From the NCBI GenBank assembly GCA_903857685.1, contig CAIOFO010000010.1, positions 1-64,000 of the forward strand: DNA of 64,000 bases, read 5' to 3'. The position numbers and the translations under genes are program-made. The notes below the pieces were generated by a model. The model was not told the DNA's origin and ran no database searches. It saw only the letters and a list, made by a program, of their open reading frames with translations. Every line of letters starts with the position of its first letter. The first letter of the stretch is position 1. Source of the stretch: an uncultured Alphaproteobacteria bacterium (GTDB taxonomy: Bacteria > Pseudomonadota > Alphaproteobacteria > Micropepsales > Micropepsaceae). This document shows positions 1 through 64,000 of this stretch, in pieces.

Positions 1-663
1 ATCGTGGGCTCGACAGCCAATGATCTGGGCACCGATCTGCCCATTCGCAAAGCCACCACGGTTGCCGAATACCAGGCCGCGGCGCAGCAGATGTTTGGCG
101 ACAGGGCCAAGGAATTCCTGGCGCTGTATCCGGCCAAGACCGATGCACAGGTGCATGCGGCGGCGGAGCAGGCCAGCGAGGAATATGGTCTTGGCCTGGG
201 CGCCCGCAACTGGGCACGGTATCAGACCCAGACCGGCAAGCAGCCTGCCTACCTCTATCTCTATAGCCGGGTGCAGCCCTATGCGCCGGGCGTAACGTTT
301 GCCGACCATGATCCCAAGACGGCAGGCGCCTATCACATGTCCGACACGCCCTATTGGCTTCAGACCCAGGACGCTTTCAACATGTTCCGCACCACCCGCA
401 ACTGGACGCCCTATGACCGCGACTTGGCTGACAAGATGTCGGACATTTTCGTCAATTTCGCCAAGAGCGGCGATCCGTCGGCGCCGGGCGTGAAATTGCT
501 GAAATATGATCCGCGCCGGGAACAGCGGGTCGAGTTCGGCGACAGCATCCATGTCGTGACGATGAACATCAAGGGCATGGATTTTCTCACTGTCACCCCC
601 GTGGTACCCAGGCCGCGTCCAGCGCAGACCGCCAACACAACGCCGTCCAGCCCGACATTCTGA
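1..663 (+). CDS. Type B carboxylesterase family protein, C-terminal part (5' end outside window)
   Basis: Open frame from window start; carboxylesterase-like C-terminus (HMSDTPYWLQTQDAF...DRDLADKMSDIFVNFAKSGDPSAPG). Confidence 0.75.
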   Translation: MVGSTANDLGTDLPIRKATTVAEYQAAAQQMFGDRAKEFLALYPAKTDAQVHAAAEQASEEYGLGLGARNWARYQTQTGKQPAYLYLYSRVQPYAPGVTFADHDPKTAGAYHMSDTPYWLQTQDAFNMFRTTRNWTPYDRDLADKMSDIFVNFAKSGDPSAPGVKLLKYDPRREQRVEFGDSIHVVTMNIKGMDFLTVTPVVPRPRPAQTANTTPSSPTF

Positions 664-665
664 AG

Positions 666-1697
666 ATGGTGGAAAATGTCCGCTGGGGCATCCTGGGAAC
701 GTCCGCGATCGCAACGAAGCGGGTAATTCCGGCGATGCAGCAAAGCGCGCTGGTGACGGTGCTGGGCATTGCCTCGCGCGACCTGGATAAAGCACGCTGG
801 ACGGCCGATGCTGCCGGCATTGCGCGCGCCTATGGCTCCTACGAAGCGCTGCTCGCGGACCCCGAGATCGAAGCGGTCTATATTCCCCGGCCCAACACCT
901 TGCATCTGGAATGGAGCCTGAAGGCGCTGGAGCGCGGCAAGCATGTTCTTTGCGAAAAGCCGCTCGCCATGAATGCCGCGGAGGCGGAAGTATTGGCCCA
1001 AGCGGCGGCGCGCTCCGGACTGGTGGTGGAAGAGGGCTTTGCCTTCGTCAACCACCCGCAATGGGACTTCCTGCAAGCGACCATCGCCAGCAGGCAAATC
1101 GGCACGGTCAGGTCGGTTCATGTCCTGCTGGCCTATAACAATTTCAATCCCGCCGACTTGCGCAACAATCCCGCCGAGGGGGGCGGCGCGCTGTATGATA
1201 TCGGCTGTTATGCCATCAAGGCCTGCCGCCTGATTTTCAAGGATGAGCCGATCCGGGTCACCGGGTTGTTCGACATGGATCCCAATTTCGGGACGGACCG
1301 GCTGACCAGCGCCTTGCTGCAATTTCCCCAGGGCCATGGCACGATCACGGTATCCACCCAGGCGGGCCCCGATACCGGCGGCACGCATCAGCAGCTGGGC
1401 ATATTGGGCAGCCGGGGCTGGCTCTCGGCCGACTTTCCCTTCTCGCATTCCACGCCGTCTGCCTGTCACGTCGCGCTGGGCGACGGCAGCGCATTGGGCG
1501 GACTGCCGACCCGTGTTTACCCGTTCCCCGTGGTCAACCAGTATCAGTTGCAAGCCGAACGCTTCTCCCGGCTGGTCCGTGGACTTCCCGCCCGCGCCTG
1601 GCCGCTGTCGCATGCCGAGGGCAATATGCGTGTCCTGGATGCGTTGTTTCGTTCACAGGCCTCGAAAAGCTGGGAAATGGTGTCCTTGCCGGCATAG
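666..1697 (+). CDS. Gfo/Idh/MocA family NAD(P)-dependent oxidoreductase
   Basis: N-terminal Rossmann region WGILGTSAIATKRVIPAM and the family signature HVLCEKPLAMNAAEAE. Confidence 0.9.
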   Translation: MVENVRWGILGTSAIATKRVIPAMQQSALVTVLGIASRDLDKARWTADAAGIARAYGSYEALLADPEIEAVYIPRPNTLHLEWSLKALERGKHVLCEKPLAMNAAEAEVLAQAAARSGLVVEEGFAFVNHPQWDFLQATIASRQIGTVRSVHVLLAYNNFNPADLRNNPAEGGGALYDIGCYAIKACRLIFKDEPIRVTGLFDMDPNFGTDRLTSALLQFPQGHGTITVSTQAGPDTGGTHQQLGILGSRGWLSADFPFSHSTPSACHVALGDGSALGGLPTRVYPFPVVNQYQLQAERFSRLVRGLPARAWPLSHAEGNMRVLDALFRSQASKSWEMVSLPA

Positions 1698-1775
1698 GGG
1701 CGCTGCCGGCCAATTGGGGGTTCGTGGTTGGAAGAATTCTGCTAAATTGCGTTGTGGCCGCAACTGGAGAAAGCC

Positions 1776-2363
1776 ATGTTACGACACGCCCTGACATTCA
1801 TTGGTTTGGCGAGCACTTTCTTTCCGGCTTGCGCCATCGCGCAAGCGGTCCTTGACCGGTCCGGTCCCGGCCAGGACTGTTACCAGGCGACGCTTCTGGA
1901 ACCCACGCCGCTTCACAATCAGCAGGCCATTTCCGTTTGCGACAAGGCCGTGAATGAAGTGGAGGGCGGCAACAATCGCGCTGCGATCTTGGTGAACCGC
2001 GCGGATATTCGTCTGCGGCTCAGTGACTATCAGGGGGCGGTGGACGATTCAGAACAGGGAATTGCCCTCAATCCGCAGATTGCTGTCGCCTACCTCAATC
2101 GCGGCGCCGGCCTGATCGGCCTGAAGCGCTACGCCGAGGCCATCCCCTCGCTCGATAAGGCGATCGCAATGGGCACCAGCCGGCCGCAACTGGCCTACTT
2201 CAACCGCGGAATTGCGAAAGAAGCGCTTGGCGATATCGCGAGTGCCTATCATGACTACAAGATGGCATTCGACCTTGATCCGAAATTCCGTCTCGCCAGC
2301 GATCAGGTTTCCCGCTTCCGCGTCATAACCCGTGAAGATTCCGCGGCTCCGTCCGCCCAATAG
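1776..2363 (+). CDS. Secreted TPR-repeat protein
   Basis: Signal peptide MLRHALTFIGLASTFFPACAIAQA followed by TPR-like repeats (AYLNRGAGLIGLKRYAEAIPSLDKAIAM). Confidence 0.75.
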   Translation: MLRHALTFIGLASTFFPACAIAQAVLDRSGPGQDCYQATLLEPTPLHNQQAISVCDKAVNEVEGGNNRAAILVNRADIRLRLSDYQGAVDDSEQGIALNPQIAVAYLNRGAGLIGLKRYAEAIPSLDKAIAMGTSRPQLAYFNRGIAKEALGDIASAYHDYKMAFDLDPKFRLASDQVSRFRVITREDSAAPSAQ

Positions 2364-3115
2364 CGCCTGAGAAAAGTCTGGCTCCGGCGCATTTCGTCAA
2401 CGGGAATTGCGGCCATGCATTCAACTGAAACAGTTCCCGTATAGCCGCCTTCTTCCAGAAAGCGGAAAAAGCTGCCATAATTATAGGCGCCGGTGCCCGG
2501 GTTGAGACGGCCGCTGTCAGCCAACTGCACATGCGTGATCCAATCGGCATAGGTCCTGACTTCGGACAACGGCTCCCGTTCCTCGTCCATGTGGTAGAAA
2601 TCCGCCATAACGCGAATTTCCGGCCGGTTCACCATTCGGGCGTAGCGCACAGCTTCGGCCAGGCTGGTAATGATATTGGCCTCATTGCGATTTTGCGCTT
2701 CGATGCCGATGGTGATTCCGCTGCCCTGAAAGGCATCGGCAACCCAATGGTAGTTTTCCAGAATCTGTTCCTCGGCACGGACGCGGGAATAGCCATCAGC
2801 GACATTGCGCGACCAGGCGCTGCCCAGCACGGCGGACTGCGCGCCTGCGTGCTGCATCAATTCGGCAGCGCGGGCCAAATAGCTTTTGATGCGCGGCGCG
2901 TCCACGGCATCGCCGACAATGCGGAAATCCGGAGGATAGAACCAGTTGAATACGGTCAGCGGGATGGGCGCCGTGGCGACGGACCGCTTGGCCGCAGCCA
3001 GGCTGGCATCGCCCTGCAGGCCGAAGCTGGCCAACGGAACTTCCAGGAAGTCATAGCCTGCTTCATTGACTTGCACCGCCTGGTTCAGGGCCGCGCACCA
3101 TCCCAGTTTTCGCAC
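2303..3115 (-). CDS. Sugar phosphate isomerase/epimerase-like TIM-barrel protein
   Basis: AP-endonuclease-2/xylose-isomerase-like pattern (VNEAGYDFLEV, IGIEAQNRNEANIITSLAEA, ADFYHMDEE, HVQLADSGRLNPGTG). Start is uncertain (GTG at 3115 or TTG at 3127); the longer ORF start at 3193 overlaps the upstream gene. Confidence 0.75.
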   Translation of the reverse strand: MRKLGWCAALNQAVQVNEAGYDFLEVPLASFGLQGDASLAAAKRSVATAPIPLTVFNWFYPPDFRIVGDAVDAPRIKSYLARAAELMQHAGAQSAVLGSAWSRNVADGYSRVRAEEQILENYHWVADAFQGSGITIGIEAQNRNEANIITSLAEAVRYARMVNRPEIRVMADFYHMDEEREPLSEVRTYADWITHVQLADSGRLNPGTGAYNYGSFFRFLEEGGYTGTVSVECMAAIPVDEMRRSQTFLRRYWADGAAESSRVMTRKRET

Positions 3116-3137
3116 CGGCTGCTTCAATTTTGCACGT

Positions 3138-5408
3138 TTAGTTCTGCGGTCCCCGTGCCGTCGAAAGATAGTCCTGCATCTGGGTGATCTCATCTTCCGA
3201 GGCGGCCATGCCGAGCGCGGTCATGGCATCGATCAGGGAAGCCCATTGGCTGCGGGTATGGCGTTGGCTGGCCACGATGGAAATGTCGTGGCACTGGCTG
3301 CAAATGCGCACGGTGATGTCATGACCCGGTCCCGGCGGCATCCCGCCGGAAGGAATAGGACCGCTTGGCACCGCGGACCGCGTGGGCGCCGGGGCCGGAG
3401 CGCCGGCAGGCGCGGGCGACGCCATGGTGACGATCGTGGGCCCGGAATCGACGGCAAATGCGGTCAGTGAGTCATCGGCCAGCGGCGCTTCGGAAAACCC
3501 GCCGCCGGTTGTCACCACGGCCACATACTGTTTGCCATCCTTGCCTTCATAGGAGCTGGGCACGGAAATGGCAGAGGCGCCCATCTTCTGAGTCCAGACT
3601 TCCTTGCCGGTTTTCGCGTCGAAGGCACGGAAGCGTGCATCGTCGGTGGCGCCGATAAATACCAGGTCCCCTGCCGTGGCGATGGAGCCGCCCAGGCTTG
3701 GCCGGCCGGTGTTCTTCTTGTCGTCGGGCAGGGAATCGGTGACCCCCAGAGGCACGGTCCAGGCAATATCGCCGGTGTTGACGTTCACCGCGGTCAGCGA
3801 ACCCCAAGGCGGCTGATTGCACATCATGTTGGAGACCGGATCCTTGAAGCGGCCGCCATTGGGCATGTCGGTGTAAGGCACATTGGGATCGGCGAAGCGA
3901 CCCGGCGGCCCGCCGGCCGCGGCAGGGCTCGCAGGCCGGTTCTGAAAACCCTGTACTTGGCCGAGATCGTTGGTGTTGACGAAAAGATATCCAAGGGTGG
4001 GATCAAATGACGTGCCGCCCCAGTTTGCGCCGCCAATCGTTCCGGGGAACTGCACCCGCAGGCGATTGTAAGTCACCGGGACAAACGGGCCGTCCATTCG
4101 CAGATTGTTGTCGGCAATGAATTTGCGGCAATAGGCTTCCAGTTCCGGCGTCACGGTGGCGACGTCCGCCAGGCTCATGCTCATGCGCCCCAGGGGCTGG
4201 GGTTTCAGCGGGAAGGGCTGGGTGGGCCAGGCCTGCTCCAGGGGTGTGTCACTTTTGGGTACCGCCCGCTCTTCCACGCCGTAAATCGGCTTTCCCGTGA
4301 CGCGGTCGAGCAGGAAGAGAAGGGTTGTCTTGTTGATCACCGCGACCGCGGGAATCGCCTTGCCGTCATGCTTGACGTCTATCAGGGCAGGCGGCGCCTC
4401 CAGGTCGTAATCCCAGATGTCGTGATGCACGTCCTGGAAATGCCAGAGATACTTCCCCGTGCTGGCATCCACGGCGACCAGTGAACTGTCGAACAGATTG
4501 GCGCCCGCCCGGTCGCCGCCAAAGCGGTCGCTGGCAGGCGCGCCGAAGGGCAGATAGACGATTCCCCGCTTACTATCCACGGTCATGAACCCCCAGACAT
4601 TGGTGCCTGAGCGGCCCTTCCAGCTGTCGCCGCCCCAGGTGTCATGAAAGCGTTCGCCGGGCCGCGGCACCGAATGAAAAGTCCAGATCAATTTGCCGGT
4701 AATCACGTCCCAGCCGCGCACATCTCCCGCCGAGCCCAGGGTTGGCGCTTCCTGCGTGCGGCCGCCGGTAATGACGATGTTCTTGTAAATGACCGGGGGT
4801 GAAGAATAGCCGTCATTGGCGTTGGGGAAGCCGTTCAAGATTTCCGCTGTATTGGTGTTGAGTATCCCGTTTTCCCCAAAACCGGCGGCGGGTATGCCGG
4901 TCTTGGCATCCAGCGCGATCAGCTTGCCGTCGCTGGTGCCGAATATGATGCGGGGGGGATAGCCGGAAGAACCGGGCCAATATTCGACGCCGCGGGTCGC
5001 GGGCTGGCTGTTGCCGGACAGGTTATAGACCCAGACTTCCTTTCCCGAGATGGGGTCCAGCGCCACGACGCGATGATAGGGTGTCGTGATGTAGAGAATG
5101 CCGCCGATCACCAGGGGCGTGGCTTCGGATTCCGCAAATCGGGCGGGTGGGCCGCCGCGGCCCGCGGGATTGAAGCCCTGCTCCACGGCCGCGCCGGCCG
5201 GCTTCATGTGATAGACCCATGCCGGACTCAGCCGCGCAACATTGGCCGGCGTAATCTGGGTGAGGGGCGAAAAGCGCATGCCGCCCTCGTCATGCCCGTA
5301 GGTCGGCCATTCCCGCGATGCCGCCTGGGATTGCGCCTGGCCGCGCGCTCCATTGCCCAGCGCCACCAACGCTGTCGCCATCATCAGACCAAGTGCCAAG
5401 CGCTTCAT
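3138..5408 (-). CDS. PQQ-dependent (quinoprotein) dehydrogenase with C-terminal cytochrome c domain
   Basis: Signal peptide; EWPTYGHDEGGMRFSPLTQI; beta-propeller repeats (GKEVWTQKMGA, TGKLIWTFHSVPRPGE); C-terminal CSQCH heme-binding motif. Confidence 0.88.
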   Translation of the reverse strand: MKRLALGLMMATALVALGNGARGQAQSQAASREWPTYGHDEGGMRFSPLTQITPANVARLSPAWVYHMKPAGAAVEQGFNPAGRGGPPARFAESEATPLVIGGILYITTPYHRVVALDPISGKEVWVYNLSGNSQPATRGVEYWPGSSGYPPRIIFGTSDGKLIALDAKTGIPAAGFGENGILNTNTAEILNGFPNANDGYSSPPVIYKNIVITGGRTQEAPTLGSAGDVRGWDVITGKLIWTFHSVPRPGERFHDTWGGDSWKGRSGTNVWGFMTVDSKRGIVYLPFGAPASDRFGGDRAGANLFDSSLVAVDASTGKYLWHFQDVHHDIWDYDLEAPPALIDVKHDGKAIPAVAVINKTTLLFLLDRVTGKPIYGVEERAVPKSDTPLEQAWPTQPFPLKPQPLGRMSMSLADVATVTPELEAYCRKFIADNNLRMDGPFVPVTYNRLRVQFPGTIGGANWGGTSFDPTLGYLFVNTNDLGQVQGFQNRPASPAAAGGPPGRFADPNVPYTDMPNGGRFKDPVSNMMCNQPPWGSLTAVNVNTGDIAWTVPLGVTDSLPDDKKNTGRPSLGGSIATAGDLVFIGATDDARFRAFDAKTGKEVWTQKMGASAISVPSSYEGKDGKQYVAVVTTGGGFSEAPLADDSLTAFAVDSGPTIVTMASPAPAGAPAPAPTRSAVPSGPIPSGGMPPGPGHDITVRICSQCHDISIVASQRHTRSQWASLIDAMTALGMAASEDEITQMQDYLSTARGPQN

Positions 5409-5451
5409 ACGCGTCCACCCTGTTATTTTTCGAAAGTCATGTCGCGCTCTT

Positions 5452-5474
5452 TACATTAACTAGGTCGTACATTC
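5452..5474. promoter_or_regulatory. Operator-like dyad, copy 1 (ACATTAACTAGGTCGTACATT)
   Basis: Aligns with four other intergenic copies in the window; lies upstream of the PQQ dehydrogenase (-). Confidence 0.6.
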
Positions 5475-5590
5475 CAGCTGGGCGATCTTCATTCGGTTGG
5501 GAGGTGCCGGAGGAAGGTCCACTGCCGCAAAGGCGCAGAAAACCCCGTTTTCCGGGCTCCGAGAGTGGTCCTGTCAAAAACAACTCGACC

Positions 5591-5613
5591 TGTACGTACC
5601 GTTTAGTTAATAT
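5591..5613. promoter_or_regulatory. Operator-like dyad, copy 2 (TGTACGTACCGTTTAGTTAATAT, reverse orientation)
   Basis: Reverse complement ATATTAACTAAACGGTACGTACA aligns to copy 1; abuts the downstream ORF start. Confidence 0.55.
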
Positions 5614-6453
5614 ATGAACGGCGCGATGATTGGAACATGTGTGTTGCCAAAACAGTTATTTTCCCTGGCGCATCTTACCGTGATGAACTGTCCGCCGCCG
5701 GAGATGACTTACCTGGCGGCGCGGGCGGGTTATGATTTTGTCAGCCTGCGCATCATTCCGATGGGGCTGCCGGGCGAGCCGCGCTATGAACTGTCCAAAG
5801 ACAGGGCCATGTTCCGGCAGACCAGGGCTGCGCTGGCCGAAACCGGCTTGCAATTGCTGGATATCGAGCTGGCGCGAATATTGAGCGGCGTGGATGTGAA
5901 GACCTATGTTCCCGCCATGGAAGTCGCGGTTGAGCTGGGGTGCCATCACTTGATCACCAGCGGCTGGTCTGCGGATCAAAGCCTGGTGCTCGACAAATTT
6001 TCCGAGCTTTGCGACCTGGCATTGCCGCTGGGCGTGACAGTGAATTTTGAACCAGTCGCCTTTGCTGATTTTGCCAGCCTGGCTTCGGTTTACGCCATTG
6101 TAAAAACCGCGGGGCGCCCCAATGGCGGCGTGCTGATCGATGCACTGCACTTTGCGCTCACCGGCACGAAGATTGCCGAATTGGCGGAAATTCCCGCCGG
6201 ACGCTTCCATCTGGCGCAACTTTGTGACGCCCGCTTGCCGCCGGGCGCCAGCCATGACGAGGAACTGGCCATCGCACGGGGCAAGAGGCTCTATCTGGGC
6301 GAGGGGGATATTGACGTTGCCGCGATTGCGGCCGGGCTGCCGCATATTCCATTTTCGCTGGAGATGCCCAACGCCGAGCGAGCCAAGAGCCTGGGCTATG
6401 AGGAATATGCCCGTCTCTGCCTGGCCGGTGCACGGCAATATTTCGGTGGTTGA
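5614..6453 (+). CDS. Sugar phosphate isomerase/epimerase-like TIM-barrel protein
   Basis: TIM-barrel isomerase pattern (AARAGYDFVSLR, VNFEPVAFADFASLASVYAIV, GVLIDALHFALTG, GEGDIDVAAIAAGL). Start could also be ATG 5626. Confidence 0.75.
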   Translation: MNGAMIGTCVLPKQLFSLAHLTVMNCPPPEMTYLAARAGYDFVSLRIIPMGLPGEPRYELSKDRAMFRQTRAALAETGLQLLDIELARILSGVDVKTYVPAMEVAVELGCHHLITSGWSADQSLVLDKFSELCDLALPLGVTVNFEPVAFADFASLASVYAIVKTAGRPNGGVLIDALHFALTGTKIAELAEIPAGRFHLAQLCDARLPPGASHDEELAIARGKRLYLGEGDIDVAAIAAGLPHIPFSLEMPNAERAKSLGYEEYARLCLAGARQYFGG

Positions 6454-6502
6454 AGCGCCCGCCATTACCGCCATAATCGACCACGCGTCAGGAACGAGCT
6501 CT

Positions 6503-7348
6503 ATGCAACAATTGTCGAGTGCAAAATTGAAGGTTGGCTTGATGGGCGAGGGCATCCAGTCCTCGCGCAGCCCATCGCTGCACATGGGCGAGGCGCAGGC
6601 GCTGGGTCTCAACCTCGACTATGAGCTGATTGACTTCGACAACATTCCGGGCGGCCACGCCATGTTCGAGAGCGTGCTGGCCGACCGCCAAAAACGGGGC
6701 TATCTGGGGGTGAATGTCACCCATCCCTTCAAGCAAACCGTGGTGGGTCTGCTGGATGAATTGTCGCCGGACGCCGCGGAAATGGGCTCGGTCAATACCG
6801 TTGTGTTCCGGAATGGACGCCGCATGGGCTTCAACACGGACTGGTCCGGTTACGCTGAGGCTTTCCGGCGGGAATTTTCCGATGTCGGCCTGGCACGTGT
6901 CGTCCAGCTGGGCGCCGGCGGAGCCGGAGTTGCCGTCGCCTATGCCCTACTGAAGCTGGGCACCGGACACCTTGTGCTGTTCGATCTGGACCAGGAGCGT
7001 GGACGCGCCGCTGTCGGCGCTCTGGCAAAGCTATTTCCCGGTCGGGTTTACCTGGGTGCCGATCTTGCGGCGGAAATCGCTTCCGCAGACGGTCTGGTCA
7101 ATTGCACGCCGGTCGGCATGGCGAAATATCCGGGGCTGCCGCTTCCGGAGGCCCTGCTACGCCCCTCACTCTGGGTTTCGGATGTCGTCTATTTCCCGCT
7201 GGAAACCGAACTGCTGAAAAAGGCCAGGGCGCTGGGGGCGCGGACGCTCAATGGCAGCGGCATGAACATCTTCCAGGGCGCCCAGGCATTTGCGCTCTTC
7301 ACCGGCGTACAGCCGGATCAGGAACGCATGCTGGCCAGATTTTCCTGA
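6503..7348 (+). CDS. aroE: Shikimate dehydrogenase family protein
   Basis: LMGEGIQSSRSPSLHMGEAQALG, GVNVTHPFKQTVVGLLDELSPDAAEMGSVNTVV, GAGGAGVAVAYAL, CTPVGMAKYPGLPLP. Confidence 0.88.
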   Translation: MQQLSSAKLKVGLMGEGIQSSRSPSLHMGEAQALGLNLDYELIDFDNIPGGHAMFESVLADRQKRGYLGVNVTHPFKQTVVGLLDELSPDAAEMGSVNTVVFRNGRRMGFNTDWSGYAEAFRREFSDVGLARVVQLGAGGAGVAVAYALLKLGTGHLVLFDLDQERGRAAVGALAKLFPGRVYLGADLAAEIASADGLVNCTPVGMAKYPGLPLPEALLRPSLWVSDVVYFPLETELLKKARALGARTLNGSGMNIFQGAQAFALFTGVQPDQERMLARFS

Positions 7349-7421
7349 CCTAGAATAAGCTCGCCTCGGCGCGCCAATAACCATTAAAGTGAGGCCGCCC
7401 GCAGGGCATGCGGTTTCAAGG

Positions 7422-7886
7422 ATGGGGGTATCGGTGAAAAATATTCTGGTCTTGCATGGCGTCAATCTCAACATGTTCGGCAAGCGCGATCCGGCCGTCT
7501 ATGGGACCATGACCCTGGCGCAGATCGACGAGCAACTGGTCGCGCTGGGCAAGGAGTTGAACGTCGCCGTCACCACGTTTCAGAGCAATCTGGAAGGCGA
7601 AATGTGCAGTCGAATTCACCAGGCATTTCTGGACAAGATTGACGCCATCGTGATCAACGCGGGAGCCTGGACCCATTACAGCTACGCCCTGGGCGATGCG
7701 ATCGAATTGTTCAAGAACGGGGTCGTCGTCGAGGTGCACATGTCCAATGTCCACGCCCGCGACCCGTTCCGGCATTTTTCCGTCATGGCCAACTACGTCA
7801 AAGGTCAAATATGCGGCTTTGGCCCGGACAGCTATCTTCTTGGCTTGAGAGCGGCGGTAAACATCCTGGCGCGCGCCGGAACGTGA
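7422..7886 (+). CDS. aroQ: Type II 3-dehydroquinate dehydratase
   Basis: ILVLHGVNLNMFGKRDPAVYG, FQSNLEGEMCSRIHQAF, VINAGAWTHYSYALGDAIE, VEVHMSNVHARDPFRH are characteristic. Confidence 0.93.
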   Translation: MGVSVKNILVLHGVNLNMFGKRDPAVYGTMTLAQIDEQLVALGKELNVAVTTFQSNLEGEMCSRIHQAFLDKIDAIVINAGAWTHYSYALGDAIELFKNGVVVEVHMSNVHARDPFRHFSVMANYVKGQICGFGPDSYLLGLRAAVNILARAGT

Positions 7887-7889
7887 ACG

Positions 7890-8372
7890 CTACTTGACGC
7901 GGTCGACCTTGAAGATGGCGCTCATGGAATTCAGTCTCAGGTCGTAGCTGTGCCAGAAACCCTTTGAAATCGTGACGCGGTTGACGCCCTTCTTGAATTG
8001 GGCGGTTTCGTCGTCCGCATCGTTCTGTTTCCAGACCTGGCCGTTATCGAGTTCGATGGTGAAGCGTCCATCGGACGACACACTGTAGCGGACGACGCCT
8101 GCCGTGAGCTTGCCGTTGCGGGGAAGGGGTGGTGCGACCGCCGCTTGCGGTCGCGGCGGCGGAGCGGCGCCGAATTCCGGATAGCGCGAAGTGGGTGCAG
8201 GCGCCGGCTGATTGGTTCGCGCATTGTCGTAACAGGCCAAGCGCCGCGCCGCATCGGAGATGGCGCCGCACTGCGCAAAGGCGCGGTCGGCATTGCCGCC
8301 CGCAATTTGTGCCATCACTTGCGGCGTCGAGAGCGCCAGCAAGGACAGACTCACCAACAAAAACTTTTTCAT
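7890..8372 (-). CDS. Hypothetical secreted protein
   Basis: Signal peptide MKKFLLVSLSLLALSTPQVMA; AFAQCGAISDAARRLACYDNA motif of small periplasmic proteins. Confidence 0.6.
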   Translation of the reverse strand: MKKFLLVSLSLLALSTPQVMAQIAGGNADRAFAQCGAISDAARRLACYDNARTNQPAPAPTSRYPEFGAAPPPRPQAAVAPPLPRNGKLTAGVVRYSVSSDGRFTIELDNGQVWKQNDADDETAQFKKGVNRVTISKGFWHSYDLRLNSMSAIFKVDRVK

Positions 8373-8610
8373 CGCAGAGCTCCACACCAAACGCATTTTG
8401 TCCCAACAGACGCCAGAAGACAGGCCGTGAACCTCCTGGTCAATCTCAGTATCGCTTCACAATATCATATTGCAGTGCAACATTCGCCGCAAAGAACCCT
8501 GCATTTCCGCAACTTTTGTGCCTCCCTGAAGAAGCGCGTGGCAAAAAAGTCGCGTGCGGCATGCGAACGTCCGATAGTCGGTTGACGGCTTCATGACCGC
8601 CATGCGACAT

Positions 8611-8636
8611 ACCACTGTACCATCTAGTTAGTTATA
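8611..8636. promoter_or_regulatory. Operator-like dyad, copy 3 (CTGTACCATCTAGTTAGTTATA)
   Basis: Reverse complement TATAACTAACTAGATGGTACAG aligns to the other copies; upstream of the TonB receptor. Confidence 0.6.
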
Positions 8637-8768
8637 AATCGCATAGACGATTAAAACTGGTACGGGAGGCGGCCTTGAGCAAAAAAACAACGACTGCCGA
8701 ACCGTGCGAATTGACGTGCAACACGTCCGTTTGACCTTCGTTAAAACCGCTCAATAAGGGGGAAGCCC

Positions 8769-11714
8769 ATGAATAATTCCAACCAGACCTTGCGTTCAAA
8801 AAGATTCTCAACCCGTTTCCTGCAGGGATCTGCCGTTATCGGGCTTGCCGCCATGTGGGCGACCGCGGCGTTGGCCCAGACCACCGTCGCTGACAACCAA
8901 ATCGAAAGCGTGGTGGTCACGGGCACCGCCATTCGCGGCATCGCCGCGCCGGTCGGCGACAGCGTCATCACCGTCGATCGCGACAGCATTGAAGCCACGG
9001 CCTCCATGACGGTCCAGCAGCTTCTGAGTTCGGTGCCTTCGGTCACCGGCTTCGGCAATTCGGGGCAGGGCTCCTTCGGCAGCGCCGACGGGTCGGGCAC
9101 TTCAGCGCCGACTATTCACAGCCTTGGCGCCAGCGCGTCAAACAGCACCCTGATTTTAGTGGATGACCACCGCATTCCGCTCAGCGGCCTGGCGCACTCC
9201 CTCGCCGACCCCAGCACCATTCCCACCATTGCCCTGCAGCGCGTCGAAGTCCTGCCGGACGGCGCTTCGTCGATTTACGGCAGCGACGCGGTCGCCGGCG
9301 TGCTCAACTTTATCACCCGCAAGAATTATCAGGGCGCGGAAACCGACATCGAGTATGGCAGCGGCCTCGAATACCACCAGTTTTCCGTAAGCCAGATTAT
9401 CGGCACATCGTGGGACCATGGATCGGTCATGGCGGCGTACAGCTATGCCTCCAACAGCCAGCTTGCCGGCAATTCCCGCTATTTCGTCAACGACAACCAG
9501 ACCTTCCGCGGTCTTTCGAACCTGGGCAACTTCTTCACCTATCCGGCTTCAGTCGCGGCGACCAGCACGGGCACGATCTATCCTTCTCCCTACAGTGCGG
9601 CGACCGGTGTGCCGAACGCCACAACCAGTGCATTCGCCGGACAGACCCGCTATGCGGCATTGCTCCCGTCGGAAAACCGCAACACGGCATTTGTCTCCAT
9701 TCATGAAAACCTGAACGACTGGCTTACCCTGTCATCGGACCTGAACTGGTCCAATCGCATCGACGACCAGGTCGTCTCGCGCGGCACCGTCACGGCGACC
9801 GTGTTCGGCCCGGGCAGCGGCAAGAACGGCCAGATCAATCCCTTTTATGTCGCGGTCCCCGGTTCCGCCACCGGCACCGAGACGGTGCGGGTGGATTTCA
9901 ATCCGCTGCTCGGCACCGGCGCAAACACAAAGTTCGGCACGCAGGTTCAATCAGCCACGGCCGATTTGGATGCCAAGCTCGGCGGCGACTGGATTGCTTC
10001 GATCGACACGGTATTCGGCAGCACCGCCAGCTTTACCCGTTCCCTGGGTATCGTATGCGCATCGTGCGTCTATGAAGCCCTGAACGGCACCACCAACTCC
10101 AGCGGCAGCCTGACCACCAGTTCCACCCCTGTGGTGCTGGGCACGACGAACCTCACGACGCGGTCGCCGCTTACCATCGCCAACGCCCTCAACGTCTGGG
10201 GCACGGCCGGTTCGGCGCTTGCCTCCGGCGCCGTCACGAGCGCCGCTGTTCTGGCGCAGCTGACGGACAACAACAATCTGCAGCAGACATCGCAGAACAT
10301 GAATGACGTCAATATCAAGGCGGGCGGCACGGTGTTCAATGACGGCGCCGGTGACGTGAAGACGTCGTTCGGCGTCGAGTATCGCAATTACGGCATTACC
10401 CAATTCAATATTGCCAACGGGTCGTCCGGTCCGTCCTCCACCAATTCGACCATCTTCGAGGCAAAGTTCGGCCGTTCCCTCTATGCCGTCTATGCCGAGG
10501 TCCTGGTGCCGGTGATCAGTCCGGATGCGGGCGTGCCGCTGGTCCAGTCCCTCGATTTGGACGTTTCGGGCCGCTACGATCACTACAACGATGTCGGCGG
10601 CACCCAGAATCCCAAGGTTGGCGTCAACTGGGATATCGTGGACGGCCTGAAGGGGCGTGCATCCTACGGCAGTTCGTTCGTTGCCCCCGCGCTGACCAGC
10701 ACCGGCGGCATCGCCGGCCTGACCACTGAATCCGCCATCACCTACGGCACCGGTACCGGCGGACCGGCGACGGTTCCGGCGGGCTATGTCAATAGCGGCG
10801 GCGGCAATTCCACCGAAGTTGCCGGCTTCTGCGCGGCGGGTTGCACCATCGGCAACTCGACCAACCAGGGTGTCACTGTTTCGGGGCCCGGCGGCAGAAC
10901 CGTCAAGCCGGAAACTGCTGTCACCTATTCGGCCGGCTTCGACATCAACGCCGGAAAATTCTGGAAGGTATTGGACGGCCTGTCGGCCAATGTGACGTAT
11001 TGGCAGGCCAAGTATGTGGGCGCCATCACCTCACCGGTCATGACCCTGGATACCCAGATCACGGCGCTGAACAAAAACCTGATCATCAATCCGTCGGACG
11101 CCCAGATTGCTGCTGCATATGCCAGTGGCGTACGCGTCAGCGCGGTGCCCTCGGGTCCGATCACCTTCCTGCAATATTATACCCAGCAGAACGCCTTCAA
11201 CCTCTGGGCGAACGGCATCGACTTTGCGGTCAATTACGGTTTCACCCCTTATGAAAATTGGGGCGATTTCGACGTTTCGGTGGATGGCAGCCAGAAGCTG
11301 CGCTTCGACCAGCAGGGCGGTGGCTTCGGCGGCGCGATTGTCAGCAACCTCAACAAGAACGCCAACACAACCTTCAGCTCGCTGGCCTTTACGGGACGCG
11401 CCAGCCTTGGCTGGCATCTGGATCCGTTCACGGCATCCATCGCCTTGAATTATGCCGAGTCCTACTACCAGCCGACCACCACGACACCCTTCACCGGCTA
11501 CTACAAGGTGCCGGCCAATCTCAACGTTGATGTGAATGTGGCGGCCAATCTGCCCAGCGACCTTCCTTACCTTTCGGGCACGCAGATCTACGTCTCCAGC
11601 AAGAATGTCTTCAATGAGTCTCCGCCGCCTTACAATGTCGCGGCGGGCTATGACACTTCCGACGCAAGTCCGCTGGGACGTTTGGTGATGTTCGGCCTTC
11701 GCAAGAAGTGGTGA
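8769..11714 (+). CDS. TonB-dependent receptor
   Basis: Signal peptide, plug domain (IESVVVTGTAIRGIAAPVGDSVITVDRD; RVEVLPDGASSIYGSDAVAGVLNFITRKNYQGAE), beta-barrel ending in LGRLVMFGLRKKW. Confidence 0.93.
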   Translation: MNNSNQTLRSKRFSTRFLQGSAVIGLAAMWATAALAQTTVADNQIESVVVTGTAIRGIAAPVGDSVITVDRDSIEATASMTVQQLLSSVPSVTGFGNSGQGSFGSADGSGTSAPTIHSLGASASNSTLILVDDHRIPLSGLAHSLADPSTIPTIALQRVEVLPDGASSIYGSDAVAGVLNFITRKNYQGAETDIEYGSGLEYHQFSVSQIIGTSWDHGSVMAAYSYASNSQLAGNSRYFVNDNQTFRGLSNLGNFFTYPASVAATSTGTIYPSPYSAATGVPNATTSAFAGQTRYAALLPSENRNTAFVSIHENLNDWLTLSSDLNWSNRIDDQVVSRGTVTATVFGPGSGKNGQINPFYVAVPGSATGTETVRVDFNPLLGTGANTKFGTQVQSATADLDAKLGGDWIASIDTVFGSTASFTRSLGIVCASCVYEALNGTTNSSGSLTTSSTPVVLGTTNLTTRSPLTIANALNVWGTAGSALASGAVTSAAVLAQLTDNNNLQQTSQNMNDVNIKAGGTVFNDGAGDVKTSFGVEYRNYGITQFNIANGSSGPSSTNSTIFEAKFGRSLYAVYAEVLVPVISPDAGVPLVQSLDLDVSGRYDHYNDVGGTQNPKVGVNWDIVDGLKGRASYGSSFVAPALTSTGGIAGLTTESAITYGTGTGGPATVPAGYVNSGGGNSTEVAGFCAAGCTIGNSTNQGVTVSGPGGRTVKPETAVTYSAGFDINAGKFWKVLDGLSANVTYWQAKYVGAITSPVMTLDTQITALNKNLIINPSDAQIAAAYASGVRVSAVPSGPITFLQYYTQQNAFNLWANGIDFAVNYGFTPYENWGDFDVSVDGSQKLRFDQQGGGFGGAIVSNLNKNANTTFSSLAFTGRASLGWHLDPFTASIALNYAESYYQPTTTTPFTGYYKVPANLNVDVNVAANLPSDLPYLSGTQIYVSSKNVFNESPPPYNVAAGYDTSDASPLGRLVMFGLRKKW

Positions 11715-11807
11715 AAACATAAGCGCCCGTTACAGGGCGGCGATTCGAATACTGGCCGCGCCGCCGCGGCTGACATGTCCCTGACCCCCTATGGGGAGTT
11801 ACCTGAA

Positions 11808-11838
11808 GCGCCGTGCGAGATTCGCACGGCGCTTTTTT
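11808..11838 (+). terminator. Rho-independent terminator after the TonB receptor gene
   Basis: GCGCCGTGCGA-GAT-TCGCACGGCGC perfect 11-bp stem followed by TTTTTT. Confidence 0.8.
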
Positions 11839-11916
11839 TGGATTTTTAGTTCGGTAGCGACCCAAAAACACTTGACTGATGGATCGTCAGCAGACTCAAT
11901 CGTGAGAGAGGAGGGC

Positions 11917-12564
11917 ATGGTGGCAAAGCGGGTTCCAAAGCGCACGTCCCGGGCGAAAGACCCGGAACGGACCAAAAGCAACATCATTGATGTGGCGACA
12001 GCCGAATTCGCAGAACGCGGATTGTCTGGCGCGCGTGTGGACCGCATCGCCGAGCGGACTCAGACCAGCAAGAGAATGTTGTACTACTATTTTGGAGACA
12101 AAGAGGGCCTCTATCGCGCCGTACTGCTTTCCTATTATGAGCGACTTCGGTCATCCGAGACCGCCCTGGATCTCACGCATCAGGCGCCGTTGGCAGCTCT
12201 GAGGGCGCTTGTCGAATTCACCTTCGACTATCATATGAAGCATGCGTCCATTGTGCGCCTTGTCATGGTGGAAAACATTCACAAGGGCCGGCATGTCGCC
12301 AAGCTGCCATCGGTGACACCCATCAATTCCACAATTCTGGATTCGATGGCCGACATCATCCGGCGCGGGGCTGAGCAAGGGGTGTTGCGTGCTGAATTGA
12401 ACGCGTTCGATCTTTACACAACCATAGCGGCGCTGTGCTTTTTCAATGTTTCGAACCGCTATACGTTTCGGGCGATATTCCGCCACGACATGGGCGATTC
12501 CAAGGAAGCCGCCAAGCGCCGAATCTCAATATGGGATGTCGTGCATCGCTATGTCAGGACCTGA
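11917..12564 (+). CDS. TetR/AcrR family transcriptional regulator
   Basis: N-terminal HTH: IIDVATAEFAERGLSGARVDRIAERTQTSKRMLYYYFGDKEGLYRAVL. Confidence 0.9.
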   Translation: MVAKRVPKRTSRAKDPERTKSNIIDVATAEFAERGLSGARVDRIAERTQTSKRMLYYYFGDKEGLYRAVLLSYYERLRSSETALDLTHQAPLAALRALVEFTFDYHMKHASIVRLVMVENIHKGRHVAKLPSVTPINSTILDSMADIIRRGAEQGVLRAELNAFDLYTTIAALCFFNVSNRYTFRAIFRHDMGDSKEAAKRRISIWDVVHRYVRT

Positions 12565-12579
12565 CGGCAGGGCAGGGGA

Positions 12580-13587
12580 TTACCGGCAGAAAGGTTCGGC
12601 GCCCATCGCCGATTTGATTCCGCCCACGATCAGTTTCTGGAATTCCGTTGCACCGGCGAATTCGCTGTCACTGGCCGCGAAATCGCCCGCATCGTGTCCC
12701 AGCGTCGTAAGCCAGGCCTTGCCGCCGTCATAATATTGGCACCAGGCCACCGGATGAAAATCGCCATGGCCAGGATCGCGGCCGACGACCGATTGCGCGG
12801 GAGGGATGAACCCAGCCGGCGGGACCCCGCGCGACAGCCGCGGTTCCTGCTCGGGGCTGACCGGTTTCCAGGATTTTTCGTCCACGGTGGCGAGGAAGCG
12901 GACATGGGTCGGGAAGGGGATCAAGTTGTACCATTCATCCGTGAAGCCCCAGCGTGCCGGCTGACCCAGCGTGGAGGCATCCTTGGCATCCTGGATCACA
13001 ACGTCGCCGCTGCGCTCCGGGCCGTGATCGTAATAATTGGCCCCGCCTAACAACCCTTCATAATAGGGCCAATTGTAGAGGGTGCCGAAGGCATTGTGGA
13101 TGCCAACAAAGCCGCCGCCCGCGCGCATATATTGCCGAAGCGCCGTCTTGGCATCGTCATCCAGCGCATCGCGCGATGTGGAAAAGAAGATGACAGCATT
13201 ATAGGCGTTCAACCGCGAAAGCACTTTTACGTCTTCCGTATAGTCCAGTTGGATGCCGTTCGCGGTCATCAGTTTCTGCATTTCGCGCTGGACAACATTA
13301 TCGCTGTTCAAAGGGGGATTGAGGCCGGCCGCCAGGGCCGTACCCAGGTCGGCATGGCGCGGTCCGGCAGTATGGGTGAACAGCAACACCCGGTATTGGG
13401 TGGGTTTGGGGCGCGGCCAGTCATGGAAGCATTTGGGATCCGTACCGCGGCAAACGCCGTAATCCATGTCTCCCAGATTCTGATTGAGAGGGCCGCCGGG
13501 GACACTTTGGGCGAATGCGCCAGAGTTGGGCGCGACAAGCGCCGAGAGCAGCAATGCTGCAGATATCACCCTGATTGGCCTGTTCAT
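12580..13587 (-). CDS. ThuA-domain (trehalose-utilisation-like) secreted protein
   Basis: Signal peptide; YRVLLFTHTAGPRHADLG, YNAVIFFSTSRDALDDDAKTALRQYMRAGGGFVGIHNAFGTLYNWPYYEGLLGGA, PVAWCQYYDGGKAWLTTLGHD. Confidence 0.88.
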   Translation of the reverse strand: MNRPIRVISAALLLSALVAPNSGAFAQSVPGGPLNQNLGDMDYGVCRGTDPKCFHDWPRPKPTQYRVLLFTHTAGPRHADLGTALAAGLNPPLNSDNVVQREMQKLMTANGIQLDYTEDVKVLSRLNAYNAVIFFSTSRDALDDDAKTALRQYMRAGGGFVGIHNAFGTLYNWPYYEGLLGGANYYDHGPERSGDVVIQDAKDASTLGQPARWGFTDEWYNLIPFPTHVRFLATVDEKSWKPVSPEQEPRLSRGVPPAGFIPPAQSVVGRDPGHGDFHPVAWCQYYDGGKAWLTTLGHDAGDFAASDSEFAGATEFQKLIVGGIKSAMGAEPFCR

Positions 13588-13660
13588 TTGAACCTCCCCG
13601 ATGCTTGGTTTTTGAGCCACAATATAGTCATTTTGACAGGGCTTTTGGCCCTTTGAAAGA

Positions 13661-13690
13661 TTGACACTAACTAGTTAGTACGGTGTATTT
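13661..13690. promoter_or_regulatory. Operator-like dyad, copy 4, with perfect 14-bp palindrome ACTAACTAGTTAGT overlapping a TTGACA -35-like hexamer
   Basis: Perfect palindrome at 13666-13679 in the divergent ThuA(-)/MFS(+) intergenic region; extends to GTAC on the right. Confidence 0.7.
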
Positions 13691-13868
13691 TACCTCAATA
13701 AACAGGGCTTTGGTGCAAAAAACCAGCCCCAGGAAACGTCTTGTTTTTCACATCCGCGGGGGGCCCGTTCCGCCCAGCCTTGCTGCCCCTGGCAGCGCAG
13801 ATGATGATCGAAAAAATGCGCGGTGCAAAACGCGGTTTCGTAACGATGGTTTGAAGGGGGATGTCGCG

Positions 13869-15176
13869 ATGAACGGGGAGAATTCTGTAGCCTTGAAGGC
13901 CGGCGGCCGCAGCCACACGCGGCTGATCATTTTGGCACTCGTCACTGTCGCAACCCTCATCAACTATCTGGACCGCACCGTCATGGGGATCGCTGGCCCC
14001 CTGATTGCCCACGACCTTGCCATAGGTCCGGCGGTTATGGGCCTGGTGTTTTCCGCCTTTTCCTGGAGCTATGCCCTGGCGCAGATCCCCGGCGGGGTTT
14101 TTCTGGACCGTTTCGGCACGCGCACAACCTATTCGCTTTCACTGCTGCTGTGGTCCTGCGTCACGGCATTGCTGGGCTTCGCGTCGGTTGTGGGCTGGCT
14201 CATCGGATGCCTGTTGGGTCTTGGCGTGTTTGAGGCGCCCTGCTATCCCGCTAACAGCCGTATCCTGAGCATCTGGTTTCCCCAGCAGGAACGCGCCAGC
14301 GCCACGGGGGTTTACTCCGTCGGCCAATATGCCGGCCTGGCGCTTTTCAGCCCGGTTCTGTTCTGGATCACGGGAAATTTCGGCTGGCGCGCGCTGTTCT
14401 TCTGCGTGGGGGCGGTGGGTATTCTGTTCAGCGCCATCATGTATCTGGCCTATCGCGATCCCGACAAAAGCCGGCTGGTCAATCAGGCCGAGCTCGATCA
14501 CATCGCTGCGGGGGGCGGCCTGGGCCAAAAAGGCGCGCGCATGAATTTTTCCTGGCGCAATGTCCGCCAGCTGCTGCGACACAGACAGATCGTGGGCGCA
14601 TCCCTGGGCCAATTCTGCAGCAATTCCACCCTGGTGTTCTTCCTCACCTGGTTTCCGACCTATTTGGCAACCGAGCGGCACATGAGCTGGATCAAGTCCG
14701 GATTTTCCGCGGTCCTTCCCTATTTGGCGGCGTCCATCGGGGTTTTGATGGGCGGAATTTTTTCGGATTTCCTCCTGCGCCGTACCGGCTCTGCCAACAT
14801 TGCGCGCAAAATACCGATCGTCACCGGCCTTCTGATGGCGTCGACCATCGTTAGCGCCAATTACATCTCGGACAATGCCGTGGTCATTGCAGTGATGTCG
14901 TTTGCCTTTTTCGGCCAGGGCATGTGCAATCTGGGATGGACCGTGATCGCCGACATCGCGCCCAAGAAACTGATGGGACTGACCGGCGGGTTGTTCAATT
15001 TCTGCGCCAACCTGGCGGGAATTTGCACGCCGCTGGTGGTCGGTTTTCTGGTGAGCGCCACCGGATCCTTCTTTGGCGGATTGGCCTATATCGCCACCTT
15101 GGCGCTTCTGGGAGTGGTTTGTTATGTCGTAATTCTGGGCGATATTCACCGGCTGGATATTGAACTACCCGATTGA
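13869..15176 (+). CDS. MFS transporter, ACS/organic-acid (hexuronate/glucarate-like) type
   Basis: Multiple TM segments; INYLDRTVMGIAGPLIAHDL, GGVFLDRFGTR, PCYPANSRILSIWFPQQERASATG. Confidence 0.85.
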   Translation: MNGENSVALKAGGRSHTRLIILALVTVATLINYLDRTVMGIAGPLIAHDLAIGPAVMGLVFSAFSWSYALAQIPGGVFLDRFGTRTTYSLSLLLWSCVTALLGFASVVGWLIGCLLGLGVFEAPCYPANSRILSIWFPQQERASATGVYSVGQYAGLALFSPVLFWITGNFGWRALFFCVGAVGILFSAIMYLAYRDPDKSRLVNQAELDHIAAGGGLGQKGARMNFSWRNVRQLLRHRQIVGASLGQFCSNSTLVFFLTWFPTYLATERHMSWIKSGFSAVLPYLAASIGVLMGGIFSDFLLRRTGSANIARKIPIVTGLLMASTIVSANYISDNAVVIAVMSFAFFGQGMCNLGWTVIADIAPKKLMGLTGGLFNFCANLAGICTPLVVGFLVSATGSFFGGLAYIATLALLGVVCYVVILGDIHRLDIELPD

Positions 15177-15282
15177 CCGACGGCCCCGGCCGACTGCTCC
15201 GTAAGTAACTGATATATATACATAATTACACAAACCAGCGCGCCCTGCCTTCGGCAAAAAACGTTGTGGCTTTGGTGCATTC

Positions 15283-15305
15283 GCTAATATACTAGTTAGT
15301 ACATT
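15283..15305. promoter_or_regulatory. Operator-like dyad, copy 5 (AATATACTAGTTAGTACATT)
   Basis: Aligns with copies 1-4; upstream of the acylating aldehyde dehydrogenase operon. Confidence 0.6.
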
Positions 15306-15477
15306 CTGCCGAGAGCAGAAGGTCGCTTCATCGGGCAGGGGAAGAGAAGGAACAGCATGGCGCACGCCCCGAAACGCCATGCTTCTCACCGGCCCGGCTG
15401 CCACGCGCGCCCGATCGCACGCGGCCGACGGAACCGGACTGCCGCAATCTAATCAGGACATTTCGCAGGAGTTGGTT

Positions 15478-16887
15478 ATGGCGCCCCGAACAATCACCGA
15501 CGAGGAAAAACAGATCGTCAAGGATCTGGTGGCGCGTGCGCGCATCGCGATGAAGCAGATTGCCGATTACGACCAGGCCAAGGTTGACCGGTTGATTCAG
15601 GCGGTGTGCTGGGCGCTCTCAAATGAAAAAACCTTCACCCGGCTCTCCAACATGGGGGTCGACGAAAGCGGCTTGGGCGACCGCGCCGGGCGTCCCAACA
15701 AGCGTTTCAAGCTGCACGGCATCCTGCGCGATGCGCTACGCGCCAAGTCGATGGGCATTGTGGAAGAAGACCATGCCAAGGGAATCGTCAAATATGCCAA
15801 ACCGGTTGGCGTCATTGCCAGCCTGGTTCCGGTTACCAATGCCGGTCATACCGAAGTCGGCAACGGCATTTACTCCCTGAAGTGCAAGAACGCGATTATT
15901 TTCGCGCCGCATCCGGCCGGCAAGAAAACCAGCATCGAGGCGGTGCGCATCATGCGAGAGACCGTCAAGAAGCTGGGCTGTCCGGAAGACGTGTTCCAGA
16001 TCATCGAAAAACCCTCCATCCCGTTGGCGCAGGAGTTGATGGCGCAGTGCGATCTGACGATCGCCACCGGAGGCCAGCAGATGGTCCGCGCCGCCTATTC
16101 ATCGGGCAAGCCCGCCTATGGCGTGGGGGCGGGCAACGCCACCATGGTGATCGACGAGACTGCCGATATAGACATCGCCGCGAAAAATACCCGCATTTCC
16201 AAAACGTCCGACAACGGTTCGGGCTGCTCGGCCGACGGCAATCTGCTGGTGGATTCGCGCATCTTTGACCGGTTTTTGGACGCGCTGCAAAAGGAAGGCG
16301 GCTATCTGGTTACGCCCGACGAAAAGAAACTTCTGCAGAAAGCGATGTGGGACGAGGAAAATCACCGCACCGCCAATACCATCGCTCGCCCCGCAAAGGT
16401 CATTGCTGAAATTGCGGGCTTCAAGATTTCCGAAGGCAAGAGCTTCCTGATCGTGCCGGAATCCCATATCGGAAAAGAATATCTGTTCTCTTCCGAGAAA
16501 TTGTCTCCGGTGCTGTCCATCATCAAATATGAAGGCTTCGACGAAGCCCTGACGAAGGTCGAGCAGATTTACGAAGTTGGCGGCAGGGGCCATTCCTGCG
16601 GCATCTATTCCCACGATGACAACCATATTCATCGCCTGGCGTTGCTGGCGCCCGTCAGCCGCATGATGGTTCGCCAGCCCCAATCCAAAGCCAATGCCGG
16701 CGCCTGGGACAATGGCATGCCGATGACCTCGTCCATGGGTTGCGGCATCTGGGGCGGCAATATCACTAATGAGAATGTCAATGTCAGGCACTATATGCAG
16801 CTGACCTGGGTCAGCCGTCCCATCCCCGAAGATCGTCCGTCGGAACAGCAATTGTTCGGCGAATTCTACAACACTGAAACCCCTTGA
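15478..16887 (+). CDS. Acylating aldehyde dehydrogenase-like (acetaldehyde/sulfoacetaldehyde dehydrogenase family)
   Basis: KPVGVIASLVPVTNAGHTEVGNGIYSLKCKNAIIFAPHPAGKKTS, putative catalytic Cys in SDNGSGCSADGNLLV; resembles EutE/SauS-type acyl-CoA reductases. Confidence 0.8.
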   Translation: MAPRTITDEEKQIVKDLVARARIAMKQIADYDQAKVDRLIQAVCWALSNEKTFTRLSNMGVDESGLGDRAGRPNKRFKLHGILRDALRAKSMGIVEEDHAKGIVKYAKPVGVIASLVPVTNAGHTEVGNGIYSLKCKNAIIFAPHPAGKKTSIEAVRIMRETVKKLGCPEDVFQIIEKPSIPLAQELMAQCDLTIATGGQQMVRAAYSSGKPAYGVGAGNATMVIDETADIDIAAKNTRISKTSDNGSGCSADGNLLVDSRIFDRFLDALQKEGGYLVTPDEKKLLQKAMWDEENHRTANTIARPAKVIAEIAGFKISEGKSFLIVPESHIGKEYLFSSEKLSPVLSIIKYEGFDEALTKVEQIYEVGGRGHSCGIYSHDDNHIHRLALLAPVSRMMVRQPQSKANAGAWDNGMPMTSSMGCGIWGGNITNENVNVRHYMQLTWVSRPIPEDRPSEQQLFGEFYNTETP

Positions 16888-16893
16888 TATCCC

Positions 16894-18378
16894 ATGGCGG
16901 AGAATTTCAAACGTTACGGCCATTATATCGGGGGCAAGGAAGTTCCTCCGGCGGACGGCGTTTATTTTCCGACAGAAGATCCCTACACCGGCAAAGCCTG
17001 GGCGGAAATCGCGCGCGGACGTGAAGCGGACGCGAATGCAGCGGTTGCCTCGGCGCACGGGGCCTTTATCGATGGTGCCTGGCCCGCCATGACAGCCACC
17101 GAGCGCGGCAAGTTGCTGCGTAAGGTGGGCGATCTGATCATCGCCAAGGCGGAGCGGCTGGCGGCTATTGAGCGCCGCGACAACGGCAAGCTTGCCGCCG
17201 AAGTCAGCAGGCAGATCCGCTACATGGCGGAATATTTCTATTATTACGCCGGCATGGCCGACAAGATCGAGGGAAAGGTCATCCCGACCGACAAGCATGG
17301 CGTATTCGCCTATACCAAGAATGAACCCAAGGGCGTGGTCGCGATCATCACCCCCTGGAATTCGCCGCTGACCCTGACAAGCTGGAAGCTGGCGCCGGCG
17401 CTGGCGGCGGGCTGCACTGCGGTGGTCAAGCCCTCCGAGTTCACGTCCGCCTCGATGGTGGAATTCGCAGCCTTGTTCAAGGAGGCCGGTTTTCCCGACG
17501 GTGTGGTCAATGTCGTCACCGGCTTCGGCGCCGAAGTCGGTGTGCCATTGGTGTCTCACCCCGATGTCGCGCATGTCGGTTTCACCGGCGGCGAGGCTGC
17601 CGGCATCGCGATCTATCAGCTTGCGGCCAAGGGTCTGAAAACCGTTACGCTGGAGCTGGGCGGCAAATCCCCCAATATCGTGTTCGACGACGCCGATCTC
17701 GACCAGGCCGTCAAAGGCGTGGTTTCGGGCATTTTTGCGGCGGCGGGTCAGACCTGCGTGGCCGGCTCGCGCCTGCTGGTGCAGGAAAACATCCATGACG
17801 AATTTGTGGCCCGGCTGGTGGCTTTTGTGAAAGACGCCAAGCTGGGCGATCCGGGCCTTGCCGAGACGCAGATCGGCCCGATCGCCACACGGCCGCAGTT
17901 CGACAAGATCATGTCCTATATCGCCATCGCCAAGGGCGAGGGCGCCTTATGCGTCCTGGGGGGAAAATCGCGGCCCGATCTGGGCGCCGGCCAGTTCGTC
18001 GAACCCACAATCTTCACCGGTGTCGACAACAAGATGCGCATTGCCCAGGAAGAAGTGTTCGGCCCTGTCCTCAGTGTCATCAAATTCAAGGATGCGGACG
18101 ACGCAATCAAGATCGGCAATGATGTGCTGTATGGCTTGGCCGCCGGCGTCTGGACCAAGAGCCTGGATCGCGCCATGAAGCTGGCTGACAAGCTGCTGGC
18201 GGGCAATATCTGGGTCAACAATTACCGCGCCACCAGCTTCACGTCGCCATTCGGCGGGTTCAAGCGATCGGGCGTTGGCCGGGAATCCGGCACCAATGCG
18301 ATGGACGAATTCTTCGAAGTCAAATGCGTCTGGATCTCGACTGATCTGGACGTCCCCAACCCCTTTATCCGGCGCTAG
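16894..18378 (+). CDS. NAD(P)-dependent aldehyde dehydrogenase
   Basis: ITPWNSPLTLTSWKLAPALAAGCTAVVKPSEFT, VTLELGGKSPNIVFDDAD, AAGQTCVAGSRLLVQ. Confidence 0.92.
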   Translation: MAENFKRYGHYIGGKEVPPADGVYFPTEDPYTGKAWAEIARGREADANAAVASAHGAFIDGAWPAMTATERGKLLRKVGDLIIAKAERLAAIERRDNGKLAAEVSRQIRYMAEYFYYYAGMADKIEGKVIPTDKHGVFAYTKNEPKGVVAIITPWNSPLTLTSWKLAPALAAGCTAVVKPSEFTSASMVEFAALFKEAGFPDGVVNVVTGFGAEVGVPLVSHPDVAHVGFTGGEAAGIAIYQLAAKGLKTVTLELGGKSPNIVFDDADLDQAVKGVVSGIFAAAGQTCVAGSRLLVQENIHDEFVARLVAFVKDAKLGDPGLAETQIGPIATRPQFDKIMSYIAIAKGEGALCVLGGKSRPDLGAGQFVEPTIFTGVDNKMRIAQEEVFGPVLSVIKFKDADDAIKIGNDVLYGLAAGVWTKSLDRAMKLADKLLAGNIWVNNYRATSFTSPFGGFKRSGVGRESGTNAMDEFFEVKCVWISTDLDVPNPFIRR

Positions 18379-18386
18379 GAGGAACG

Positions 18387-19589
18387 ATGACGGCTCCCCT
18401 TGCCGGAATTCGCGTTATCGATGTCACCAATGTGCTGGCGGGGCCTTTCTGCACCTATCAGCTTGCGTTGCTGGGCGCCGACGTGATCAAGGCGGAAACG
18501 CCGGGCACCGGCGACCTGGCACGCCAGCTTGGCGCCGATCCCAAGCTCAGCAAGATACATATGGGCGCCTCGTTCCTGGCGCAGAATGCGGGCAAGCGGT
18601 CCATCACGATCAATCTGAAATCCGAAGGCGGAAAGGAAATTTTCCGGCGGCTGGTCAAACAGGCGCATGTGGTGGTTGAGAATTTCCGTCCCGGGGTAAT
18701 GGACCGGCTGGGCGTGGGTTATGAGGCCCTGAAAAAAATCAATCCCAAGCTGGTCTATTGCGCCTTGTCGGGTTTTGGCCAGGACGGACCGATGCGGGAT
18801 GCCCCGGCTTATGACCAGATTATCCAGGGGCTGTCGGGCGCCATGAGCATCACGGGCGACCAGGAGAGCGCCCCGTTGCGCGTGGGTTACCCCGTTTGCG
18901 ACAGCGTCGGCGGGATTACTGCCGCATTCGCCATCGCCGCCGCCCTGGTGGGGCAGGAACGTGGCGGGGAAGGTCGCTTCATCGATGTCGCCATGCTGGA
19001 TTCGACCATCGCCACCATGGGCTGGGTAGTGTCCAACTATCTGATCACCGGCCAGGTGCCCATTCCCATGGGCAACGACAATTTTACCGCCGCGCCGTCC
19101 GGAACCTTCAAGACCGGCGATGGGCTGCTGAATATTTCGGCCAACAAGCAGGAGCAGTTTTTGGCGCTTACCGAAGTAATCGGCCGGGCCAAGCTCGCGG
19201 TCGACCCGCGCTTTTCCGAACGTGAAGCGCGCAAGAAAAATCGTCAGGCACTGACCGATGAAATAGAGCCCGTGCTGGCGACGCGCAGCGCTGCAGAATG
19301 GGAGATCGCCTTCAACAAGGCCGGCATCCCGGCAGGCCGCGTCCTCAGCGTGCCGGAGGCATTGACGCTGCCAAATACCAGGCACCGTAAATTGCTGCGC
19401 ACGGTCGAGGGCACCAAGGGGTTAGACCGGCCGCTCACCGTGATGAATGGTGGCTATATTGTGTCGGATTGCGATGACGCGTCAAAATTGCCGCCACCCG
19501 GGCTGGGCGAGCATACCGAGCAGATCATGGCGGAGCTGGGCTATTCTCCCGCAGAGATCGCGCAAAGCCGAGAGAGCAAAGAGATATGA
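18387..19589 (+). CDS. CaiB/BaiF (class III) CoA-transferase
   Basis: PLAGIRVIDVTNVLAGPFCTYQLALLGADVIKAETPGTGDLAR; VVENFRPGVMDRLGVGYEALKKINPKLVYCALSGFGQDGPM. Confidence 0.93.
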   Translation: MTAPLAGIRVIDVTNVLAGPFCTYQLALLGADVIKAETPGTGDLARQLGADPKLSKIHMGASFLAQNAGKRSITINLKSEGGKEIFRRLVKQAHVVVENFRPGVMDRLGVGYEALKKINPKLVYCALSGFGQDGPMRDAPAYDQIIQGLSGAMSITGDQESAPLRVGYPVCDSVGGITAAFAIAAALVGQERGGEGRFIDVAMLDSTIATMGWVVSNYLITGQVPIPMGNDNFTAAPSGTFKTGDGLLNISANKQEQFLALTEVIGRAKLAVDPRFSEREARKKNRQALTDEIEPVLATRSAAEWEIAFNKAGIPAGRVLSVPEALTLPNTRHRKLLRTVEGTKGLDRPLTVMNGGYIVSDCDDASKLPPPGLGEHTEQIMAELGYSPAEIAQSRESKEI

Positions 19590-20419
19590 GCGAAAAAACC
19601 CCCGAAGAATTGCTGGCAGAGGCCAAGGCCTATTGGACCACCAGTATCATCGATATTCATCCCGGCAAGATCGCCATGCGCGGTTATCCGATCCAGGACC
19701 TGATCGGAAAAATCACCTTTCCGCAGATGATCTGGCTGATGCTGCGCGGCGACCTGCCGAACGCAATGCAGGCAAAATTGCTGGACGCCGCCCTGGTGGC
19801 GTCGGTTGATCACGGGCCGCACGCCCCGTCCATTGCCATCGCCCGCATGGCGGCGACGACCGGCGTCGAACTCAACAATGTCATGGCGTCGGCCATCAAT
19901 GTCCTGGGTACCGTGCATGGCGGCGCGGGGCAGGAATGCATGCAGTTGTACGAGATCATTGCTGCAAATCCCAAGTCGGAAAAAGACCTTCCCGGCGCCG
20001 TGGATGATGCGCTGGCCGAGTTTGTCGCGGAGCATGGAAAGATCATCCCGGGTTTCGGTCATCGTTTTCATCCCATTGATCCACGCTGCGCGCCGCTGTT
20101 TGCCCTCATTGACCAGGCCCGCGAGGCCGGTGTGGTAACGGGGCGTTATGCCGTTATCGGCAGGGAGGTCGAAGCGGGCATCAAGCGGCGCAGCGGCAAG
20201 CCCATCCCGATGAACATAGACGGCATTACGGCGGTGATTTTCTGCGAGCTGGGCTTTGCGCCGCCATTGGGGCGCGGTCTTTTCATTCTTTCACGGTCTG
20301 TCGGCATCCTCTCCCATGCCTGGGAAGAGATCAGCCATGGATCGCGCATGAAGGGCCCGATGCCCAAATCCATTCCCTATACCTATGACGGACCAAAAGG
20401 CCCGCGCAAACCCGAATAG
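19586..20419 (+). CDS. Citryl-CoA lyase-like protein (citrate synthase superfamily)
   Basis: About 277 aa citrate-synthase-like fold with conserved His regions (SVDHGPHAPSIAIARM, GTVHGGAGQECMQLYE, GFGHRFHPIDPRCAPLF); ATG overlaps the upstream CDS stop. Confidence 0.8.
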   Translation: MSEKTPEELLAEAKAYWTTSIIDIHPGKIAMRGYPIQDLIGKITFPQMIWLMLRGDLPNAMQAKLLDAALVASVDHGPHAPSIAIARMAATTGVELNNVMASAINVLGTVHGGAGQECMQLYEIIAANPKSEKDLPGAVDDALAEFVAEHGKIIPGFGHRFHPIDPRCAPLFALIDQAREAGVVTGRYAVIGREVEAGIKRRSGKPIPMNIDGITAVIFCELGFAPPLGRGLFILSRSVGILSHAWEEISHGSRMKGPMPKSIPYTYDGPKGPRKPE

Positions 20420-20437
20420 CGAGTTGAGGAGCTTAAG

Positions 20438-22195
20438 ATGCAAGAGTTGGTTTCAAAGCAGCTGGTAAAATACCTGGAAGGGCGCGGCGTCACGCATATT
20501 TTTGGCCTGTGTGGCCATACCAATATCGCGGTCTTGACCGAGATCGGAAAAAGCTCGATCCGCTTCGTCAATTCGCGCCACGAGCAGATCGCGGCGCATG
20601 CCGCCGATGGCTATGCCCGTGTGACGAAAAAGGCCAGCGTCGTGCTCTCCCATCTTGGACCGGGACTGACCAACGCCGCCACCGGCGTCGCGACGGCGGC
20701 GCTGGATTCCATACCGATGGTGGTGATTGCCGGGGACATTCCCAGTCACTATTACGGCAAGAACCCGCATCAGGAAATCAATTTGCACTCGGACGCCGCC
20801 CAGTTCGAGATCTACAAACCTTTTGTAAAGCGCGCATGGCGCGTGGAACGGGCCGATCTGCTGCCCGACATCATCGACAAGGCGTTCCACTTGGCCGAAA
20901 GCGGTCGCCCCGGACCGGTACTGGTATCCGTGCCGATGGATATTTTCTCTGCCAAGATCGACACCGCCCTTTTCGAGCGCATCAAGCCCAATGCAATGTC
21001 CTATGCCAAACCGTCACTGGATGAGACGGTGGCGGAAAAGATCGTCGCCATTCTGCTCGCCGCCAAGAAGCCGCTGATCTATGCCGGCGGCGGCGTCATG
21101 CTGGCGGATGCGAATGCCGAACTGGCGCAATTTGTCGACCGGCTGGGAATTCCCGTGGCGCATTCGCTGATGGGCAAAGGCGTATTGCCGGACGATCATC
21201 CCTTCGTGCTGGGCATGACCGGTTTCTGGGGCACCCAATACATCAATGATTCCTGCCGCACCGCCGACGTCATTCTGGCTTTGGGTACGCGCTTCTGCGA
21301 AGCCGATTGCAGCTCCTTTGACCCGGAATATACCTTTGCCATTCCGCCGACCCGCCTGATTCATATCGACATCGATCCGGCCGAAATCGGCCGCAATTAT
21401 CCGGTCGAGATCGGCGCCGTCGCGGACCTGAAACAGGCGCTGGTGGCGCTCAATCGCATCGCCAAGAAAGCCGCGCCGGACGGGCGGCGCAATGAGCCGC
21501 TGCGCAAGGAAATTGCCGCCTATCGTGCGGAGTTCAAAGCGAGCCGCGCCGAAGCCGAAACATCCAGCCAGTTCCCGATGCGCCCGGAACGCATTCTGGC
21601 GGATGTGCGCGCCGTGCTGCCGCGCGACGCAATCATTACCACCGATGTCGGCTGGAACAAGAACGGCGTGGGACAGCAATTTCCCGTCTACACGCCGGGT
21701 TCGGTCCTGACACCGGGCGGTTATGCCACCATGGGCTTCGGCGCGCCGGCGGCGATCGGCGCCAAAATCGCGGCTCCCGACAAGGTTGTTGTCTCACTGG
21801 TCGGAGACGGCGGTTTTGGGCAGAACCCTGCCTTGCTCGCCACCGCCTTTGAAGAAGACACGGCAGTCGTGTGGATCATCATGAACAACCGCGCCTTTGG
21901 AACCATTGCCGGGCTGCAAAAGGCGCATTACGGCACCACGACAGGCACGGTCTTCGAGAAGAATGGCACGCCCTATTCGCCGGATTTTGCTGCCGTCGCG
22001 AGGGCTTACGGCATAGACGGTGTGCGCATTGAATCGGCGGATCAGTTCAAGCCCGCGCTGGAAGCGGCCATCAAGGCCAATGTGCCATATGTACTGGACG
22101 TGACCATGGAGAATGCGCCGGTTCCCACCTCCGGCCATTGGAACATCATGGATATCTATTCCCCGGGCAGGAAGGTCCACCACGTTTCCACCTGA
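20438..22195 (+). CDS. Thiamine-diphosphate-dependent enzyme, acetolactate-synthase-like
   Basis: RHEQIAAHAADGYARVT (conserved Glu), GPGLTNAATGVATAALDSIPMVVIAGD, ThDP motif VGDGGFGQNPALLATAFEEDTAVVWIIMNN. Confidence 0.88.
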   Translation: MQELVSKQLVKYLEGRGVTHIFGLCGHTNIAVLTEIGKSSIRFVNSRHEQIAAHAADGYARVTKKASVVLSHLGPGLTNAATGVATAALDSIPMVVIAGDIPSHYYGKNPHQEINLHSDAAQFEIYKPFVKRAWRVERADLLPDIIDKAFHLAESGRPGPVLVSVPMDIFSAKIDTALFERIKPNAMSYAKPSLDETVAEKIVAILLAAKKPLIYAGGGVMLADANAELAQFVDRLGIPVAHSLMGKGVLPDDHPFVLGMTGFWGTQYINDSCRTADVILALGTRFCEADCSSFDPEYTFAIPPTRLIHIDIDPAEIGRNYPVEIGAVADLKQALVALNRIAKKAAPDGRRNEPLRKEIAAYRAEFKASRAEAETSSQFPMRPERILADVRAVLPRDAIITTDVGWNKNGVGQQFPVYTPGSVLTPGGYATMGFGAPAAIGAKIAAPDKVVVSLVGDGGFGQNPALLATAFEEDTAVVWIIMNNRAFGTIAGLQKAHYGTTTGTVFEKNGTPYSPDFAAVARAYGIDGVRIESADQFKPALEAAIKANVPYVLDVTMENAPVPTSGHWNIMDIYSPGRKVHHVST

Positions 22196-22244
22196 ATTAG
22201 ACGGGGCCTTTTTCCTTCGGTATAAGGGATCAGGAGATGGCAGT

Positions 22245-24140
22245 ATGCGACGATCCATAGCGACGGTTTCACTCAGCGGCACGCTGGAGGAGAAACTGGA
22301 GTCTGTCGCTGCTGCCGGGTTTGACGCCGTCCACATTTCAGACAGCGATATCCTCTACTATGGGGATACGCCGCATTCCGTGAAAAGCTTGGCTGGCGAC
22401 CTTGGCCTTGCGATCGATGCTTATCAACCGCTGCGTGATCTTGAAGGCTTGGACGATCAGGCTTTTCGCAAGAACCTGGACCGGATCAAGCGCAAATTCG
22501 ACCTGATGGCGGAATTGGGCGCTCCGCTTGCCTTGATATCCGCCTCGACCCTGACGTCAAGTTCGAGCGATCATGAGCGCATTGCCGCGCAACTGCGCAC
22601 GGTCGCGGAATTGGCGGCGCAGCGGGACATCAGGCTGGCATATGGTGCACTGAGCTGGGCGGCCCATATCCGCGACGTGGCGCAGGCCTGGGAAATCGTT
22701 CAGCGTGTCGGCAGCCCCCAGCTTGATCTGTTCATCAACGCCTTTCAGATGTTGGCGACGGGGACAACGTCTCAGAATCTTCGCGAAATCCCGGGTGCCC
22801 GAATTGCAGCCGTCCTGCTCGCGGACGCGCCCCTGGTGACGATCGATCCGGTGAGCAAAAATCGGTTCTACAGCTGCTTTCCGGGCGAAGGGGACCTGGA
22901 CCTGACGGCATTCGTTCAGGCGGTTCTGAAGACAGACTATACCGGAGCGCTCACGCTTGAAGTCTTCAATGAGGCATTTCGCAGTTCTTCTTCCCGCCAG
23001 ATTGCCGATGACGGCATGCGCTCGCTGCGTCTGCTTGAGGAGAATGTGCGGCTTGCGACATCGGGGGATCAGGCGAAGGTCGCATTGTTCGATCCGCCGC
23101 CGCCCGCGAAGGTGTCCGGCGTGGAATTCCTGGAATTTGCCGCTTCCGGCGCGGATGCCGAGGCGCTGGACAGTTGGTTCACCAGCTTTGGTTTTCACAA
23201 GCTGGGCAAGCATCGCAGCAAGAACGTATTTTTGTACCGCAACGGCCGCGTCAACCTGGCGCTGAATTCCGAACCCGACTCATTCGCGCACTCCTATTAC
23301 CTGATGCACGGGCCATCGGTCTGCGCTATCGGCCTGCGTACCGACGATGATCAGCGTGCCCTGTCACGCGCGCTGACGTTTAACGCAACGCGGTATGAAG
23401 GGCGTGTCGGGCCCAACGAGCTCAGTATTCCGGCCATTCGCGGCCTGGACGGCAGCTTGATATATTTCGTCGCTGAGCATGACGCCAAGAATCTCTATGA
23501 AATAGAGTTTGCCATCGAGCCGTCCAAGGACGGCTCGAACGCCTTGCTTGAGGCTGTTGATCATCTGGCGTTGTCGCTCCCCTCCGGCCAGATGGATTCG
23601 CGGGTCTTGTTCTATCGCGCCGTGCTGGGTTTCGAGGCGGATGCAACCTTCCTTCTGGCCGATCCCAACGGATTGGTGAAAAGCCGCGCGGTGTCTTCCC
23701 GGGGACATTCCGTGCGCATCCCGCTCAATACCTCGGTGGGTCAACTTACCGGGACGGCGCGCCAGGTCAGCACGCAAGGCGGGGCGGCCGTTCATCATGT
23801 GGCTTTTGAGTGTGACGATATTTTCGCCACGGTGGCTTCGCTGCGCAAATCGGGCGCCAGGCTGCTCGATATTCCGGCGAATTATTATGAGGACCTGGCG
23901 GCGCGCTTCGATCTGAAAGATGAATTCACCGCCAAATTGAAAAGCGCGCATATCCTTTACGACCGGATCGGCAAGGGCGAATTTCTGCACGTCTACAGCG
24001 AACCTTTTCAGGACCGCTTCTTTTTCGAGTTTGTCCAGCGCACCGACGGATATGACGAATATGGCGCCGCCAACGCTCCGTTCCGCATGGCCGCCATTGC
24101 CCGGCTGCAACGCGCCCGCGACAGACTCAATGTGATGTAA
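22245..24140 (+). CDS. quiC: Bifunctional TIM-barrel / HPPD-like protein, QuiC-type 3-dehydroshikimate dehydratase
   Basis: N-term MRRSIATVSLSGTLEEKLESVAAAGFDAVHISDSDILYY (QuiC1-like); C-term 4-hydroxyphenylpyruvate-dioxygenase-like VOC fold (AAVHHVAFECDDIFATVASLR; FLHVYSEPFQDRFFFEFVQRTDGYDEYGAANAPFRMAA). Confidence 0.82.
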   Translation: MRRSIATVSLSGTLEEKLESVAAAGFDAVHISDSDILYYGDTPHSVKSLAGDLGLAIDAYQPLRDLEGLDDQAFRKNLDRIKRKFDLMAELGAPLALISASTLTSSSSDHERIAAQLRTVAELAAQRDIRLAYGALSWAAHIRDVAQAWEIVQRVGSPQLDLFINAFQMLATGTTSQNLREIPGARIAAVLLADAPLVTIDPVSKNRFYSCFPGEGDLDLTAFVQAVLKTDYTGALTLEVFNEAFRSSSSRQIADDGMRSLRLLEENVRLATSGDQAKVALFDPPPPAKVSGVEFLEFAASGADAEALDSWFTSFGFHKLGKHRSKNVFLYRNGRVNLALNSEPDSFAHSYYLMHGPSVCAIGLRTDDDQRALSRALTFNATRYEGRVGPNELSIPAIRGLDGSLIYFVAEHDAKNLYEIEFAIEPSKDGSNALLEAVDHLALSLPSGQMDSRVLFYRAVLGFEADATFLLADPNGLVKSRAVSSRGHSVRIPLNTSVGQLTGTARQVSTQGGAAVHHVAFECDDIFATVASLRKSGARLLDIPANYYEDLAARFDLKDEFTAKLKSAHILYDRIGKGEFLHVYSEPFQDRFFFEFVQRTDGYDEYGAANAPFRMAAIARLQRARDRLNVM

Positions 24141-24149
24141 GCCGCCGGG

Positions 24150-24896
24150 TCAGTCGGCGCGGTCCCAGTCATTTGCCGCCGCGATATCCTTTCCGCCGAT
24201 GAGCGGCTGCGGCAGCCGGCCGTAGCGGGGACGGGCGCGGAAATCCTTGTGCAGAAAAAGCGATGTGGCACAACGATACCAGCGCAGCGGCCGGAAATCG
24301 TGAAAATCCACCTGAATCAGGTCCGCCGCGCGCAGCAGGGCGGTGGTGTTGGGATACCAGTCTGCGTTGTCCAGAAGGATGAAGCCGCCGGGCTTCAAGA
24401 GCTTCAAGGCGGCTTTGGCGCAGCGATAACGGCTTGCGCTGGCGTCAACGATCACCGCGTCAAAGCTGCGGCCCAGCGCCGCCATGTCATCGGTGATGCG
24501 TTCCGCCGTGGTGGAACGGATTTCTGCATTCGGAAAGCCGTTGGAATCCAGGATGCGCGCCCATTCCGCATCGGTTTCCAAGGTGACGACGGATTTGGCG
24601 CGCTGACTCCAGAATTCAGTCGAATGGCCGCCGCCGAGTTCCAGCAGGTCGAAAGCCGTCAAATCCAGCCCCATCAGGTATTCGATCAGGCCATAGGACA
24701 TCATCGGAATGACGCGTTCGTCGCCCAGGACGCAGATGCCGGTTTCCAGCGATTTGCGAAAGCCCAGTCCGTGACTGAGAATGTTCAGGGCGGAAGCCTC
24801 GAACATGGCGGCCTCCGGCATTTCCACACAGTCCAGCCGATTGCGGACCTGGTCGCCCGATTGCGCGGTATCCTGGGATGCACGGTTCCAGAACAT
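24150..24896 (-). CDS. Class I SAM-dependent methyltransferase-like protein
   Basis: DLLELGGGHSTEFWSQRAKSVVTLETD, FDAVIVDASASRYRCAKAALKLLKPGGFILLDNADW. Confidence 0.7.
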   Translation of the reverse strand: MFWNRASQDTAQSGDQVRNRLDCVEMPEAAMFEASALNILSHGLGFRKSLETGICVLGDERVIPMMSYGLIEYLMGLDLTAFDLLELGGGHSTEFWSQRAKSVVTLETDAEWARILDSNGFPNAEIRSTTAERITDDMAALGRSFDAVIVDASASRYRCAKAALKLLKPGGFILLDNADWYPNTTALLRAADLIQVDFHDFRPLRWYRCATSLFLHKDFRARPRYGRLPQPLIGGKDIAAANDWDRAD

Positions 24897-24897
24897 T

Positions 24898-26757
24898 TTA
24901 AGCTCCTGCCTGCTGGTTTTTCGGAAGAGGAATCGCGTCGAAGGCGATGGTCATTCTGGCCTGATCGGAATGAAAAGGCACGGTGCCGTGCCACAGGAAA
25001 GACGGGAAAAGCACCAGCCGGCCGGGTTTTGGCTGAACGATGCGCCGTATTGTGTCGGCAAACCCCAGATCGGCGGAGGGTTCACCGAATTTGAGCCAGC
25101 CCTGCTTGGTCGTGGCGTCGCCGGCGACGTCTGGAACATCGACATAATAACATGAGCTGATCCAGCCGGTATGAATATGGTTGGTGTGAAAACCGCCATC
25201 TTGCATGCGGGATGACCAGGAGCCGGAAAATCGGAATTGGTCGGTGCGTCTTCCAAGGAAGGGATGGCTTGGGTCGTCTTTCATGCCCTCGATATAGCGG
25301 CCCAGTGCATCGGTAATGCGCCATTTCAATTTATCACGCAGGGCATGGCGGTATTGAAAAATGTCCTCTGGTACGCGCGTGCCGCCGCGCAAAGTCTGGC
25401 TGAAGAATTGCCGTGCGCTTGAATGCAGCGTTTCGAGATGTGTCCGCAGATCGGCGTGAAAGGCGGCAATATCGGAATAGCCCTCCGGCGGATCGAGATC
25501 GAAAATCTGCACGAAACGATCATAGTCATTCAGGAGATCTTCGCGGCTGTCGTTGTTTGCGCGATAGCACAGCCCCAGAACCGCAAGCGCCGCCTGATTG
25601 TGGGGCGACCGGGCGATGGCGCCCTCCACCAGTGTCTGTGCCTTTGGTGAATCGGCCTGGCCGAGCAGGTAGTAGGCAAAGGCGGTTTGCAGGTCCGCAT
25701 CATCCGGACAGGATTTCCGGCCGGTTTCAAAAGCGGCAATGGCGCCGCCATGGTCGCCCAGCGCGCTCATTGCCCGGGCCAGGCCAATATGCGCGGCGGC
25801 GTGGCCGGGCGCGAGTTTCAGGGCTCGCTGATAGTACCCTACGGCATCGCAGGCACGCTCCAATAGCTGTAGTTGGTCGCCCTTGGCCGTGGGTGGAACC
25901 GGCGAGGCCGGTCGCGCCACGATGGCCTGGTCATACGAACGCAGCATCTCCGAATCGCGGTCCGCGCGGTGCAGTAGCTCGTTAAGCAGCAAATGGGTTT
26001 TCAGATCCATCGGATCTTGCGCCAGCACACGGCGGTAAGCCGCTGCCGCGCGTTCCGGGTGATGCAAGTGTTCCAGGACGGTGGCCCGATTTCTTTCCGC
26101 TGCCAGCAGGGCGGGCGTCAGTGCCACGGCGCGGTCGAAATGCGGCAATGCTTCCGCGAAACGTCGCTGAAGCATCTTGGCAAATCCGAGGGAATTTTCC
26201 AGATCGGCGGCCACGTCATTTTCAGCCGGCAACCGCAATCCCGCCGAGAGTATGGCTTCGGCTTGCGGATAGGCTTCCAGTTCGTTCAAGGCTGCGCCCA
26301 AGCCTGCCAGCGCCGGCACGAAGCTGCCATTTCGCGCCAGGATGGCGCGATAGAGTTTTTCGGCATCACGCAACTGGCCGATGGTTCGCAAGGTGCCCGC
26401 CAGCGCCAGTTCGGCATCGGCAAATCCGGCGCGGGCCTGGAGGGCGTTCCGGTAGGCCGATACGGCTGCCGCCGATTCGCCTTTCGCGCGTAACGCATTG
26501 CCCAGGTAGAACAGCGCCATGGGTTGGCCGGGATTGTCTTTCAGCACCTGGGTCAGGATGCTTTCGGCTTCATCAGGCCGGTTTTGCTCCAGTCGCACGA
26601 CGCCCATCAGCATCATCGCCTGCGGCAAGCCGGGCCGCCGCCGCAGGACCTCGGCAAGCAGTTGTTCTGCCGTGCGACTGTCTCCGGCATTGAGATGCTG
26701 GACGGCACGGGACAACAAGCTGGGAGTGTCTTGCTCAGTCTGTTGAGCAGTGTTCAT
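24898..26757 (-). CDS. TPR-repeat protein with C-terminal putative 2OG-Fe(II) oxygenase domain
   Basis: Many TPR units plus C-term DGGFHTNHIHTGWISSCYYVDVP...GRLVLFPSFLWHGTVPFHSDQARMTIAFDAIP (H-x-H and distal H/R iron/2OG pattern). Confidence 0.8.
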   Translation of the reverse strand: MNTAQQTEQDTPSLLSRAVQHLNAGDSRTAEQLLAEVLRRRPGLPQAMMLMGVVRLEQNRPDEAESILTQVLKDNPGQPMALFYLGNALRAKGESAAAVSAYRNALQARAGFADAELALAGTLRTIGQLRDAEKLYRAILARNGSFVPALAGLGAALNELEAYPQAEAILSAGLRLPAENDVAADLENSLGFAKMLQRRFAEALPHFDRAVALTPALLAAERNRATVLEHLHHPERAAAAYRRVLAQDPMDLKTHLLLNELLHRADRDSEMLRSYDQAIVARPASPVPPTAKGDQLQLLERACDAVGYYQRALKLAPGHAAAHIGLARAMSALGDHGGAIAAFETGRKSCPDDADLQTAFAYYLLGQADSPKAQTLVEGAIARSPHNQAALAVLGLCYRANNDSREDLLNDYDRFVQIFDLDPPEGYSDIAAFHADLRTHLETLHSSARQFFSQTLRGGTRVPEDIFQYRHALRDKLKWRITDALGRYIEGMKDDPSHPFLGRRTDQFRFSGSWSSRMQDGGFHTNHIHTGWISSCYYVDVPDVAGDATTKQGWLKFGEPSADLGFADTIRRIVQPKPGRLVLFPSFLWHGTVPFHSDQARMTIAFDAIPLPKNQQAGA

Positions 26758-26973
26758 CGCGTTCTGATTTTCGCCTGGTGGAATGGACCAAACGGTACAC
26801 AAGAATGCCGCAGCCGGTAAGCGCCCCAAATAATGTTGCAATAGCGGTCTGCATCATGGTGCTATCGTTATCGGCATGGTCTGGATGTTTCCAAATAACC
26901 CATTGTAATATAAACATATTCTATAAATAATCGGTCTTACCGTGCCCACCAATCCTGTTCGCGAGGCGGTGCC

Positions 26974-28242
26974 ATGAACGCAGTCATGCCAACCAAGCTG
27001 AACCGCCAGCAGATCCTGGGGTTCTGGGCGTCATGGTCCGGCTGGATGCTCGATGGCATGGATTCGGTAATCTATGCCCTGGTTCTGAGCCCGGCGCTCA
27101 AGGAATTGCTGCCGCTATCGGGCTTGGCGGGCGGCCCCGCCGACATCGCCTTTGCCGGTTCGATCCTTTTCGCGCTGTTCCTGATGGGCTGGGGCCTGTC
27201 GTTCATCTGGGGGCCGATCGCCGACCGCTTCGGCCGCACCAAATGCCTGGCCGCCTCCATTCTCATTTTTTCCATTTTCACGGGCGCTGCTGCTTTGTCC
27301 CAAAATGTCTGGGAGCTGGGACTGTTCCGTTTCCTGGCGGGCATCGGCATCGGCGGCGAATGGGCAATGGCGGGCACATATATTGCCGAGGCATGGCCGG
27401 AAGACCGGCGCAAGGCAGGCGCCGGTTATCTGCAGACCGGATATTATGCCGGATTCTTTCTTGCCGCTGCGCTCAACTTCACCGTCGGCGCGCGCTATGG
27501 CTGGCGCGCCATGTTCCTGTGCGGCGCCGTGCCGGTGCTGGTGGCATTGTTCACGCTTGTCCGCGTCAAAGAACCGGCCCGTTGGGAAAAATCCCATGCC
27601 AGCACGGCGGGCGCGCCGCTGCGCATGATCTTCAGCGGCGAATATCTCAGCCGCACCATCGTCAATACGCTGCTGGTTTCCATCGCCATTGTTGGATTGT
27701 GGGCGGGCACCGTTTATGAGCCCACGGCCCTGCTGACGCTGGCCAAGAATGCGGGGCTGTCTCCTGTCAGCGGCACACGGCTTGTGTCGCTTGGCACCGC
27801 CATACTTTCCGTCGGCACGATTCTAGGCTGCCTGCTCGCGCCGGTGCTGGCGGAACGCTATGGCCGCAAGAAAACCCTGGCGGGATATTTCATCGGCATG
27901 GCGCTGGCGATCGCGCTGGCCTTTGGTTGGGCCTTTTACCTCCCCGCCGGATTGACGCCCTTCCTCGCGATCCTGTTCTTCCTGGGACTGGCGGGCGGCA
28001 ATTTTGCCATCTTCAGCCTGTGGCTGCCCGAGCAATATACCACCGCGATGCGCGCGACGGCCTTTGCCTTCTGCACATCATTCGGCCGCTTCCTTGGCGC
28101 GGCGGCGAATTTCGCAATTGCCGCCACGATTGCCTGGACCGGGTCGCTGGGCCATGTCATCGCCCTGACTGCGATACCCTTCGTGCTGGGTCTGGCCATC
28201 ATTCCTTTTGCGCTGGAAACCAAAGGGCGCAAGCTGCCTTAA
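26974..28242 (+). CDS. MFS transporter (sugar/acid:H+ symporter-like)
   Basis: LDGMDSVIYALVLSPALKELLP, IWGPIADRFGRTKCLAASI, GIGIGGEWAMAGTYIAEAWPEDRRKAGAG. Confidence 0.87.
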   Translation: MNAVMPTKLNRQQILGFWASWSGWMLDGMDSVIYALVLSPALKELLPLSGLAGGPADIAFAGSILFALFLMGWGLSFIWGPIADRFGRTKCLAASILIFSIFTGAAALSQNVWELGLFRFLAGIGIGGEWAMAGTYIAEAWPEDRRKAGAGYLQTGYYAGFFLAAALNFTVGARYGWRAMFLCGAVPVLVALFTLVRVKEPARWEKSHASTAGAPLRMIFSGEYLSRTIVNTLLVSIAIVGLWAGTVYEPTALLTLAKNAGLSPVSGTRLVSLGTAILSVGTILGCLLAPVLAERYGRKKTLAGYFIGMALAIALAFGWAFYLPAGLTPFLAILFFLGLAGGNFAIFSLWLPEQYTTAMRATAFAFCTSFGRFLGAAANFAIAATIAWTGSLGHVIALTAIPFVLGLAIIPFALETKGRKLP

Positions 28243-29753
28243 GACGTTGGGGCGTACAGACCGCGATATTCGTCCCGCATCAGGTTTTTCTGCACCTTTC
28301 CCATGGTGTTGCGCGGCAATTGCGCCAGGATGATCACCCGCTTGGGCAATTTGAATTTCGCCAGCTGCCCGCTGAGCGCAGCCATGATGCCATCTTCCGT
28401 AAGCTTAATGCCGGTCTTGGCGACGACGAAGGCGGTCACGCCTTCGCCGAAATCCCCGTGCGGCAGACCCACCACCGCCGATTCCTCTACCCCCGGCAGC
28501 GCATCGATCAGGTTCTCGACCTCCTTGGGATAAACATTGAAGCCGCCGGTGATGATGAGGTCCTTGCCGCGCCCGACGATATGGACATAGCCGTCGGCAT
28601 TGACGGTGCCCAGATCGCCGGTGATGAAAAAGCCATCCGGGCGAAACTCGGACGCGGTTTTCTCCGGCATCCGCCAATAGCCGGAAAAGACATTGGGGCC
28701 ACGCACTTCAATCATGCCGATCTCGCCGGGGGCGACGGGCCTGCCGTCTTCGCCGGCAATGCGCAGTTCCACCCCCGGCAATGGCAAACCGACCGAGTCT
28801 GGCAACCGCATTGCCTCATAGGGGTTGGATGTATTCATGTTGGTCTCGGTCATGCCATAGCGTTCCAGGATGGCATGGCCGGTTCGCTGCTGCCATTCGC
28901 GGTGGGTCTCGGCCAAAAGTGGTGCCGAGCCGGAAATGAAAAGCCGGATGCTGCGTGTGCTGTCCCTGTTGAGGCGCGCATCGGACAGAAGCCGGGTATA
29001 GAAAGTCGGGACTCCCATCATCACCGTTGCGCCGGGCAATCCGGCAAACATGGCGTCCAGATTGAATTTCGGCAGGAAGATCATGCTGGCCGATGACAAC
29101 AATGTGGTATTGGTTGCGACGAACAAGCCGTGCGTGTGAAAAATTGGCAGGGCATGCAGCAGGACGTCGCTCTGGGAATAGCGCCAGGCCTGTTTCAGGC
29201 TGCTGGCGTTGGAGAATAGATTGCCGTGCGAGAGCATGGCGCCCTTGGACCGCCCGGTGGTGCCCGATGTATAAAGAATGGCGGCCAGATCGCCCATTGC
29301 CATGGGCGCATCGGAAAATTCGGCGGGCGCGGCCCTTGCCTCCTCCATCAGCGTGCCGGACTGTCCGTCATCGCTGAGAGTGAGGATGCGCTCATCCGGA
29401 AAGAATCCGGCAATCTTTTCGCGGCTCCGGTCCGAACAGACAAAGACGGATGGCTCGGCGTCGCTTGCAAAATAGGCCAATTCTCCCGCGGTATAATCGC
29501 TATTGAGCGGCAAATAGATCGCGCCCAGGCGCAGGCAGGCCAGATACAGGAACAGTCCTTCCGGGGATTTTTCCACTTGCACGGCCACCCGTTCACCCGG
29601 TCCCACGCCGTGGCGCGTCAGCACATGGGCAAAGCGCGCCGCCGCGGCAAAGGCATCGCCATACGACAACGGCGCGCGCCCGGGCGGCAGGATGAAGTTG
29701 CGGTCCAGATCGCTGGCGGCCTGAACGATGCGGGCGTAGAGATTGTCTGCCAT
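28239..29753 (-). CDS. matB: AMP-dependent acyl-CoA synthetase, malonyl-CoA synthetase (MatB)-like
   Basis: AILYTSGTTGRSKGAMLSHGNL, ERYGMTETNMNTSNPYEAMRLPDSVGLPLPGVELRI, GFFITGDLGTVNADGYVHIVGRGKDLIITGGFNVYPKEVE, PRNTMGKVQKNLMR. Confidence 0.82.
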   Translation of the reverse strand: MADNLYARIVQAASDLDRNFILPPGRAPLSYGDAFAAAARFAHVLTRHGVGPGERVAVQVEKSPEGLFLYLACLRLGAIYLPLNSDYTAGELAYFASDAEPSVFVCSDRSREKIAGFFPDERILTLSDDGQSGTLMEEARAAPAEFSDAPMAMGDLAAILYTSGTTGRSKGAMLSHGNLFSNASSLKQAWRYSQSDVLLHALPIFHTHGLFVATNTTLLSSASMIFLPKFNLDAMFAGLPGATVMMGVPTFYTRLLSDARLNRDSTRSIRLFISGSAPLLAETHREWQQRTGHAILERYGMTETNMNTSNPYEAMRLPDSVGLPLPGVELRIAGEDGRPVAPGEIGMIEVRGPNVFSGYWRMPEKTASEFRPDGFFITGDLGTVNADGYVHIVGRGKDLIITGGFNVYPKEVENLIDALPGVEESAVVGLPHGDFGEGVTAFVVAKTGIKLTEDGIMAALSGQLAKFKLPKRVIILAQLPRNTMGKVQKNLMRDEYRGLYAPTS

Positions 29754-30010
29754 GGATCCATGCCGTCTCGCTATTGTCTTACTGGCACAGGCCAGCCGGC
29801 CCCTCAAGCTCCGTGCGTGATCGTGGGCGCTTGGGTCTGGAAGATGTAAGCAATCCCATCCCCGGAATATTCTCGCCGGGATCGAAAAACAGGGACTTTA
29901 CGAAGATTTCACCTCGCGAATATGGTTTTTCGGCGCGCAGTCTCCCGACCGGCTTGCTGGCGGGACTGGCGGCGGGAGGTTAAAGTGATTGCGGAAGGGG
30001 TCTGCGTCGG

Positions 30011-31861
30011 ATGACGGAACTGCTGTTGGACGAGGAGATCGCGGCGGCCGAAGCGGCGCAGATCGGAACATGGCTTTGGAAGCACGGCCAATTGCGCCTG
30101 TCCCGGCAAGCCCGCGCCTTGCTGGGCGCCGCATCTCCGGAGATCTCGCACGAAGAATTCCTGGCGCTGGTGGATCCCCAAGACCGCGCCGCCATGCAAA
30201 GCGGGCTGCGTGAGCGCCTGGAACGCGGCGCGATGCACGACATTGATTTCCGCCTGGCTGCCGACGGCGGATGGTGCCGGATGCGCGGCCGCGCCAATGA
30301 CGCCGGTGCAGGCGGCATCGTGCTGGAGATTGGTGACCGGCACCATTCCGTGCGGACCGACGACAGACTGGCCGCCATCGTCACTTCGTCTGATGACGCC
30401 ATCGTGGGCAAAACGCTTGACGGCATGGTGACCGACTGGAACCGCGGCGCGGAAGCTGTCTTCGGCTACTCCGCGGCCGAAATGATCGGAAAATCGCTGG
30501 CCATCCTGTTGCCGCCTGGCCGTGAGAAGGAGGAAGAAAACATCCTGGCGCGGATCCGCAAAGGTCAAAAAATCGACCATTTTGAAACCGTCCGGCGCCG
30601 CAAGGATGGCGAACTCATTGACGTTTCCGTCACGGTGTCGCCCGTCTGGAACCACGAAGGCGCGCTGATCGGCGCCTCGAAGGTGGCTCGCGATATCACA
30701 ACCGCCCGGCGCATCCAGGCCGATCTTATTGAGCGCGAAGCGCATCTACAATCAGTGCTCGATACCGTGCCCGATGCCATGGTGGTGATTGACACGCAAG
30801 GCATCATGCAGTCCTTCAGCGCCACGGCGGAGCGGCAGTTCGGCCACACCGCCGCCGAAGCGGTGGGGCAGAATGTCAGCATGCTGATGCCCGAGCCCTA
30901 TCGCAGCCAGCATGACGGATATATTTCCCGCTACAAGGCGACGGGTGAAAAGCGCATCATCGGCGTTGGCCGGGTGGTCGTCGGATTGCGCAAGGATGGT
31001 TCGACCTTTCCGATGGAATTGTCGGTCGGCGAGGTGCGGGCCGGAGCGCGGCGCCTCTTCACCGGCTTCCTGCGCGACCTTTCCGAGCGGCAGCAAAGCG
31101 CGCAGCGCATGCAGGATCTGCAGGCCGAACTGATTTTCATGTCGCGTTTCACGGCGTTGGGCGAAATGGCCTCGACCCTGGCGCATGAACTGAACCAGCC
31201 ATTGACCGCGGTTGCCAGCTACCTCAACGGCGCGCGGCGGCTCCTGGATGCCGGCAAGCCGGGTGATGCCGCCACGGCGCGCGCCGCCATCGACAACGCC
31301 GCCGCGCAGGCGTTGCGCGCGGGCGAAATCATCAAGCGCTTGCGGGAATTTGTCTCCCGCGGCGAAAGCGAGCGCGAGATCGAGAATCTTGGCAAATTGA
31401 TCGAAGAAGCCGGCGCATTGGCGCTGGTGGGGGCGAAGGAAACCGGCGCGCGCGTGTCCTTCCACCTCGATCCGCAAGCCCATTATGTGCTGGCGGACAA
31501 GATCCAGATTCAGCAGGTTCTGCTCAATCTGATTCGCAATGCGATCGAAGCCATGCAGGAAACCCCGCGCCGCGAACTGACGATTTCCACCAGCCTCCTG
31601 GATCCCGATACGATCGAAATCGTGGTGGCGGACACGGGCCCCGGCTTGGCGCCGGAAGTGATGGCAAAGCTGTTTCAGCCCTTCGTCACCACTAAGCGGC
31701 ATGGGATGGGCGTGGGATTGTCCATTTCGCGGACAATTGTCGAAGCACATGGCGGGCGATTGTCGGCGGAGGCGAACCCGGGCGGGGGCACGATATTCCG
31801 CCTGACGCTGAAAAACGCCAATCCGGAAGATGAGGGGAGCGATGGCATCGATATCGGATAA
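30011..31861 (+). CDS. fixL: FixL-like PAS/heme-PAS sensor histidine kinase
   Basis: PAS domain with FixL heme-His context [47 protein letters not shown]; kinase [33 protein letters not shown]; HATPase_c [42 protein letters not shown]. Confidence 0.9.
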
Positions 31862-32465
31862 TGCGGTCGTGCATCTGGTTGATGACGACGAGGAAGTGCG
31901 GCGGGCCCTCGCATTCCTGCTGGGCACGGCGGGCATGGCGGTTCGCGTCTATGAATCGGCAAATATTCTGCTGGACAAGCTCGACGTGACGCAATTTGGC
32001 GTCATCGTCAGTGACGTTCGCATGCCTGGAATAGACGGTATCCAGCTGCTGCAACATCTCAAGCAGAGGAAAGTGAACCTGCCGGTCATCGTCATGACCG
32101 GCCATGCCGATGTGGCCCTGGCGGTGGCGGCGATGAAGGCCGGCGCGGCGGATTTTATTGAAAAGCCTTTTTCCGACGAAGTACTCTTCGGTGCGATCCA
32201 GTCGGCGCTGGAGCGTTACGACCGGCCCGGGCAACTCGATTCCGAGGCTGTGGCCACGGCCCGCGCGCGACTGGCCACTCTGTCCGATCGTGAAAAGCAG
32301 GTGCTGGGCGGCCTTCTTGCCGGCCATCCCAACAAGACAATTGCCTATGACCTGGGTATCAGCCCGCGCACCGTCGAAGTGCACCGCGCCAGCGTCATGA
32401 AGAAGATGGACTCCAATAGCCTGTCCAAGCTGGTGCGAATGACGCTGCAGGCGGGAAATACCTAG
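31842..32465 (+). CDS. fixJ: FixJ-like response regulator (REC + LuxR HTH)
   Basis: [101 protein letters not shown]. Confidence 0.93.
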
Positions 32466-32497
32466 TTTGCGCCGGAACCGGGACGGACAAGCAGGCG

Positions 32498-32866
32498 TCA
32501 GGCCGCCTTGCTTGACGCAATTGGGTGGGCGGCAAAGTATTCCATCGCCGATCCAACGCCGCTTCCGGTCAGGTTCACGCCGGCCAGACTGAGCCCCATT
32601 TCACACCCGGCCAGCGTGGCAAGCAGGGTCAGGTCATTGCTGCTGCCCAGATGTCCGATGCGGAACATGCGGCCTTTCACCTTGCCCAGTCCCGCGCCCA
32701 GCGAAAGATCAAATCTGCTCAGGATGATCTTGCGCAGTGCGTCGGCATCTATCGAAGCGGGGACAAGCACACCGGTCAGAACAGGCGAATGAAGCTCTGC
32801 ATCGGCGCATTGAATCGGCAGACCCCGTGCATCCACTGCCCCGCGCCTGCCCGCCGCATTCGGCAA
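32498..32866 (-). pseudogene. C-terminal remnant of a serine/alanine-glyoxylate aminotransferase-like (class V) gene
   Basis: DLSLGAGLGKVKGRMFRIGHLGSSNDLTLLATLAGCEMGLSLAGV is the typical C-terminal region; the PLP-Lys domain and most of the protein (about 270 aa) are absent upstream. Confidence 0.75.
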
Positions 32867-33086
32867 ATATTCGCCACCGCCCCACCACCATTTTAATATG
32901 TGCAGCTCCAGTCCGCTCTCGGTGGGCGGCGCAGGGCGGTGGTGCGAATTTGCACGAATTAGGGCGCTTGCCTGTTTGGCAGGCGGTTATCTTCCCGGCG
33001 GTTAGCAATGCATCTGTCTGGCGCCCCATAGGCGGAAACTTGCCTTCAATCTGCCTGCAGCGAATTGGCAAAAACGTGCTGCGGCT

Positions 33087-33977
33087 TTGGCGCGGTCCCG
33101 AAAAATGTTATTTAATACCGAGGCGCGATTTTATTGCCCGGTAATCGGACCCGGCGCCAAGCTATCGCCGCTGCTCAGGGTAATCGGACCAAATGGCAGC
33201 AAGCAACTGTTGGAGCTTAGAAAAGTGACTGCGACAAAAAAGGTCCATGGCAAGACCCGCAAGGCGCGGAGTGCCAAGGCTGGCAAAGCTACGAACGGCA
33301 AATCGCTGCATGGCGAAATTCTTGCCAAGCTTCGTGATTATGTGGTGGAGGGCGGTCTGCTGAATGGAGAACGCATTCCTGAACGACAACTGTGCGAGTC
33401 ATTCGGCATTTCCCGCACGCCGCTGCGCGAGGCTCTCAAGGTCCTGGCTGCGGAAGGCCTGATTGACCTGCTGCCCAATCGCGGCGCACGGGTGCGCGTT
33501 CTCAGCCGGGTCGAGTTGCGCGAATTGTATGAAGTAATGGGCAGCATGGAAGCCCTGGCAGGCCGCGTGGCCTGTGAAAATATCACCGATGACGAATTGG
33601 CTGAGATAGAGAAGCTGCATCATGAGATGTATGCTTTTTACCTTAGGCGCGATTTGCATGCCTATTTCGACTGCAAGCAGAAAATCCACGAAAAGATCCT
33701 TCTGGTCGCGCGCAACGACCGGCTGGCGAAAACCTGTGCTGCTCTCGCCAACCAGCTGCGCCGTTCGCGCTATTCCGCGAACCTGGAGAACACGCGCGAT
33801 CGCTGGGCGGACGCGATGCGGGAGCATGAAGCCATTCTGGACGCGCTCAATCGGCGTGCCGGAAGCGAGCTCAGCGAGATTTTCTTCAGTCTTCTGCGCA
33901 ATAAGGGGATTGCCGCCATCGCGAAGTTGGATGAAATCATAATGCAGGACGCGGGTGCCGATGCCCGGCGAAGCTGA
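33087..33977 (+). CDS. GntR (FadR-type) transcriptional regulator; true start probably about 33225
   Basis: LHGEILAKLRDYVVEGGLLNGERIPERQLCESFGISRTPLREALKVLAAEGLIDLLPNRGARV plus FCD-like C-terminus. Confidence 0.9.
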   Translation: MARSRKMLFNTEARFYCPVIGPGAKLSPLLRVIGPNGSKQLLELRKVTATKKVHGKTRKARSAKAGKATNGKSLHGEILAKLRDYVVEGGLLNGERIPERQLCESFGISRTPLREALKVLAAEGLIDLLPNRGARVRVLSRVELRELYEVMGSMEALAGRVACENITDDELAEIEKLHHEMYAFYLRRDLHAYFDCKQKIHEKILLVARNDRLAKTCAALANQLRRSRYSANLENTRDRWADAMREHEAILDALNRRAGSELSEIFFSLLRNKGIAAIAKLDEIIMQDAGADARRS

Positions 33978-34237
33978 AATCAAGACAAAAGACGATATTC
34001 GACGCCACCTTGGCAATCAGCCACGCAGCGACGATCAGGTCCGCGCATACCCACATCGGGGGCGTTGCGGGCTTAAGTGTGCAAGGCCTATATGCTCCAT
34101 ATGGAAATGCTGCCGATTTCGTAACGCAGCCCGGATCGATAATTTTGAGGCGAAGAGACGAAACTTGCGATCGATCAATTTTCAGTCTTCGAAGGAATGG
34201 TAGAGATAGAGGGGAAATTTGCGGCGGCGAGGTGGTT

Positions 34238-34558
34238 ATGCAGGGACCTTTTGCAGAGCGTGAAAGAGGCTATGAGGCCAAATGGGCTCATGACGAGGAA
34301 ATCCACTTCAAGGTACTGGCCAAGCGCAACAATCTGCTGGGGCATTGGGCGGCAGAGACGTTGGGGCTGCAGGATGCCGCGGCCGACGAATATGCCATGG
34401 CGGTGGTTCACGCCGGTCTGGCGGGCAAGAGCGCCGATCCCGTATTTGAGAAAATTCTGCATGATTTCCATGCCGAGGGCATCAATCTTTCGGCGCGGGC
34501 GATCCACCAGAAAATGGAAGAACTTTTCCATGTTGCGAGCCTTGAGGTTGCGGGCTAG
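34238..34558 (+). CDS. DUF1476 / F1-ATPase inhibitor zeta-subunit-like protein
   Basis: FAERERGYEAKWAHDEEIHFKVLAKRNNLLGHWAAETLGLQDAAADEYAMAVV...MEELFHVA matches the alphaproteobacterial DUF1476 pattern. Confidence 0.88.
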   Translation: MQGPFAERERGYEAKWAHDEEIHFKVLAKRNNLLGHWAAETLGLQDAAADEYAMAVVHAGLAGKSADPVFEKILHDFHAEGINLSARAIHQKMEELFHVASLEVAG

Positions 34559-34609
34559 CCTTCCGGCGCGACGCACTGCGGCGCCTCCGGCCTTCTGGAG
34601 AATGCAAAC

Positions 34610-34843
34610 ATGATGGCCGCCGATTCGGGCACTCAGAATCCGGCCGAGGAATTACCGCGTCTGTTCGCCGAGCTGCAACAGGTCTATTTGCGCGCGGCAG
34701 ATGCCCTGCCGGCAAACGGTTTTACGGGCAACTCGGCGGCCGGGCTCTTAAAAGAATCCACGCACGCTTCGGAAATCATTCGGCGCATTCGAAAGGTTCA
34801 CAACCTTGAAGTTCCCTCCGGTCAGGATGCTGGGAAACTTTGA
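34610..34843 (+). CDS. Hypothetical small protein
   Basis: 77-aa ORF in the intergenic region; no recognised family. Confidence 0.35.
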   Translation: MMAADSGTQNPAEELPRLFAELQQVYLRAADALPANGFTGNSAAGLLKESTHASEIIRRIRKVHNLEVPSGQDAGKL

Positions 34844-35036
34844 GGCGGTTCGGCTAGGTCCGATCGCATAAGAATGCGATGCGGATTTTTGGCGCAAAAA
34901 TAAAGCCGATGACTGGCCGCTCCCGCGCCGCCGGGGCACATGAAAGCTTTATGCAGTCCGCCCAATTTCCGCATGGATATTTTATGGGGTCCGGACCTAT
35001 CTCTATCGGTGAAGTAGCCAGGTTGGAGACAAAGCC

Positions 35037-35279
35037 ATGGCGCAAATTATTGAGATGGATCCTGACACGCGGTGCTGGTTCCGGAACTGCGGGCAGCAAG
35101 AGGCCGATGAGGGCGACCATGTCTGGCCGGAAGTATCGACCCGCTATTCGCAGGAATATTCCGCGCCCACAGATCTGCAAAATGCCCAGGGACGGGTCCT
35201 GCTGGATGTGGCTGTAATCCTGGCAATTGTCGGGGTTTTGGCCACCGCTGCGGCCTTCCTTGCGCCGACATTGTCATAA
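35037..35279 (+). CDS. Hypothetical small protein with C-terminal TM helix
   Basis: 80-aa ORF; C-term VLLDVAVILAIVGVLATAAAFLAPTLS. Confidence 0.4.
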   Translation: MAQIIEMDPDTRCWFRNCGQQEADEGDHVWPEVSTRYSQEYSAPTDLQNAQGRVLLDVAVILAIVGVLATAAAFLAPTLS

Positions 35280-35472
35280 ATCCGTCGCCGGGCAGCGTTG
35301 TTCTGGATCAATTACAGCCGCGCGCTGCCAGCCCAGCCTAGCCTTGGGCAGCCTCTATCCGAAATTCAGGCCTTTATGAATTTCTTATTTTTTGTCCCCT
35401 CAATGCGTATCGAACCTTTATGCCGCCAAGCCTATTTCAGGACACGCGGCCGCGCCGGAAGATGAGGTTTTC

Positions 35473-35556
35473 ATGCTCGATATTCTGTTCATAGCCATCG
35501 GCCTGGCGTTCCTGGGCGGCGCAATGCTGTACGCCGTCGCCTGCGACCGGATGTGA
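35473..35556 (+). CDS. 27-aa membrane micro-ORF upstream of kdpF
   Basis: MLDILFIAIGLAFLGGAMLYAVACDRM; immediately precedes kdpF with short spacing; single hydrophobic helix. Confidence 0.55.
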   Translation: MLDILFIAIGLAFLGGAMLYAVACDRM

Positions 35557-35563
35557 GGACACC

Positions 35564-35653
35564 ATGAGCCTTGATTATACGTTGGGTGCGATCGTCACCC
35601 TCGGACTCCTGATTTATCTGGTTTACGCTTTGATCCGCCCCGAGCGGTTTTAA
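35564..35653 (+). CDS. kdpF: KdpF small subunit of the K+-transporting ATPase
   Basis: MSLDYTLGAIVTLGLLIYLVYALIRPERF, immediately upstream of kdpA. Confidence 0.88.
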   Translation: MSLDYTLGAIVTLGLLIYLVYALIRPERF

Positions 35654-35665
35654 GGAACCGAGCCC

Positions 35666-37393
35666 ATGACAGTGAATGGCTGGCTTCAGATCACGCTTTA
35701 TGTCGTGATCATTATCGCGCTCACAAAGCCGTTTGGCGGCTATATGACCCGCGTCTTCAACGGCGACCGCACGCTTCTGTCGCCGGTTCTTCGCCCGGTG
35801 GAGCGTTTGCTTTACGGCATCAGCGGCGTGGACGAGAAGGAAGACCAGCATTGGCTGGTCTATGCCATCGCCATGCTGGCCTTCACCATGGCGGGCTTTC
35901 TCTCGCTGTATGCGCTGCAGCGGCTGCAGGCCGTCCTGCCTTTCAATCCCCAGGGACAGGCCGCGGTCGGCGAGCATCTGGCCTTCAACACTTCGGTCAG
36001 TTTCGTCACCAATACCAACTGGCAGTCCTACGTTCCCGAAACCACCATGAGCTATCTGGTGCAGATGGCGGGACTGACGGTTCACAATTTCCTTTCCGCC
36101 GCGACCGGCATTGCGCTGGCGGTGGCGCTGATCCGCGGCTTCTCGCGGCGCTCAGCAAGCGGCGTCGGCAATTTCTGGGTCGATGTCACGCGCTGCACGC
36201 TCTACATCCTGCTGCCGGTTTCCATCATCGTCGGCCTGTTCTTCATCTGGCAGGGCATGCCGCAAAATCTCAACGCCTATACCGCCGTGACAACGCTGGA
36301 GGGCGTCAAGCAGGTGATTGCCCAGGGGCCGGTGGCTTCGCAGGAAGTCATCAAGATGTTCGGCACCAATGGCGGCGGCTTCTTCAACACCAATTCGGCC
36401 CATCCTTTTGAGAATCCCAATGCGCTGACCAATCTGGTCCAGATGGTCCTGATCTTCTCGATCGGGGCGGGCCTGACCAACGTGTTCGGCCGCATGGTCG
36501 GCAGCCAGAGGCAGGGCTGGGCGAGCTTCGCGGTCATGGGCCTGCTGTTCCTGGCCGGGGTGGCCACGGTCTATCATTCCGAGGCGCCCGGCAATCCTGC
36601 TTTTGCCGCCATGCAAGTTGACCAGGCGCCCAGCGCGCTTCAGGCCGGCGGCAACATGGAAGGCAAGGATGTCCGTTTCGGCATCGCCAATTCATCGCTT
36701 TTCACCACCGTGACCACCGATGCGTCCTGCGGCGCCGTCAACAACATGCATGACAGTTTGATGCCGCTGGGCGGGCTGGTGCCGATGTTCAACATAATGC
36801 TGGGCGAGATCATCTTCGGCGGCGTCGGCTCCGGCCTTTACGGCATGCTGCTGTTCGCCATCATCGCGGTCTTCGTTGCTGGCCTGATGGTGGGGCGTAC
36901 GCCGGAATATCTGGGTAAGAAGCTGGAATCCAAGGAAGTGAAGATGGCGATGCTCGCCATCCTGGTGCTGCCGCTCTCCATGCTGGGCTTCACGGCGCTG
37001 GCCACGGTGCTGCCCGCTGGCCTGGCGGGGCCGGAAAATGCGGGACCACACGGCTTTTCCGAGATTCTCTATGCCTTTGTCTCGGCCACCGGCAACAATG
37101 GCAGCGCCTTTGCCGGCATCACGGCCAACACGATGTTCTACAATTCCACGCTGGGCCTGGCGATGTTCATCGGCCGCTTTTTGATGATCGTGCCGATGCT
37201 GGCCATCGCCGGATCGCTTGCCGCCAAGAAAATCGTGCCGCCCTCGGCAGGAACCTTTCCCACCGACAGCGGCCTGTTTGTCGGCCTGTTGATCGGCGTG
37301 ATCGTCATCATGGGCGGGCTCATTTTCTTCCCCGCCCTGGCCCTGGGTCCCATCGTCGAGCATTTGGCGATGACCGCAGGCACACTTTATTAA
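35666..37393 (+). CDS. kdpA: Potassium-transporting ATPase subunit KdpA
   Basis: [72 protein letters not shown]. Confidence 0.97.
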
Positions 37394-37412
37394 GCGCCGA
37401 AAGAGGCATTCG

Positions 37413-39527
37413 ATGGATAATTCGAAAAATCGCAATAGCAGCCTGTTTGCCACGATCGGCGATCCCAAGATCCTGATTCCGGCGATCGGCGGCGCCTTTC
37501 GCAAGCTCGACCCGCGCATCATGATCCATAACCCGGTCATGTTCGTGGTCGAGATTGTGGCCACGCTCACCACCATTCTGTTCGTGCGCGATCTGGCCAC
37601 CGGTGTCGCGCATCTGGGCTTCGCATTTCAGATCAATCTCTGGCTTTGGTTCACGGTGCTGTTCGCCAATTTTGCCGAGGCGGTTGCCGAAGGCCGGGGC
37701 AAGGCGCAGGCCGCCTCGCTGCGCCAGACCAAGACGGATGCGATGGCCAAGCTGCTGACGCCCGGCGCGGCAACGACGCAGCCGGTGGCGGCGGCATCGC
37801 TCAAGCCGGGTGATATCGTGCTGGTGGAGGCGGGCGACCTGGTGCCCAGCGATGGCGATGTGATCGAGGGTGTCGCCTCCGTCAATGAATCCGCCATCAC
37901 CGGCGAATCCGCTCCCGTCATCCGGGAAAGCGGCGGCGACCGTTCGGCGGTCACCGGCGGCACCACCGTGATCTCCGACTGGATCAAGGTCCGGATCACG
38001 GCCGGCTACGGCCATACTTTCCTGGACCGCATGATCGCCCTGGTCGAGGGCGCCGAACGCCAGAAAACCCCCAATGAAATCGCCCTCAACATTCTTCTGG
38101 CGGGCCTGACAATTATCTTCGTCATCGTTATTGCAACGATTCCGAGCTTCGCCATTTATGCCGGCGGCAAGATGCCGGTGCTGGTGCTGGTGGCGCTGTT
38201 TGTGACACTCATTCCGACCACCATCGGCGCCCTGCTGTCCGCCATCGGCATCGCCGGCATGGACCGGCTGGTGCGCTTTAACGTGCTGGCGATGTCCGGC
38301 CGGGCGGTGGAAGCGGCGGGCGACGTCGACACGCTTTTGCTCGACAAGACCGGCACCATCACCCTGGGCAATCGCCAGGCGACCGAATTTCATGCCCTGC
38401 CGGGCGTTACGGCGCAGGAACTGGCGGAAGCCGCCCAGATGTCGTCGCTGTCGGACGAAACCCCGGAAGGCCGCTCCGTGGTGGTTCTGGCCAAGGAAAA
38501 ATACGGCATCCGCGGCCGCGAAATGGCGCCGCTGAACGCCAAATTCCTGCCCTTCTCGGCCCATACCCGCATCAGCGGCATCGATTATGAAGGAAGCCAG
38601 ATCCGCAAGGGCGCGGTGGACGCTGTGCTGAATTATGCCCTGACTGCGGCGGGCATGGCCACGGTCCAGGCGCCGGACCGCGCGGCGGCGGTAAAACTTC
38701 TCGGCGCCGACGCCGGCAACGCCTTCATCGCGATTTCCGAACGCGTCGCCAAGTCAGGCGGCACACCGCTGGCGGTGGCAAAGGACGGAAAGCTGCTGGG
38801 AATCATCCAGCTCAAGGACATCATCAAGGGCGGCATCAAGGAGCGTTTTGCCGAATTGCGCCAGATGGGCATCCGCACCGTGATGATCACTGGCGACAAT
38901 GCCCTGACGGCGGCGGCCATCGCGGCGGAATCGGGCGTGGATGACTTCCTGGCCCAGGCGACGCCGGAAACCAAACTCAAGCTGATCCGCGACGAACAGG
39001 CCAAGGGCAAGTTGGTGGCGATGTGCGGTGACGGCACCAATGATGCGCCGGCGCTGGCGCAGGCCGATGTCGGCGTGGCGATGAACACCGGCACAATGGC
39101 GGCCCGCGAAGCCGGCAACATGGTGGACCTGGACAGCGACCCGACCAAGCTGATCGAGATCGTGGAAATCGGCAAGCAGCTCCTCATCACCCGTGGCGCG
39201 CTCACCACCTTCTCGATCGCCAATGACGTCGCCAAGTATTTCGCGATCATTCCGGCAATGTTCCTGGCCTTTTATCCCCAGCTGCAGGCGCTCAATATCA
39301 TGCAGCTCCACACCCCGCAGAGCGCGATCCTGTCGGCCATCATCTTCAATGCGCTGATCATCATCGCCCTGATACCGCTGGCCCTCAAAGGCGTTTCCTA
39401 CCGTCCGGTCGGCGCGGCCAGCATGCTGCGGCGCAATCTCCTGATCTACGGCCTTGGGGGCATCATCGTGCCGTTTGTCGGCATCAAACTGATCGACCTG
39501 GCGGTCACCGCCATCGGTCTTGCGTGA
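37413..39527 (+). CDS. kdpB: Potassium-transporting ATPase ATP-binding subunit KdpB
   Basis: P-type ATPase: [66 protein letters not shown]. Confidence 0.97.
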
Positions 39528-39537
39528 GGAACCCGCC

Positions 39538-40149
39538 ATGCTGAAACAAATCCGTCCCGCCCTTTTGATGATCGTGCTGTTCACGATCCTCACCGGCCTG
39601 ATCTATCCGCTGGGAATGACCGGGCTGGGCCAATTGCTGTTTCCGCATCAGGCGGGTGGCAGCCTGATTGAAAAGAACGGCAAGGTGATCGGCTCCGAAC
39701 TGATCGGGCAAAATTTCGCCAGCGCCAAATATTTCCACGGCCGGATATCCACCACATCGGAACCCGACCCCAAGGATGCGACCAAGACCATCGCGGTGCC
39801 CTATGCCGCCGACAATTCCTCGGCGTCCAATCTGGGCCCGACATCCAAGGCGCTGATCGCCCGTGTCAAATCGGACACCGCTACGCTGCACGCCGAAAAC
39901 CCGTCCGCGCCGGTGCCGGTCGATCTGGTCACCAGCTCGGCGAGCGGCCTGGACCCGGACATCACGCCCGCGGCGGCCCTATTCCAGGTGCCCCGTGTGG
40001 CCAAGGCCCGCGGTCTTTCCGAACCGGCTGTCCGCCAGCTGGTCGAGAGCCATGTTTCCGGGCGGCTGCTGGGCCTGATCGGTGAGCCGCATGTCAACGT
40101 CCTGAAACTCAATATGGATCTGGACGCCATGCAAGGCAGCCGCGGCTGA
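39538..40149 (+). CDS. kdpC: Potassium-transporting ATPase subunit KdpC
   Basis: [68 protein letters not shown]. Confidence 0.96.
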
Positions 40150-40311
40150 GCTAGTGTGTGGGCACGGTTGAGCGAGTCGCTCTCGGTCGTCCTTCCCCCG
40201 GAGGGGCTTTCGGGGCAAGTTGCATTGACGCGCAGCAACCCATTCGAAAATGAGGATGAGGGCGATGAGTAACTATATCCGGCCTGCCGGCAATGTTCCG
40301 CAAACCGGCCG

Positions 40312-41244
40312 GTGTGTTTCTTGAGCGAACCCTGGGGCCAGCCGGGCAACCGGCCGCAGATCAACATCAACAACCTGCCGCGGCATATTAATGTCAACAA
40401 TCTGCCGCGGGGAGCGGCTGGCGCCGGCTTGGCTGTCGTCGTGCTGCTGCTGATCCTGCTTTCCACCTATTTCACCATCGACCAGGGTGAGCGTGGCGTG
40501 ATCCTGCACAACGGCGCCATCGTGGGCGAAGCCGAACCGGGGCTGCATTTCAAGTTGCCGATCATCACCAGCATCGAGAAGATTTCGGTGCAGATTCAAA
40601 AGGAATCTTTTGCCAAGACCGCCGATACCGACGCCCGCATGCAGGCCTATTCCCGCGACCAGCAACCGGCGATCATCGCTCTCTCGGTGAACTATCACGT
40701 CACAGATGCGTCCGCCGTCTATGCCCAGTACGGCTCGCTGGCAGGCATGGAAGCCCGGGTGATCAACCCGAAGGCCTATGAGCAACTGAAGAATGTCTTC
40801 GGCCAGTTCGACGCCGCCGATGCCATCCAGAAACGCGCTTCCCTGAATGCGGAAGTTTATGCCGCGATCCGCGGCGCGGTGCGCGGGCCGGTGGTGATTG
40901 ACAGCGTTCAGATCGAGGACATTTCCTTCTCTCAGCAATACGAAGCCGCCGTCGAAGCGCGCATGCAAGCCATCGTCAAGCAGCAGCAGGCCGAAGCGGA
41001 CAAGCAGAAGCGCATCATAGATGCCGACGCCGCCGCCTATGAAGTGAAGGCGGCGGCGGATGCCCAGGCGCACCAGATCGAGGTGCAGGGCGCCGCCGAG
41101 GCCGGTGCGATCAAGGCGCGTGGCGACGCCCTGCGCGACAATCCCGGTCTGCCGACGCTGGTCGCGGCAGAAAAATGGAACGGGGTGTTGCCGACCACGA
41201 TGGTTCCGGGCAATGCGTTGCCGTTTCTGAACCTCGCGAAATAA
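40312..41244 (+). CDS. SPFH/Band-7 (prohibitin/HflC-like) membrane protein
   Basis: TM helix then FTIDQGERGVILHNGAIVGEAEPGLHFKLPIITSIEKISVQIQKESF and Ala/Lys-rich coiled coil (QQQAEADKQKRIIDADAAAYEVKAAADAQAHQIEVQGAAEAGAIKA). Confidence 0.85.
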   Translation: MCFLSEPWGQPGNRPQININNLPRHINVNNLPRGAAGAGLAVVVLLLILLSTYFTIDQGERGVILHNGAIVGEAEPGLHFKLPIITSIEKISVQIQKESFAKTADTDARMQAYSRDQQPAIIALSVNYHVTDASAVYAQYGSLAGMEARVINPKAYEQLKNVFGQFDAADAIQKRASLNAEVYAAIRGAVRGPVVIDSVQIEDISFSQQYEAAVEARMQAIVKQQQAEADKQKRIIDADAAAYEVKAAADAQAHQIEVQGAAEAGAIKARGDALRDNPGLPTLVAAEKWNGVLPTTMVPGNALPFLNLAK

Positions 41245-41376
41245 AGGCATATGCGCCGCAAGAGGCCGTCAGCCGGGGCGGCAAAGTACAGGGTGGCGGA
41301 ATAAAATGGCAACATGGCTTCATAAATTGGACCTGACGCCATGCACAGCAAGCGGCGGCTGAGCTAATGTTGCGGG

Positions 41377-44082
41377 ATGACTGAGCGAATTTCCCAGGAA
41401 CGTCCCTCACCGGATGCTCTCTTGGAGCAGGCCAGAAAGGAGGGACGCGGCAAGCTCCGCGTTTTTCTGGGCGCCGCTCCGGGCGTGGGCAAGACCTTTG
41501 AAATGCTGACCCAGGGGCGACGCCGGCGGCTGGAAGGCACCGATGTGGTCATTGGTGTGGTGGAAACCCACGGCCGGCAGGAGACCGAAGCCCTGACAAA
41601 GGGCTTTGAGAGCATTCCCAAGAAGCGCGGTCTTTACAAAGGCCGCGTGGTCGCGGAAATGGACCTTGACGCCATTCTCCAGCGCAAACCGGAGCTGGTC
41701 CTGGTGGACGAGCTTGCCCATACCAATGTCGAGGGCAGCCGGCATCCCAAGCGCTACCTCGATGTGGAAGAGATTCTGGATGCCGGCATTGACGTTTTCA
41801 CCACCGTCAACATCCAGCACATCGAAAGCCTGAATGACGTCATTGCCCAGATCACGCGCATCCATGTGCGCGAGACCGTGCCGGACGCCATCCTGGACGA
41901 AGCCGATGAAATCGAGCTGGTCGATCTGACGGCGGAAGACCTGCTCAAGCGGCTTCGTGAAGGCAAGGTTTATGTCAAGGCGCAGGCGGAGAGGGCGCTG
42001 AGCCATTTTTTCTCGCCCGGCAATCTGACGGCATTGCGCGAGCTTGCCCTGCGCCGGGTCGCCCAGCATGTCGACCGCGACATGGTGGACTACATGCAGG
42101 CGCACGCCATCGGCGGTCCATGGCCCGCCAGCGAACGCATCCTGGTCTGCATCAGCGAACAGCCCAGCTCTGCCGAACTGGTGCGCCGTGCGCGCCGCGT
42201 CGCCGACGCCCTGAAGGCGGAATGGACCGCGCTCTATATAGAAAGTGCCCGGCACGCGACCTTGAGCGAGGCTGACAAGGACCGGGTCGCCGATACGCTG
42301 CGGCTGGCGCAGCGCCTCGGTGGCCAGACGGCATCCTTGCCCGGCCGCAATATCGCGGAGGCAATCCTAGCATTCGCCCGCCGGAATAACGTCACCCAGA
42401 TCATCATCGCCAAATCGGACAGGCCGCTATGGTTTGAGCTGCTCCATGGTTCGGTGGTGCGCGATCTTTTCCGCAACAGCGGCGCCATCAGCGTCACCGC
42501 AATCGCCCCGCGCGGCGCGGCGATTCCCGCCAAAAGCGTCAAGACCGCCGTCCGTTCCGAGGGGACCGGCTGGCGCGGATACCTGATCAGCGCGCTGGCC
42601 GTGACCGGCACCATCGGCATCGCCTGGGTTATCAACGCCTTTTCCGCCCAAGCCCTGGGCAGCCTGGGAATGATTTTCCTGGTGCCGGTGCTGATCAGCG
42701 CAGTATTTTTCGGGCGCAGGGTCGCCTTTGTCACCGCGATCCTGAGCGTGATGGCCTATAATTTCTTCTTCCTTCCTCCGCTTTATACTTTCACCATTGC
42801 CGACCCGAACAACTGGCTGTCGTTCGGCGTCCTGCTATTCGTGGGTATTTTTGCAGGCAATCTCGCGGCACGGGTGCGGGTTCAGGCCGATCTTGCGGCT
42901 GCGCGGGCAACCGCCATGACCGAGCTATATCGCTTCACGGGGAAGCTGGCGGGAATTGCCCGCCTCGACGATATCTTGTGGGCTGCCTCCTTTCAGATCG
43001 CATCCATGCTGAAAGCCAATGTGGTGATCCTGTTACCCAACCCCGCGACCAAGAACCCGGAAGTCCGCGCCGGTTATCCACCGGAGGACGAGCTGGACGC
43101 ACAGGACCTTGCCGCGGCGGCCTGGAGCTGGGGCCATGGCCAGCCCGCCGGCCGCCACGCCGAGACCTTGCCCGGCGCCAAGCGGCTATTTCTGCCCATG
43201 CGCACGGGAGAAGGCATTGTCGGCGTCGCCGGTCTGCTGCGCCAGGATGAACGCTCGCTGTTCACGCCGGATGAAAGACGGCTGCTCGATGCCTTGCTGG
43301 ACCAGACGGCGCTGGCCATCGAGCGCTCGACACTGGTCGAACGGGCGGACGAGGCGCAGGTGCTGGCCGAGGCGGACAAGCTGCGGGTGGCAATGCTGAC
43401 GTCACTGTCGCACGATTTGCGCACGCCGCTTGCATCCATACTCGGCGCGGCCACCACGCTGATTGCGGGCCAGAATCTTTACGACGTCAAGCAGACCGGC
43501 GAACTGCTTGACACCATAAGGGAGGAAGCCGAGCGCCTGGACCGCTTTGTCGGCAATCTTCTCGACATGTCGCGGCTGGAGGCGGGCGTTCTGGGCGCCA
43601 AACCGGAAAGCGTAGATGTCACCGATCTGGTGGAAACCGCCACCAAGCGCCTGGCCCGCCGTTTGTCGGGGCACAGGCTGGAATTGAATTTTCCTCCCGA
43701 TATCCCGCTTGTGTCGGCCGACACTCTGCTTCTGGAACAGGCCATCTTCAACCTGTTGGACAATGCGGTAAAATATGCGCCGGCTGGAACCGCCATCCGC
43801 TTGCAGGCGCACCGCATGGAATCCAAGGTCATCCTGACAATCGCGGACGAAGGACCGGGAATTCCTCCGGAGGCGTTGACGCATATCTTCGACAAATTTT
43901 ATCGCGCCAAGGCGGCGGATAGCCGTGTCGCCGGAACAGGGCTGGGCCTGGCGGTGGCGCGCGGTTTTGTGGAGGCCTTCGGGGGCAGCCTGGACGCCGC
44001 CAACCGCGCCGATCGCAGCGGCGCAATCATGACCATTACCCTTCCCATCGCGACCGAACCGGGATCCGCTCATGGCCGCTAA
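41377..44082 (+). CDS. kdpD: Osmosensitive K+ channel sensor histidine kinase KdpD
   Basis: GKLRVFLGAAPGVGKTFEMLTQGRRRRLEGTDVVIGVVETHGRQET; VDELAHTNVEGSRHPKRYLDVEEIL; four TM segments; HATPase_c. Confidence 0.96.
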   Translation: MTERISQERPSPDALLEQARKEGRGKLRVFLGAAPGVGKTFEMLTQGRRRRLEGTDVVIGVVETHGRQETEALTKGFESIPKKRGLYKGRVVAEMDLDAILQRKPELVLVDELAHTNVEGSRHPKRYLDVEEILDAGIDVFTTVNIQHIESLNDVIAQITRIHVRETVPDAILDEADEIELVDLTAEDLLKRLREGKVYVKAQAERALSHFFSPGNLTALRELALRRVAQHVDRDMVDYMQAHAIGGPWPASERILVCISEQPSSAELVRRARRVADALKAEWTALYIESARHATLSEADKDRVADTLRLAQRLGGQTASLPGRNIAEAILAFARRNNVTQIIIAKSDRPLWFELLHGSVVRDLFRNSGAISVTAIAPRGAAIPAKSVKTAVRSEGTGWRGYLISALAVTGTIGIAWVINAFSAQALGSLGMIFLVPVLISAVFFGRRVAFVTAILSVMAYNFFFLPPLYTFTIADPNNWLSFGVLLFVGIFAGNLAARVRVQADLAAARATAMTELYRFTGKLAGIARLDDILWAASFQIASMLKANVVILLPNPATKNPEVRAGYPPEDELDAQDLAAAAWSWGHGQPAGRHAETLPGAKRLFLPMRTGEGIVGVAGLLRQDERSLFTPDERRLLDALLDQTALAIERSTLVERADEAQVLAEADKLRVAMLTSLSHDLRTPLASILGAATTLIAGQNLYDVKQTGELLDTIREEAERLDRFVGNLLDMSRLEAGVLGAKPESVDVTDLVETATKRLARRLSGHRLELNFPPDIPLVSADTLLLEQAIFNLLDNAVKYAPAGTAIRLQAHRMESKVILTIADEGPGIPPEALTHIFDKFYRAKAADSRVAGTGLGLAVARGFVEAFGGSLDAANRADRSGAIMTITLPIATEPGSAHGR

Positions 44083-44767
44083 ATTGCCCAAGATACTGAT
44101 CGTGGATGACGAACCGCAGATATTGCGGTTCCTTCGCGCCAGCCTGCCGCCTCACGGATATGAGTGTGTCGAGGCCGGTTCGGGTAGCCAGGCCATACGG
44201 ACTTTTGCGGCCGAACGCCCCGACGCGGTCATTCTGGATCTGGGTTTGCCCGATCAGGACGGATTTGCGGTGATCCAGGCCATTCGCGCCAATGCGCTGA
44301 CGCCGATCATCGTGCTATCCGCGCGCAGCGACGTCGAAGGCAAGGTCAGGGCGCTGGAACTTGGCGCGGATGATTATGTCACCAAGCCCTTCGATATGGC
44401 GGAATTGCTGGCCCGCCTGAAAGCGGGATTGCGCCACGGCCTGCAGGCGGTGGGTGAAGCGCCGGTTTTTCGCTCCGGTCCCCTGGCCGTGGACTTGGTC
44501 AATCGCCGGGTCATGCTCGACGACAATGAAGTCCACCTGTCGCCGAAGGAATACAGCCTTCTGCGCTTTCTTGTGGCGCATGCCGGCAAGGTGGTGACGC
44601 ACCATCAGCTTCTGAAGGAAGTGTGGGGTCCGGCCCATGTCGAGGATGTGCAATATCTGCGTGTTCTGATGCGCCAGCTGCGGCAGAAAATCGAACCCGA
44701 TATCGCCGTGGCGCGGCTCCTCGTCACCGAGCCAAGTGTGGGCTATCGCCTGCTCGTCCAGCCATAG
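44072..44767 (+). CDS. kdpE: Response regulator KdpE (OmpR family)
   Basis: ILIVDDEPQILRFLRASL, SARSDVEGKVRALELGADDYVTKPFDMAELLARL, winged helix; overlaps the kdpD 3' end. Confidence 0.94.
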   Translation: MAAKLPKILIVDDEPQILRFLRASLPPHGYECVEAGSGSQAIRTFAAERPDAVILDLGLPDQDGFAVIQAIRANALTPIIVLSARSDVEGKVRALELGADDYVTKPFDMAELLARLKAGLRHGLQAVGEAPVFRSGPLAVDLVNRRVMLDDNEVHLSPKEYSLLRFLVAHAGKVVTHHQLLKEVWGPAHVEDVQYLRVLMRQLRQKIEPDIAVARLLVTEPSVGYRLLVQP

Positions 44768-44770
44768 CCG

Positions 44771-46006
44771 TCAGGCGGCACGCGCCAGCCGATGGGCGTC
44801 CCAGACGATCAGCAAGGCGCCGACCAGCTTCTCCATCATCGCATCGCTATGCACAGGCGAGGGCGTGAAACGCAGTCTTTCGCTGCCTCGCGCCACGGTG
44901 GGGTAATTGATCGGCTGCACATAAATGCCGTGATCCGCCAGCAGCATGTCGGACACCGATTTGCACATTGCCGCATTGCCGACGAACAACGGCACGATGT
45001 GGCTGGGGCTCTCCATCACGGGCAGGCCGGCCTCACGCATCAGGCGTTTGAGACGGGCGGCGCGTTCCTGCAGGCGCTGGCGTTCCGCGTCGCCGGATTT
45101 CAGGTGCCGGATGCTGGCTAGGGCGCCCGCGGCAATCGCCGGCGCCAGGGAGGTGGTGAAGATAAAGCCGGGCGCGAAGGAGCGGATGCAATCCACGATT
45201 TCGGCCGAGGCGGCAATATAACCGCCCATCACGCCGAAAGCCTTGGCCAGGGTTCCTTCCACGATATCGATCCGCGCCATGGCGCCGTCGCGCGCCGCCA
45301 CGCCGGCGCCGCGCGCGCCGTACAAGCCGACGCCATGCACCTCGTCAATATAGGTCATGGCGCCATATTTTTCGGCCAGATCGCAGATCGCGCCCGCCGG
45401 CGAAAAATCCCCGTCCATGGAATAGACCGATTCAAAGGCGATCAGCTTGGGCTGGGCGGGATTGGCGCTTTCCAGCAATTCCTCCAGATGCGCCATGTCA
45501 TTGTGGCGGAAGACGCGCTTGACCGTGCCGCCATGGCGGATGCCTTCAATCATCGAGGAGTGATTTCGCTCATCGGAAAAGACGATCAGCCCCGGCAGCA
45601 ATTTCGCCAGCGTCGCCAGGGTGGCATCGTTGGAAACATAGCCGGAGGTGAAGAGGAGCGCGGCCTCCTTGCCATGCAGATCGGCCAGTTCCTGCTCCAA
45701 CTGGACATGGTAATGCGTCGTGCCGGAGATATTGCGGGTGCCGCCGGACCCGGCGCCCACCGTGTCCACGGCCTCATGCATGGCCGCGAGGACCTTGGGA
45801 TGCTGGCCCATATTGAGATAGTCGTTGCTGCACCAGACCGTTATCGGGCGGCCGCCCGCATCGGCATAAAGCCCCGCCCGGGGAAAGGCGCCGCGTTCGC
45901 GCATGATGTCGGCGAAGACGCGGTAACGGCCCTCGCGCCGCAATGTCGCAAGCGCATCTTGAAAGTGGTTGCGCCAGCCATTCGTCTTGCTCTCGGGAAG
46001 GTTCAT
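44771..46006 (-). CDS. hemA: 5-aminolevulinate synthase
   Basis: [94 protein letters not shown]. Confidence 0.96.
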
Positions 46007-46037
46007 GGCGTCCTGTCCTTGCCTGTCCATATTGCAA

Positions 46038-47384
46038 CTATACCGAAACGGAATGCCGGACCTGCCCGGCATCGAGATACTGGTCGAAGGCGGCGCAAAC
46101 CAGCCTGACGGCGGACCGCCATTGCGGTTTTACCGTGACTTTCGCGCCCTTGATCGCGACCATTCCCTCTTCTTCGATGGGCGCGAGCCGCCGCAGCGAT
46201 TCGGCGAAAATAACCGGCGTGCGTCCGAACATCGCCGCGACATCGGCTAGGTCGACTTCCAGGTCACACATCAGCCGTTCGATCACATGACGATGCATGC
46301 GGTCATTGTCAGTAAGGGCGATGCCGCGGGCGACGGGAAAATTCCCGGCCTCCAGCGCGCCGCGCCAGGCGGGCACTTGGGGATGGTTCTGCGCATATCC
46401 CTGGGGCAGCGAGCCGATGGCCGATGCGCCAAGCCCGATCAGGATCGGCGCGCTGTCTGTGGTGTAGCCCTGGAAGTTGCGCGAAATGCTGCCATCGGCC
46501 GCGGCACGGGCGAGTGAATCGTGCGACTTGGCGAAATGGTCAAGGCCGATCGCGGCATAGCCATGGGCGCAGAGAATTTCACGGGCTAGCTCGGCCTGCT
46601 GCAGCCTCAGATCCACGCCGGGAAGAAGTTCCACGGGTATCAATGCCTGGTGCTTCTTGAATTGCGGCACATGGGCATAGCCGAAGACGGCAAAACGATC
46701 CGGATTAAGCCAGAGCGCGAAATCCAGTGTCCGCTCCCAGCTGGCCAGGGTCTGGCGGGGAAGGCCATAGATCAGATCCAGGTTGAGGCTGCTGATCCCC
46801 GCCTCCCGCAGCAATTCGATTGCGTGCGCCGTTTCCTCATCGCTCTGGATGCGGTTGATGGCGTGCTGCACCGCCGGATCGCAATCCTGCAGGCCGATGC
46901 TGGCGCGCGTGACGCCGGCGGCCTTGAGGGCCTGTGCCATGGCGTGGTTGAAGCCGCGGGGATCGATTTCAACGGCAAATTCCGCGTCGGGGAGCACATC
47001 GAAATTCTCCCGCAGGGCGTCGTTGAGCCGGGCGATATCGGCGGTGCTGAGCAGGGTGGGCGAGCCGCCGCCCCAGTGGATATGGGACACGGGCCGGCGG
47101 CCGTTCAGCGCCGCCGACACCATGCCGATTTCCTTGAGCAGCATGTCGCAGTAGCTGCGCACCGGCGAATAGGTGTTAACGGCCGTCGTGTTGCAGCCGC
47201 AGAACCAGCAAAGCGTGTCGCAAAATGGAATATGCAGATAAAGCGAAAGAGGGGCGTTCTCGGGCAGCGTCCCAAGCCAGTCCCGATAGCGCGCGGAATT
47301 TATCCCGGCGTGAAAATGCGGCGCCGTGGGGTAACTCGTGTAGCGCGGCACATTGGCCGAAAGCAGTGGTGATGTCTGTTGCAT
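46038..47384 (-). CDS. hemN: Oxygen-independent coproporphyrinogen III oxidase (HemN)
   Basis: [30 protein letters not shown] radical-SAM motif, [27 protein letters not shown]. Confidence 0.96.
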
Positions 47385-47429
47385 GCCGAACTCCCCTGAA
47401 AGGAAGTCAAACAAATTTCGGGGCCAATT

Positions 47430-47497
47430 GGATTGATCCAGATCAAGACTGAAACCTGCGGCAACACGCCCCAATTCCTCTTGATCTGGATCAATCC
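47430..47497. promoter_or_regulatory. Two identical FNR/FixK boxes (47433-47446 TTGATCCAGATCAA; 47481-47494 TTGATCTGGATCAA) in a 19-bp perfect inverted repeat
   Basis: GGATTGATCCAGATCAAGA (47430-47448) and its exact reverse complement TCTTGATCTGGATCAATCC (47479-47497), between divergent hemN and ompW-like genes. Confidence 0.9.
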
Positions 47498-47547
47498 GTT
47501 CGGAGCGGCAGATGATAGCAAGGACCGGTCAACACAGAGGGTGCTTC

Positions 47548-48183
47548 ATGAAGACGAGAATAGCGTTGTTGTCGGTTTTGTTTTTGACGGGCGCGGCTTT
47601 CTCCGCCGGCGCGCAGACCGATTCGTCGGGGGTGGCAGGGTCCTTCCAGGTCCGCTTGCGCGGCGTGGCGGTGATCCCCGATCCGTCGGCGACCATCACG
47701 ATTTCCGGCAAGAATATCGGCGGCACCACGAAGGTGAGCGATTTCCTCGTTCCGGAAGCAGATCTGACCTATTTCCTGACCGACAATATCGGGGTCGAGG
47801 CGATTGCGGCCGTGACCAAGCACACAATCAGCAACAGCGTCGCGGGACGGATTTCCAGCGTGTGGCTGCTGCCTCCAACGGTGACCGCCCAGTATCATTT
47901 CAATCCCAACGGCACCATTCGTCCCTATGTCGGCGCGGGCATCAATTATACCTTCTTCTACGACCACAACAGCGCGCTTCCGGGCATCACCTTCAAGAAC
48001 AATGTCGGCTTTGCGCTTCAGGCGGGTGCCGATGTGCCGGTCGGCGACGGCCCTTATTTCCTGAACGTGGACGTCAAGAAAATTTTCCTGAAAACCTCCA
48101 TCCAGGCCAGCGGCGGCGCCGTGCAGGCGAAGGCCAGCCTTGATCCCTGGCTGCTGGGTCTGGGCGTGGGTATCCGTTTATAG
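47548..48183 (+). CDS. ompW: OmpW family outer membrane protein
   Basis: Signal peptide; SFQVRLRGVAVIPDPSATITISG, YFLTDNIGVEAIAAVTKH, LPPTVTAQYHFNPNGTIRPYVGAGINYTFFYDH, terminal LGLGVGIRL. Confidence 0.92.
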   Translation: MKTRIALLSVLFLTGAAFSAGAQTDSSGVAGSFQVRLRGVAVIPDPSATITISGKNIGGTTKVSDFLVPEADLTYFLTDNIGVEAIAAVTKHTISNSVAGRISSVWLLPPTVTAQYHFNPNGTIRPYVGAGINYTFFYDHNSALPGITFKNNVGFALQAGADVPVGDGPYFLNVDVKKIFLKTSIQASGGAVQAKASLDPWLLGLGVGIRL

Positions 48184-48491
48184 GATAGGGAGGGAACGCC
48201 AGGAAGTGTTGTGCTGCGCACTGATCGCCATATTGCTGTGGCCGCTCGGACTGTTCGCGGTGGATGCACGATCACGCAAGGCCGGCGCGTCCGGCACGCC
48301 CGATTGCTGCCAACCCCGCCGTTGGCCTGTTGCCGCTGCGGCGGGAACGATAGCCGTCATGGCGATTCTTATAGGTATTAGTCCCTATTGGTTTCCTGCG
48401 GGCGCGCGTTCCGCAAATGTGATTTTTCATCACATCTGTTTTTTTGTCGCGCCATCCTCCATCGCCGTGGCGGCGGCGAAGCAATAACCGG

Positions 48492-48505
48492 TTGATCGCA
48501 ATCAA
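48492..48505. promoter_or_regulatory. FNR/FixK box TTGATCGCAATCAA upstream of ccoN
   Basis: Perfect TTGAT-N4-ATCAA about 92 bp upstream of the ccoN start. Confidence 0.88.
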
Positions 48506-48596
48506 GGTGAGAGTTTGTCCATCATGCAACAAATATTCAAAGGGATTTCAATGCGCCATGTCATGCCGTTGAAAAATTCAAAGCGCGGGGACCTTC

Positions 48597-50234
48597 ATGC
48601 AAGTGCAAACTGAAACGCCGTGGCGGCTGGATCACATCATCATTCCCCTGATACTTTTTCTGGGGTTTTGCGCCGGCATGGCGGAATGGGCGCGCTCGCC
48701 CGACTGGCGCATGGTCGTCCAGGGCTGGACCTTCGCAGGCTGCATGGCCGTGATCGGCGCCTGGTATATGTGGATGTATTCCGGCCGGGTGCCTGACGAC
48801 GAAAGCGGCCCCTATTGCGACACGGTCGTCAAGGCCGGTGTCGTCGCCGCGATGTTCTGGGGCATTGCCGGCATGCTGGTTGGCGTCATCATCGCGCTGC
48901 AGCTGTCTTTCCCCAACCTGTTCTATTTTCCCGACCTGGCCTGGACGAATTTCGGCCGCCTGCGGCCGCTGCATACGTCGGCGGTGATTTTCGCCTTCGG
49001 CGGAAATGTGCTGATCGCCACCTCTTTTTATGTGGTGCAGCGGACCTGCAAGGCGCGGCTGTGGGGTGGTTCGCTGCCCTGGTTCGTGTTCTGGGGCTAC
49101 AATACCTTCATCCTTCTGGCGGGCACCGGCTATTTGCTGGGAATCACCCAGGCGCGGGAATATGCCGAGCCGGAATGGTATGCCGATATCTGGCTCACCA
49201 TCGTGTGGGTCTGCTACCTGCTGACATTCCTGGGCGCGATCATGAAGCGCAAGGAGCCGCATATCTATGTCGCGAACTGGTTCTATCTCGCCTTCATCGT
49301 GACCATCGCGGTCCTGCATATCGTCAACAATCTGGCGATGCCGGTATCGCTGCTCGGCTCCAAGAGCTACTCGCTGTTTTCGGGCGTCCAGGATGCCCTG
49401 ATCCAGTGGTGGTATGGGCATAACGCAGTCGGCTTCTTCCTGACGGCCGGCTTTCTGGGAATTGTCTATTACTTCATTCCCAAGCGGGCGCAGCGTCCGG
49501 TCTACTCCTACCGCCTCTCCATCATCCATTTTTGGAGTCTGATTTTCATCTATATCTGGGCGGGCCCGCATCATCTTCTCTTCACCGCCCTTCCGGAATG
49601 GGTCCAGACGCTGGGCATGACCTTTTCGATCATTTTGTGGATGCCCAGTTGGGGCGGCATGATCAACGGGCTGATGACCCTGTCGGGTGCCTGGGACAAG
49701 TTGCGCACCGATCCGGTCCTGCGCATGCTGGTGGTCTCGGTGGCGTTCTACGGCATGGCGACCTTTGAAGGTCCGGTCATGTCGATAAAGACCGTCAACG
49801 CGCTTTCGCATTACACCAACTGGACGATCGGGCATGTCCATTCCGGCGCTCTGGGCTGGGTGGGCTATGTCAGTTTCGGCGCGATTTACTGTCTTGTGCC
49901 CTGGCTGTGGAAGAAGAAGCTCTATTCCAACGCCCTGGTGGAATGGCATTTCTGGATTTCGACCCTGGGCATCGTCCTTTACATCACTTCGATGTGGGTT
50001 GCCGGCATCATGCAGGGCCTGATGTGGCGGGCTTATAATGACTACGGCTTCCTGGAATATTCCTTCGTCGAGGTCGTGCAGGCCATGCACCCCTATTACA
50101 TTATCCGCGCCATCGGCGGGGCGATGTACCTGGCGGGCACACTGGTCATGGCCTTCAACCTGTGGCGGACGGTGAGCAACGGCGCTCCGGAAATCTCTCT
50201 TCCCAAAGACATGATCGCGGAGCCTGCCCAATGA
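48597..50234 (+). CDS. ccoN: cbb3-type cytochrome c oxidase subunit I
   Basis: [92 protein letters not shown]. Confidence 0.97.
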
Positions 50235-50959
50235 TCCATGGTTGGTTGGAACGTAACTCAATCCTGCTGCTGATCGGCATCCTGCTCGTGGTCGCCGTCG
50301 GCGGCGCCGTCGAGATCACGCCGCTGTTCTGGGTCAACGGCACCGTCGAGCATATCAACGGCATGCGCCCCTACACGCCGCTGGAGCTGGAAGGCCGCAA
50401 CATCTACACAAGGGAAGGCTGCTATCTGTGCCACAGCCAGCAGATCCGCACCCTGCGCGACGAGGTCGAACGCTATGGCCATTACAGCCTGGCCGCGGAA
50501 AGCGAGTATGATCATCCCTTCCAGTGGGGCTCGGAACGCACCGGTCCCGACCTGGCGCGTGTCGGCGCCAAATATTCCGACGAATGGCACCGGGCGCACC
50601 TGGCCGATCCGCGTTCGGTGGTGCCGGAATCCATCATGCCGCCCTACAAGTTCCTGGCGGAAACGCCGCTGGATTACCGCGACATCCGCGCCATTCTGGA
50701 AGCCAACAGCGATGTCGGCGTGCCTTACAGCAAGGACCAGATCGCCCATGCCAAGGAAGACCTGGAAGCACAGGGAGATCCGAACGCGGAGGGTGTCGGC
50801 GCTTTCCAGAAACGCTATCCCAAGGCGCAGGCGCGCGATTTCGACGGCAATCCGAATCAGATCACGGAAGCCGACGCGCTGATCGCCTATCTGCAAATGC
50901 TGGGTACGCTGGTGGATTTCAAAACCTACCAGGCCGATGCCCCGGAAAACCGGAGATAG
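50231..50959 (+). CDS. ccoO: cbb3-type cytochrome c oxidase subunit II
   Basis: [44 protein letters not shown]; monoheme CYLCH. Confidence 0.97.
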
Positions 50960-50961
50960 CA

Positions 50962-51126
50962 ATGGAAACCTGGACCTTTGATGAAGTTCTGGCCTTCGCC
51001 CAAAGCTGGGGCGCGGTCTATTTCACCCTGATGTTCGTGGTGGTGCTGATTTACGCTTTCTGGCCGAAGAACCAGCCCGGCTTCCAGCGCGCCAAGAACA
51101 TTCCGCTTGATGATGAAGGTGCATGA
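50962..51126 (+). CDS. ccoQ: cbb3-type oxidase subunit CcoQ
   Basis: Small ORF METWTFDEVLAFAQSWGAVYFTLMFVVVLIYAFWPKNQPGFQRAKNIPLDDEGA between ccoO and ccoP. Confidence 0.9.
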   Translation: METWTFDEVLAFAQSWGAVYFTLMFVVVLIYAFWPKNQPGFQRAKNIPLDDEGA

Positions 51127-51998
51127 TGTCGGATAAGAAGAATGAGATTGACGATGTTTCCGGTACCGAAACGACCGGTCACGAATGGGACGGCATCAAG
51201 GAACTGAATACGCCGCTGCCGCGCTGGTGGATCGGCATCTTTTATGCCTGCATTGTCTGGGCCATCGGCTACTGGATCGTGATGCCGGCGTGGCCGACCC
51301 TGAACGGCTATACCCATGGCTGGTTCAATCATTCCCAGCGGGATGACGTCATGGCGCAGGTGGGTCTCCTCAAGGCGGCGCGCGCCTCGAAGGAGCGTGA
51401 ACTCAGCAATGCGACCCTGGCGCAGATCCAGTCCAATCCCGAACTGCTGCAATTCGCCCAGGCCGAGGGCAAGTCGGCCTTTGGCGACAATTGCGCGCCT
51501 TGCCATGGCTCCGGCGGCCAGGGCGCTCATGGTTATCCCAATTTGAACGACGACGTCTGGCTGTGGGGCGGTTCGCTGGCTGATATCCAGCACACCATCA
51601 CGGTGGGCGTGCGCTCGACGGCAGCGGAAACCCGCCAGTCGCAAATGCCGTCCTTTGGCCGTGATGCCATGCTCAAGCCGGCGCAGGTCGACGATCTGAC
51701 GGAATATGTCGTTCATCTCTCCGGACGTCCGGCCAATGGAGCGGCGGTGACGCGGGCGACCAAGTTGTTCGCGGACAATTGCGCCATGTGTCACGGGCCC
51801 GAAGGCAAAGGCAACCGGACCATGGGTGCGCCGAATCTCACGGACAATGATTGGCTCTATGGGCCCAGGCGCGAGGATATCCATGACCAGATCTGGAACG
51901 GCCATGGCGGCGTCATGCCGACCTGGGGCGGCCGGTTGACGCCCGAAACTATCAAGGCGCTTGCGGTCTATGTGCACGGCCTTGGCGGCGGTGAATAG
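51123..51998 (+). CDS. ccoP: cbb3-type cytochrome c oxidase subunit III (diheme)
   Basis: HEWDGIKELNTPLPRWWIGIFYACIVWAIGYWIVMPAWP; two heme motifs CAPCH and CAMCH. Confidence 0.96.
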   Translation: MMSDKKNEIDDVSGTETTGHEWDGIKELNTPLPRWWIGIFYACIVWAIGYWIVMPAWPTLNGYTHGWFNHSQRDDVMAQVGLLKAARASKERELSNATLAQIQSNPELLQFAQAEGKSAFGDNCAPCHGSGGQGAHGYPNLNDDVWLWGGSLADIQHTITVGVRSTAAETRQSQMPSFGRDAMLKPAQVDDLTEYVVHLSGRPANGAAVTRATKLFADNCAMCHGPEGKGNRTMGAPNLTDNDWLYGPRREDIHDQIWNGHGGVMPTWGGRLTPETIKALAVYVHGLGGGE

Positions 51999-52009
51999 GC
52001 GATGGCCTC

Positions 52010-53524
52010 ATGACCGCCTTGCCGAATATCGACCTGCGCCAGGCGCAAACCGTCCCGGTGATGGCGGCTGATGGTGTGACGCGGTCGGAGGCCGAGGCCA
52101 GCAACAGCGCGGCGAATCGCAAGCTCTACAAGTCCCGGGTGCCGATCTATCCCAAGGAGATGGACGGTATTTATCGCTACATCAAATGGGCGATGATGGC
52201 CTTCACGCTCAGCATCTATTACCTGGTTCCCTGGCTGCGCTGGGACAGGGGCGCCGGTGCGCCGCACCAGGCCGTCCTGGTCGATATGACCCATGAAAGG
52301 CTCTATTTCTTCTTCATCGAGATCTGGCCGCAGGAAGTCTACTACATCACCGGCCTGCTCATACTTTCGGCGGTAGCGCTGTTCCTGATCAATGCGCTGT
52401 TCGGGCGGTTGTGGTGCGGCTATTCCTGTCCGCAGACCGTCTGGACGGACCTGTTCATCTGGGTCGAAACCAAGATCGAGGGTGACCGCGGCGCCCGCAT
52501 CCGCCTGGCGGCGGAGCCCTGGACCTTGCGGAAAGTCGCCAAGCGCGTCTCCAAGCACGCGATCTGGCTGGGTTTCGCGGTGGCGACCGGCGGCGCCTGG
52601 GTATTCTATTTCAACGACGCTCCGACACTGCTGCACCAACTGATGACCGGAGCTGCGAGCTTCGGCGTCTATTCGGCAATCGCGATACTGGCTTTCACCA
52701 CCTACACGCTGGGCGGCCTGATGCGCGAACAGGTTTGCACTTATATGTGCCCCTGGCCGCGCATCCAGGCGGCGATGACCGACAATGAAGCGCTATCGGT
52801 GACTTATCGCCGTGACCGCGGCGAACCGCGCGGCGCCCACAGGAAAGGTGAGCCCTGGGACAATCGCGGCAGTTGCATTGACTGCAATCAGTGTGTCGCG
52901 GCCTGTCCGATGGGCATTGATATCCGGGATGGCTCCCAGCTCGAATGTATCAATTGCGCCCTATGCGTCGATGCCTGCGATGAAGTCATGCTGCGCATTG
53001 GCCAGCCCAAGGGCCTGATCGCCTTTGATACCGAAGCCAATGTGCTGCGGCGGCTGAAGGGCGACAAGCCCCGCTTCCGCTTCCTGCGCCCGCGCACGAT
53101 GCTTTATTCCGCCATCCTGGTGGTGGTCAGCGCCATCATGCTGTTCAGCCTGGTGGATCGCCGCACCGTGGACCTGGATGTGCTGCGGGACCGCAATCCC
53201 AACTTCGTCACCCTGGCCGATGGCGCAGTGCGCAACGGCTATACCCTCAAGCTGATGAACCGCGACCAGGCTCCGCGCGTGCTGAACCTGGCCGTGTCCG
53301 GCATCGCAGCCCGCGAAATCAATATTATCGGCGTGGGGGTTGTCGTGCCGCCGGTGCCGCTGGGCGTTGATCCCGACAGGGTCCGCACCTTGCGCCTTTT
53401 GATCACCGTGGATCGCAGCCGGGTAAGACCGGGCACGCAGGCAGTGACATTTTCCCTGACTGATCCGGCGCGGGGGGAGACGCGCACCGTCGAAACCGTA
53501 TTCGTATCGGGAGACCAGAAATGA
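52010..53524 (+). CDS. ccoG: Cytochrome c oxidase accessory protein CcoG (FixG), 4Fe-4S
   Basis: GRLWCGYSCPQTVWTDLFIWVE; CIDCNQCVAACPMGIDIRDGSQLECINCALCVDACDEVM. Confidence 0.96.
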   Translation: MTALPNIDLRQAQTVPVMAADGVTRSEAEASNSAANRKLYKSRVPIYPKEMDGIYRYIKWAMMAFTLSIYYLVPWLRWDRGAGAPHQAVLVDMTHERLYFFFIEIWPQEVYYITGLLILSAVALFLINALFGRLWCGYSCPQTVWTDLFIWVETKIEGDRGARIRLAAEPWTLRKVAKRVSKHAIWLGFAVATGGAWVFYFNDAPTLLHQLMTGAASFGVYSAIAILAFTTYTLGGLMREQVCTYMCPWPRIQAAMTDNEALSVTYRRDRGEPRGAHRKGEPWDNRGSCIDCNQCVAACPMGIDIRDGSQLECINCALCVDACDEVMLRIGQPKGLIAFDTEANVLRRLKGDKPRFRFLRPRTMLYSAILVVVSAIMLFSLVDRRTVDLDVLRDRNPNFVTLADGAVRNGYTLKLMNRDQAPRVLNLAVSGIAAREINIIGVGVVVPPVPLGVDPDRVRTLRLLITVDRSRVRPGTQAVTFSLTDPARGETRTVETVFVSGDQK

Positions 53525-54000
53525 CCAGGACACTGACCGGCCGCGGCGTGCTGCTCTGGCTGACCGCCTTTTTCGGCATCATTTTTGCAACCAATTTCTA
53601 TTTCGTCACCGCCGCGATCAAGACTTTCAGCGGCGAAGATGTGGGTGATCCCTATATGCTGGGCGTCGAGTACAACAGCACCCTTGGCCGGCGCGCCGAA
53701 CAGCAGAAGCTGGGCTGGACATCCACCATTTCCGCAGAACGCCTGCCTGGCGGCCCGGTGCGCGTCAGCGTCACCTTGCGCCATGCCGATGGCGCGCCCG
53801 AGACGGATTCGACATTGCAGGGCAGGCTGCGGCATCCCAGCAATGGTGGATTGGACCGCGCCCTGACCTTCAGGCAGACGGCGCCGGGACTCTTCCAGGC
53901 GGATTTGTCGGGCGTAAGCTCGGGCAACTGGGATGTCCTGGTCAACACTCCAGAACAGGACGCGCCCTTTGAGGCAACGCGCCGCGTGTGGCTGCGGTGA
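53521..54000 (+). CDS. ccoH: FixH family protein (CcoH)
   Basis: Position between ccoG and ccoI; N-terminal TM; ATNFYFVTAAIKTFSGEDVGDPYMLGVEYN. Confidence 0.9.
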   Translation: MTRTLTGRGVLLWLTAFFGIIFATNFYFVTAAIKTFSGEDVGDPYMLGVEYNSTLGRRAEQQKLGWTSTISAERLPGGPVRVSVTLRHADGAPETDSTLQGRLRHPSNGGLDRALTFRQTAPGLFQADLSGVSSGNWDVLVNTPEQDAPFEATRRVWLR

Positions 54001-56174
54001 ACCTGGCGCTTCGCTCGGCCGACATGGCCGATGACCTGTCGCGCCATCTTCTCCCGGGCGACGATGGCAATTGCCAGTTCGAAATTGCGGTCAAGGGCGC
54101 GCGCTGTGCAAATTGCATCGCCAAGATTGAAACCGGAGTCCGCGCCCTAGCTGGCGTGAGCGAAGCTCGCCTCAACCTTTCCACGGGAAAGCTCACCGTC
54201 GGCTGGAAGCGCGGAGCCGCTTCGCCCCATGCCGTGCTGCGCCGGATTCGCGATCTGGGTTACGAGGCCCAGCCCTTCGATGCCGCCGCGACATTGTCCA
54301 GCGGCGAGCAGGAAGGGCGCCTGCTACTGCGCTGCATGGCCATAGCGGGTTTCGGCACCGTATTCATCATGGGTCTTGCCGACGCAGTCTGGTATGGCGG
54401 CGGCGACATGGAAGCGGCCACGCGGCAGAGCCTTTTCTGGCTGGCCGCCGCCGTGGCCATTCCGATAACATTTTATGCCGGCCAGCCCTTTTTCCTCTCG
54501 GCATTTCGCGCCCTGCGCCGCGGCAACGCCAATATGGATGTGCCGATCAGCGCCGCGCTGATCCTGTCGCTGGGCCTCAGTCTCTATCAGACAGTCCAGC
54601 ATGGAACGCACAATTACTTCGATGCCGCGGTGATGCTGACCTTCCTGCTGCTGATCGGCCGCTATCTCGACTACAGGCTCCGCAGCAGGGCGCAGGGCGC
54701 GGCCCGGCACCTTCTGGCCCTGCAATCGCTGTTGGCGCGCCGCATCCGGCCGGATGGCGATCTCGAAACCGTGGCGGCGCGCGACCTGGCGCCCGGCGAC
54801 CGGTTGCTGCTGGCGAGCGGCGACCGCGTACCGGTGAACGCAGTCCTGGAAGAGCATGCCACCGAAGCCGATATGTCCCTGGTCACCGGCGAAAGCATGC
54901 CGCAACCTTTCGCTCCCGGCGAGGCGATCTATGCCGGAGCTGTCATCACAGGCGCGCCTGCGATCCTGCGCGCCACCGCGCGGGTCGAGGATTCGCTGGT
55001 CGCCGACCTGGCGCGGCTGCTGGAAGCCGGACAGCAATCGCGCAGCCTCTATGTCAAGCTGGCGGACCGCGCCGCCCGCGCCTATGTGCCGCTGGTCTGC
55101 GGCCTGGCGCTTGCGGTCTTCGTCGGCTGGCTGGGCATGGGCGCCTCCATCGCGGTCGCCGCGACCAACGCCATCACCGTGCTGATCATCACCTGTCCCT
55201 GCGCCCTGGGCCTTGCCGTTCCCGCGGTGCAGATCGTGGCGACCGGCCGGCTGTTCCAGCGCGGCGTCTTCGTCAAATCCGGTGACGCCTTGGAGCGGCT
55301 GGCGGAAATCGACCTGGCGGTGTTCGACAAGACGGGCACCCTGACAACCGGTGTCCCGGCACTGCGCAATGCGGCGGATGTTTCCCCCGCCATCCTGGAG
55401 CAGGCCGCCCAACTGGCGCGGGCAAGCCGGCATCCGCTGGCCCAGGCGCTGGCGGCAGCGGCGGGTCCGGGGCCGGTGGCGCCGGGCGTGCGCGAAACCA
55501 TCGGCATGGGACTCGAAACGGCCGATTCGGCCCGCAAACTGGGCAATGCCGCCTGGTGCGGCCTGGATCCCGGCGCACACAAGGGCGGCATGTGGTTCTG
55601 CCGCGATGGCGCGGCGCCCGTTCATTTTGTCTTTCATGAAACCATCCGGCCCGAGGCCGGCGCCGTGGTTGCGGCGCTGCTGAGACGCGGAATCTCCGTC
55701 GAGATGCTGAGCGGCGATCACCCGATGGCTGCCGCGGAAATCGCAGCGCGCGCCGGAATCGCGCAATGGCACGCTGGCGTCGGCGCGCGGGAGAAAGCGG
55801 CGCGCCTGCAGGCGTTGAAGGCGGAAGGCCGGCATGTGCTGATGGTGGGAGACGGCATCAATGACGCCGCCGCCATGGGTCTGGCGCATGTTTCGATCGC
55901 GCCAGGCTCCGCCGCAGATGTCAGCCAGCAGGCGTCAGACATGGTGCTGCGCGGCCAGGACTTGACGCCGCTGGTGGAGGCGCTGGACGTCGCGCGCAAG
56001 GCGCGCCGGCTGGTGCTGCAGAATTTTGCGCTCGCCCTTCTTTACAATCTCACCGCCATCCCCCTGGCGGCCCTGGGCTTCGTCACGCCCCTGATCGCGG
56101 CGGCCACCATGGCTGGCTCCTCCCTGCTGGTCACGCTCAATGCGCTGCGCCTGAGCCTTGCGGGCAAACCATGA
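53997..56174 (+). CDS. ccoI: cbb3-oxidase-associated heavy-metal (Cu) P-type ATPase CcoI/FixI
   Basis: GARCANCIAKIETGV metal-binding domain, CPCALGLAVP, FDKTGTLTTG, VGDGINDAAAMGLAHVSIAPGS. Confidence 0.94.
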   Translation: MNLALRSADMADDLSRHLLPGDDGNCQFEIAVKGARCANCIAKIETGVRALAGVSEARLNLSTGKLTVGWKRGAASPHAVLRRIRDLGYEAQPFDAAATLSSGEQEGRLLLRCMAIAGFGTVFIMGLADAVWYGGGDMEAATRQSLFWLAAAVAIPITFYAGQPFFLSAFRALRRGNANMDVPISAALILSLGLSLYQTVQHGTHNYFDAAVMLTFLLLIGRYLDYRLRSRAQGAARHLLALQSLLARRIRPDGDLETVAARDLAPGDRLLLASGDRVPVNAVLEEHATEADMSLVTGESMPQPFAPGEAIYAGAVITGAPAILRATARVEDSLVADLARLLEAGQQSRSLYVKLADRAARAYVPLVCGLALAVFVGWLGMGASIAVAATNAITVLIITCPCALGLAVPAVQIVATGRLFQRGVFVKSGDALERLAEIDLAVFDKTGTLTTGVPALRNAADVSPAILEQAAQLARASRHPLAQALAAAAGPGPVAPGVRETIGMGLETADSARKLGNAAWCGLDPGAHKGGMWFCRDGAAPVHFVFHETIRPEAGAVVAALLRRGISVEMLSGDHPMAAAEIAARAGIAQWHAGVGAREKAARLQALKAEGRHVLMVGDGINDAAAMGLAHVSIAPGSAADVSQQASDMVLRGQDLTPLVEALDVARKARRLVLQNFALALLYNLTAIPLAALGFVTPLIAAATMAGSSLLVTLNALRLSLAGKP

Positions 56175-56314
56175 GCGGCGTTGCGCTCATCATTGCCTCC
56201 GCTCTCGGCGTGGGCCTGACCGCGCTGGCGGTGCTGCTATGGGCCCTGAATTCGGGGCAATATGACGACCCGGACGGCGCTGCGGAACGCATCCTTCTCG
56301 ACGACGGTGATTGA
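56171..56314 (+). CDS. ccoS: cbb3-type oxidase assembly protein CcoS
   Basis: 47-aa ORF MSGVALIIASALGVGLTALAVLLWALNSGQYDDPDGAAERILLDDGD overlapping the ccoI stop. Confidence 0.92.
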   Translation: MSGVALIIASALGVGLTALAVLLWALNSGQYDDPDGAAERILLDDGD

Positions 56315-56332
56315 CGGCTGCCGCCCGGCGCG

Positions 56333-56346
56333 TTGATCGGGATCAA
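56333..56346. promoter_or_regulatory. FNR/FixK box TTGATCGGGATCAA
   Basis: Perfect TTGAT-N4-ATCAA about 47 bp upstream of the ion-channel-like ORF. Confidence 0.85.
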
Positions 56347-56392
56347 GGTTCATTGTTCCTTGCCCAGGCAATATCAGAATTTGGGAAAACGC

Positions 56393-56824
56393 ATGTTGCA
56401 GAACCTGGTGGCCGGAACGAGCCTCGTGGCGTTGTCGGTGCTGATACATACTGCCGGGCTGATCCTGATAGGCAGCGCCACGCCTTCATTTGCCCGCAGG
56501 CTTGGCCTGCAAAATCACAATATCGGCAGGACCCTGGTGATGACCGCCACTGTACTGGGAATTCTCGGCATTTTGACGGTCGAGGTGTGGAGCTGGGCGC
56601 TCGCTTACGCCTGGTTTCACACCACGGCCAGTTTTGCGGATGCGCTCTATCTTTCCACGTCGATGTTCTCGACCATCGGCTATGGGCCGATCAACTTCGA
56701 TCCGCATTGGAGGCTCATGACCGCGCTGGAAGGCATAAACGGCTTTCTGCTGATCGGTTGGTCCACCGCGTTCCTGGTGCGGGCCTCGACCCGTCATGGG
56801 CCGTTCCGCAAGGATCATTTCTGA
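56393..56824 (+). CDS. Ion channel-like (two-TM potassium channel family) protein
   Basis: TM segments and pore-like ADALYLSTSMFSTIGYGPINFDPHWR (TIGYG filter-like). Confidence 0.78.
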   Translation: MLQNLVAGTSLVALSVLIHTAGLILIGSATPSFARRLGLQNHNIGRTLVMTATVLGILGILTVEVWSWALAYAWFHTTASFADALYLSTSMFSTIGYGPINFDPHWRLMTALEGINGFLLIGWSTAFLVRASTRHGPFRKDHF

Positions 56825-56867
56825 ACCGCCTGGCCAACCGGACCCTGTGGACCGGGCGAAGAACGGC

Positions 56868-56881
56868 TTGACCTGGATCAA
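56868..56881. promoter_or_regulatory. FNR/FixK-like box TTGACCTGGATCAA
   Basis: One mismatch from TTGAT-N4-ATCAA; upstream of the cytochrome c gene. Confidence 0.7.
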
Positions 56882-56952
56882 GGCGCAGCCGCCCGTGCGG
56901 TTCACAGTATGGCTGGCTGGTCCTAGGGCCGGTATCCATTTGGGGTTTTGCC

Positions 56953-57546
56953 ATGAACAAATCGCATTTTCCGGTAATTGCCGTTTGCGTGGTCCTTTTG
57001 TGGACCGGTGCCGCCATGGCGCAGCCCGCCAAACCGTCCCAGGCCGCCGGCTGCGAAAGTTGCCATGGCGCGGGGGGCGACAGCCAGAAGGCCGACACCC
57101 CGCGGCTGAACGGCCAGCAAAGCGGTTACCTGCTCACCAGACTGAAGGAATTCCTCGATCCCACGCGCGGCACGCCGCATGCCAACAAGATGATGTGGGA
57201 AAACGCCACCACGATCAGCGCCAATGACGCGGCGGCGCTGGCGGATTATTTCCGCCGCCTGGCGCCGCCGCGGCGCTCGGGCATAGGAGCGCAGGCCGAA
57301 GCGGGCCGCAGGATCTTCCGTCAAGGTGCCGGTCCGGCCATTGCCGCCTGCGCCACCTGTCATGGACAAGATGGCGAGGGAACAGGCGGCACGCCACGCA
57401 TTGCCGGACAGCACAAGGACTATGTTATGCAACAGCTTCAGGCCTTCATGCTGACCGCGCGCGTCGGCACGCCGATGAACCATCACGCCTGGGACATGAC
57501 GGAAGAGCAGATGCAGCAGTTGGCGGCCTATTTGTCCAACAACTAG
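56953..57546 (+). CDS. Diheme c-type cytochrome (c4-like)
   Basis: Signal peptide; GCESCHGAGGDSQKADTPRLNGQQSGYLLTRLKEF and ACATCHGQDGEGTGGTPRIAGQHKDYVMQQLQAF. Confidence 0.92.
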   Translation: MNKSHFPVIAVCVVLLWTGAAMAQPAKPSQAAGCESCHGAGGDSQKADTPRLNGQQSGYLLTRLKEFLDPTRGTPHANKMMWENATTISANDAAALADYFRRLAPPRRSGIGAQAEAGRRIFRQGAGPAIAACATCHGQDGEGTGGTPRIAGQHKDYVMQQLQAFMLTARVGTPMNHHAWDMTEEQMQQLAAYLSNN

Positions 57547-57569
57547 TTTTTCAGCGTCGGGAGGTTGCG

Positions 57570-58166
57570 ATGAATGACTTGCGCCTTGCCCTGGTTTTCG
57601 CCGCCGGTCTGCTGATTTGCCAACCGGGCTATGCACAGCCGGCGAGCCTGCCCATGGATACCCCGGTCAGGATTGCCGGGGTCGAAACCGTCTGCACCGG
57701 GGTAAGCTTGGATGCGCGCGAGAATCCGCTATGGAATTCCTATGCCCTGAAAGTGGAAATCGCGGGCGGTGGGGGCAGATATCTCGGCGGCGAACGCATC
57801 ACCCTGCGCCGCAACGAGGCGGAGCTGGTCTCGGTGATTTGTGATGGCCCGTGGATCCTGTTTCAGCTTCCGCCGGGCCGCTACACGGTCGAGGGCGAAT
57901 TGGCCGGCCAGACGATCTCCTTCACGGCCTTCATCTCGGCGGGCAACCAAGGCCGGATCATATTGCGCTTCCCCGATACGGACAGCGCTGCGCCCCCATA
58001 TGCCATGAATTACAGCGACGAAGCGGCCCAGGCGCTGGGCGTGCACAAGGGGCACGTGGATGTTTTCAATGTCACGCGCGCACCGGATAATGGACTGGCG
58101 CCGAATTTTCGGGGCGGCCTCGACAAAAAAGGCGCCGCAATCCAATTGCAGTGGCCGACCAACTAG
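57570..58166 (+). CDS. Hypothetical secreted protein
   Basis: Signal peptide MNDLRLALVFAAGLLICQPGYAQ; no confidently recognised family. Confidence 0.6.
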   Translation: MNDLRLALVFAAGLLICQPGYAQPASLPMDTPVRIAGVETVCTGVSLDARENPLWNSYALKVEIAGGGGRYLGGERITLRRNEAELVSVICDGPWILFQLPPGRYTVEGELAGQTISFTAFISAGNQGRIILRFPDTDSAAPPYAMNYSDEAAQALGVHKGHVDVFNVTRAPDNGLAPNFRGGLDKKGAAIQLQWPTN

Positions 58167-58170
58167 CCGT

Positions 58171-59049
58171 TCACGCCACCAGATCGGCGATGCCGGCGGC
58201 GATGATGCCGCTCACGTCAATTGCGGCGGCCGGCCCAGGAACCGTGTTGGTGGTGACCAGGCCGCAATCCAGGATCGGCTGGGCGCCTTCACTCAATATG
58301 CCATGGATGCCGATCGCTACCGGCGGCAAGGCGCTCAGCGGCCCCAGCAGGCGCATCGCTTCGGCCATGGTGGCGCCGGTTGAAACAATGTCGTCCAGCA
58401 GAACCGGGGTGGCGCCGTCCGGAATCTTCAGATCATGCGGCGACGATTGCACGGTCCGGTCGCCGAGCCTTTGCTTGGACAGGACCGCGAATTCCGCGCC
58501 GCAGGCGCCGGCCACCGCGCCCACCCATTGCCGGCTTTCCGCATCCGGTCCGATCAGGTATGGCCGCAGGACATGAGCCTTGATCCAGTCGGCGATGGCG
58601 GGCCCGGCATGAAAAGCGCGGGCGGGAATGGAATAGATTTCGTCAAGCGACTTGTAGCGGTGCAGATGCGGATCCACCGTCGCCAGCCAGTCGCAAGCAT
58701 GCGAAAGCAGCGCGGCGAAGCTGCGGGATGTCACCGTTTCACCCGGCTGGAAGCTGCGGTCCTGCCGCATATAGCAGAGATAGGGCGCTACCAGACCGAC
58801 CTTGCGCGCGCCCATCTGGCGCGCACCGTCGGCGGCGAAAAGCAGCGGCGCGATCTTTCCGTCCGGCCACGCCAGCGTGCAGACCAGCACGATGCTGCGC
58901 CCGGCAAGGTCATCCTGGAAACGCAGATGGGATTCGCCATCGGGAAAAGCGCTCAGCGCCAGGTTGCCGGTGCTGCCGCCGCACAGCGTTGCCAGTCGCG
59001 ACGCCATCGCCTCATTTCCAGGCAGGGCAATGAAAAGCGGCGCGCTCAT
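58171..59049 (-). CDS. Ribose-phosphate diphosphokinase (PRPP synthetase)-like protein
   Basis: FPDGESHLRF, APYLCYMRQDRSFQPGETVTSRSFA, PRPP-loop VLLDDIVSTGATMAEAM. Confidence 0.88.
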   Translation of the reverse strand: MSAPLFIALPGNEAMASRLATLCGGSTGNLALSAFPDGESHLRFQDDLAGRSIVLVCTLAWPDGKIAPLLFAADGARQMGARKVGLVAPYLCYMRQDRSFQPGETVTSRSFAALLSHACDWLATVDPHLHRYKSLDEIYSIPARAFHAGPAIADWIKAHVLRPYLIGPDAESRQWVGAVAGACGAEFAVLSKQRLGDRTVQSSPHDLKIPDGATPVLLDDIVSTGATMAEAMRLLGPLSALPPVAIGIHGILSEGAQPILDCGLVTTNTVPGPAAAIDVSGIIAAGIADLVA

Positions 59050-60545
59050 GTGACGCCGAAAATGTCAGGATTGGCCTCGGCATAGGAAAGGGCATAGGCG
59101 AGCTCGCCTTCCGCCTCCGCATGCAGGGTGCAAAGCGCTGTCCCGGCCGCGATCTGGTCACCCAGCCGGACGTGCAATTCGATTCCGGCGGCCTTGGCGT
59201 ATGGCGCACCGGCAAGCTTGGCGAGCCGCGCGATGCGGCGATTGTCTATGCTTTCAAGAACGCCGGCATGGCTGGCCGCCAGAGCCCTGCGGTGCCGAGC
59301 CTGTGGCGGAACGCGCATGCCACCTTGCGCCGCGCAGATGCGCTGAAATTTGCTCCAGGCGCGGCCGTCATCCAGCGCCGTGCTGGCCAATATTGTGCCC
59401 TGTCCGGCGGGGGCCTTGCCGCAAAGTTCCAGCAGGCCGCCCGCCAGCGCCAGGGCACGCGCGCGCAGATCCTGCGGCGCATCCGGCCGGCCCTGCAGGA
59501 CCGCCAGCACGTCGCGGGCCTCCAGCGCCGGACCGATGCCGCGGCCGATGGGCTGGTTGCCGTCGCCCTGCATCACCTTGATGCGGATGCCGAAAGCCTC
59601 GGCCACAGCGCTCAGGCCGGCAGTAAGAGAATCAGCCGCCGCGGCGCCGCGGACCTTGGCGGTTGGTCCCACCGGCATGTCAATCACCAGATGGGTGGCG
59701 CCCGCCGCGATTTTCTTGGAGAGAATCGAGGCGATCATCTGGCCTTCGCTGTCGATATCCAGGGCATGTTCGATCCGAATGAGAATATCGTCGGCCGGGC
59801 TGAGCTGCATCGCGCCGCCCCAGACGATGCAGCCGCCTTCCTGCCCGACGACCGCGCGCAATGCCTGTTCATCCAGCGCCACGGGCGCCAGCGTCTCCAT
59901 TGTATCGGCGGTGCCGGCCGGCGAGGTGATGGCGCGCGAGGATGTCTTGGGCATCATCAGCCCCAGGGCGGCGCAGAGCGACACCACGATGGGCGTGGTG
60001 CGGTTTCCCGGCAATCCGCCCACCGAATGCTTGTCGGCGATGACTTGCCCATGCCAATCAAGACGCTTGCCCGCGCCCACCATGGCGCGGGTGAGAAAAC
60101 ATACCTCGTCCTGCGCCAGGGGCTTGGTGGCGCAGGCGGTGATGAAAGAAGTGACCTCCAGGGCGGAATAACGCCCCGCCACGATATCGGGGATGATGCG
60201 CCCGAAAGCCCGTTCGTCCAGCGCATGACCAAAAATCCGGCTTCGCACCAGGCCGAGCGATTCCACCGGCGGCGCATGGCGCGCGGTGATGAGATCGCCC
60301 TCCGCGACGCCCAGCGCCTGCCAGGTGGCGTCGGAAAGCCCGGCTTCGACGCAGTTCAAAAAATCGGATTCCACCTGATAGAGCGTAGCGATGGCGTGCC
60401 GGTCGCCCGCCGAAAGCAGGATGCGATTATGGGAGGTAAAGCCCTCCGAGCGGCAGACCGAGCAGTCCTTGCGCAGGAAGACGACAGTCTCGGCATGGGT
60501 ATCTATGCCCAGCAGGCGTGCCCGCAACCCGTGCGCCCCTGTCAT
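59046..60545 (-). CDS. Thymidine phosphorylase family protein (archaeal AMP-phosphorylase-like)
   Basis: ADKHSVGGLPGNRTTPIVVSLCAALGLMMPKTSSRAITSPAGTADTMETLAPV; extended about 80-aa N-terminal domain; 500 aa. Confidence 0.88.
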   Translation of the reverse strand: MTGAHGLRARLLGIDTHAETVVFLRKDCSVCRSEGFTSHNRILLSAGDRHAIATLYQVESDFLNCVEAGLSDATWQALGVAEGDLITARHAPPVESLGLVRSRIFGHALDERAFGRIIPDIVAGRYSALEVTSFITACATKPLAQDEVCFLTRAMVGAGKRLDWHGQVIADKHSVGGLPGNRTTPIVVSLCAALGLMMPKTSSRAITSPAGTADTMETLAPVALDEQALRAVVGQEGGCIVWGGAMQLSPADDILIRIEHALDIDSEGQMIASILSKKIAAGATHLVIDMPVGPTAKVRGAAAADSLTAGLSAVAEAFGIRIKVMQGDGNQPIGRGIGPALEARDVLAVLQGRPDAPQDLRARALALAGGLLELCGKAPAGQGTILASTALDDGRAWSKFQRICAAQGGMRVPPQARHRRALAASHAGVLESIDNRRIARLAKLAGAPYAKAAGIELHVRLGDQIAAGTALCTLHAEAEGELAYALSYAEANPDIFGVT

Positions 60546-61909
60546 GGAAGAATTACGCTCTGACCATGGTCCGGCACGGCGCAATTCCAGCCGAATTTTT
60601 CTTCCAGCGCATGGCGCAGCCCGTCCGCGCCCTGCGGTTCGCCATGCACGATGAAGGCCGTGCGCGGCGGCGTCTTGAATCCACCGGCCCAGCGCAGCAG
60701 CTCCTCCTGGTCGGCATGGGCTGACAGCATGGACAAATTATGGACTTCGGCGCGAACTGGGATGTACCGGCCATGCATCTTGATGTTCGGGGCGCCCGCG
60801 ACCATGGCGGCGCCGCGCGTGCCGCCGGCCTGGAAGCCGGTGAACAATATCACATTCTTGGGATCGGGGGCGTAATGCTCCAGGTGATGCAGCACCCGTC
60901 CGCCCGTCGCCATGCCGCTGGCGGATATGATCACCTTGGCCATGGCGCTGGCGGTCAGGTCCCTGGATTCCTCTCCGGTGTGGACGTAATGCACATCGCC
61001 ATCCAGCAGCGCCATCCCGGCCGCGTCCAGTTTCTGATCGGCGGCATGACGGCGGAATATGTCCGTTGCGTCGATCGCCATGGGACTGTCGAGGAAAACC
61101 GGCAATAGCTTTGGCAGTTTGCCCGCCGCCTTCAGCCGGCCCAAATGATACAACAGGCATTGCGCCCGCCCAACCGCGAAGGCGGGCACCACCACCGTGC
61201 CGCCGCGATGGACGGTCTTGTTGATAATGCCGGCCAGAACGTCTTCCACGTCGCTGCGGTCATGGCGGCGATCGCCATAGGTCGATTCCATCAGCAGATA
61301 GTCCGCCGGCTCCGGCGTTTCGGGACCGAGCATCAACGGGTCGTCATAGCGACCGATATCGCCGGAGAAGGCGATTGTCTTGCCGTCCCAATCCATCAGC
61401 GCGGAAGCGGCGCCCAGAATATGCCCGGCGCGCATATAGCGCAGCACTGCACCGCCCGGAAGGGTCACATCTTCATGGAATGATACGGGCCTCAGATATT
61501 TGAGCGCCTTGATGGCGTCACCCTCGGTGTAAAGCGGCAGGGCGGGCTTGTGCTTGGAAAATTGATGCCGGTTTGCCTCGGCTGCGTCGCGCTCCTGCAG
61601 ATGGCCGGAATCCGGCAATAGAATGCCGCACAGATCGGCGGTGCCTTCGGTGCAAAAGATCGGCCCGCGAAACCCGTTCTTCACCAGCAGCGGCAGATAG
61701 CCGGAATGGTCGAGATGGGCGTGGGTCAGGACGACCGCCGCAATGCTGGCGGGCGCGACGGGCGGCGGCGCCCAGTTGCGCAGGCGCAGCGCCTTGAAGC
61801 CCTGGAACAGACCGCAATCCACCAGGATGCGTTGGTCCCCGCGCTGCAAAAGATATTTGGAGCCGGTGACGGTACCGGCGCCGCCGAGAAAGGTGAGGTT
61901 AAGGCTCAT
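60542..61909 (-). CDS. MBL-fold metallo-hydrolase with beta-CASP/RMMBL (RNase J/CPSF-like) domains
   Basis: LTFLGGAGTVTGSKYLLQ, LTHAHLDHSGYLPLLVKNGFRGPIFCTEGT, LMESTYGDRRHD, VHNLSMLSAHADQEELLRWAGGF, AFIVHGEPQGADGLRHALEEKFGW. Confidence 0.92.
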   Translation of the reverse strand: MSLNLTFLGGAGTVTGSKYLLQRGDQRILVDCGLFQGFKALRLRNWAPPPVAPASIAAVVLTHAHLDHSGYLPLLVKNGFRGPIFCTEGTADLCGILLPDSGHLQERDAAEANRHQFSKHKPALPLYTEGDAIKALKYLRPVSFHEDVTLPGGAVLRYMRAGHILGAASALMDWDGKTIAFSGDIGRYDDPLMLGPETPEPADYLLMESTYGDRRHDRSDVEDVLAGIINKTVHRGGTVVVPAFAVGRAQCLLYHLGRLKAAGKLPKLLPVFLDSPMAIDATDIFRRHAADQKLDAAGMALLDGDVHYVHTGEESRDLTASAMAKVIISASGMATGGRVLHHLEHYAPDPKNVILFTGFQAGGTRGAAMVAGAPNIKMHGRYIPVRAEVHNLSMLSAHADQEELLRWAGGFKTPPRTAFIVHGEPQGADGLRHALEEKFGWNCAVPDHGQSVILP

Positions 61910-61968
61910 GATCCGCCGGTTTCATAATAAGAGGCACGCCAGACTGCGCCATTGTGGTCGGCGGGCAA

Positions 61969-61982
61969 TTGATCTGGCGCAA
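61969..61982. promoter_or_regulatory. Degenerate FNR/FixK-like box TTGATCTGGCGCAA
   Basis: Left half perfect, right half CGCAA; located between the divergent MBL and BON-domain genes. Confidence 0.5.
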
Positions 61983-62064
61983 AGCCGCCGGGGCCGGGAA
62001 TGGCCCATCCTGCACTTGTGGGCTTGCGGCCGTCCGGCAGTCCCGCAACCCAAAGGAGTGGAAA

Positions 62065-62715
62065 ATGAGCGACATGTTCCTTCGCCAGAGCATCCTCGAC
62101 GAACTGGATTTCGAGCCGAGCGTGAATGCGATCCATATCGGGGTTGCCGTGGACAATGGCGTGGTGATGCTCAGCGGCATGGTTGGCTCCTACGCCGAGA
62201 AGCTGGCGGTTGAGCAGGCGATCCGCCGCGTCAAGGGCGTGACGGCCATCGCCGAGGAAATCAAGGTTCGTTATGCCGAGGACAAGAAGACTTCGGACGC
62301 CGAGATCGCGCAGCGTGCAATCAATATCCTTCACTGGAATGCGGTGGTGCCCAAGGACAGCATTCAGATCAAGGTGCAGGATGGCTGGGTCGCATTATCG
62401 GGAAAGGTGGACTGGCATTATCAGCGCGCCGCCGCCGAAAACGCCGTCCGCAAGCTGTCCGGCGTGGTGGGCGTGGTCAACAGCATCGCGGTCAAGCCGC
62501 AGGTGCATGCCGACGACGTCAAACGCAGGATCGAGGACGCTCTCAAGCGCCATGCCGGCGTGGAGGCGCAGCGCATCAACGTCAATGTGCGCGATGGCGG
62601 CCATGTCACGCTGGACGGTTATGTCCATGACTGGCGCGAGCGTCAGGCCGCCGAATATGCCGCCTGGTCCGCGCCAGGCGTCCAAGGCGTCGAGGATCGC
62701 CTGACAATTTCCTGA
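62065..62715 (+). CDS. Triple BON-domain protein
   Basis: Three BON-like repeats (IHIGVAVDNGVVMLSGMVGSYAEKLAVEQAIRRVKGVTAIAEEI; IQIKVQDGWVALSGKVDWHYQRAAAENAVRKLSGVVGVVNSI; INVNVRDGGHVTLDGYVHDW). Confidence 0.93.
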   Translation: MSDMFLRQSILDELDFEPSVNAIHIGVAVDNGVVMLSGMVGSYAEKLAVEQAIRRVKGVTAIAEEIKVRYAEDKKTSDAEIAQRAINILHWNAVVPKDSIQIKVQDGWVALSGKVDWHYQRAAAENAVRKLSGVVGVVNSIAVKPQVHADDVKRRIEDALKRHAGVEAQRINVNVRDGGHVTLDGYVHDWRERQAAEYAAWSAPGVQGVEDRLTIS

Positions 62716-62758
62716 CTGGTTTGCGGCCGCGGGGCGGAAGCAATCATTCCGCCCCCGG

Positions 62759-64000
62759 CTAGCCTGCCGGAAAATATGCATGGGCCGCGGCGCCCGCGCC
62801 AAACGCTGCCAAGGCCGACAGGCTCAGCATCATTCCCAGCTTCGGTCCGCCAAATATCAGCGCCAGCACCGATTTTGCCAGTCCATTGGCAGCGGCGGCG
62901 ATCAGGATGGTGGAAACCGCAACAGCGGCCGTCACTCCGGTGCCGGCCAGTTTGGCCATGGAGAGCGTAATCGGGTCCACATCCAGCAGGCCCGATATGC
63001 CGCCCAGGGCAAACAACCCCGAATGGGCCGAAGCCCCTATTTTCGACAGCAGCATGATGATGGCCAGCAGGGCGGTGAGGCGCAGCATCAATCCCAGGTC
63101 AAAGGGGTCCTGCAAGGCCAGCGCATGGTTCTCGACCGTCGCCGCCGCGCGCCAGGCCAAGAACCCCGGTAGCAGCAATATCGCCGCCGCCGCCAGAATG
63201 GACGGCGCCAGCGGCGCAGCCAGGGCAGGCTGGATCAGGATGGCCACCGCCGACATCCGCAGCAGCGAGACAATCCAGGCTGCCAGGATCGCGGCCATGA
63301 CGGCAGGCAGGGCCCCGGCATCACGCCGCACCAGGCGGGCATATGTCCAGGTCACGGTGGTCGAGCTGACGATGCCGCCCAGCAATGCGGCCGAAAGCAG
63401 CCCATTGCGCTCGCCTGCGATCCTGACCGCAATATACCCGGCATAGGAAATCGCGCCGACCAGCACCGTCATCAGCCAGATCTGGTGGGGATTGAGCGCA
63501 TCCCAGGGATCCACCGTGCGGTCCGGCAGCACCGGCAGCAGCACCGCCGTCATCACCAGCAGCATGAGCGCGGCGCGCAGTTCGGTCCATTTCAGATTGC
63601 GCAGGAATTCATGCATCACCCGCCGTTCAGCCAGAATGGCAGCCGAGACCACACCCACGGCCGCCGCCACCGCCAAACTTCCCCTGGCGGCATAGGCCCC
63701 GAGCGCAAATGTCAGCAGTCCTGCCACCAGATCGGTGGCCGAAACGCTGCCTTCCTGCGCGGCGCGGCGCCATTCGAATATGCCAAGGGGAAGGGCAAAA
63801 GCCAGGAAGCTAAGTCCTAGGGCTGTTGTGCCGGCGCCGGAAAACAGGCTGCAAATCGCGCCCAGGATCCCGATCAGCGTGAAGGTGCGAATGCCCGCTA
63901 CGCGCGCGCCATCCCGCGCCTGACGTTCCTGCCAGCCGCGTTCGATTCCGATCAAAAGGCCTATGGCGGCAGCAAGGGCTGCCCGCTGCAGGAGTTCCAG
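62759..64000 (-). CDS. MgtC/SapB family, DUF4010-type membrane protein (5' end outside window)
   Basis: Open frame reaches the window edge: LELLQRAALAAAIGLLIGIERGWQERQARDGARVAGIRTFTLIGILGAICSL; many TM segments. Confidence 0.85.
   Translation of the reverse strand: MELLQRAALAAAIGLLIGIERGWQERQARDGARVAGIRTFTLIGILGAICSLFSGAGTTALGLSFLAFALPLGIFEWRRAAQEGSVSATDLVAGLLTFALGAYAARGSLAVAAAVGVVSAAILAERRVMHEFLRNLKWTELRAALMLLVMTAVLLPVLPDRTVDPWDALNPHQIWLMTVLVGAISYAGYIAVRIAGERNGLLSAALLGGIVSSTTVTWTYARLVRRDAGALPAVMAAILAAWIVSLLRMSAVAILIQPALAAPLAPSILAAAAILLLPGFLAWRAAATVENHALALQDPFDLGLMLRLTALLAIIMLLSKIGASAHSGLFALGGISGLLDVDPITLSMAKLAGTGVTAAVAVSTILIAAAANGLAKSVLALIFGGPKLGMMLSLSALAAFGAGAAAHAYFPAG

Follow-up and report, generated by a model that had tools for sequence, protein, structure and literature searches.

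Three overlapping genes of this stretch, encoding an MBL/beta-CASP protein, a phosphorylase and a PRPP-synthetase-like (PRPP-like) protein, may form an operon for ribonucleotide catabolism under oxygen limitation, through which the ribose of NMPs would reach phosphoketolase and yield acetyl-phosphate and then ATP; we give this reading an even chance of being correct. The linkage of the genes comes from genome comparison and their low-oxygen regulation from published data, and we infer all of the enzymatic steps. The window (i.e., the whole 64,000-nucleotide stretch analysed) contains the following features:

48597..56174, plus strand: cbb3 oxidase operon ccoN...ccoI, for low-oxygen respiration, with a perfect FNR box ahead of it at 48492-48505
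58171..59049, minus strand: PRPP-synthetase-like gene (PRK07199), 292 aa, with the diphosphate loop GPD-A-ES at residues 167-172
59046..59049, minus strand: junction from the phosphorylase to the PRPP-like gene, a 4-bp ATGA stop/start overlap
59046..60545, minus strand: gene for a homologue of the archaeal-type NMP (AMP) phosphorylase (PRK04350/TIGR02645), N-terminal domain present, 499 aa from ATG
60542..60545, minus strand: junction from the MBL gene to the phosphorylase, a 4-bp ATGA stop/start overlap
60542..61909, minus strand: gene for an MBL/beta-CASP RNase homologue (TTHA0252-like), 455 aa, HxHxDH motif
61969..61982, no strand assigned: FNR/FixK-like box TTGATCTGGCGCAA, two mismatches, lying in the divergent intergenic region some 60 bp upstream from the MBL start
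62065..62715, plus strand: divergent BON-domain (OsmY-like) gene, sharing its intergenic region with the trio

The three ORFs and both of their joints lie where the initial annotation had placed three overlapping minus-strand genes. A longer phosphorylase ORF with a TTG start is simply the longest open frame, and the phosphorylase likely begins at the ATG that overlaps the MBL stop.

Judged by profile scores, sequence features and a structural model, the middle protein is a homologue of the archaeal-type NMP (AMP) phosphorylase and not DeoA, in agreement with what had been proposed from its extended N-terminus. It scored 649.5 bits on PRK04350 (cut-off 434) and 562.5 bits on TIGR02645 (cut-off 434.6); on the AMP_phos equivalog TIGR03327 it reached 452 bits, below the cut-off of 535, and we therefore term it a homologue, not a proven AMP phosphorylase. 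Scores on the DeoA profiles fell short of their cut-offs (TIGR02643, 136.7 against 570.7 bits; PRK05820, 192.9 against 269 bits). The model matched the Thermococcus AMP phosphorylase 4ga5 over its full length (TM 0.92/0.93, 500 columns), as compared with TM 0.68-0.74 for thymidine/pyrimidine phosphorylases. Both the phosphorylase core and the N-terminal domain, which DeoA lacks, are present, the N-terminal strands being modelled at a pLDDT of about 90, and a PGN-[RK]-T insert and an SSRAITS segment are common to this protein and the Thermococcus enzyme. A separate DeoA in the genome was rejected: the other match, of 34 bits, spans no more than profile positions 99-233 and is probably a TrpD-like protein.

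We sampled 299 genomes, which held 37 PRK04350 matches, and PRK07199 lay within 5 kb in 35 of the 37 (within 200 bp in 33 of these). The trio arrangement is therefore not due to chance, and the neighbourhood co-conservation that had been suggested as a check is strong. Adjacency of the phosphorylase and PRPP-like genes is kept in several phyla; the gene families were found in Proteobacteria, Bacteroidota, Acidobacteriota, Gemmatimonadota and Verrucomicrobiota, under the database labels 'thymidine phosphorylase' and 'ribose-phosphate pyrophosphokinase'. The first of these names would suit an ordinary nucleoside (thymidine/uridine) phosphorylase within a general stress-island gene set that has no common pathway, as would the many module copies that are plasmid-borne beside metal-resistance and universal-stress genes. 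Such a reading is very unlikely, given the full-length AMP phosphorylase architecture, the low DeoA scores and an adjacency conserved over several phyla.

In other genomes the operon partners include a phosphoketolase-like gene, acetate kinase (AckA) and type II GAPDH, which suggests that the module serves an ATP-yielding catabolism and not the RNA/nucleotide salvage put forward in the initial annotation. Among 66 divergent groups, a phosphoketolase-like gene was near the module in 16 and AckA in 12; in 16 loci the phosphoketolase-like gene is directly joined to the module, and in two of these, L069 and L082, the phosphorylase, AckA, phosphoketolase-like and PRPP-like genes form one overlapping series. 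Phylum-wide co-occurrence with canonical phosphoketolase was moderate (9/35 versus 29/264, p=0.02, hand counts), and the stronger signal is the physical linkage, which for the most part involves a divergent phosphoketolase-like family. This operon-linked family of putative phosphoketolases is not specific to the module: a full-length member occurred in 11 of the sampled genomes, three of which have the phosphorylase, and in those three all four divergent copies sit in the operon.

The trio's own genome was searched family by family. Pta, AckA and canonical phosphoketolase are encoded on the window's contig (C10, 72.1-85.7 kb), 10-24 kb past the trio. RuBisCO and R15P isomerase had been reported missing from the window, and family searches extend this to the whole genome: there was no PF00016 match, and the sole IF-2B-family member is MtnA (TIGR00511, 147.7 bits against a cut-off of 314), and a hidden R15P isomerase was accordingly rejected. 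A PhnN-type R15P kinase was rejected as well, at 43 bits (cut-off 156).

The PRPP-like protein scored 333.5 bits on PRK07199, ribose-phosphate diphosphokinase (cut-off 322), and resembles archaeal-type PRPP synthetases (Prs; 1u9y, 3mbi) in fold (TM 0.86 to 3mbi). When 64 aligned PRPP-like proteins were compared with 13 canonical Prs, the nucleotide-binding, ribose-5-phosphate-binding and catalytic residues were found to be kept, with identity at F35, D37, E39, R95, Q96, D97, H128, D169, K192, R194, D219, D220 and T227. The difference lies in the diphosphate loop, which reads PD-x-ES in all 64 PRPP-like proteins (E171-S172 here) and PD-x-G[GA] in PRPP synthetases (the 13 canonical Prs have G-G, and the solved structures compared have G[GA]), and in an HLHR insert after the metal-binding His, again without exception among the 64. 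The active site of a protein filed as a PRPP maker thus looks altered. Its family name, its fold and its retained nucleotide and catalytic residues would nonetheless fit NMP recycling, in which R15P would come from the phosphorylase and the PRPP-like protein, as an R15P kinase or an ordinary PRPP synthetase, would supply PRPP for remaking nucleotides, a PhnN-like role in a genome where PhnN was not found. We consider this possible but on balance unlikely: a housekeeping Prs is already encoded at C63, the diphosphate loop is rebuilt in every aligned member, and the genes are accompanied by phosphoketolase and acetate kinase instead of phosphoribosyltransferases.

The upstream protein combines MBL, Beta-Casp and RMMBL domains with the zinc motif HxHxDH (THAHLDH in the sequence) and matches 2dkf at E=1e-73; by these features it is a homologue of the beta-CASP RNase TTHA0252. 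In roughly one third of loci its gene is absent near the phosphorylase/PRPP-like pair, and therefore RNA is not necessarily the source of the nucleotides.

On the catabolic reading, the route would run from RNA through NMPs, R15P and R5P to phosphoketolase, acetyl-phosphate and ATP. The beta-CASP RNase would contribute to the conversion of RNA to 5'-NMPs, and the phosphorylase, by homology, would convert NMP and Pi to free base and ribose-1,5-bisphosphate (R15P). The PRPP-like protein would then turn R15P into ribose-5-phosphate (R5P), most likely with AMP or ADP as the acceptor of the anomeric phosphate, in a reversal of PRPP-synthetase chemistry with one phosphate rather than two. Pentose isomerases and phosphoketolase would take R5P to acetyl-phosphate and glyceraldehyde-3-phosphate, from which acetate kinase and lower glycolysis could provide ATP without oxygen. 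Transfer of the C1 phosphate from R15P to AMP is mildly uphill, so downstream pull would be needed. More tentatively, we suggest as a possibility that PRK07199 is a ribose-1,5-bisphosphate:AMP (or ADP) phosphotransferase that captures the energy of the NMP glycosidic bond as ADP/ATP and, together with NMP phosphorylase, phosphoketolase and acetate kinase, constitutes an undescribed bacterial fermentation of RNA ribose when respiration fails. We found no functional or biochemical study of any of the three proteins in the literature searched, which excluded preprints and most subscription papers.

Phosphorolysis is reversible, and the archaeal AMP phosphorylase has been described as capable of synthesizing NMPs from R15P (PMC9700705). 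The pair might thus work in the synthetic direction, the PRPP-like protein using ADP/ATP to turn R5P into R15P, to which the phosphorylase would add free bases to form NMPs, for a base salvage that needs no PRPP. This would leave the RNase and the phosphoketolase, acetate kinase and GAPDH partners unexplained, and we regard it as quite unlikely.

The low-oxygen setting recognised in the initial annotation was confirmed in the window, where the cbb3 oxidase genes (ccoN, 762 bits; FixP; CcoG; FixH; Cu-ATPase) are accompanied by HemN and OmpW and the block holds four perfect FNR/FixK boxes. FixK2 boxes similar to that upstream of the trio occur in published Bradyrhizobium data. There, B. diazoefficiens bll3117-bll3116-bll3115 has the same three annotated products, is a predicted operon, and is induced under microoxia in a FixK2-dependent manner; its gene order differs (TP-PRS-MBL), and the correspondence is by annotation, not by sequence. 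At 0.5% O2 its proteins rose by log2FC 2.1, 4.4 and 2.9 and its transcripts 5.1-, 7.7- and 15.4-fold, values in delta-fixK2 were -6.6 for TP and -30.6 for MBL, and a phosphoketolase-AckA pair (bll2518-2517) is listed among the same FixK2-dependent genes. The published passages on this operon put forward no function for it. An FNR-type box (at most two mismatches) was near the operon start in eight of 66 loci, 12% versus 3% in controls, and we rejected universal FNR control of the module. The proposed link to low oxygen is thus upheld by the reported regulation of the Bradyrhizobium operon but is not universal, since few homologous operons have such a box and many copies are on metal-resistance plasmids. 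An RNase beside a nucleotide-cleaving enzyme, frequently on plasmids, might also suggest an anti-phage or toxic nucleotide-depletion system; PADLOC models matched none of the three proteins, on which ground a defence system was rejected, and the metabolic partners and the low-oxygen regulon membership given in those passages likewise render it exceedingly improbable.

If the catabolic reading is true, RNA would be an internal energy store in bacteria losing oxygen, families now named 'thymidine phosphorylase' and 'ribose-phosphate pyrophosphokinase' would gain a function, a new reaction would be predicted for the very well-studied PRPP synthetase fold, and archaeal R15P chemistry would be present in ordinary bacteria without RuBisCO. 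The archaeal NMP shunt, or pentose bisphosphate pathway (Thermococcus kodakarensis, with the AMP phosphorylase TK0352), is similar in its NMP phosphorylase homologue, with the N-terminal domain, the fold and the predicted product R15P; it differs in its R15P isomerase and form III RuBisCO, neither of which is in this genome and which the PRPP-like protein and phosphoketolase would replace. The haloarchaeal non-carboxylating pentose bisphosphate pathway likewise catabolizes ribose via R15P without RuBisCO, but isomerises R15P to RuBP, a step for which no isomerase was found here, and then uses a phosphatase and an aldolase (PMC9700705). Lactobacilli, through phosphoketolase and acetate kinase, ferment nucleoside ribose to acetyl-phosphate and ATP (PMC3928093); entry there is via nucleosides and R5P, whereas the route proposed here would start from NMPs, pass through R15P and have a PRPP-like enzyme dedicated to it.

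The trio that the initial annotation read as an operon for RNA and nucleotide salvage under low oxygen consists of three minus-strand open reading frames, with a 4-bp ATGA overlap at both joints:

60542-61909, minus strand, MBL protein
59046-60545, minus strand, phosphorylase, most likely 499 aa from the ATG at 60545
58171-59049, minus strand, PRPP-synthetase-like protein

The phosphorylase scored 649.5 bits against PRK04350 and 562.5 bits against TIGR02645, while thymidine phosphorylase models gave only 137-193 bits. Its AlphaFold model (pLDDT 91) matched full-length Thermococcus AMP phosphorylase (4ga5) at TM 0.92, versus 0.68-0.74 for thymidine and pyrimidine phosphorylases, which also differ at the GG-x-PGN-[RK]-T insert and SSRAITS segment common to the Thermococcus and window proteins. 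These scores, the structural match and the common segments bear out the earlier assignment to the archaeal AMP type rather than DeoA. There is good support for calling it a homologue of NMP phosphorylases; by homology it would have NMP phosphorylase activity, its score lying below the AMP phosphorylase equivalog cut-off (452 vs 535 bits).

The MBL protein carries Lactamase_B, Beta-Casp and RMMBL domains, keeps THAHLDH and is similar to the Thermus RNase TTHA0252 (E=1e-73). A type VII CRISPR Cas14 model also matches it (351 bits, far under the cut-off of 800), which is family resemblance only.

The third protein belongs to PRK07199 (333.5 bits, cut-off 322), and its model (pLDDT 94) shows the fold of PRPP synthetases (TM 0.86 with 3mbi); a separate housekeeping PRPP synthetase (Prs) with a normal SPDVGG loop is encoded on contig C63 of the same genome. 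When 64 PRK07199 proteins (the window's and 63 relatives) were aligned with 13 canonical Prs, F35, D37, E39, R95, Q96, D97, H128, D169, K192, R194, D219 (kept in 98%), D220 and T227 were identical, a set that we take, from general knowledge of Prs structures, to be nucleotide-binding, ribose-5-phosphate-binding and catalytic residues. The PD-x-G-G loop of Prs, in contrast, is PD-x-E-S in all 64, and HLHR comes after the metal-binding histidine, a consistent difference; among the solved structures aligned, the archaeal and human Prs carry PD-x-G[GA] and lack HLHR. Both features should adjoin the expected seat of the transferred diphosphate, and because they differ consistently there, we propose that the enzyme may handle one phosphate (ribose-1,5-bisphosphate, R15P) and not the diphosphate of PRPP.

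The neighborhood is also co-conserved, a point that the initial annotation proposed to check. A sample of 299 genomes from the phylum gave 37 phosphorylase matches above cut-off, spread over 35 genomes; a PRPP-synthetase-like gene lies within 5 kb of 35/37 and within 200 bp of 33/37. Of the two matches with no such gene within 5 kb, one lies at a contig edge. Because relatedness varies across the sampled genomes, formal p-values overstate independence. One phosphorylase copy (G255:C142:10073-10987) has an internal TGA, no PRPP-synthetase-like partner was found for it, and it is probably decaying.

Genomes and plasmids together supplied 85 loci, which fall into 66 groups when clustered at 85% phosphorylase identity. 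Of these groups, 57 contain the PRPP-synthetase-like gene and 44 the MBL gene; 16 have a phosphoketolase-like gene, 12 an acetate kinase gene and six a type II GAPDH gene. The cluster identities of phosphoketolase and acetate kinase were checked against Pfam; the GAPDH label comes from plasmid annotation, one member having matched nothing in Pfam at the threshold applied. Some linked sets (L084, L087, L090-L093) seem to be copies of a single mobile island, for which the group count corrects. The phosphoketolase-like gene directly adjoins module genes in 16 loci; in L069 and L082, phosphorylase, acetate kinase, phosphoketolase-like and PRPP-synthetase-like genes follow serially with 4-bp overlaps, the MBL gene lying upstream. 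Examples of operon-linked phosphoketolase-like genes are:

L069:8426-10837
L082:12615-15026
L038:11224-13593
L102:6210-8606

The encoded proteins make up a divergent family, with about 23-26% identity to the window genome's phosphoketolase and mostly 53-62% to that of L069; their RefSeq name is 'xylulose 5-phosphate 3-epimerase', yet XFP domains matched. A membrane protein of ~218 aa with no Pfam match, possibly isoprenylcysteine-methyltransferase-like, lies near the module at L069:3051-3704 and 21 other loci (13/66 groups).

Relatives occur in Proteobacteria, Bacteroidota, Acidobacteriota, Gemmatimonadota and Verrucomicrobiota. Plasmids of Sphingobium, Rhizobium, Cupriavidus and Variovorax (among H1-H60; e.g., L038, L041) commonly carry the module, accompanied by genes for heavy-metal ATPases, PPK2 and universal stress proteins, so it probably travels horizontally.

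The low-oxygen block reported beside the trio is real, comprising cbb3 oxidase genes, HemN, OmpW and four perfect TTGAT-N4-ATCAA boxes. Of the FNR/FixK boxes below, the first five form a cluster at HemN/OmpW, ccoN, a gene resembling potassium channels and a diheme cytochrome c, and the sixth lies apart, beside the MBL gene:

47433, 47481, 48492 and 56333, perfect boxes (0 mismatches)
56868, box with 1 mismatch
61969-61982, FNR/FixK-like box TTGATCTGGCGCAA with 2 mismatches, in the intergenic region shared by the MBL gene and a divergently transcribed BON-domain gene

At the frequency that shuffled sequence would give, a box as good as TTGATCTGGCGCAA would arise by chance within the ~155 bp intergenic stretch in ~5% of cases; PMC9104804 lists FixK2 boxes of like form, TTGATCCAGCGCAA and TTGACCTCACGCAA. 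In Bradyrhizobium diazoefficiens the trio's probable counterparts, judged from annotation and operon make-up, are bll3117 (thymidine phosphorylase family), bll3116 (ribose-phosphate pyrophosphokinase) and bll3115 (MBL). All three are up at 0.5% O2, with protein log2 fold changes of 2.1, 4.4 and 2.9 and transcript increases of 5.1-, 7.7- and 15.4-fold, respectively (PMC6515984), and fixK2 deletion lowers bll3117 and bll3115 transcripts 6.6- and 30.6-fold, a FixK2 box lying at -74 of the predicted operon (PMC9104804). The same table includes phosphoketolase bll2518 and acetate kinase bll2517 (10-fold), and the excerpts of both papers propose no function for bll3117-bll3115. The low-oxygen reading firmly holds for the window's surroundings and Bradyrhizobium, but not for all carriers: 12% of loci have a box (≤2 mismatches) close to the operon start, against 3% of control stretches, and plasmid-borne copies in metal/stress islands are numerous.

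Past the window end, contig C10, of which the window covers 1-64000, encodes:

within 72084-73187, phosphate acetyltransferase
within 72866-74278, acetate kinase
80853-82406, minus strand, cytochrome bd oxidase subunit I
83300-85693, canonical phosphoketolase (1453 bits)

The acetate kinase and phosphoketolase are the only matches in family searches of the genome. The absence of RuBisCO and R15P isomerase, first remarked for the window, extends to the whole genome: the searches found no RuBisCO, the sole IF-2B family protein is MtnA, and the best PhnN match is far under cut-off.

We propose that the MBL RNase would degrade RNA to NMPs, which the phosphorylase, by homology, would convert with Pi to base and R15P; the PRPP-synthetase-like enzyme may then yield ribose-5-phosphate (R5P), the acceptor perhaps being AMP or ADP. 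Standard isomerase and epimerase, which we assume, would give Xu5P, phosphoketolase would form acetyl-P and G3P, and acetate kinase would make ATP from acetyl-P. The lower half of this route has precedent in lactobacilli, in which nucleoside ribose is already considered a source for phosphoketolase and acetate kinase (PMC3928093). Its new parts would be entry through NMPs and conversion of R15P to R5P.
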